Source of the DNA: a virus
Direction: 5' to 3' (one strand)
IMG/VR virus record: IMGVR_UViG_3300045110_000186
Location: 1 to 25,876 of that record
DNA: 25,876 nucleotides
Shown here: one piece after another, positions 1 through 25,876 of the stretch
Layout of the letters: each line of letters starts with the position of its first letter
Numbering within the stretch: position 1 is the first letter of the stretch
The notes under the pieces: generated by a model
Databases searched by the model: none
The model's input: only the letters and a program-made list of their open reading frames with translations
Told to the model about the DNA's origin: nothing
Program-made: the position numbers and the translations under genes

Positions 1-89
1 GGTACCCGGACATGCGTGACCGGCACAACCTCGACCGGCACCCCGCCCACGTCCTCGCCACCCGGTTCGGCGCCAGAAAGGACACCTGA
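1..89 (+). CDS. 3' end of an unidentified plus-strand gene (partial)
   Basis: An open frame enters from the left edge and ends at TGA (87-89), giving about 28 C-terminal residues rich in Asp, Arg and His. It stops three bases before the next ATG, which fits an operon with the following plus-strand genes. Third codon positions are almost all G or C, which supports coding. There is too little sequence to identify a product. Confidence 0.5.
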   Translation, partial: YPDMRDRHNLDRHPAHVLATRFGARKDT

Positions 90-92
90 CCC

Positions 93-395
93 ATGACTAC
101 CGAATCGCGCATCGTGTCGTTCGACCTGATGCCCCACGACCCCGACTACTACTTCGTCCTCACCGAGGCGCTCCGCGAGTTCGCTGCCCGCCACCACGGC
201 GAAGCCGTGGATCCTCAGTGCGGCGACGCCGAAGCGCACACCCGGTGGGCCGAGACTGCCGAAGACGCGCTCGACCGCATCGACGAGGCGATGAGCACGC
301 CCACGCCGGCTAAGCGTCCGCAGCCGTCCGGTGAGCGGAGCCTGGTGCACGGATGGACGGTGCGGCTCGGGAGCGACTCCGGCCGGGAGGGCTGA
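93..395 (+). CDS. Small hypothetical protein (100 aa)
   Basis: I do not recognise a family. The ATG follows an AAAGGA Shine-Dalgarno-like sequence about 10 bases upstream and lies three bases after the previous stop. The first 70 residues are acidic and look soluble, with a Tyr/Phe-containing stretch (near residues 17-30) and several Trp, Asp and Glu residues. No signal peptide or membrane segment is visible. The last 30 residues are basic and Ser/Gly-rich. The gene ends in TGA at 393-395, inside the ribosome-binding region of the next small gene, so the two are probably translationally coupled. It belongs to a short plus-strand group that converges on the endolysin. Such small ORFs are common in actinophage accessory regions; function unknown. 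Confidence 0.65.
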   Translation: MTTESRIVSFDLMPHDPDYYFVLTEALREFAARHHGEAVDPQCGDAEAHTRWAETAEDALDRIDEAMSTPTPAKRPQPSGERSLVHGWTVRLGSDSGREG

Positions 396-398
396 AAC

Positions 399-578
399 AT
401 CGACTCTGGCTACCGCGCCTTCCACAACAACTGCGGTGGGATGGTCGCGTTCGGCATCGGCGGTGACGGGTTCTGCGTTGAGTGCGAGGACGAGAACGTC
501 AGCTTCGGCGATTACACGCTGGTAGCGGTGAAGCCGCCCACGCCCCCTGAACATGACGAAACCGGCCCGGCGGCGTGA
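399..578 (+). CDS. Small zinc-ribbon-like protein (59 aa) with apparent ATC start
   Basis: Directly after the previous stop, in the same frame, is an open frame encoding a protein-like sequence: an HNNCGG motif, then a Cys-x2-Cys pair (FCVEC) in a Gly-rich context, then an acidic and Pro-rich tail. This matches the small single zinc-ribbon proteins common in actinophages, whose HNxCGG segment lies near the N terminus. No ATG, GTG, TTG or CTG precedes that segment in this frame. GGGAGG (385-390) lies eight bases upstream of ATC at 399, which is therefore my preferred start. The alternatives are ATG at 444, which would delete the first zinc ligands, or readthrough of the TGA at 393. Its stop lies in the loop of the terminator hairpin. 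Confidence 0.5.
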   Translation: MDSGYRAFHNNCGGMVAFGIGGDGFCVECEDENVSFGDYTLVAVKPPTPPEHDETGPAA

Positions 579-592
579 TGCCACCGGGCCGG
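562..592 (+). terminator. Strong GC hairpin at the convergence of left-edge genes and endolysin
   Basis: CCGGCCCGG (562-570) pairs perfectly with CCGGGCCGG (584-592). The stem continues after one C/A mismatch with GG/CC and closes on a 7-base loop. The stop codon of the upstream small gene lies in the loop. There is no U tract, as is usual for high-G+C actinobacterial terminators. Because the endolysin ends at 683 on the other strand, it could act in both directions. Confidence 0.65.
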
Positions 593-603
593 CTCTCGTT
601 CAG

Positions 604-679
604 GGGGGGACAGGGCACTGGCTTAACGGGTTCTCAGGTAGTTAGCGTCTCCCTTTCGTTCGCTGCCCTGCCTCCCCCC
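604..679. repeat. Imperfect inverted repeat downstream of the endolysin
   Basis: GGGGGGACAGGGCA (604-617) is complementary to TGCCCTG (664-670) plus TCCCCCC (673-679), with a two-base bulge between the arm halves and a 46-base loop. It fills most of the non-coding gap between the plus-strand terminator and the endolysin stop. It may be a second terminator or a 3'-end stabilising structure for the late transcript. The long loop keeps confidence low. Confidence 0.35.
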
Positions 680-682
680 GCC

Positions 683-1444
683 TCAGTCGACCCACACCTT
701 AGTGCCCGCGGGCAGCGGCGACGAGACGCGCAGCGTGCCATTGTGCAGGGCGTTCTCGTACCCGGCGAGCTCGGGGCCGAACTTGCCGTAGTGGATGGCG
801 GTCTCGCGGAGCAGCGTGGAGGGGAGGACGCCGAGCTTGGCGGCGAGCTGCCCGAGGCTGAGCTGGCCCTTGGTGACCCATTCGCCGTGGAACTTCGCCG
901 GCGGCGGCGGCTGGTCGCCGGACACGGCGCCGAGCCAGGCGGCGGAGAAGACGGACACGTCGTAGGCGCCGCGGTTGGCGTACTGGACGCCGATGATGGG
1001 GAAGGGGCCGCCGGCGTGGACGACGAGGGCGGTGGCCTCGGCTTCGGTGAGGTTCCAGTTGGCGACCCAGAGGGATACGCCTTCGTGGATGCCGCCGGCG
1101 ATGAGGGCGTTGACGACGGGCGTCACGCTGGAGAGGGACATGTAGATGGCGGGGTGTCGCTGGCCGGGTCTGGTGGCGGCGGCGACGTGGGCGGCGGCGG
1201 CCTCAGCCCACCGGGCGGCGATGCCGGGGGTGGCGGCGCCCTGCTCGACGTCCAGGACGTCCGCGGTGGAGTCGCTGGCGGACGGGTCCTGGCAGATGCG
1301 GACGGCGCCGGGGTGGGCCTTCCAGTCGGCGGCGGTCCAGGGGACGCCGCCGGATCCGGTGGTGTACCCGGCGGCGAGGCCCTTGGGGAGGGATCCGATG
1401 CCGGCGTGAGTGGCGTCAGCGACGGCGACGGTGGCGGTCGTCAT
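683..1444 (-). CDS. Endolysin: GH25-like glycoside hydrolase with C-terminal LysM-like region
   Basis: Predicted peptidoglycan hydrolase (253 aa) for host lysis. Residues 1-180 read as a TIM-barrel glycosidase of the GH25/DUF1906-like type found in actinophages. The VLDVEQG motif (Asp65, Glu67) matches the acidic catalytic region of such enzymes, and conserved aromatic segments follow (WVANWN, VQYANRG). A Pro-rich linker (about 176-183) leads to residues 190-253, which have the LysM-like pattern LSLGQLAAKLGV...LPAGTKVWV and suit cell-wall binding. There is no signal peptide, so release would depend on a holin. The ATG start overlaps the stop of the 44-aa zinc-ribbon gene by 4 bp (ATGA). It is the last gene of the minus-strand unit, followed by hairpins. 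The family is fairly sure; the exact bond cleaved is not. Confidence 0.82.
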   Translation of the reverse strand: MTTATVAVADATHAGIGSLPKGLAAGYTTGSGGVPWTAADWKAHPGAVRICQDPSASDSTADVLDVEQGAATPGIAARWAEAAAAHVAAATRPGQRHPAIYMSLSSVTPVVNALIAGGIHEGVSLWVANWNLTEAEATALVVHAGGPFPIIGVQYANRGAYDVSVFSAAWLGAVSGDQPPPPAKFHGEWVTKGQLSLGQLAAKLGVLPSTLLRETAIHYGKFGPELAGYENALHNGTLRVSSPLPAGTKVWVD

Positions 1445-1575
1445 GGGGCTCCTGGGTGTCGGGTTCCGAGGTCGGCTGTGACGGGTGCTGTGGGCCGCCA
1501 GCTGTCACGGCAGGCGCGGCACATGGCGGCGTCGTCGAGGGCGGCGAACCGGCCGCACGAGTGGCAATACGACAT
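1441..1575 (-). CDS. Very small zinc-ribbon protein (44 aa) coupled to the endolysin
   Basis: A 44-codon ORF starting with ATG at 1575, preceded by AGGGGA about seven bases upstream. The product begins MSYCHSCGRF and carries two Cys-x2-Cys pairs (CHSC at residues 4-7, CRAC at 19-22), a minimal zinc-ribbon arrangement, followed by a Pro/Thr tail. Its stop overlaps the endolysin ATG by 4 bp, a strong sign of translational coupling and of a real gene. No known function can be assigned. Small zinc ribbons of this kind occur in actinophage lysis and accessory regions. Confidence 0.7.
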   Translation of the reverse strand: MSYCHSCGRFAALDDAAMCRACRDSWRPTAPVTADLGTRHPGAP

Positions 1576-1619
1576 GGCAGTCCCCTGGGTGGGCCAGGGC
1601 CGCCGGGGTCTGGGGCGGC

Positions 1620-1650
1620 GAAAAGAAATCGCGGTTTATTTTCGCGCCTG
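1620..1650. repeat. Short AT-rich hairpin between holin-like and zinc-ribbon genes
   Basis: GCGAAAA and TTTTCGC form a 7-bp stem around a 14-base loop in the 92-base gap between the holin-like stop (1668) and the zinc-ribbon start (1575). It is the most AT-rich patch of the area. It may affect RNA stability or processing within the lysis genes. The stem is short and the role is uncertain. Confidence 0.3.
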
Positions 1651-1667
1651 GCTCCCGCCGGGCCGTG

Positions 1668-1916
1668 TCACTCCGGTGCGGCGGGAGGCTGTAGCGTCTT
1701 AGGCGGCCGGTGCGGCGGCACGGGCCGGGGGGTGTGCTTGGCCGCGTAGCCGGCCATGAACGTGATGACGGACGGGATGATCACGTATATCCAGCTGACT
1801 ATCACGTCCGGCACGCTGCCCTTGAAGATGTACCTGCCAGCGGCCCATAGGATCAGCCCGGACAGCGCAGCCGCAGCCGTGGACGCCTGCACTTTTCTCT
1901 CTACGGGCAGGCCCAC
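1668..1916 (-). CDS. Holin-like small membrane protein (82 aa)
   Basis: Probable holin or other lysis-associated membrane protein. It has a short N terminus, a first hydrophobic segment at about residues 13-32 (Ala/Leu/Ile-rich), a short charged turn (YIFKGSVPD), a second segment at about 38-59 (VIVSWIYVIIPSVITFMAGY), and a Pro/Arg/Lys-rich C-terminal tail. Two transmembrane helices, a small size and a basic tail are the usual holin features, and it lies two genes upstream of the endolysin on the same strand. The start is GTG at 1916, preceded by AGGTGA five bases away. Assignment rests on topology and neighbourhood, since holins share little sequence. Confidence 0.65.
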   Translation of the reverse strand: MGLPVERKVQASTAAAALSGLILWAAGRYIFKGSVPDVIVSWIYVIIPSVITFMAGYAAKHTPRPVPPHRPPKTLQPPAAPE

Positions 1917-1954
1917 TGTGTCACCTGCCTCTTTACAAGCCGTCCCGGGCGTGC

Positions 1955-1969
1955 GCTACTGGTAGTAGC
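1955..1969. promoter_or_regulatory. 15-bp palindrome upstream of the holin-like gene
   Basis: GCTACT (1955-1960) and AGTAGC (1964-1969) are perfect inverted arms around GGT. The site lies between the terminator that follows the HNH gene and the start of the holin-like gene, 39 bp upstream of that start. It could be an operator or a small hairpin controlling the lysis genes. I found no convincing -35/-10 pair beside it. Confidence 0.35.
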
Positions 1970-2005
1970 CAAATGGTCCCCTGCTGTGCGATCGGAAGGG
2001 ATGCG

Positions 2006-2032
2006 GGCCGCGCCGACCCCCCCGGCGCGGCC
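2006..2032 (-). terminator. Perfect 10-bp GC hairpin 4 bp after the HNH stop
   Basis: GGCCGCGCCG (2006-2015) is the exact reverse complement of CGGCGCGGCC (2023-2032), with a 7-base loop. On the minus strand it starts four bases after the HNH stop codon. There is no U tract. This is the classic position and strength of a factor-independent terminator in high-G+C bacteria and would separate the HNH gene from the lysis genes. Confidence 0.75.
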
Positions 2033-2036
2033 TTCG

Positions 2037-2624
2037 TCACTTCTTCAGCGCGTGCAAGCGGCAGTGCAGACCGGTCCGCTTGCTGCTGTTGCACGGCCGG
2101 CACAGCGTCTGATACCCGTCCGGGAAGTCGTTGGCGATCAGCCAACGGTAGAACCGCACATGCCCCCGGCCTGGATCACCGAAGAGTTCCAGACGATGCT
2201 CGCGGCCGTTGCCATCGATGTGATCGATAGCCAAGTCCATGCAGTCACACCCGGTGCAGGAACATTGCCAGCCGTAGTGGTTGAAAACGATGGCGGACAG
2301 TTCGGCGCAGTAACGCCGCTGATACTCACGCCACCGTTCGGGGTTGTCCGCGTAATACTGCCGCACGCGAGCGCGGGCCTGGTCGAGGTGATCTTCCCGG
2401 TACTGCTTGTGCTGTCCGAGAAGTTCCTCGCGGTTGGCCTCGTAGTATTCGCGCAGGTAGGACGGTTCCCTCTTGCGCCAGGCTGCCCCGCGTTTGGCCG
2501 CGCAGGTCTTGCATTCGTTCTGGAGACCGTCGCGGGTTCTGCGGTTCCGGGAAAACGCTGTCACCGGCTGCGGGTTGGGTTCGGAACACTGAGGGCTCGA
2601 ACACCGCTTGGTATCGTCGGTCAA
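2037..2624 (-). CDS. HNH homing-type endonuclease
   Basis: Freestanding HNH nuclease of about 195 aa. The catalytic module is C-terminal: IDHIDG (Asp134-His135) with preceding Cys pairs (CSCTGCDC, about 121-128), and CRPCN (Cys175, Cys178, Asn179) supplying the zinc-binding Cys pair and the final Asn. The N terminus has its own Cys-x4-Cys and Cys-x2-Cys set (residues 8, 13, 38, 41), like the small zinc fingers of phage intron-encoded and freestanding HNH enzymes. The middle is a charged Tyr/Arg/Glu helix (50-105), probably DNA contacting. I prefer the TTG start at 2624 because GGGAG lies seven bases upstream; GTG at 2687 in the same frame has no clear ribosome site. It is followed at once by a strong terminator, which fits a mobile gene between the structural and lysis blocks. 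Confidence 0.85.
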   Translation of the reverse strand: MTDDTKRCSSPQCSEPNPQPVTAFSRNRRTRDGLQNECKTCAAKRGAAWRKREPSYLREYYEANREELLGQHKQYREDHLDQARARVRQYYADNPERWREYQRRYCAELSAIVFNHYGWQCSCTGCDCMDLAIDHIDGNGREHRLELFGDPGRGHVRFYRWLIANDFPDGYQTLCRPCNSSKRTGLHCRLHALKK

Positions 2625-2707
2625 AGGCTTGCTCCCTGCTTGCTCAGGTTGCGAGCTCAGGCCCCGTCCGGTGTTTGCGCACTGCACGGGGCCGCTCGCT
2701 ATCCAGT

Positions 2708-3685
2708 CTACCGTTTCAGCGCGAAGGCGATGAGGGAGACGATGGCGACGAGGACCGCGATTGCCGCGATGACCTGGCCTGCGTTCAGCCGCTGATCGGT
2801 GCGTCCCTCGTGCTCTACGGCGGACTGCCGTCTCGCCCCGATGTCCAGGCTTTCCAGCCGTATCACCCGGTCCTTGATGTCGGTCACGGTGGAGGTGAGG
2901 GATTCCAGCCCGGTCCGTGCGGTGGCCAGGTTCGCCGCGATCGTCTCCTTGGTGCTGCTCTCGGATTTGGAGATGGCGAGGGTGTTGGAGTCGTTCTGGG
3001 CGGCCACGGCCTTCTCCTGGGCGGCGAGCGCGGCGGCCAGGGCGAGGGCGTTGGACGCGAACAGGGCGTCGACGGCGGCGAATTTCTCCTGGGTGACGTC
3101 CCCGACCCGGGCGATCTCCCCGGCCAGGATCTCCCGGCCGGACGCCACGGCCCGGTCGACGTCGGTGGGGAATTTCTCCACCGACGAGGCCAGCACCCGG
3201 GTGGCGACGTCCATCCCGCCGAGCCGCTGTTCCAGGGTGTCGCGGAGCGCGCCGATCTGGGACTCGATGTATTCGCGTTCGGCGCGGAGCGCCTTGCGGA
3301 AGCCGCCGGTCAGGTCGGAGGGGATCTTCTCGATGTGCGCGGCGGCGACGTGAGAGGCGGTGTCGAGGTCGTTGAGGCGCTGGGTGATGACTTCCCGGTC
3401 GTGGGCGTCCCGCTGGATGAGCTCGTCGCGGAGGTGGCCGCGGGATGTCTCGTACAGGCCCGGCAGGTTCCGGAGCCCTTCCCAGAGCCGCACGCGGTCC
3501 TCATCGGCGGCGGTCAGCCGGGTCTCCAGGGTTTCGCGGAGCGCCAGGATTTCGCGGCGGAACACCTGCGTGGCCCGTTCGACCGCCTCAGTGGTCAAGG
3601 TGGTCGGATCAGGCACAGGGACCCAGCCGCCGCCGGGGGTCCGGCCGGGGATGCCGCCGGCCCGCTCGGCGTCGCCGTCAGCCAT
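2708..3685 (-). CDS. Coiled-coil protein with C-terminal membrane anchor (325 aa)
   Basis: Family not recognised. After a Gly/Pro-rich N terminus (about 1-30) nearly the whole protein is helical and charged, with heptad-like spacing through residues 30-290 and repeated elements (IEKIPSDL and VEKFPTDV; RETLETRL and RDTLEQRL), suggesting long coiled coils built from a duplicated unit. Residues about 300-321 (AGQVIAAIAVLVAIVSLIAFAL) form a single transmembrane helix with a short Lys-Arg end, so it would be a C-tail-anchored protein facing the cytoplasm or the envelope. It lies between small late genes and the HNH/lysis block. A role in lysis (spanin-like), DNA delivery or superinfection exclusion is possible but not shown. 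GTG at 3688 immediately precedes the chosen ATG. Confidence 0.75.
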   Translation of the reverse strand: MADGDAERAGGIPGRTPGGGWVPVPDPTTLTTEAVERATQVFRREILALRETLETRLTAADEDRVRLWEGLRNLPGLYETSRGHLRDELIQRDAHDREVITQRLNDLDTASHVAAAHIEKIPSDLTGGFRKALRAEREYIESQIGALRDTLEQRLGGMDVATRVLASSVEKFPTDVDRAVASGREILAGEIARVGDVTQEKFAAVDALFASNALALAAALAAQEKAVAAQNDSNTLAISKSESSTKETIAANLATARTGLESLTSTVTDIKDRVIRLESLDIGARRQSAVEHEGRTDQRLNAGQVIAAIAVLVAIVSLIAFALKR

Positions 3686-3709
3686 CACGCCCCCCCCGGC
3701 GTTACAGGG

Positions 3710-3967
3710 TCATGCGGGGGGCGGCGGGTTGACCGGCTCATCGGGGTACGTGTCCGCCCCGGCGGCGTTCAGCACCGCCACCAGCTCCGCGTCGGTGATG
3801 ACCGCGTTGTCGGTGAGGGTCTTGATGACGACGGCGAGGAGCGCCAGCACACTGAGGTTGAGGACGCGGTGCTGCTTGTCCAGCTGCCCCACGTCGGACC
3901 CGTATTTGACGCCGATGTTCTGCTGGATGCCGCGCATCTGCGTGACGTACTGCTTGACGGTGGTCAT
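3710..3967 (-). CDS. Small hypothetical late protein (85 aa)
   Basis: No family recognised. The N-terminal third (MTTVKQYVTQMRGIQQNIGV) looks helical. A hydrophobic stretch follows at about residues 36-52 (VLNLSVLALLAVVIKTL), long enough for a buried or membrane helix. The acidic remainder has the pattern ITDAELVAVLNAAGADTYPDEPVNPPPP and ends in a Pro tract. Related small proteins are common just downstream of tail fibre genes in actinophages. It starts with ATG at 3967, 12 bp after the preceding gene, and ends 24 bp before the coiled-coil gene, in tight late-operon spacing. Third codon positions are consistently G or C. Confidence 0.7.
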   Translation of the reverse strand: MTTVKQYVTQMRGIQQNIGVKYGSDVGQLDKQHRVLNLSVLALLAVVIKTLTDNAVITDAELVAVLNAAGADTYPDEPVNPPPPA

Positions 3968-3979
3968 AGCGGGACGCGC

Positions 3980-4228
3980 CTAGTTGCCCTGACTGAGGGC
4001 GTTCGTCACCGTGTAGCCGCCGCTGGTCACGGTGCCGCTGGTCACGGCGCCGCACCAGACCCGCAAGGGCTGGTACGGCAGAGGCGATGCGTTCGGGACC
4101 ACCCACACCGGATGTACGCAGTGGCAGTGGTGCGCGGCCTGCGCGATCGCCAGCTCGACCCGCAGCGCGCGGACGGCCTCGGCTAGTTCCGCTACCTCGT
4201 CCCGCAGTCGCTTCTTCTCCGCGTCCAT
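3980..4228 (-). CDS. Small protein with N-terminal coiled coil (82 aa)
   Basis: Family not recognised. Residues 1-32 are a strongly heptad-patterned charged helix (MDAEKKRLRDEVAELAEAVR and onward), a likely coiled-coil oligomerisation segment. A short His/Cys cluster follows (HHCHCVHP, residues 33-40) that might bind metal or form disulfides. The rest (about 41-82) is Pro, Ser, Thr and Gly-rich, as in extended virion proteins. It starts with ATG at 4228, 16 bp downstream of the fibre-type protein, and precedes the 85-aa gene by 12 bp. The layout suggests a small trimeric accessory protein of the tail tip, but that is inference. Confidence 0.65.
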   Translation of the reverse strand: MDAEKKRLRDEVAELAEAVRALRVELAIAQAAHHCHCVHPVWVVPNASPLPYQPLRVWCGAVTSGTVTSGGYTVTNALSQGN

Positions 4229-4244
4229 GTCACATGCCTCCAGG

Positions 4245-4793
4245 TCAGAGCGGCATCACGATGATCTTCCGCATGTCGAAGTTGGCCGTATTCGAGGAGC
4301 ACCGGTAGCGGGAGATGAACCGGTTCTGCCCCGGGTTGAGCGTGAAGTTGTTGAAGTCGACGCAGGAGCAGCGGGCGAAGTCGTTCGGGCCGGTCGACCG
4401 GAACTGGAGTCCCTGGGGGTCGTCGCCGGTGACGGAGACGGCCTGGCCTTGCCACACGTCGTAGGTCATGACGGAGGCGCAGCCGGTGGTGTTGTTCCAC
4501 AGTTTCGCTTCGAGGAAGGTGATGGCGGCGGTGCCGGTGGTGACGAGTACCTGCGGCCCCCACGTGGCCAGATTGCCGAAGGTGCTGCTGGTGGTGGATT
4601 CGGCGGCGTTGATGAAGTCCCGGTTGATGATCCGCTCGGCGACGGAGTTGCATCCGTCGGTGACGATGAGGTGCCCGGTGGCGTTCGCCTCACCCGGCTC
4701 AGTCTCCCACAAATTATCACGCACAGTGACATTCCATTGGCTGGCCGTGAGGATCTGTCCGGTCGTGGCGGTCATCGGCGCGGTCCAGCTCAT
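4245..4793 (-). CDS. Fibre-type minor structural protein, paralogue A (182 aa)
   Basis: Begins MSWTAPMTATTGQILTASQW with VRDNL at about residues 24-28. This N-terminal signature is shared by many actinophage minor tail or fibre proteins (W(T/S)AP...LTAAxWNxxVRDNL). The remainder is beta-rich with Thr, Ser, Asn and Gly and ends KIIVMPL. It is a clear paralogue of the gene at 5322-5864: both have VRDNL near residue 25, a LIVT...NxVAER segment, an LQFRS..xNDFxRCSxVD segment and a (Q/R)KIIVMxL end. It is probably an exposed virion protein with a jelly-roll-like fold. Its Cys content is higher than in the paralogue. It lies eight bp after the HAD phosphatase stop. Confidence 0.75.
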   Translation of the reverse strand: MSWTAPMTATTGQILTASQWNVTVRDNLWETEPGEANATGHLIVTDGCNSVAERIINRDFINAAESTTSSTFGNLATWGPQVLVTTGTAAITFLEAKLWNNTTGCASVMTYDVWQGQAVSVTGDDPQGLQFRSTGPNDFARCSCVDFNNFTLNPGQNRFISRYRCSSNTANFDMRKIIVMPL

Positions 4794-4800
4794 GAGCCCG

Positions 4801-5322
4801 TCACGGCTTCGCCTGCGCCCGCCACTCAGCGGCCCACTGGAAATCCAGGCCGGCCAGCAGCGCGCACTCCTGATCCTCGGGCCGGTCGCCCACCATCAGG
4901 CCCATGTACGGCGGGTAGAACTCGCCGAAGTAAGCGGCGCAGTCAAGCGCGGACTCGATGAGCAGGCCCGGAGACGGCTTGCGGCACCAGCAGCGGGCCA
5001 TCTCAGGATTCCCGGCCTTCGGGTGGTGCACGCAGAACGCGATCTTGTCGAACAGGAACTCGGCCTGCCGGTACGTCTCGCGCATTGCCTTAGCCACCTG
5101 CTCATACGAGACGATGCCGAGCGCTACGCCCCCCTGGTTGGAGACGCCGATGATCCGGCCGCCCCCGCGTTTCCAGCGGCGCATCAGCTCGACTGCCTCG
5201 GGGAACACCACGACGTCTTCGGGGCCGTTGACGAACCGGCCGAGCGCGTCGTCTTTGCCCTGCCGTACGGTGCCGTCCAGGTCGAGATACAGCACCGGGA
5301 CGGCGCGTTCCTGCTTGCCCAT
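4801..5322 (-). CDS. HAD-superfamily phosphatase, GmhB/HisB-like
   Basis: Phosphatase of the HAD IIIA group (173 aa). Motif I is DLDGTV (nucleophile Asp14, acid Asp16), motif II is GVSNQGG (Ser61), the motif III Lys is in RKPSPG (Lys115), and motif IV is VGDRPED (Asp146, Asp150). The CVHHP (Cys97, His99) and CWCRKP (Cys111, Cys113) elements match the zinc loop of heptose-bisphosphate phosphatase GmhB and the HisB phosphatase domain. The substrate could be a sugar bisphosphate for nucleotide-sugar synthesis or a DNA/RNA 3' phosphate; the zinc loop favours the first. ATG at 5322 shares one base with the upstream stop (TGATG); GTG at 5325 is an alternative. It sits between two paralogous fibre genes, an odd place for metabolism unless it serves virion modification. 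Confidence 0.8.
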   Translation of the reverse strand: MGKQERAVPVLYLDLDGTVRQGKDDALGRFVNGPEDVVVFPEAVELMRRWKRGGGRIIGVSNQGGVALGIVSYEQVAKAMRETYRQAEFLFDKIAFCVHHPKAGNPEMARCWCRKPSPGLLIESALDCAAYFGEFYPPYMGLMVGDRPEDQECALLAGLDFQWAAEWRAQAKP

Positions 5323-5864
5323 CACAACGCCATGACGATGATTTTCCGCTGCGCGAAAAACCCCGTCCCCGACGACACCTCATACTGCATCGTGAACGTA
5401 TTCGACCCGCCCGTCAGCGACCCGAAATTCATGTCCACCACCGAGCACCGCAGGAAGTCATTCGCGTTCGGGGACCGGAACTGCAGGCTGATGTTGTCAG
5501 CCGCGGCGATCGTGGTGGCCCCGGACACGGCGTAGGACGCGAACGTGGCGGTCGCGGCGGTCTGGTTGCCCTGCTTCGACTCGATGAACTGGATCGCGGA
5601 CGCGCCGGTGGTGAGGGTGACGGCCGGGCCGGGGGTGGTGAGCGCCGCGTAGGTGACGGACGTGGTGGTTTCCTGCGTGTCGACGAACGCGCGGAGGATG
5701 GCGCGTTCGGCGACGGCGTTGGCGGCGCTGGTGACGATGAGCCGTCCGGCGGTGGTGGCGACGGCGGGGCCGGTGACGTTCAGGTTGTCGCGGACTGACG
5801 CGTTCCACTGGGCAGCGGTCAGGGCCACGCCGGCCACGGCCGTGAGAGGCGCACTCCAGGCCAT
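5322..5864 (-). CDS. Fibre-type minor structural protein, paralogue B (180 aa)
   Basis: Starts MAWSAPLTAVAGVALTAAQW, then VRDNL near residues 24-28, the actinophage minor-tail N-terminal signature. The rest is Ala/Thr/Ser-rich beta structure without signal peptide or membrane helix, ending QRKIIVMAL. By eye it is roughly one-third identical to the 4245-4793 product with nearly equal length and conserved ends, so the two arose by duplication, with the HAD gene now between them. It lacks most of the cysteines of its paralogue. It is probably a tail tip or fibre subunit. Its start is separated from the late gene upstream (6493-6900) by a plus-strand two-gene insertion, so the late transcript must read through that unit or restart here. 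No strong ribosome site was seen before its ATG. Confidence 0.75.
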   Translation of the reverse strand: MAWSAPLTAVAGVALTAAQWNASVRDNLNVTGPAVATTAGRLIVTSAANAVAERAILRAFVDTQETTTSVTYAALTTPGPAVTLTTGASAIQFIESKQGNQTAATATFASYAVSGATTIAAADNISLQFRSPNANDFLRCSVVDMNFGSLTGGSNTFTMQYEVSSGTGFFAQRKIIVMAL

Positions 5865-5910
5865 CAGGCCGCGCCCTGTTCGCCGGGAACTGTCATGGGT
5901 CTCCTAACGC

Positions 5911-5939
5911 TTGACGGTGGTAACCACCCGTGCTACGTT
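5911..5939 (+). promoter_or_regulatory. Sigma70-like promoter for the plus-strand pair
   Basis: TTGACG (5911-5916) and TACGTT (5934-5939) are spaced by exactly 17 bp, close to the consensus -35 and -10 elements. Transcription would start near 5946, ahead of an AAGGGAAAA ribosome site and the ATG at 5969. The spacer contains one palindromic operator-like site and a second follows the -10. This is the clearest promoter I found in the window. Confidence 0.75.
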
Positions 5940-5953
5940 GGGTGTTAACCACC
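5916..5953. promoter_or_regulatory. Two 13-bp operator-like palindromes, 25 bp apart
   Basis: Site 1 (5916-5928) reads GGTGGTAACCACC, perfect 6-bp arms around a central A. Site 2 (5941-5953) reads GGTGTTAACCACC, identical except for one base. Site 1 lies between -35 and -10; site 2 covers the expected transcription start. A dimeric repressor bound here would block the promoter. The ribbon-helix-helix protein encoded second in the transcript, or the phage immunity repressor, are candidate ligands. Confidence 0.7.
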
Positions 5954-5968
5954 TAGCAAGGGAAAACG

Positions 5969-6358
5969 ATGAACACCAAGACATTCCACCTGGGCGACAT
6001 CCTGTCCATCACCACCGGCCGTCTCGTCTCACCCCGCCACATGGACGGGATCTACGACATCCTCAACTGGATGACGGGTGACAACCTGTTCACCCACCAG
6101 TTGCCACGCGCTGTGGACGAATGCCAGGAGCCGCTGCTCGCGCAGCACCCGGACCTCGCCGCCATCACGCCACCCGAGAACTTCGGCGGCAAGGAAACCG
6201 TGGACCGCTGGCTCGCCGAGCAGGTAGCCGCTTACGGGGAGACCCGCGAGGTCACCCCCCTCGCCGCCGATGAGCACAGCAGCATCGACCCGCTCGCCGA
6301 GCTGCGGATGATGAAGCCGGACGCCGAGATCATCACGGTCATAGTGCCCGATGCCTAA
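5969..6358 (+). CDS. Conserved small phage protein (129 aa), DUF7736-like
   Basis: First gene of a plus-strand unit antisense to the late operon. The N terminus, with LGDILSITTGRLVSP, then ILNWMTGDNLFTHQLPRA and QHPDL, resembles a widespread family of short phage and prophage proteins that I recall as DUF7736; no biochemical role is known to me. The rest is acidic. There is no signal peptide or membrane helix. The ATG is preceded by AAGGGAAAA and by a sigma70-like promoter with two operator-like palindromes, so it is probably expressed independently of the late genes, perhaps early or in lysogeny. It overlaps the following ribbon-helix-helix gene by 8 bp. Confidence 0.8.
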   Translation: MNTKTFHLGDILSITTGRLVSPRHMDGIYDILNWMTGDNLFTHQLPRAVDECQEPLLAQHPDLAAITPPENFGGKETVDRWLAEQVAAYGETREVTPLAADEHSSIDPLAELRMMKPDAEIITVIVPDA

Positions 6359-6533
6359 CCAGCATAAGAACCCGATGCTCGGCTGGAGACCTCCGGCCGA
6401 GCTTTCGGCGTGGGCGCGAGCCGAAGCGGAACGGCGGGACGTACCGCTCAAGGTCATCCTCGATGAGGCGCTGGCCGCATACCGGCGAGCTATCACGCTG
6501 CGCCGATCGCGCGGAGCTTCGCCGCCGGGGTGA
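6351..6533 (+). CDS. Ribbon-helix-helix-like DNA-binding protein (60 aa)
   Basis: Small basic protein with the beta-alpha-alpha pattern of Arc/MetJ/CopG regulators: a short strand (MLGWRPP, residues 9-15), helix A (AELSAWARAEAERRD, 16-30), a turn, helix B (PLKVILDEALAAYRRAI, 32-48), and an Arg-rich tail. Related sequences (GWxPxxELxAWxxxEAxRRxVxLxxILDEALxxYR) are common in actinophages. The ATG overlaps the upstream gene by 8 bp, implying coupled translation. Its 3' end overlaps the end of the convergent minus-strand gene (6493-6900) by 41 bp. The two palindromes at the promoter are plausible autoregulatory sites, since RHH dimers bind short tandem palindromes. The specific target is inference. 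Confidence 0.75.
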   Translation: MPNQHKNPMLGWRPPAELSAWARAEAERRDVPLKVILDEALAAYRRAITLRRSRGASPPG

Positions 6534-6900
6534 TCTGGTCGGCGGTGATCCGGTCCCCGTACACCGCGACCAGGCGGTGGTTCCCCGGCTCCAGCTCGAG
6601 GCCGGGCGCGGGGGCGAGGACGCCGTGTTCCATGTTCTCGGCGAGCAGGTCGTGGAGCTCCTCGCCGGGCACCCAGTTGCGGGTGGTCCAGTCGGGCCGC
6701 ATCATGAGGAGCCGGGCGATGTCGTGGGCGTAGGGCGGCCAGATGGCGTCGGTGGTGTAGCCGCAGGCGTCGCAGCTGAACACGGGTTCGTAGAGGCCGA
6801 GGCGGGTGGCGGTGCGGCAGTAGGGGGTGGGGCAGTCGCCGATCCACCGGCCCCAGTTCACCCTGACATACACGACGCCGGAGAGGGCGAGGCTGGTCAC
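6493..6900 (-). CDS. Hypothetical protein with zinc-ribbon pair (135 aa)
   Basis: Late-operon gene of unknown function. Two Cys pairs, CPTPYC (near residue 23) and CDACGY (near residue 43), make a four-Cys zinc ribbon, followed by a Trp/Tyr-rich segment (IWPPYAHDIARLLMMRPDW) and an acidic C-terminal half. The product probably binds zinc. Similar actinophage proteins occur next to minor tail genes. The GTG start at 6900 overlaps the preceding stop by 4 bp (GTGA). Its 3' end overlaps the plus-strand RHH gene by 41 bp, a convergent overlap that is unusual in this otherwise head-to-tail operon. No membrane segment. Confidence 0.72.
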   Translation of the reverse strand: MTSLALSGVVYVRVNWGRWIGDCPTPYCRTATRLGLYEPVFSCDACGYTTDAIWPPYAHDIARLLMMRPDWTTRNWVPGEELHDLLAENMEHGVLAPAPGLELEPGNHRLVAVYGDRITADQITPAAKLRAIGAA

Positions 6901-7100
6901 GCGCCCTCCTCGTCCGCTTCGTCAGCGACGCGGAGCAGCGCAGCGGCCGCTTCCCTGGCCTGCCCGGCGGTGAGGTGGTGGGTGCATTCCTGCGGGCCGA
7001 CGATGAAGACGTGCGGGCCGGGATTGCCGTAGCTGACGCGGATCGCGCCGAGCGCCGTCTCGTAGACGGTCACCTGGTACTTGCTAGGCGGCTCGTTCAT
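6897..7100 (-). CDS. Small hypothetical protein after the minor tail gene (67 aa)
   Basis: A 67-residue product starting at ATG 7100, where it overlaps the minor tail protein stop by 4 bp (ATGA). A longer frame runs upstream to 7178 but lies wholly inside the minor tail gene, so I reject that extension. The sequence has a strand-rich first half (YQVTVYETALGAIRVSYG), an HVFIVGPQECTHHLT segment with a possible Cys/His/His cluster, then a helix of Ala, Arg and Glu ending acidic. It is followed by a 4-bp overlap with the next gene. No family recognised; expression is clearly tied to the late operon. Confidence 0.72.
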   Translation of the reverse strand: MNEPPSKYQVTVYETALGAIRVSYGNPGPHVFIVGPQECTHHLTAGQAREAAAALLRVADEADEEGA

Positions 7101-9097
7101 AGCCCGAACACCCCGGTGCCGAACACGTCGGTGCCGAACGTCCACGGCGTCGTGATCGCCGCCGGGGCCTTCTCGCACCCGAACTGGGTCTCCATGAACC
7201 TCCCGCCCTCACCCATCGTGTACTTCAGGTTCTCGATGAAGCAGTCCGCGTTCATCCCCGTCTGCGTGTCCGTCACCGTCACCCGGTCGGAAATGTCGCG
7301 GAGCAGCATCTGGGTGAGCCGCGTCGAGTTGGCGTTCCGGACGGGGAACGTGACGATGGGGCGGCGCTGCTTGTACTGGGTGAGGATCAGGCTAGTGACC
7401 GCGGCGGCGTCCTGCGCGGAACACCACGACATGTCCACCCCGGACGGCAGCGCCCGCGTCCCGTACGCCGCCACGGACGTGGCGTCGGCGGCGGACACCT
7501 GGTAGACGCGGCCCGCCGTGACGGGGCGGGCGCGCAGGATCAGCGACCCGATCCACGACCCGCCCCCCGAGTCGGTCAGCGTGATCGTCGTCGACTGCCC
7601 CGACGTCCGCGACAGCGACGCCGTGGTCGTCCCCGACAACTGCGCGAACCCCGTCCCCGCCACCGGCACCTGCGCATCCTGGAACGGGTCATTCGCCACC
7701 ACCAGGATCGTCGTCGTCCCCCCCGACGGCACGAACACGTTATCCGTCGTCTTGAACACGATCGTCGGATCCTCATTCAGCGGCACCGTCAGCGGCTGCG
7801 CCGCGTCCTCCCACACCACGCTCGGGTTGTTCGGCGACGGGTTCCGCTCCGGCAGCTGCAGCACGATCGTGTTCACGATGTCCCGGCTGCCGTCATCGTA
7901 CGTGTTCGGCTCGGAGTAGCTGACGAACCCCACGGTGGTGAGCTGCGCGTCGTCGGCGAAAAACACCTGGCCGGCGCCGGGCGTCCCCGACGCGGAGACG
8001 ACAAGCTGCGCGAACGCGGCGTTAGACGGTGCCGTGCCGGTGACAGTGGCCTGCGTCCACGTCGCGGCGGACAGCGGGGTCGCCGCCGGGGTGGTGGTGG
8101 AAATGTAGCCGTGGCCGGAGGTGTACCAGTTCAGCTGCACGTTCACCCCGGTCGCCCAGGACGACGCGGAGAAGAACCATGCCGTGCCCGTGTAGACGGG
8201 GCCGGGGTTGGCGGGGACCTGCTCGGATAGCCCGCCGGGCCCGGAGGCGACCCCGTTCGGGGTGATCGACATGGATTTGGTGCCGCCGTGCGCCTGCGCC
8301 GACGACGACGCGAGCGTGGCGCTGTTCTGCGCGGTCCAGTTCGCGATTCCCGCCTCGAACGCCGGGTTGGCGTTCAGGATGGCCCCGGCAGCCGACTCGG
8401 TGAACCCGCCGTTAGACAGCACTGCCTGCGAGGCGGTGGACACGGCGTTGCGGAGCCGGTGGTGCCGGTCCCGGAACACGAACCCCCCGTTCGTATCCAC
8501 GTACGCCAGCGCCGGGGGCCCCTCCGCGCCCAGCACCTTCCCCAGGGCCGTCAGCGCGTCGGTCCCCTCCTCCCACCAGTACCGGATAATCGACGCGCCC
8601 ACGTCCAGGTCCCGGCCCCCGGTCCACCCGATCCCGTCCAGGATCGCGCTGATCGCCGCCCCCGTCCGCACCGAGAAGAACAGCGCCGTCGACAGGGTGA
8701 CCTGCGAAAACCGGTTCAGCGCATCCACGCACGTGATCTGCACGGACCGGTCCGCCTTGGCCGGCAGCACCGTGAACCCGTCCGTATACCCCCGGTACAG
8801 GATGTACGTGGTCGCATCCTGGTTCGCCTGGATCCGCACCGGCCGCCCCGACACCACGTTCCCCGTCAGCGGCGACCCGCCGAAATCGGGCGAATAATCT
8901 TTTGAAATGTTATTCAGGGAGAACGCGGCCTGCCCGGGGGTGGTCGGGGAGAACGCCCGCACCTGATCCCGGCCCACGCTGATGGTGATCTGGTCCCGGG
9001 ACAGCGTACGGCTGGTCACGTCGTCGCCCGAGTCGGTGAACGAACCGTTGTTGTTCCAGTCGACCGCCACGTTCACGACCGGCACCGACGACGCCAC
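7097..9097 (-). CDS. Minor tail protein / tail-tip hub-like, with carbohydrate-binding-like insert (666 aa)
   Basis: Follows the tape measure gene directly, where siphoviruses encode distal-tail and hub proteins. The N terminus, with VDWNNNGSFTDSGDDVTSRTL, and the SGRPVRIQA, LYRGYTDGF and CVDALNRFSQ segments are hallmarks of actinophage minor tail proteins. Residues about 240-385 form an inserted module with NANPAFEAGIANWT...GTKSMSITP...WTQATVTGTAP...FFADDAQL, the pattern of jelly-roll carbohydrate-binding modules (CBM_4_9-like), suggesting glycan adhesion. The C-terminal third returns to tail-like sequence and ends with repeats of the F-G-T-x-V/F type. The GTG start at 9097 has a GGGGAGGA ribosome site inside the end of the tape measure gene. 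It probably sits at the tail tip and contacts cell-wall sugars. Confidence 0.85.
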   Translation of the reverse strand: MASSVPVVNVAVDWNNNGSFTDSGDDVTSRTLSRDQITISVGRDQVRAFSPTTPGQAAFSLNNISKDYSPDFGGSPLTGNVVSGRPVRIQANQDATTYILYRGYTDGFTVLPAKADRSVQITCVDALNRFSQVTLSTALFFSVRTGAAISAILDGIGWTGGRDLDVGASIIRYWWEEGTDALTALGKVLGAEGPPALAYVDTNGGFVFRDRHHRLRNAVSTASQAVLSNGGFTESAAGAILNANPAFEAGIANWTAQNSATLASSSAQAHGGTKSMSITPNGVASGPGGLSEQVPANPGPVYTGTAWFFSASSWATGVNVQLNWYTSGHGYISTTTPAATPLSAATWTQATVTGTAPSNAAFAQLVVSASGTPGAGQVFFADDAQLTTVGFVSYSEPNTYDDGSRDIVNTIVLQLPERNPSPNNPSVVWEDAAQPLTVPLNEDPTIVFKTTDNVFVPSGGTTTILVVANDPFQDAQVPVAGTGFAQLSGTTTASLSRTSGQSTTITLTDSGGGSWIGSLILRARPVTAGRVYQVSAADATSVAAYGTRALPSGVDMSWCSAQDAAAVTSLILTQYKQRRPIVTFPVRNANSTRLTQMLLRDISDRVTVTDTQTGMNADCFIENLKYTMGEGGRFMETQFGCEKAPAAITTPWTFGTDVFGTGVFGL

Positions 9098-9100
9098 GAG

Positions 9101-12100
9101 TCAGATCCTCCCCTTCCGGCGGGCCGAGTCGACAGCCCTGACCAGCCAGTTCTCCAGCTCGAGGCGGGACCCGATGACACCCCGGTTCTCCAGCACCAGG
9201 GTCACGCCACCGCCGCGGCCGCGGCCGGAGGGGATCACCTGCTCCGGCCGGCCGGTGTTATTCACCGCGACGCTGACGCCGGGGGGCAGCCAGCCGCCCT
9301 GGTCAAATCTGATACCCGAGGCGATCAGCTGGGACGCTACCGGGTCCGACGCCCACGGCAGGTACCCGCCCGACCTGTACAGGGCGATCGCGGCACGCGT
9401 GTTGTTCGACGCGTTCAGCAGGTTCCCGTACAGGCCGCCCTGGCTGATGCCCGAGGTGGGGGTGATCTGGTACAGGCCGTAGCCGGTCAGGCCGGGCGGC
9501 TGCCCCTGCTGGACGGCGGACGGGTCATCGCCGGATTCCGCGAACGCGATCCGCGCCATGTTCCCCGCGGCCCGCGACGCGCCGCCGAGCGACGTCCACA
9601 GCCCGGAGATCTGCCCTGGGGACATGACCCCGCCGGTCGCGCCGCCGGCGGCCTTCCCGAAGCCGCCCGGCGGGACGCCGGTGAACATCAGCGGCAGCGC
9701 CCCCGTCAGCGGCATGAGCTGCGGGCCCATCCCGCCGCCCTGGCTGATCACCATCGACCCGTCCTTGATGATGGCCACATGGCCGGGAGGCGCCCCGCCG
9801 GCCGGGGAGTTGTAGAACGCCAGGCCGCCCGGCACCGCGCCGGACCGCTTCACCCACGCACCCTGCGCCTCCGACGTCCGGGGAGCGGCGATGCCGTGCC
9901 GGCCGTAGATCGTTTGCACGAACCCGGAGCAGTCGGCCCCGCCAGGAACAGCAGTCCCGCCCCACACGTACGGGATCTTCCCGACCCACCGCAAGGCGTC
10001 AGCGACGATGGCGTTACTCGACCCGCCGAAGCTGAGGAGCTTCTTCACCGCGGCGGAGAGCAGCTTGCCGGGCATGGCGGTCAGCATGCCGGCCAGGGCC
10101 GGGGCAGCGCCGCCCGTGCCGCCGCCGAGGAGATCCCTGAACGCGTTGGTGGCGGCCGTGCTTTTCCCGGTGACGACGGCGGCCAGGATCTTGCCGAGGT
10201 CCCCGATCTTGCCCAGGACAGATCCCAGGGGGCCGAGAGCGGGACCGCCGACGGCGCCGGCGCCGGTGTGGAGGTTGACCGGCGGGTTCTGGCCGACACG
10301 CCCGCCCGCCGCATACCCGGGAACGCCCAGGGCGGCGAACGCCGGGGCGAGGACACGGGAATGGGCGGCGGACACGACCGTCTCGTTCCTGGACGCGCGT
10401 ATCAGCACGTTGTCGGCGGCCGGCCCGGTTCCCTGCGTGATCTTGCCCCCGGCGGCGAACTTCGGCAGCCCCGGGACCTGCGAGATGTTCGGGCCGCCCA
10501 CCTTGGACGACACCCAGTCGAACGCGGAGATCAGCCGGTCGATCACGTTGATGATCACCCAGTTGACGGGACTGCGGACGGCGTTCGCGACGGCGCGCCA
10601 CGCGCCGGTGATGATGGTCACGGCGGTGCGGAACGCGTTCGGCAGCGTGATCGTGAACAGGTTCGCCACCGGGGTGATGAAATTCTGGTGCAGCCAGTCC
10701 TTGACGGAGTTGAACTGCGTCTCCACGTTGTGGCCCAGCCGGATCAGGCTGCCGATCGTGTTGGAGAACACTGTGTTCCACGTGGAGCCGATGTCGTGCC
10801 GGATCCCGTCGAAGATGTTCGCGGTGGAATGACGCAGCGAGTTGAACTGGGTCTCGACGTTGTGGCCGATGCGGATCGCGGAGCCGACGGTATTGCTGTA
10901 GATCTTGTCCCAGATGGGCGCGGCGTCATGCCGGATCCCGTCCCAGGTGTTCGCGATGTGATGCCGGACGTCGTCTTCCCAGGACAGCAGCGAATGGCGG
11001 ATCTTGGAGACGATCAGGTCGGCCCATCCCTGCGCGGACTGGGCGATGAACCCGAGGCCGCCGAAGTTGAACCAGCCGGGAATGTCCCTGATGATCCCCT
11101 TGAACCCGGACTGGAGGTCTTCGCGGATTTTCAGGATGATGCCCGCGGCGATGGCCGCGCCGGCGGCGGCCGCGGGCCCGGTGATGCCAGCCCCGGCCGC
11201 GCCCAGCCCGACCAGCTTGATCCCGACGGACACCACGCCCGTCTTCTGCAGGATCAGCATCGCGGCGGCCGCCTGCGCCAGCGGCTTGGCCAGGCCCGGG
11301 GGGAGCTTCGCGACGAACCCCAGGAAGTTCGACATGGCCTGCAGCTCGAGGAGCCCCCCCGCTGTCAGGCCCGGCGCGAGGGCCTTCAGCGCCCCGCCGA
11401 CGTTCTTCAGGAACGTCCCGACGGCCGGGCCGTTCTGGGAGAACCACCGCAGGAACGACTGGATCTCGTCAGCGGCTTTCTTGCTCGATGCCCACGTCGC
11501 GAACGCGGGCCCGATCCGGGAAATCCACCCGACCGCCTCCCGGATCAGCGGGTCGAACTGCGGCAGCAGCGTGATGAAACCCTGGAAGAAGTCGATCAGG
11601 GTGGTGCCCAGCGCGGACACCGACGCCGTCCCGGTCGACCCGATGAAGTCCCGGAACCCCTTGAACGCGGCCGAGCCGATCAGCGCGTCGAACTTGGTCC
11701 CCAGGTAGGCGATGACCGGGGCGATCTTCGCGATGATCGGCGCGAGGTTGCCGGTCAGGTCGGTGACGGACTTGAGCCACGGCACCAGCGCCCCCGCCAC
11801 GACGGGGGTCTCCTTCGCCTTCACGTCATCCCACGCGGATGCCATCGCCCCGAGCTGCTTCGACAGGGCGATCTGCGCGGGGGACAGCCCGGCGTACGCC
11901 TTCCCGATCGCGGCCTGCTCCGCCGCGTACGCCTTCGCGTTGAACGTCCCCGCGTTCGTCGCCGTGTTGTACGCCAGCTGGTTCTTCGCCAGGGCCAGGT
12001 GGAACGCGGCCAGCGCCGCCGCTGGTTTCGCGCCGCCCTTCAGCGCCGCGGCGTAGGTGAGCTGCGCGTTAGCGTTGGCCTGCTGCAGGGTGGCGTGCGC

Positions 12101-12691
12101 CTGCGCTGTCGGCACCCCGGCCTTCAGCGTCGCCTGGTACGTGTTCTGCGCGGCGTTGACTGCCTGCGACGCTTTCAGCGCGTCGGACAGGACCGGTTTG
12201 GCGACCGCCCCGAACGCGGCCAGCGCGCCGCCCGCGGCGACGACCGCCCCGCCCAGCCCGATGACCGCGCCCGTCGCGACACCCGCCGCGACGCCGACAG
12301 CCGGGAGAAGCGCCACCGCCGGGCCCAGCAGCCCCGGGCCGCTCAGCCCCTTCAGCGCATCCCGCGCCTTTTTATGCGCCGCCGCAGACTCCAGCGCCGC
12401 CTTCGCGGACTTCTTCTCCGCCTCCGCTTCCTTTTTCAGCGCGAACTCGGCCTCGAGCGCCCCGTCCCGCAGGCCGTCCTCGGCTTCCTTGAGGATGTCG
12501 TCGGCCTTGGCCAGCGCCAGCGTCGCCCCGACCGACGTGGCCGCCGCCTTGCGCTGCTTCTCGATCGCGTCCGCGCACAGCCGGGCACCCTTCCCGGCCA
12601 GCGTCGCGTTATCGGCGGTCTTGCGGAAGTCCCTGGCAAGGGCATCCGCGCCGGTGGAGGTGAAGTCGAAGTTAACCTTCTGGTCGGCCAC
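9101..12691 (-). CDS. Tape measure protein with NlpC/P60 and lysozyme-like domains (1196 aa)
   Basis: Longest gene of the window, between chaperone and minor tail genes. Residues 1-110 are charged coiled coil; about 120-180 is a hydrophobic Gly/Ala/Val region; then long Ala-rich helices. Residues about 580-670 contain two tandem copies of a roughly 43-residue Trp-containing unit (IRHD...SNTxGSxIRxGHNVETQFNS), a known tape measure repeat style. Residues about 900-1005 are an NlpC/P60 peptidase (Cys921 in ADCSGF, His971 in GHVAII). About 1045-1160 is a lysozyme/transglycosylase-like domain (Glu1052 in AFAESGDD, then GYGLYQITPTSG). At about 0.15 nm per residue the length predicts a tail of up to about 180 nm, less if the enzyme end is not used for measuring. 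The start is GTG at 12691. Confidence 0.93.
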   Translation of the reverse strand: MADQKVNFDFTSTGADALARDFRKTADNATLAGKGARLCADAIEKQRKAAATSVGATLALAKADDILKEAEDGLRDGALEAEFALKKEAEAEKKSAKAALESAAAHKKARDALKGLSGPGLLGPAVALLPAVGVAAGVATGAVIGLGGAVVAAGGALAAFGAVAKPVLSDALKASQAVNAAQNTYQATLKAGVPTAQAHATLQQANANAQLTYAAALKGGAKPAAALAAFHLALAKNQLAYNTATNAGTFNAKAYAAEQAAIGKAYAGLSPAQIALSKQLGAMASAWDDVKAKETPVVAGALVPWLKSVTDLTGNLAPIIAKIAPVIAYLGTKFDALIGSAAFKGFRDFIGSTGTASVSALGTTLIDFFQGFITLLPQFDPLIREAVGWISRIGPAFATWASSKKAADEIQSFLRWFSQNGPAVGTFLKNVGGALKALAPGLTAGGLLELQAMSNFLGFVAKLPPGLAKPLAQAAAAMLILQKTGVVSVGIKLVGLGAAGAGITGPAAAAGAAIAAGIILKIREDLQSGFKGIIRDIPGWFNFGGLGFIAQSAQGWADLIVSKIRHSLLSWEDDVRHHIANTWDGIRHDAAPIWDKIYSNTVGSAIRIGHNVETQFNSLRHSTANIFDGIRHDIGSTWNTVFSNTIGSLIRLGHNVETQFNSVKDWLHQNFITPVANLFTITLPNAFRTAVTIITGAWRAVANAVRSPVNWVIINVIDRLISAFDWVSSKVGGPNISQVPGLPKFAAGGKITQGTGPAADNVLIRASRNETVVSAAHSRVLAPAFAALGVPGYAAGGRVGQNPPVNLHTGAGAVGGPALGPLGSVLGKIGDLGKILAAVVTGKSTAATNAFRDLLGGGTGGAAPALAGMLTAMPGKLLSAAVKKLLSFGGSSNAIVADALRWVGKIPYVWGGTAVPGGADCSGFVQTIYGRHGIAAPRTSEAQGAWVKRSGAVPGGLAFYNSPAGGAPPGHVAIIKDGSMVISQGGGMGPQLMPLTGALPLMFTGVPPGGFGKAAGGATGGVMSPGQISGLWTSLGGASRAAGNMARIAFAESGDDPSAVQQGQPPGLTGYGLYQITPTSGISQGGLYGNLLNASNNTRAAIALYRSGGYLPWASDPVASQLIASGIRFDQGGWLPPGVSVAVNNTGRPEQVIPSGRGRGGGVTLVLENRGVIGSRLELENWLVRAVDSARRKGRI

Positions 12692-12750
12692 CGGTCACCC
12701 CGCCTCCCTGCCGCTTGCGTTTCCGGCCCCGGGCCCCCATCATCAGGGGC

Positions 12751-12855
12751 ATGTGGCACACGCTTCTGGTCACCGACTTCTGGCTGCTGCTCGCCGCCCT
12801 GGCCGTCGCGTTCGCCGGGTCGCTGCTAACCGGTGCGTGGCGCCGCACCCCGTGA
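12751..12855 (+). CDS. Very small putative membrane protein (34 aa), antisense to the late operon
   Basis: A 34-codon plus-strand ORF in the 282-bp gap between the tape measure start and the chaperone end. The product begins MWHTLLVTDF and continues as one hydrophobic helix (residues 5-27: Leu, Ala, Val, Phe, Trp), then ends in Arg-Arg-Thr-Pro. Nearly all third codon positions are G or C, and the adjoining ORF overlaps by 4 bp (GTGA), both supporting a real gene pair. A weak TTGCGT-17 bp-CATCAT promoter (12715-12743) would place the transcript start at or next to the ATG, so it might be leaderless. It resembles small hydrophobic toxin or holin-like peptides, but nothing proves that. Confidence 0.45.
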   Translation: MWHTLLVTDFWLLLAALAVAFAGSLLTGAWRRTP

Positions 12856-12977
12856 GGGCGTGGCGGCGGACGTGGCGGCCGCTCATCCGGCAGCGCCTCT
12901 GGTTCCCCCGCCGTCACCAGCGGCTATCCAAGCCTGGGGAGTGGGCATGGCCGAAACGGAAACGGCCAGCCCGCTAG
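12852..12977 (+). CDS. Very small basic protein (41 aa) coupled to the 34-aa membrane ORF
   Basis: GTG at 12852 overlaps the stop of the 34-aa ORF by 4 bp. The 41-residue product is unusually basic and Trp-rich (MRAWRRTWRPL, later RRHQRLSKPGEWAWPKRKRP), as in nucleic-acid- or membrane-binding peptides. Its TAG stop (12975-12977) and the TAG of the convergent chaperone frameshift frame (12974-12976 on the minus strand) share the four bases CTAG, so the two genes meet end to end with no spare sequence. Third positions favour G/C. With the upstream ORF it could form a membrane-plus-basic partner pair; the function is unknown. Confidence 0.42.
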   Translation: MRAWRRTWRPLIRQRLWFPRRHQRLSKPGEWAWPKRKRPAR

Positions 12978-13425
12978 CGGTCCGCCAGCATCTCCTCAGC
13001 GGCGTCTATCAGGGCCTCGAAGTCCGCGACGTCCAGGAGGCCGACCTCCCAAGGTCTCACCCCGAATTCTTTCGCGAAGAGCGCGAGGTACCGGTGCCGG
13101 TCGTACGTGTGCCAGCCGGGGCCGACTGCCCCGTAGGGTCCGGCGCGCCCTCCGCCGCCGCGGACTCGGCCATCGACTCCAGCATCTCCACCAGGTCAAA
13201 ATCCACGCGGCCCTCGATGATGTCCTCGAACGGCACGTCACGGCCCTCACGCCGCCAGATCAGCCACGCCAGCACGGCGAACGCCCGCGCCGACCCCGCC
13301 TGCAAGTCGGACTGCCACTCGGCATACCGCCGCTTGTACACATGCTCGATCGCCAGGGCCTCCGACATCGGCTGCTTCTGCCCGTCGAAGTCGAACGTCT
13401 CGCCGTTGATTACTACCTTGGCCAC
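12974..13425 (-). CDS. Tail assembly chaperone, long -1 frameshift product (G-T type)
   Basis: The short chaperone frame (start GTG 13425) can continue after a -1 shift near 13129-13137. The -1 frame then encodes about 54 well-formed residues: WHTYDRHRYLALFAKEFGV, a Pro-Trp-Glu-Val-Gly-Leu-Leu segment and an acidic helix ending Met-Leu-Ala-Asp-Arg, stopping at TAG (12974-12976). Long-tailed phages commonly make two chaperones this way (lambda gpG and gpGT), both needed to load the tape measure protein, and this gene lies directly before the tape measure. The Trp-Glu-Val-Gly-Leu-Leu pattern is typical of such C-terminal extensions in actinophages. The other reading frame of the region gives an Arg/Pro/Gly-rich shadow. 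Confidence 0.8.
13057..13425 (-). CDS. Tail assembly chaperone, short product (G-type, 122 aa)
   Basis: Begins MAKVVINGETFDFDGQKQPM, a beta-hairpin-like start seen in actinophage tail chaperones, followed by a helical core (residues 25-95) with Trp pairs and acidic residues, and ends in a Ser/Thr/Arg tail at TGA (13057). The GTG start at 13425 overlaps the region right after the gp10-like stop and follows AAGGGAG. The short form would bind and keep the tape measure protein soluble, and would coexist with a rarer frameshifted long form. The last 20 residues are low-complexity (Thr/Gly/Ser), as expected where only the alternative frame is conserved. Confidence 0.85.
   Translation of the reverse strand: MAKVVINGETFDFDGQKQPMSEALAIEHVYKRRYAEWQSDLQAGSARAFAVLAWLIWRREGRDVPFEDIIEGRVDFDLVEMLESMAESAAAEGAPDPTGQSAPAGTRTTGTGTSRSSRKNSG
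13129..13137 (-). other. Probable -1 ribosomal frameshift site in the tail chaperone
   Basis: On the minus strand the zero frame reads CCT ACG GGG CAG. A -1 slip leaves the P-site tRNA well paired at two places: CCT to CCC (13137) and GGG to GGG (13131), since each codon is preceded by its own base. There is no classical XXXYYYZ heptamer. The frame downstream of this point changes from low complexity (zero) to protein-like (-1), which localises the shift. Confidence 0.65.
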
Positions 13426-13899
13426 TCAGGCTCCCTTGCGCGTCGCGCGGTTACTGACGTCTTCCAGCGCCCGCTCGATCCCGGCGCGGACCCGGGGGGT
13501 AGCGGCCTCCGCCGGGCCGGTGAACCAGCCGGGCCGTACCGACGGCTCCTCCTGCGTGTACCAGTGCTCACGGTCCCCGAACAGGGGATGGGTGAGCCGG
13601 CCCGCGTCGAGGTAGCGCAGCTTCCGCGCCTTCGCTTGCGCCGCGCCGGTGATGGATACGCCCGGGTTCCGGTCGCTGGTGCGGACGCTGACGCCGATCC
13701 GCACGTCCTCGTCCAGGGTCGCGGCGTACCGCTTCGGCAGGTGGCCCGGGGTCAGCCCCGCCCGGATCTCATCCGGCACGCCATCCACCGCCCCGCGCAT
13801 CCCCGCGGTGAGCTCCCGGACGAGCTCGAACTCGCCCGCCTGGCGTAGGTGCCGGGCGATCGACTCCAGCTCCGACGCCGCCTCGACCATGCCCGGCAT
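13426..13899 (-). CDS. HK97 gp10-like head-tail/tail completion protein (157 aa)
   Basis: Pattern of the HK97 gp10 family of head-closure or tail-completion proteins: an N-terminal helix pair (IARHLRQAGEFELVRELTAG), LPKRYAATL, a strand with VSVRTSDRNPGVSI, then LDAGRLTHPLFGDREHWYTQ and PGWFTGPAE, with a C-terminal helix. ATG at 13899 shares one base with the major tail stop (TGATG); an upstream ATG at 13920 lies inside the tail tube gene and is less likely. In most siphoviruses this family precedes the tail terminator and tail tube; here it follows the tube gene and precedes the chaperone, an unusual order. It probably acts at the neck or in the tail completion complex. Confidence 0.78.
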   Translation of the reverse strand: MPGMVEAASELESIARHLRQAGEFELVRELTAGMRGAVDGVPDEIRAGLTPGHLPKRYAATLDEDVRIGVSVRTSDRNPGVSITGAAQAKARKLRYLDAGRLTHPLFGDREHWYTQEEPSVRPGWFTGPAEAATPRVRAGIERALEDVSNRATRKGA

Positions 13900-14327
13900 C
13901 AGGTGTTGATGCCGCCCCACTGGGTGTACCGGACCACGGGCCCGGCTGCCGCCCAGGTGGCTTTGAAGTTAACGGGGCCGCTGACTGCCCCGTCGGCGCT
14001 GAAATCGCACAACACGAGGCCGTAGAAATAAGACGAAGGGTCGTTCGTTGCGTCCCAGTAGAGGTAGAACGACCTCGAAAGTCCGTCGGAGGCGGCGACG
14101 TAGGTCTGGCTGGTGCCCGCGTCGAGGAAGCCGCTGAAGTCGCCCGAGGCATCAGGCAACCCGCCCACATATGTCTTGTTAGCGTCGGAAAATGCCGTCA
14201 CCTCGTCACGGTCCGAAGCCTTGTTGATGGACCAGGCTGCCTGGAAGGGCAGGGGGGCGGCAGCGCCGCCGGAGGCGATGGCGAGGTAGACCTGCCCGTT
14301 CCGGCCGTGCCTGCGGTTGCTGGGCAT
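13899..14327 (-). CDS. Major tail (tube) protein (142 aa)
   Basis: Small beta-rich protein matching actinophage major tail proteins: GQVYLAIASGGAAAPLPFQA followed by WSINKASDRDEVTAFSDANK, a GGLPDASGDFSGFLD segment, SFYLYWDATND and GPVNFKATWAAAGPV. These give the tube-monomer beta-sandwich features, with the conserved D-x-x-x-x-T-x-F-x-D-x-N-K element near residue 40. It lies where the tail tube gene is expected, ahead of the gp10-like protein, chaperone and tape measure. The ATG at 14327 is preceded by TAGGGAGAA, formed by the end of the glycosyltransferase gene. At 142 aa it lacks an extra C-terminal Ig-like domain. It could be a substrate of the adjacent glycosyltransferases. Confidence 0.85.
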   Translation of the reverse strand: MPSNRRHGRNGQVYLAIASGGAAAPLPFQAAWSINKASDRDEVTAFSDANKTYVGGLPDASGDFSGFLDAGTSQTYVAASDGLSRSFYLYWDATNDPSSYFYGLVLCDFSADGAVSGPVNFKATWAAAGPVVRYTQWGGINT

Positions 14328-14339
14328 TGGCGTTTCTCC

Positions 14340-15395
14340 CTACATGTTGACGGGCTGCCGGTCGAGCAACCGGAGCAGTTGTTTGGCGTGCTCGGTGAAC
14401 GTGCGGTCCTGAATGGCCGCGCGGGCCTTGGCTGCGGCTTCCTGCCGCTGATCCGGGTGGGTGAGCGCCCACCGGATCTGGTCGCTGGCCTCGGCCGGGC
14501 TCGAGAACGACGGGAGCATCGGGAACAGCTCGTCGGATTCGGGGCGCGGATCGCGGGCGAAGAACAGGCCGCAGGCGGCCATCTCGATCTCGCGGGGACC
14601 GCAGGCGTATCCCTCGCCCACGTGGGTGTCCTCGGCTTCGGTCCGGTACACGTTGATCCCGGTGCGGGACCTGCGGTAGAGGTCCGCGGTGTTGGTGTTG
14701 TCGATGCAGTCGTCGGATTCCAGCGCGGTCCAGTCCCGCATGGGGGAGTCTTCGGGGAGGTCCATCCACAGGCCGCGGAGGGTGACGTGGAGGCCGCCCA
14801 GGTTCATCTGGTGGAAGAACGCGACCCGGGAGGGGAACCCGGTGCCGACGAACCCCAGGTCCCACGTCAGGGGGGAGCCGGGCGGTGCCGGGTAGTGGAT
14901 TCGCTCCCGGTACGCCTGCGGCATGTACTCGGCCGGGCCGACCTGCCGGTACTTCTCGATATCGCACGGATCGTTGAGGAGGGCCAGGTCGGCGTAGGCG
15001 GCCATCTTCAGCTGGAAGTCCGTCTGATACGGGCCCTCCGTGAAGATCATGACGATCTTGTGGCCGCGGGCGCGGAGCACTTTCAGCAGCCATTCCGGGA
15101 CGAAGAACGCCGACACGCATACGATCACGTCGGGCCACCACCGGTACGCGGCGCCGAGGATCCCGTCGGCGGCGAGCTGGTTGGCTTCGCTGCGGTTCAG
15201 GAATTTCCGCACCTCGCGGCATCCGCATGGCAGGATCCCGCCGGTTTCCGCGTGCGTCGCGTTGTAGAACCGGAGCCGGGCGTCGAGTTCGTATTCCTCG
15301 ACCTGCTCGCCCAGTGAGGTGAGTGCCTCTGACCAGCCGTTGAACACGTCGGAAACGGACCACGACGGGCCGGGCTGAATGAGCAGCCAGCGCAA
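14340..15395 (-). CDS. CgeB-like GT-B glycosyltransferase (351 aa)
   Basis: Resembles GT-B glycosyltransferases of the CgeB/Glyco_trans_1 type. Residues 1-170 form the acceptor-side Rossmann-like half (MRWLLIQPGPSWSVSDVFNG, PDVIVCVSAFFVP, KIVMIFTEGPYQTD). The second half has WDLGFVGTGFPSR, a Tyr-Arg-Arg-Ser-Arg-Thr-Gly-Ile-Asn element and the family signature VGEGYACGPREIEMAACG, whose E-x-x-x-x-G end binds the donor nucleotide sugar. CgeB of Bacillus modifies the spore surface; phage relatives are thought to decorate virions or DNA. The gene begins with TTG (15395) after GGGAG and ends 12 bp before the tail tube gene. Donor sugar and acceptor are unknown. Confidence 0.8.
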   Translation of the reverse strand: MRWLLIQPGPSWSVSDVFNGWSEALTSLGEQVEEYELDARLRFYNATHAETGGILPCGCREVRKFLNRSEANQLAADGILGAAYRWWPDVIVCVSAFFVPEWLLKVLRARGHKIVMIFTEGPYQTDFQLKMAAYADLALLNDPCDIEKYRQVGPAEYMPQAYRERIHYPAPPGSPLTWDLGFVGTGFPSRVAFFHQMNLGGLHVTLRGLWMDLPEDSPMRDWTALESDDCIDNTNTADLYRRSRTGINVYRTEAEDTHVGEGYACGPREIEMAACGLFFARDPRPESDELFPMLPSFSSPAEASDQIRWALTHPDQRQEAAAKARAAIQDRTFTEHAKQLLRLLDRQPVNM

Positions 15396-15410
15396 TTACA
15401 CTCCCGGGGT

Positions 15411-15767
15411 ATGGCTGAGTCGCAACTGTGGGTCATCAGTTTTGACATGAGCGGGCGTCGTCACTGGCTAAGGCCGAAGTGGTACGTGACTGACAGCGGC
15501 TTCGCCGGCCCGTTCCCTATCCGCCGGGAACTCAGGCCGGTGCCCGATCCGGAGCGGATCTGCATGAGCTGCGGTGCCGACCGGACTGAGGGCGACGGCT
15601 TCCGCGACCCTGACGGGTTCCGGTGCGCCGACTGCCATGACCGCTTGCCATGCCAGCCCCGGCGGTGCCCGCTGTTCGGCCTGGATACCCGCCTTCACAA
15701 TGCGTATTGGCGGTGGTGCGCGAGGTTTGGGCGGCGTGTCGCATGTCAGCCCCAGGGGGCGGAGTAG
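15411..15767 (+). CDS. Zinc-ribbon protein antisense to the late operon (118 aa)
   Basis: Plus-strand gene between two minus-strand late genes, starting 15 bp from the divergent TTG of the glycosyltransferase. It encodes a Trp/Arg-rich N terminus (RRHWLRPKWYV), then CMSCGADRTEGDGF and CADCHD (two Cys-x2-Cys pairs, near residues 51-54 and 73-76), a zinc ribbon, then further Cys residues and a basic end. Third positions favour G/C in this frame and the minus strand gives only Arg/Pro-rich shadows. No strong ribosome site or promoter is visible; a promoter would have to lie inside the glycosyltransferase gene. It may be a nucleic-acid-binding accessory protein. Confidence 0.65.
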   Translation: MAESQLWVISFDMSGRRHWLRPKWYVTDSGFAGPFPIRRELRPVPDPERICMSCGADRTEGDGFRDPDGFRCADCHDRLPCQPRRCPLFGLDTRLHNAYWRWCARFGRRVACQPQGAE

Positions 15768-15835
15768 GTGACGCGCCAGGCGCAGATGACGGCGACGCCG
15801 GCGGCGGACTGGCGGGTGATGTGCCAGGCAGCGGC

Positions 15836-17941
15836 TCACGTCGGGCCTCCTGTCCGCTGGTCGGTGGCTGTGAGGGTGCCGCCTGCCGTGCCGCCGGACG
15901 CGGTGGCGGCGGTGAGGGCCCCGGCGGGGGTGTCGGCGGCGGTGAGGGCACCGACGGTGAATGGCAGTGCCCCGAATGGGACGCCGGTTCCGGTGAGGAC
16001 GGTGACGAGTGCCGCCTGCCCGGCGGTGCGGGCGGCGGCGGCCAGGGTGCCTGCCGGGGCGGCGGCCAGGACGGGGGCGGCGGCGCCGGTAGCATTGGCG
16101 GCGCTTGCCAGCGTCCCTGCCGGGCTGACGGCGGTGACGTGCGCGGCGGCGCCGGTGACGTTGACGGGGCTGGCGGCGGCGCCCTGTCCCCCGGCCGCGG
16201 TGACGGCGGCTGCTGTGCCGGTGACTGCGGCGCCGGCGGACGGCACCCCTGCCGGTGCGGCTACGGTGACCGGTGCGGCGACGCCGGTGACGTTCGCGGC
16301 GCCGGAGACGCCCCCGAACGGGACACCCGCAGGCGCTGCCACTGTCACCGGGGCTGCCACGCCGGCGACGTTCGCGCTGGTGTTCAGCGTCCCCGCGGGC
16401 GCCGCCATCGTGACCGGCGCGGCCAGCCCGGTGACGTTCGCGGCGGCGGACACGGTTCCCGCAGGCGCTGCGACAGTGACGGCGGCTGCTGTGCCGGTGA
16501 CATTCCCGCCGCCCGATGGGGTTCCCGCGGGCGAGGCCACGGTGACCGGCGCGGCGGTGCCGGTGACTGCGGCGCCGGCTGACGGCACCCCGGCAGGCGC
16601 TGCCACCGTCACCGCAGCCGCGATACCGGTGACGTTCGCGGCACCGCTGGCCCCGCCGAACGGGACACCCGCAGGCGCTGCCACCGTCACCGGGGCCGCG
16701 ATACCGGTGACGTTGGCACCGCTAGACGGCACCCCGGCAGGCGCTGCGACAGTGACGGCGGCCGCGGTACCGGTGACGGCCGCGCCGCTTGCCGGGACCC
16801 CGGCGGGGGACGCTACGGCCGCCGGCGCAGCCGTGCCAGAGACGTTTCCGCTGGCCGCGGGGATACCCGCCGGGGCTGCGGCGGCGACCGGGGCCGCTGT
16901 CCCGGTCATCGTGGCGGCACCAGACGGGGTGCCCGGCGGGGCGGCGGCAGTGACCGCAGCCGCGATACCGGTGATGTTCGCGGCGGCGGCCAGGGTGCCC
17001 GCCGGGGCGGCCACCGTCACCGGGGCCGCGATACCGGTAACGGCTCCTGCACCGGCGGCCGGCGGTGCTGCCGGAACCGTGGGTGCCTGCGGGTGATGGA
17101 AGTACCGGCGCCAGACCTGGCCGGGCTGCGCCTGCGCGGCGGTTTGCGCGGGGGTTTCCGGGCCGCCGAACAAATCGGTGAACGTGGCGGGGAAGAAGTC
17201 GGGTGGCGGGGCGATGACTGGCGGCAGGGACGGGGCCTGCGGGTGGCGGAAATGCCGCAGCCACGTCCGGCCGGGCTGGGCTTGCTGCAGGGGCGGCAGC
17301 ACGGCAGCGGCGCCGGCCACCTGCGCGGTCCACACCCCGGAATACCCGGACTGGCTGCCGGCGGCCAGGGATGAAACCTGCTGGGTCCAGGTCAGCCCGC
17401 CGCCGGACACGGTGATGACGGTGGACCCGTTCGCGTCAGCGGAGACGATCGCCACCAGCAAACTGCCAGCTGGCGGAGTGAACGCCGCCGAGGTCACCGT
17501 CGTCGCGGCCGTGCTGGAGACAGCCGCCGGGCTGGACCCGTCCACGGTGATCGTCCCGGACGGCAGGATCTCCAGCAGCGCCGTCTGCCCGCCGACCGTC
17601 GGGGCGGACGCCCCGATCGTCGTCGCGCCGGGCGTCCCGGTCGCGCTGGTCGCGAAACACGACGCCAGGTACTCCCCGTTCGGGACGTCCTGGACGTTGT
17701 CGGCGATCGTGGTGAGCCCGTTAGCGGTGAACGCGGTAGCGCTGGAGCTGGACTTCAGCGCCCCGTACACCCGGCTGCCGGTGGCCGTGGTGGTGATGCT
17801 GACCTGCTGGGCGGCGTTCCCCCCGAAGGTGGCGGTGGCCCTGCCCGCCTGGGAGGCCGCCGTGCCGGTCAGGGCATAGACCCGCAGCAGGACCCCGGCG
17901 AACGTAGAGCCGCTTTCCGCCGCGGTGACGGTGATGCTCAA
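15836..17941 (-). CDS. Ala/Pro/Thr repeat-rich structural protein (701 aa)
   Basis: Residues 1-225 hold two beta-rich segments resembling actinophage exposed tail or Ig-like modules (TFAGVLLRVYALTG..., FTPPAGSLLVAIVSADANGS). Residues 225-290 contain two copies of a QPGxxWxRxFxHPQAP motif, seen in many actinobacterial and actinophage proteins. From about residue 299 to near the end there are roughly sixteen copies of a 22-residue unit, consensus ANVTGxAAPVTVAAPAGVPS, two of them with a four-residue FGG insertion. The repeats suggest an extended beta or polyproline stalk rich in Thr/Ser. It lies between the tailspike and CgeB-like genes, making it a candidate fibre and glycan acceptor. Start TTG 17941 after AAGGACGGTGAG. 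Confidence 0.8.
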   Translation of the reverse strand: MSITVTAAESGSTFAGVLLRVYALTGTAASQAGRATATFGGNAAQQVSITTTATGSRVYGALKSSSSATAFTANGLTTIADNVQDVPNGEYLASCFATSATGTPGATTIGASAPTVGGQTALLEILPSGTITVDGSSPAAVSSTAATTVTSAAFTPPAGSLLVAIVSADANGSTVITVSGGGLTWTQQVSSLAAGSQSGYSGVWTAQVAGAAAVLPPLQQAQPGRTWLRHFRHPQAPSLPPVIAPPPDFFPATFTDLFGGPETPAQTAAQAQPGQVWRRYFHHPQAPTVPAAPPAAGAGAVTGIAAPVTVAAPAGTLAAAANITGIAAAVTAAAPPGTPSGAATMTGTAAPVAAAAPAGIPAASGNVSGTAAPAAVASPAGVPASGAAVTGTAAAVTVAAPAGVPSSGANVTGIAAPVTVAAPAGVPFGGASGAANVTGIAAAVTVAAPAGVPSAGAAVTGTAAPVTVASPAGTPSGGGNVTGTAAAVTVAAPAGTVSAAANVTGLAAPVTMAAPAGTLNTSANVAGVAAPVTVAAPAGVPFGGVSGAANVTGVAAPVTVAAPAGVPSAGAAVTGTAAAVTAAGGQGAAASPVNVTGAAAHVTAVSPAGTLASAANATGAAAPVLAAAPAGTLAAAARTAGQAALVTVLTGTGVPFGALPFTVGALTAADTPAGALTAATASGGTAGGTLTATDQRTGGPT
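15970..17047 (-). repeat. About sixteen tandem 66-bp coding repeats
   Basis: The C-terminal half of the 701-aa gene consists of direct repeats of about 66 bp, each coding for the 22-residue unit, with 24 bp of extra sequence in total from two four-residue inserts. Units diverge at many synonymous and some non-synonymous positions, so they are not exact copies. The repeat makes the opposite strand open for over 1.3 kb. Such arrays are prone to copy-number change by recombination. Confidence 0.85.
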
Positions 17942-17977
17942 CGGCTCACCGTCCTTACGTCAGCAGGAAACGGCCTG

Positions 17978-19705
17978 TCACAGGACTACCCAGGTCCAGG
18001 TCGGAGCCGAGGTGTAGGTGAGCACGATCGACTTCCCGGACGGCAGGAAGAATGTCTGCCCCACGCCGCTGCTGGCCAGGGTGATGCCGGTTGCGGTGCC
18101 GTCGATGGTGACCGCGCAGGTGGACGCCCCGGGGGTGATCGCGATCGCGGCATCCCGCCAGAACGGGTTCTGGAACGAGACCGTGGTAGCGGGAACCCCC
18201 GGCGCGGTGACGTGGCCGGGGGCCAGGTCGCCGTCGATCACCTTCAGCTTGGTCATGCCGCCGTTGAACGTGTAGGTGCTGCCATTGCCCCGCAGCAGCA
18301 CCTGCCCGCGGATCAGGCTGTTCGGGTCGGAGATGACGTACTTGGGGGAGCCGACCCCGCCGTCGACGTCGAGCGTGCCGATGTCGATGCAGATCGTGTC
18401 GGTGCCGCCGATGCAGCCGAGCTGGATGTTGTTGGACTCGCAGCACCAGTAGTGCAGCCGCGTGTTGTGCAGCATCCCGCCGCCGCTGGTGGTGGAGAAC
18501 AGGCCGATGCCCATCACGTTGTTCAGGGTGAACCCGCGGGAGCCGGACACGTGCTCGGACAGCGCGAGGCCGTACCCGTACCCGGAGGCGACGTAGTTGT
18601 CGATGAACGGGTTGCCGTCGTTGGACGTGGTGGGGGTCCGCAGCCCGAACGTCCACTGGTTTCCCACGGAGATGTTCGTGGTCGGGTTGGCCATGTCCGG
18701 CGGGGCGGCGAACGTCACGCAGGACAGCGACCGGATGCCCATCCCGATGCAGCCGTAGCAGTCGACCGCGGAGTAGGTGCCGTTGTACGGGGTGACGACG
18801 GTCAGGCCCTGGAAGACGGGCCGGAAGTTGGAGAACACGCTGTCGCCGGCGCCCTGCTGGTGGGTGTACCCGCCGAACACTGACGCCGGCCCGAAGGTGA
18901 CGTGGTTGGTGCCCAGCGTGGTGGCGCAGTTGACGACCGCCGCGCCCGCGACGATCGGGGTGGAGTTCAGCCCGTAGTGGATCAGCGGGGTGTCCGGGAT
19001 GCCCTCGAACACGATGGTGATCTTCGGCTTGTTCATGGCGACGAACGGGAACGGGATCTGCGCGTTCCCCGGCCCCCACGACGCGTTCCCCTGGACCAGG
19101 GCGCCGGCGACCATGTAGATCTTCGGGAGGAACTGGATGACCGCCTCCAGCGGCCCGGCCAGCGCGTATGCGTACGCGGCCTGCACCGCGGAGTTGATCG
19201 CGGCGGTGCAGTCGGTGCCGAAGCAGATATACGCGGATGACACCGTGACCAGCGCGTTAGTGCTGAGCGTGACCACCGACGCGCTGGTGAACCCGGTGAT
19301 CGTGGCGACCAGGGTGTTGCCGGTCAGGGTGGCCGACCCGGCGTTCTGCACCAGGACGTACTTGCCGACATCAGTAGAGACGAACGGCGTGGACGTTGCG
19401 CAGGTCAGGGTGGCGGTCCCGGTGGACATGGCCCCGTCCGTGACGATCTTCCCGTCGCCCACGTTCGACCCGTACGCCTCCGGGTGGAAGTCCCGGGAGT
19501 CGTCCATCATCTGGCCGGCCTGGATGGCCTGCACTGCGGCGACGGCCGCGGTGGCGGGCGGGACCGGGGACAGGTTCGGGGACCCGCCGGCCTGCGCGAT
19601 CACCGCGGTGAGCAGCCCGAGCATGTCCGCGATGTTGTTGTGGACGACCGTCGTGTGCCCCGGGTCGCCGACCTGCTGGGTGTCTGACGGGATGACCTGC
19701 GCCAT
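17978..19705 (-). CDS. Beta-helix tailspike / receptor-binding protein (575 aa)
   Basis: The N terminus (MAQVIPSDTQQVGDPGHTTV, then HNNIADML) is the short anchoring signature found on many actinophage tail fibres and spikes. Residues 70-190 include a DCTAAINSAVQAAYAYA segment typical of the start of right-handed beta-helix (pectate-lyase-like) spikes. Residues 190-480 have repeating short strands with Asn, Gly, Thr and Ser turns. The end (TFFLPSGKSIVLTYTSAPTW and the last few residues) is a small beta domain often seen at the C terminus of actinophage fibres. It may bind or degrade a surface polysaccharide; no catalytic set could be assigned by eye. It follows the 208-aa protein by 4 bp. Confidence 0.8.
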   Translation of the reverse strand: MAQVIPSDTQQVGDPGHTTVVHNNIADMLGLLTAVIAQAGGSPNLSPVPPATAAVAAVQAIQAGQMMDDSRDFHPEAYGSNVGDGKIVTDGAMSTGTATLTCATSTPFVSTDVGKYVLVQNAGSATLTGNTLVATITGFTSASVVTLSTNALVTVSSAYICFGTDCTAAINSAVQAAYAYALAGPLEAVIQFLPKIYMVAGALVQGNASWGPGNAQIPFPFVAMNKPKITIVFEGIPDTPLIHYGLNSTPIVAGAAVVNCATTLGTNHVTFGPASVFGGYTHQQGAGDSVFSNFRPVFQGLTVVTPYNGTYSAVDCYGCIGMGIRSLSCVTFAAPPDMANPTTNISVGNQWTFGLRTPTTSNDGNPFIDNYVASGYGYGLALSEHVSGSRGFTLNNVMGIGLFSTTSGGGMLHNTRLHYWCCESNNIQLGCIGGTDTICIDIGTLDVDGGVGSPKYVISDPNSLIRGQVLLRGNGSTYTFNGGMTKLKVIDGDLAPGHVTAPGVPATTVSFQNPFWRDAAIAITPGASTCAVTIDGTATGITLASSGVGQTFFLPSGKSIVLTYTSAPTWTWVVL

Positions 19706-19709
19706 CGGG

Positions 19710-20336
19710 CTAGTTAATGCCGAAGACGTAGAAGTTTGTCAGGGTCATCGACGGGGCGTTGGTCACGGCTGACCAGGTGTTGAACATCTCCACGAAATAC
19801 GGGATCTGGGTGTTGACCGAGGCCAGGCCGGCCGCGACGCCGCCGACGAGCAGCCGGTTCGTGGAGGAGGTGGTGCCGAACGCCTGCAGCGTCGTCGTGG
19901 GCGAGTTGGGGGTGGCGACGGTGGCGACGTCAACCCACCCGATGGTCTGCAGCACGCCAGCGGAGACGCCGTGCTGGGTGGCGGTGACCAGCAGCTCGAA
20001 ATCGAACAGCCCCGAGGTGGACAGGACCGTGGTGATCGCGCCGGTCGAGCCGAGCAGGCCGCCGGCCAGGGCAGTGCCCGCGGTGGTGTCCAGGTTCCAG
20101 GTGAACAGCATGGTGACGGCGGTCGCGCCCACGGACCACAGGCCGCCGCCCTTGATGAGCAGGGACCGGGCCTGCGCCCCGGCGAAGTACCCGGCCGGGA
20201 GGATGTAGGCGTCCCCGCCCGCGGCGGTGCCCGCGTTCGCCTGGGTCATGACGGTGGACGCCGCCGCGGTCACCGCGGCGCCCTTAGCGGGCATCGCGTA
20301 CAGGCACTCCATCTGGGTGCCGGAGTAGAAGCTCAT
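19710..20336 (-). CDS. Probable exposed structural protein (208 aa)
   Basis: Ala/Gly/Thr-rich, beta-patterned protein without signal peptide. Elements such as PAGYFAGAQARSLLIKGGG, a FTWNLDTT strand and VFGIN at the end match short actinophage virion proteins of jelly-roll style that occur next to tail fibres. ATG at 20336 is preceded by GAGGGGAAC, and the stop lies four bases before the tailspike ATG. Function is inferred from composition and position: it is probably a decoration or fibre-associated subunit rather than an enzyme. It could instead be an adaptor for the neighbouring tailspike. Confidence 0.68.
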   Translation of the reverse strand: MSFYSGTQMECLYAMPAKGAAVTAAASTVMTQANAGTAAGGDAYILPAGYFAGAQARSLLIKGGGLWSVGATAVTMLFTWNLDTTAGTALAGGLLGSTGAITTVLSTSGLFDFELLVTATQHGVSAGVLQTIGWVDVATVATPNSPTTTLQAFGTTSSTNRLLVGGVAAGLASVNTQIPYFVEMFNTWSAVTNAPSMTLTNFYVFGIN

Positions 20337-20364
20337 CCTGTTCCCCTCATGTCAGCGGCAGCGG

Positions 20365-20874
20365 TCAGCTCATCGTGAAGAAGGCGAGGCCGTTCGGCGT
20401 GCCCGCCACGGTGTACGTGTACGCCCCGGCCGTCGACGACACCGTCACCCCGAAATCGACGGTCACGATGACGATGGAACTGGCGTCCGCCGCCGCCGCC
20501 TTCGCCGTCTTGTCATTGATGAACATCGTCCGGGCCGAGATGGACGCCGCGCCGCCCCCGAACGCGATCGGCGCCGGGGAGGTGCAGGTCCAGGAGACGA
20601 TGTTGTCGTTGGTCGCCGCCTGCTGCGTGAACGTCAGCGTGGTCAGCGCGACCCGGCCCGCGAAACCGGCGGTATACGTGCCGACCGTGGCGATCTCGGT
20701 GTAGGCCGTGGTGATGTCCGAAGCGAACTGGCGGCCCCACACGGTGCCGGTCGTCCACGCCGACGAGTCACCCGTGCACAGCCCGGCGGTGAACGTGTCG
20801 GTGGTCAGGTTCACCGCGGTCGCGCCGACCATCGCGACAATGGCCTTCGGGAGAACGTGGCTGGTCACGGCCAT
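20365..20874 (-). CDS. Probable exposed structural protein (169 aa)
   Basis: Begins MAVTSHVLPKAIVAMVGATA and continues as Thr/Ala/Ser-rich beta sequence with few charges, a Trp-Thr-Cys-Thr element in the middle and a short YTYTVAG strand near the end. The pattern resembles the small structural proteins often paired with actinophage minor tail genes, with their N-terminal LPKAI...VNLTTDTF segment. ATG at 20874 follows GGAGAGGAAA. It is one of three consecutive genes (169, 208 and 575 aa) with similar composition, probably all virion surface components. No catalytic motif or membrane helix was seen. Confidence 0.68.
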   Translation of the reverse strand: MAVTSHVLPKAIVAMVGATAVNLTTDTFTAGLCTGDSSAWTTGTVWGRQFASDITTAYTEIATVGTYTAGFAGRVALTTLTFTQQAATNDNIVSWTCTSPAPIAFGGGAASISARTMFINDKTAKAAAADASSIVIVTVDFGVTVSSTAGAYTYTVAGTPNGLAFFTMS

Positions 20875-20877
20875 GGT

Positions 20878-21189
20878 TCAGGTTTCCTCTCCGCCGGTGC
20901 CGCCCGCGATGGCTGGCGTGCCGATGATGTTGGCGTCCTGCCGGTTGTCCGACGTGGTGAGGATGATGTCGCGGTCCTCGTTGATCGACACCCTGGCCCG
21001 CTTGCCCGCGTCGATAGCGTTACCTTGGACGTACTTCGGGTCCCTGGGATCCGCGGGCCTGGTGACGATCTTCTCCAGGGGCCGGGTCCGGCCGCCCCTG
21101 ATGTGCTGGATCGACCGGATCCGCTCCCGGAACTCCTCCGGGGTCTCCGCTGGTCCGTCCTCCGGCTCGAACGCCAGCCCCTCAGTCAC
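20878..21189 (-). CDS. Small charged hypothetical protein (103 aa)
   Basis: Unlike its low-charge neighbours it is rich in Glu, Asp and Arg: an acidic start (LAFEPEDGPAETPEEFRERI), a basic middle (RGGRTRPLEKIVTRPADPRD), then a strand-rich end (ARVSINEDRDIILTTSDN) and a Gly/Thr tail. No family recognised. The GTG start at 21189 has GGGAGG at a good distance, inside the end of the beta-helix gene, and the stop is only three bases before the next ATG, so it is translated in series with both neighbours. It may be a chaperone or linker for the following structural proteins, but that is a guess. Confidence 0.68.
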   Translation of the reverse strand: MTEGLAFEPEDGPAETPEEFRERIRSIQHIRGGRTRPLEKIVTRPADPRDPKYVQGNAIDAGKRARVSINEDRDIILTTSDNRQDANIIGTPAIAGGTGGEET

Positions 21190-21191
21190 CG

Positions 21192-22628
21192 TCAGCCTCC
21201 CGTGGGCAGTTCAATCCCGATGTTCGACCCGTCCGACGCGCCGCCGATGCCCGGCGACCCGGGGGCCAGCGCGAACCCGGCGAACGTCGACGGGACGGAC
21301 CCGCCGGCGAAGACCGGCGTGCCGGTGATGTCCCCCGCGCCGGTCCCCTGGTCGTAAGCATCCCCGCAGGCGACAGAGCACAGGTTGTGGTTCTCAAGGT
21401 AGGTGGCATTCAGGCCGCCGTCGCCGTTCGCGACGCTGACGTAAACGTTGTCGCGGATCACCGTGCCGGACCCCGCGCCCTCAGACGTCTTGCCGCCCAG
21501 CATGACCTGCCCGATCGGGCCGGCCTCCCCGGTCCCGGCCTGGAACACGTTATGCGCGATGACAGAGTTGCTGTCATCCATCACCGCGATGTCCTGATAG
21601 CACCCGTCCGCGCCGGCCGCCCCGCCGGCGTGGCTGATCACGTTGCCCTCGAACACGTTGTCATGGCCGCCGTCCCACTCCGACCAGCCGCACGTGGCCA
21701 CGTCCTTCTGGTCGTGGAACCAGTTGCCCCTCATCACGTTGAAACCGTGGTCGCCGTAGTTGAAGATCGTGTCCGCGTGGATCGACTCGTTGATCCGGTT
21801 GTCCAGGCCGGTGAACTCGTTGCCGATGATCTGCGTCCCGGCACCCGCCATGATGTAGATGTCGGTCATGTCGCCGCCGGAGAACAGGTTGTTGCTGATC
21901 GTCAGCCCGATGATGTTCGCCGTGTTCACGTTGTTGAAGTCGACCCAGATCCGGCCGCCGTTACCCAGGGTGCCGGGGAACGTGTCGTGGTCGATGAGGA
22001 CGTTCGCGTGGTTCCAGGCATCGGTCCGCAGGTCGATCAGGCCGGGGCTTACTGTCGAGTGGGTGATAGCCAGGTCGTGGGAGTTGCCGTTGATGAACCC
22101 GCTGGTGACCGTGACCCCGGTGACGGTCACGAATGTCACGTTGTTCCAGTTCAGCGACATGGAGACGGCCGCGCCGGACTGCGGTTCGACGGTGACCATG
22201 CCGGTCTTGGCTCCCCCGCCGAACTGCCCGTAGTTGCCGGAGGCCAGGCACACCGTCTGCCCTGGCTGCGCGGCGGCGAACTGCGCGGCGAGATCGGATG
22301 TGGTCGCGTTCAGGTCGCATGACGGGGAGGACGTGCCTGTCGGGCTCGGGGACGGGCTGGTTGAGGTAGGTGCCGGGCTTGGCGACGGGGACGCCGCGGT
22401 CGGGCTAGGCGAGGCGGACAGGGCAGCCTGCCCCGCCCACTGCACCGGCGTCGCCGACGCCGCGCACGACGGCACGGACGTCACCGACACCCCCGTGATC
22501 CGCCCGTTCGCCAGGCACCCCGCCACCGTCACCGGCTGCGTAGCAGATGCCGCCGCGAACCCCGCCGCCCCGCCGGCCGCCAGCACGGCAGCCACGGCAA
22601 TCACGGCAACGCGGAACTTCCTGGGCAC
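21192..22628 (-). CDS. Secreted right-handed beta-helix protein with signal peptide (478 aa)
   Basis: The N terminus (MPRKFRVAVIAVAAVLAAGG) has a basic start and a hydrophobic core ending near an Ala-rich cleavage region, a classic signal peptide or anchor. A Cys-containing segment (about 35-65) and a Ser/Pro linker (about 70-100) follow, as in actinobacterial secreted enzymes. Residues 103-478 are a parallel beta-helix with repeated Asn/Gly/Asp turn motifs (NWNNVTFVTVTGVTVTSGF, NVFEGNVISH, NSVIAHNVFQ), resembling pectate-lyase or NosD-like CASH domains. I chose GTG 22628, ten codons inside the longer frame, because GGAG lies upstream and it gives a proper signal peptide. A secreted protein inside a virion-protein operon is unexpected. 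It could be a cargo gene altering the infected cell surface. Confidence 0.78.
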   Translation of the reverse strand: MPRKFRVAVIAVAAVLAAGGAAGFAAASATQPVTVAGCLANGRITGVSVTSVPSCAASATPVQWAGQAALSASPSPTAASPSPSPAPTSTSPSPSPTGTSSPSCDLNATTSDLAAQFAAAQPGQTVCLASGNYGQFGGGAKTGMVTVEPQSGAAVSMSLNWNNVTFVTVTGVTVTSGFINGNSHDLAITHSTVSPGLIDLRTDAWNHANVLIDHDTFPGTLGNGGRIWVDFNNVNTANIIGLTISNNLFSGGDMTDIYIMAGAGTQIIGNEFTGLDNRINESIHADTIFNYGDHGFNVMRGNWFHDQKDVATCGWSEWDGGHDNVFEGNVISHAGGAAGADGCYQDIAVMDDSNSVIAHNVFQAGTGEAGPIGQVMLGGKTSEGAGSGTVIRDNVYVSVANGDGGLNATYLENHNLCSVACGDAYDQGTGAGDITGTPVFAGGSVPSTFAGFALAPGSPGIGGASDGSNIGIELPTGG

Positions 22629-22722
22629 GAGACTTTGTCTCCGTTCTCCCCGCTCCACAGGTTCAAACGGACAGGTTCACGCAGGTCAGATCACCCGGAA
22701 GACTCAGCGTGCCCCCCTGCTT

Positions 22723-23325
22723 TCAGTGGAAGTAGTAGTCGCCGGTGACCTCCGGCACGCGGACCCACGTGGCACCCGCGGCCATCCACCGGGACACCAG
22801 GTCCCAGTCGATCGTGGGGATCCCCGGGAACCACCGCCACGTCGCCACGTCGAGGAGTTCCCGGCGGTGGATGATCATGGACGTGTCGATGTGGCCCTCG
22901 GCTGGCGGGTCGGAGCCGATCAGGTACTCGCCGCGGCCGTGAACATGCGTCTTCCCGTACGCAAACGAGGCGCCGCTCTCCTCCAGCGCCTGCACCAGCA
23001 GCCGCACATGCCAGGGGCGCCACGAGTTGTCGTCGTCGAGGTAGGCGATGTAGTCGCCTTTGGCCAGGTCGAGGCCGTGCAGCCGGGCGTAATGCCCCCA
23101 CTGGGCGTCCGGGTCGTGGGCGGGGAGCTCGGCGAACCGGGTCACGGCGGCCCACGCGGACCGGCAGGCAAACTCTTCCCGCAGCACCGGATCCGGGCCG
23201 TCGGAGACGACGATGTGCTCGATGGCCGGGTAGTCCTGCATGGCGACGGACGGGACGGCCCGGTTCAGCAGCAGGTCGTGGCGCTGCCACGTGGGGCTTA
23301 CGGCGGTTACGAGCGGGTCAGCCAC
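22723..23325 (-). CDS. GT2-family (GT-A) glycosyltransferase (200 aa)
   Basis: The N-terminal Rossmann-like donor domain shows VTAVSPTWQRHDLLLNRAVP, QDYPAIEHIVVSDGP (the usual strand and nucleotide-contact region) and the metal-binding YLDDDN (Asp97-99 by this start). DTSMIIHRRELLDVATW and IPTIDWDLVSRW follow, the latter providing the acidic base region. At 200 aa it is shorter than typical GT2 enzymes, a compact single domain without membrane helices. The start is taken as GTG 23325, 19 bp inside the end of the epimerase gene; a GTG at 23379 would add 18 residues that only shadow that gene. It probably adds a sugar, perhaps produced with the upstream epimerase, to a virion or host component. 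Confidence 0.85.
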   Translation of the reverse strand: MADPLVTAVSPTWQRHDLLLNRAVPSVAMQDYPAIEHIVVSDGPDPVLREEFACRSAWAAVTRFAELPAHDPDAQWGHYARLHGLDLAKGDYIAYLDDDNSWRPWHVRLLVQALEESGASFAYGKTHVHGRGEYLIGSDPPAEGHIDTSMIIHRRELLDVATWRWFPGIPTIDWDLVSRWMAAGATWVRVPEVTGDYYFH

Positions 23326-24149
23326 TGCCGGTACCAGTCGATGGTCTCGGGGACAAGATAGGGCCAGGGGTTCCGGCACACGGGGGCGGTAGCGACCACC
23401 TCGGCGTCCCGGGGCTCACCCGGCCGGGGCGGCGCCTCGGTCAGCTGCCGGGGCCCGGTAAACCCGGCCGCGATGACAATGTCCGCGGCCACCTGCGCCA
23501 CCGTAATCGGCTTGCCGCATCCCGCCTCCGTGACCTGCCCGTAGGGACCGCCGATCGCGTCCACGAGCGCCGCAGCGACGTCCGTGACGTGCACCGGGTC
23601 GACCAGCTGGCCGCCGCCGCCGCACACCTCCAGCGTCACCCTGGACAGAGCCCGGCACGCGAACGTGGGGAAAAACTTATGCACCGACGCGGGGCCGTAG
23701 GGAGGGCCGGGGAGCTGCCCCGGGCCGTACACGTGGTAGGCGCGGCAGATCACGATCTTCTCGCCCAGCCACCGGGCCCGCGCCAGGCCCAGATCCTCGG
23801 CGGCCTGCTTCGTGACCGCGTACGGGTTCAGCTGCCCCCGGTGCCCCGTGCCGATCTGCACCACCGGCACGCCCAGCTCCGCGGCGGCGTCGTACACGTT
23901 GACCGCGCCGACGATGTTGACCTCGCACGCGGCCCGTTCGGAGCCGAACAGCTCCGGGGTGCCGAGCATCCCCGCCAGGTTGATCACCGCGCCCATGTCG
24001 AGGTACCGCAGGGCGTCGGCGATGTCATCGCCGGACCGGATGTCATAGCGCGGCCGGTCGAACCGCACCGGCTCATAACCCCGGCGGGCCAGCTCCGCGC
24101 ACACATGCCCGCCGATGAACCCTGCCGACCCGGTGACCAGGACTTTCAC
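23307..24149 (-). CDS. NAD-dependent epimerase/dehydratase, extended SDR (280 aa)
   Basis: Nucleotide-sugar epimerase/dehydratase of the extended short-chain dehydrogenase family. Dinucleotide site GSAGFIGGH (Gly7 to His15), an Asp31 after the second strand suiting NAD, and the catalytic pair YAVTK (Tyr110, Lys114) are all present. INLAGM (about 56-61) and RAYHVYGPGQ (136-145) are typical elements of GalE/RmlB relatives. It is somewhat short for the family (usually 310-340 aa). GTG at 24149 overlaps the preceding stop by 4 bp. The position beside a glycosyltransferase and methyltransferase suggests it supplies a modified NDP-sugar for the same decoration pathway. The exact sugar change cannot be read from sequence. 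Confidence 0.88.
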   Translation of the reverse strand: MKVLVTGSAGFIGGHVCAELARRGYEPVRFDRPRYDIRSGDDIADALRYLDMGAVINLAGMLGTPELFGSERAACEVNIVGAVNVYDAAAELGVPVVQIGTGHRGQLNPYAVTKQAAEDLGLARARWLGEKIVICRAYHVYGPGQLPGPPYGPASVHKFFPTFACRALSRVTLEVCGGGGQLVDPVHVTDVAAALVDAIGGPYGQVTEAGCGKPITVAQVAADIVIAAGFTGPRQLTEAPPRPGEPRDAEVVATAPVCRNPWPYLVPETIDWYRQWLTRS

Positions 24150-24340
24150 GCGGGATCCTCTCGAACGTACTCGGTGCGGCCGGTTACGCCATTCAGCCCG
24201 GAGAATCTGGTCGTAGCCGCGCGGCCGGCCGGGGCGTTGAATCCGGCGTCACGCTCAGCGCGGCGGAAGTCCTCGAAGCTGACTTCGCGTTCCGGCCGTC
24301 CAGGCTCGGTGACGTAGTACCTGAACCTGGACTCCTTCAC
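24146..24340 (-). CDS. Small charged protein (64 aa)
   Basis: Sits between the methyltransferase and the epimerase with 4-bp GTGA overlaps at both ends, so it is very likely expressed. The sequence is strand-like at the start (FRYYVTEPGRPEREVSFEDF), then a basic helix with many Arg and Glu, ending in a polar segment. No family recognised, no Cys, no membrane helix. It is too short for an enzyme; it may be a regulatory or scaffold partner of the sugar-modifying enzymes around it. This is inference from position only. Confidence 0.65.
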   Translation of the reverse strand: MKESRFRYYVTEPGRPEREVSFEDFRRAERDAGFNAPAGRAATTRFSGLNGVTGRTEYVREDPA

Positions 24341-24864
24341 GCGAGCCCCCGGTACACGGCCAGCGTGTCGACATGCTCCGACGGGCCCTCCGGGAACAGC
24401 GACTCGAGCGCCAGCCGCACACCCGGGCAGCAGCAGTCCTCACCCAGGTCGTGCACGGCCAGGACCCCGCCGCCGGCGAGCAGCTTGCGGGCCGCCCCCA
24501 CGTCCGCCAGGACCCCGGACGCGGTGTGGTCGCCGTCGATGAACACCAGCCCATACGGGCCGCTGAGGCGGTCGAGGGCGGCGGGGGACTCGCCCCGCAC
24601 CACCGTCACCTGCCCGGCCACCCCCGCGCCCTTGAGGTTGGCCAGCATAACCCCATGCGAGTTCAGCCGGTCATGCGGGTCAACCGCCGTCACGTGCTTC
24701 GCCCCGCCCAGGACCATCACCGCCGCGGAGTACCCGAACGCCGACCCGACCTCCAGCACGTCCCGGCCGTCAGCCAGCCGCGCCAGGGTCTCCGCCTCCG
24801 GGCCGGTCAGCGACGTGTTGATCAGGCGGCCGCCTGCGGGCATGTCACGCCACGGCAGGTGCAC
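24337..24864 (-). CDS. SAM-dependent class I methyltransferase (175 aa)
   Basis: Compact Rossmann methyltransferase of the Methyltransf_24/O-methyltransferase-like type. Motif I is VLEVGSAFGYSA (from residue 36), the acidic residue after strand 2 is Asp62 (AVDPHD), and the FIDGDH element (108-113) matches the catalytic, metal-proximal part of such enzymes. A C-terminal CCCPG run (144-148) and an EHVDTLAVYRG ending follow. GTG at 24864 is preceded by AGGAGG formed at the stop of the upstream gene. In phage clusters with glycosyltransferases such enzymes typically methylate sugars (O-methylation); this acceptor is likely but not proven. Confidence 0.88.
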   Translation of the reverse strand: MHLPWRDMPAGGRLINTSLTGPEAETLARLADGRDVLEVGSAFGYSAAVMVLGGAKHVTAVDPHDRLNSHGVMLANLKGAGVAGQVTVVRGESPAALDRLSGPYGLVFIDGDHTASGVLADVGAARKLLAGGGVLAVHDLGEDCCCPGVRLALESLFPEGPSEHVDTLAVYRGLA

Positions 24865-24873
24865 CCGCGCCTC

Positions 24874-25239
24874 CTAGATCGTCGTTGCCTGGCACCCGGC
24901 GCAGCAGGCCGTCATCCGCCGCCGCCAGAACATGTTCGCCCGGGACGGGTCCCCGGCGCCCTTCGTATGCGCGTAGAACACCTTCCCGTCGAGCGCCGCG
25001 TACGCGTGCACCGCCCGGAGGGTCACGTCCTCGAACCCCGCCGGGGCGGTCATGGCGACCTGCCATCCCGGGCCGAGGGCGGCGATGGCGGCCTGGCAGT
25101 TGCCCGGCGAGCCGACGACTCCGGCGGCCTTGTAGTCCAGCGCGGCGGCGAGGCCGGAGGCGTCCAGGGCGGCCAGGTGCTCCGCCACCGGCGCCTCCCA
25201 GGCACCATCCGCGTACACGTGGTAGAAGTGGGCCAGCAT
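24874..25239 (-). CDS. Short glycosyltransferase-like protein with HTKG motif (121 aa)
   Basis: Resembles the N-terminal half of a family of sugar-transferase-like proteins found in polysaccharide clusters: FYHVYADGAWEAPVAEHLAA, a middle strand region, then the key HTKG (in VFYAHTKGAGDP) and NMFWRRRMT. In the longer relatives I recall, the Trp-Arg-x-x-Met segment is followed by another 80-100 residues. Here the protein ends after an unusual Cys-Cys-Ala-Gly-Cys run, and the methyltransferase ribosome site begins in the stop codon, so the second half has been lost or never existed. ATG at 25239 shares one base with the upstream stop (TGATG). Activity on its own is uncertain. Confidence 0.65.
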   Translation of the reverse strand: MLAHFYHVYADGAWEAPVAEHLAALDASGLAAALDYKAAGVVGSPGNCQAAIAALGPGWQVAMTAPAGFEDVTLRAVHAYAALDGKVFYAHTKGAGDPSRANMFWRRRMTACCAGCQATTI

Positions 25240-25469
25240 CAGCTGTGCGCCTGCTCGCGGATCTCGATCTCGGCGCCGTCCAGCACGTGGGTCAGGTCCA
25301 GCAGCCGCGTGTCGCCGAACCGCTCGACGTACATGATCACCGCTTTGTCGATGGTGATGTCGATGACAACCCGGTAGACGTAATCCCCGCCACGGATTAT
25401 GCCCGCCTCGGTGAGCACCTCGAGCATCTTCCTGCCGTGCATCCGCATCGGCCGGCCAGGTTCAGGCAT
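25239..25469 (-). CDS. Small conserved phage protein (76 aa)
   Basis: Starts at ATG 25469 after CTAGGAGA; longer upstream extension is an Arg/Pro-rich shadow of the tail terminator. The product has a Met-rich N-terminal helix, then VVIDITIDKAVIMYVERFGD, LLDLTHVLDGAEIEI and an acidic end. This pattern (VVIDxxVxxxVxxYVERxGD) is familiar from many short phage and prophage proteins of unknown function. It directly follows the tail terminator and precedes the accessory sugar genes, marking the border between core tail genes and the insert. Function unknown. Confidence 0.72.
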   Translation of the reverse strand: MPEPGRPMRMHGRKMLEVLTEAGIIRGGDYVYRVVIDITIDKAVIMYVERFGDTRLLDLTHVLDGAEIEIREQAHS

Positions 25470-25476
25470 GGGTCTC

Positions 25477-25876
25477 CTAGGTGCCGGTGAACGTGTCGCA
25501 GGCCACGCCGAACTGCACCGTGGCCACGGCGCCGTCGGGGCGCTGCTCCTGCCGCAGCGCATGCGGGCCCATGTGGGCGTCGCCCACCGTCCCGGACAGG
25601 CGGCGGTCGGCCCGGACCACCGCCCCGCACGCAGCGTGCAGCGCATAGGCGCGGGTCCGGGCGGCGGCCATATCGTTCTGGCCGTCCAGGACCATGGCGG
25701 CGCACCGGATCGTGAACAGCTCCCGGTCATCAGCGTCGCCGAAAACCTCCGGGGTCACGGTCGCATCGGCGGCCAGCAGGTCGGAGGGCTGCCCGTACCA
25801 GCCGACCAGGACGGCCTCGAGCGACGGGGAGCCGGTGACGACGGGACCGTCCCGGACGTCGACGCCGGCCAGGGCG
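25477..25876 (-). CDS. Tail terminator protein (partial, cut by window edge)
   Basis: The frame is open to the right edge (at least 132 codons visible, 5' end missing). It matches phage tail terminator proteins: GPVVTGSPSLEAVLVGWYGQ, DDRELFTIRCAAMVLDGQ, AAARTRAYALHAACGAVVRAD and the C-terminal VATVQFGVACDTFTGT strands. The tail terminator caps the tube and connects it to the head. It is the first of the core tail genes in the transcript; the tail tube itself follows only after a roughly 10 kb accessory insert. A GTG at 25758 could be mistaken for the start, but conserved residues continue upstream. Confidence 0.85.
   Translation of the reverse strand, partial: ALAGVDVRDGPVVTGSPSLEAVLVGWYGQPSDLLAADATVTPEVFGDADDRELFTIRCAAMVLDGQNDMAAARTRAYALHAACGAVVRADRRLSGTVGDAHMGPHALRQEQRPDGAVATVQFGVACDTFTGT

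What the first reader, a model, noticed from the sequence alone, without database searches (positions are those of the whole stretch)
15836..17941. Sixteen-copy 22-residue repeat stalk with duplicated HPQAP motifs
About 1.08 kb of 66-bp repeats encode an Ala/Pro/Val/Thr unit, preceded by two QPGxxWxRxFxHPQAP copies. The array is probably an extended fibre. Copy number could vary by recombination and so alter fibre length or host contact. Its Thr/Ser content and position next to glycosyltransferases make it a prime acceptor candidate.
Basis: partly seen in the sequence, partly recalled or inferred. Interest (0 to 1): 0.6.

Follow-up and report, generated by a model that had tools for sequence, protein, structure and literature searches.

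The report
Modular phage surface protein, repeat stalk
The repeat gene is real and belongs to an unnamed family of modular surface proteins in uncultured actinobacterial phages, in which different front ends and different repeat stalks are exchanged onto one conserved C-terminal tail; nothing found shows a quickly changing stalk length, or that the stalk is what the neighbouring sugar enzyme modifies.

Summary
Minus-strand ORF 15836-17941 (701 aa) carries two W/R-rich HPQAP motifs and 16 tandem units (14 of 22 aa, two of 26 aa) at 15962-17041.

It has three parts: a ~210-aa N-terminal domain, a repeat array, and a ~42-aa C-terminal cap (PFTVGxLTA...TGGP). In IMG/VR I found 47 distinct cap proteins. 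Their arrays fall into about 24 sequence groups and their N-termini into about 19, some with apiosidase, PhoD-like or glycosyl-hydrolase domains. In relatives the gene sits directly upstream of the head-tail adaptor; the same slot otherwise holds pectate-lyase-like, K1-lyase-type or GDSL spike proteins. I infer a virion surface appendage that contacts host glycans.

Copy number: units are old and diverged; array L171 matches 11 units in order and spacing; near-identical contig pairs show no unit change. Acceptor: the adjacent glycosyltransferase follows the tail-tube gene (30/30 with one tube type, 0/24 with the other), while cap arrays occur with both. The stalk fold was not confidently predicted; presence on the virion is untested.

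The parts
15836..17941 (-). Modular cap-array protein gene, 701 aa plus stop, TTG start
   Evidence: Open frame; N-domain and cap align with L088 and L100
17306..17941 (-). N-terminal domain, residues 1-212
   Evidence: 54-57% identical to L088 and L100; no Pfam, PHROG, NCBIfam or PDB match
17231..17278 (-). Linker motif copy 1, QPGRTWLRHFRHPQAP
   Evidence: Read directly; related motif in L100, L078, L077, L174
17081..17128 (-). Linker motif copy 2, QPGQVWRRYFHHPQAP
   Evidence: Read directly; same motif family
15962..17041 (-). Array of 16 units (14 x 22 aa, units 6 and 11 of 26 aa)
   Evidence: unit order and spacing partly matched in L171
15839..15964 (-). C-terminal cap PFTVGALTA...RTGGPT
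   Evidence: 29/42 identical to L006 against at most 23 in shuffles; 47 distinct cap proteins
17978..19705 (-). Spike-like protein (575 aa) just upstream, with the start motif of spikes that fill the same slot elsewhere
   Evidence: Alignment A6; 34% identity to L005
14340..15395 (-). Glycosyltransferase GT1 (PF13524) just downstream
   Evidence: Pfam 2.9e-14; follows tail-tube type A, 30/30
13899..14327 (-). Major tail protein, tube type A
   Evidence: phrog_10528, 2.5e-8
22723..25239 (-). Glycan cassette: GT, epimerase, methyltransferase and a gene of unknown function; relatives lie upstream of the array gene in L006's contig
25477..25875 (-). Tail terminator-like gene cut by the contig end
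   Evidence: phrog_22863, 3.8e-19; TTM profile 4e-12

Best explanation
The gene encodes a modular virion surface appendage of an uncultured actinobacterial siphophage. Shown: a ~210-aa N-terminal domain, a recurring W/R linker motif, a 16-unit array, and a short C-terminal cap that is shared by 47 distinct proteins whose arrays and front ends differ. Shown: in relatives the gene lies just upstream of the head-tail adaptor, in a slot that otherwise holds pectate-lyase-like, K1-lyase-type or GDSL spike proteins, and some cap proteins themselves contain glycoside hydrolase or PhoD-like domains. Inferred: the protein is on the particle, probably at the head or neck; the cap (the constant part) attaches it; the array is a spacer; the exchangeable front end contacts or trims host surface glycans. 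It appears to evolve mainly by swapping whole modules rather than by rapid gain and loss of single repeat units.
For: Cap shared with L006: 29/42 identical, shuffles at most 23. Cap found by pattern in many other contigs. Search anchored on the adaptor instead of the cap: 43 of 64 distinct upstream ORFs match the cap by regex (one false positive, L156) plus about five looser caps; 47 distinct cap proteins including the window's. N-domain 54-57% identical among window, L088 and L100 while their arrays are unrelated. Next gene in relatives is phrog_442 head-tail adaptor. Enzyme domains: apiosidase 5.7e-29 and 6.3e-27, PhoD 3.5e-9, GHL15 7.7e-7, phrog_13624 hydrolase 2e-71. N-termini of L093 and L094 match phrog_553/2106 minor tail proteins, L093 also F1 mycobacteriophage minor tail proteins. 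Same slot in other contigs: PF12708, PF24146 (5.3e-24), PF13472. Window gene 17978-19705 shares the start motif of those spikes.
Against: No virion proteomics or structure exists here for any member. AlphaFold models are poor (array pLDDT 62, full length 44) and give no significant structural match. The window is the one cap locus without an adaptor in view, so its own placement is atypical. Enzyme domains were found in relatives, not in the window protein, whose N-domain matches no Pfam, PHROG, NCBIfam or PDB entry. That the cap is the anchor rests only on its conservation.
Confidence: 0.62

Rival explanations
1. Length-variable fibre: the 66-bp array gains and loses units by recombination, tuning fibre length or host contact.
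For: Tandem array of 16 units; array lengths differ between distant relatives, including one step of 18 residues, equal to one unit, between L084 and L086.
Against: Units only 39-80% identical at DNA level, longest exact repeat 29 bp; order and spacing of units 6-16 matched in L171; near-identical pairs without indels.
Confidence: 0.12
2. The array is the glycan acceptor of the neighbouring glycosyltransferases, acting as a sugar-coated stalk.
For: 17% Ser+Thr in the array; GT1 adjacent; a glycan cassette lies upstream of the array in both the window and L006's contig; GT2 (phrog_34859) profile hits in many cap loci.
Against: GT1 follows tail-tube type A 30/30 and is absent with type B 0/24 though cap arrays occur with both; Ser+Thr not different; reported acceptors in mycobacteriophages are capsid and tail-tube proteins (PMC12363180).
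Confidence: 0.15
3. The array is a non-structural or internal protein (for example an assembly or scaffold factor, or a low-complexity drift product) rather than a surface appendage.
For: Low-complexity composition; no confident fold; arrays chemically unlike one another, from acidic to strongly basic.
Against: Cap and N-domain conserved; enzyme domains that fit extracellular glycans; spikes in the same slot.
Confidence: 0.11

Closest known systems
Head fibres and decoration proteins (phi29 gp8.5, T4 Hoc, SPP1 gp12), as reviewed in PMC7602432
   Same: Gene position among head and connector genes in relatives; accessory surface proteins that the review links to carbohydrate binding; elongated forms exist, some collagen-like.
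   Different: No sequence match; phi29 fibre is a coiled coil and Hoc has Ig domains; here the constant part is a short C-terminal cap and the arrays are exchanged.
Phage tailspikes and depolymerases (pectate-lyase-like PF12708, K1-lyase C-terminal PF24146, GDSL)
   Same: Occupy the same slot upstream of the adaptor in sister contigs; some cap proteins also carry glycan-active domains.
   Different: The window protein has no beta-helix or recognised enzyme; cap proteins lack the PPDTRAVG start and carry repeat arrays and the cap.
Actinophage minor tail proteins phrog_553 / phrog_2106 (F1 mycobacteriophages)
   Same: N-terminal region of relatives L093 and L094 matches (3e-18 to 5e-20).
   Different: The window's own N-domain does not match; those families carry no cap in what was seen here.

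Membership tests
Cap-array family defined here | C-terminal cap PFT[VI]GxLTA...TGGP directly before the stop | tested here: met
Cap-array family defined here | Tandem repeat array before the cap | tested here: met
Cap-array family defined here | Gene directly upstream of the head-tail adaptor | tested here: not met
   Window has GT1 downstream and no adaptor in the contig; upstream block matches L171, which does precede an adaptor. Position is usual in the family, not required
Head fibre / decoration protein | Present on the virion head | not testable with these tools
   No virion data
Head fibre / decoration protein | Sequence or fold match to a known head fibre | tested here: not met
   No PHROG, Pfam or PDB match; models too poor for fold comparison
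Tailspike / depolymerase | Beta-helix or glycan-active domain | tested here: not met
   None in the window protein; present in relatives and in slot-mates
Phase-variable repeat fibre | Different unit numbers in near-identical genomes | tested here: inconclusive
   No near-identical contig to the window; other pairs show no change; L171 keeps register over 11 units
Glycosylated virion protein | Covalent glycans on the protein | not testable with these tools
   Only co-occurrence tested; it favours the tail tube

The most novel reading that the evidence does not exclude
A reversed appendage: the short C-terminal cap is a portable virion-docking tag near the head-tail adaptor, onto which uncultured actinophages graft any repeat stalk and any glycan-active front end, so the family is a natural display system whose module swapping drives host-surface specificity.
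Probability: 0.3. Interest if true: 0.72.

Novelty: new variant of a known kind. Interest (0 to 1): 0.52.

Why it matters
It gives a sequence-recognisable family (cap motif plus adaptor neighbourhood) in a phage group for which no cultured relative of the adaptor was found here, and turns a vague 'repeat fibre' into testable parts: which end docks, what the front end binds, and whether stalks are exchanged rather than lengthened. If the cap is a docking tag, it is a small module for displaying proteins on actinophage particles. It also redirects the glycosyltransferase question from the repeat protein to the tail tube.

Tried and rejected
Searches of the N-domain, the array and a whole relative in cultured phages: no match; adaptor and GT1: no match. 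Cap pattern and adaptor profile in GTDB genomes: none, so no host or prophage was identified. Search by the array fails for low complexity. AlphaFold on the full protein and on a five-unit array (rows taken from other unit blocks): low confidence; Foldseek's best hits are mostly beta-solenoids (FapC, CsgA, ice-binding) at E near 1 or worse, not usable. Antisense ORF 15768-17096 (+) with look-alike repeats (antisense self-match E 1e-22): rejected as a gene, since the minus frame alone has the conserved N-domain and cap. Ser/Thr enrichment as a sign of glycosylation: no difference. Literature searches gave precedents but no description of this family.

Full report
WHAT IS THERE. The window is a 25,876-bp IMG/VR fragment with a minus-strand siphophage structural region: a tail terminator-like gene cut by the contig end (25477-25875, phrog_22863, 3.8e-19), a glycan cassette (methyltransferase, nucleotide-sugar epimerase, family-2 glycosyltransferase, 22723-25239), further genes, the repeat gene 15836-17941, a glycosyltransferase (14340-15395, PF13524, 2.9e-14; here GT1), the major tail protein (13899-14327, phrog_10528) and the tape measure protein (9101-12691). 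Third codon positions differ about twice as often between units as first and second positions (0.56 against 0.29), so the units are old duplications kept similar at protein level.

ARCHITECTURE. The decisive clue was the C-terminus. Contig L006, the best tape-measure relative (60% identity), has a 979-aa repeat protein with a quite different repeat but the same 42-residue end: 29 of 42 identical, while shuffled sequences reach at most 23. A DNA pattern for that cap found it at the end of proteins in many other contigs, mostly with arrays of their own: Ala/Gly/Thr units of 18-22 residues, basic Arg/Trp units, acidic Asp units, Pro-rich units. Window, L088 and L100 share the N-terminal domain (54-57% identity over about 207 residues) and the cap, with unrelated arrays between.

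NEIGHBOURHOOD. In relatives the next gene is a head-tail adaptor (phrog_442). To avoid choosing by the cap, I searched with the adaptor alignment: 106 relatives in viral contigs, 80 kept, none in bacterial genomes. Of 64 distinct upstream ORFs, 43 match the cap regex (one, L156, is a false positive) and about five more have looser caps; 36 of 51 ORFs of at least 250 aa are periodic. Altogether there are 47 distinct cap proteins (36 full length), in about 24 array groups and 19 N-terminal groups at the thresholds used. Many of the remaining adaptor loci carry, in the same slot, proteins starting with a PPDTRAVGTGNPPADMN-like motif followed by pectate-lyase-like, K1-lyase-C or GDSL domains. The window gene just upstream of the repeat gene (17978-19705) begins with a recognisable version of that start. 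Cap proteins L080 and L094 contain an apiosidase-like catalytic domain, L099 a PhoD-like hydrolase, L085 a GHL15 domain; in L006's contig an apiosidase-like gene (by resemblance to L080; not scanned) stands alone two genes upstream of the cap gene. Together these facts make a glycan-contacting particle appendage the best reading. Its presence and place on the particle are inferred, not shown.

COPY NUMBER. No near-identical contig to the window was found, so the window itself could not be tested directly. L171 has the same repeat type, and 96% identity to the window in the small gene 20365-20874, though the tape measure is only 33% identical. Aligning its units with the window's gives a best register at offset 1 (mean 0.70 for units 6-16 against 0.53-0.62 at other offsets), with both long units in the same relative places; 1 of 20,000 unit-order permutations does as well. 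Split up, the support lies in the long units and units 12-16 (p = 0.008); units 1-5 and 7-10 alone are not informative. L082 and L085 are 99.4% identical over 352 residues without an indel, and L090/L097 are identical. Between distant relatives arrays do differ in length, including a step of one unit (18 residues, L084 against L086). So copy number is stable on short time scales as far as tested, and variable over long ones.

GLYCOSYLATION. GT1 is found with tail-tube type A in 30 of 30 distinct cases and with type B in 0 of 24; all 29 distinct GT1 genes sit with type A. Cap arrays occur with both. The actinophage precedent I could read is glycosylation of capsid and tail-tube proteins (PMC12363180, citing Freeman et al. 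2023). The tail tube is thus the better candidate acceptor for GT1. A second link remains open: the cassette at 22723-25239 has 69-80% identical relatives upstream of the array gene in L006's contig, so glycan genes and array gene keep company in those two contigs.

GENE ORDER. In relatives with GT1 the order is array, adaptor, terminator, GT1, tail tube. In the window it is terminator, glycan cassette, further genes, spike-like gene, array, GT1, tail tube. The block from cassette to array therefore sits after the terminator instead of before the adaptor. This may be a real relocation or a misassembly; reads would tell.

LIMITS. All relatives are metagenome fragments; some loci come from the same contig, and I removed duplicates only by C-terminal sequence. 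The cap regexes are permissive. No fold could be assigned to N-domain, array or cap. The host is unknown; 'actinobacterial' rests on high G+C and on matches to actinophage families.

Noticed in passing
window 15768-17096 (+): Antisense ORF of 442 aa reads a look-alike Ala/Pro/Val/Thr repeat; the antisense frame matches the sense protein at E 1e-22. Probably a by-product of the codons used.
   Followed up: partly
window 20365-20874; L171 89-598: Small gene 96% identical between two phages whose tape measures are only 33% identical: a sign of recent exchange of the block upstream of the array.
   Followed up: partly
window 22723-25239; L023 530-3141: Glycan cassette of four genes conserved at 69-80% identity in L006's contig but placed differently relative to adaptor and terminator.
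   Followed up: partly
L021 2094-4744: N-domain (257 aa) and array (626 aa) are two adjacent overlapping genes before an adaptor, where the window has one fused gene.
   Followed up: no
L131 4174-5994: Spike-like protein with a K1-lyase C-terminal domain (PF24146, 5.3e-24) in an actinophage-like contig.
   Followed up: no
window 21192-22658: 488-aa protein that looks like a secreted beta-helix protein by eye; only a weak DUF6812 match.
   Followed up: no
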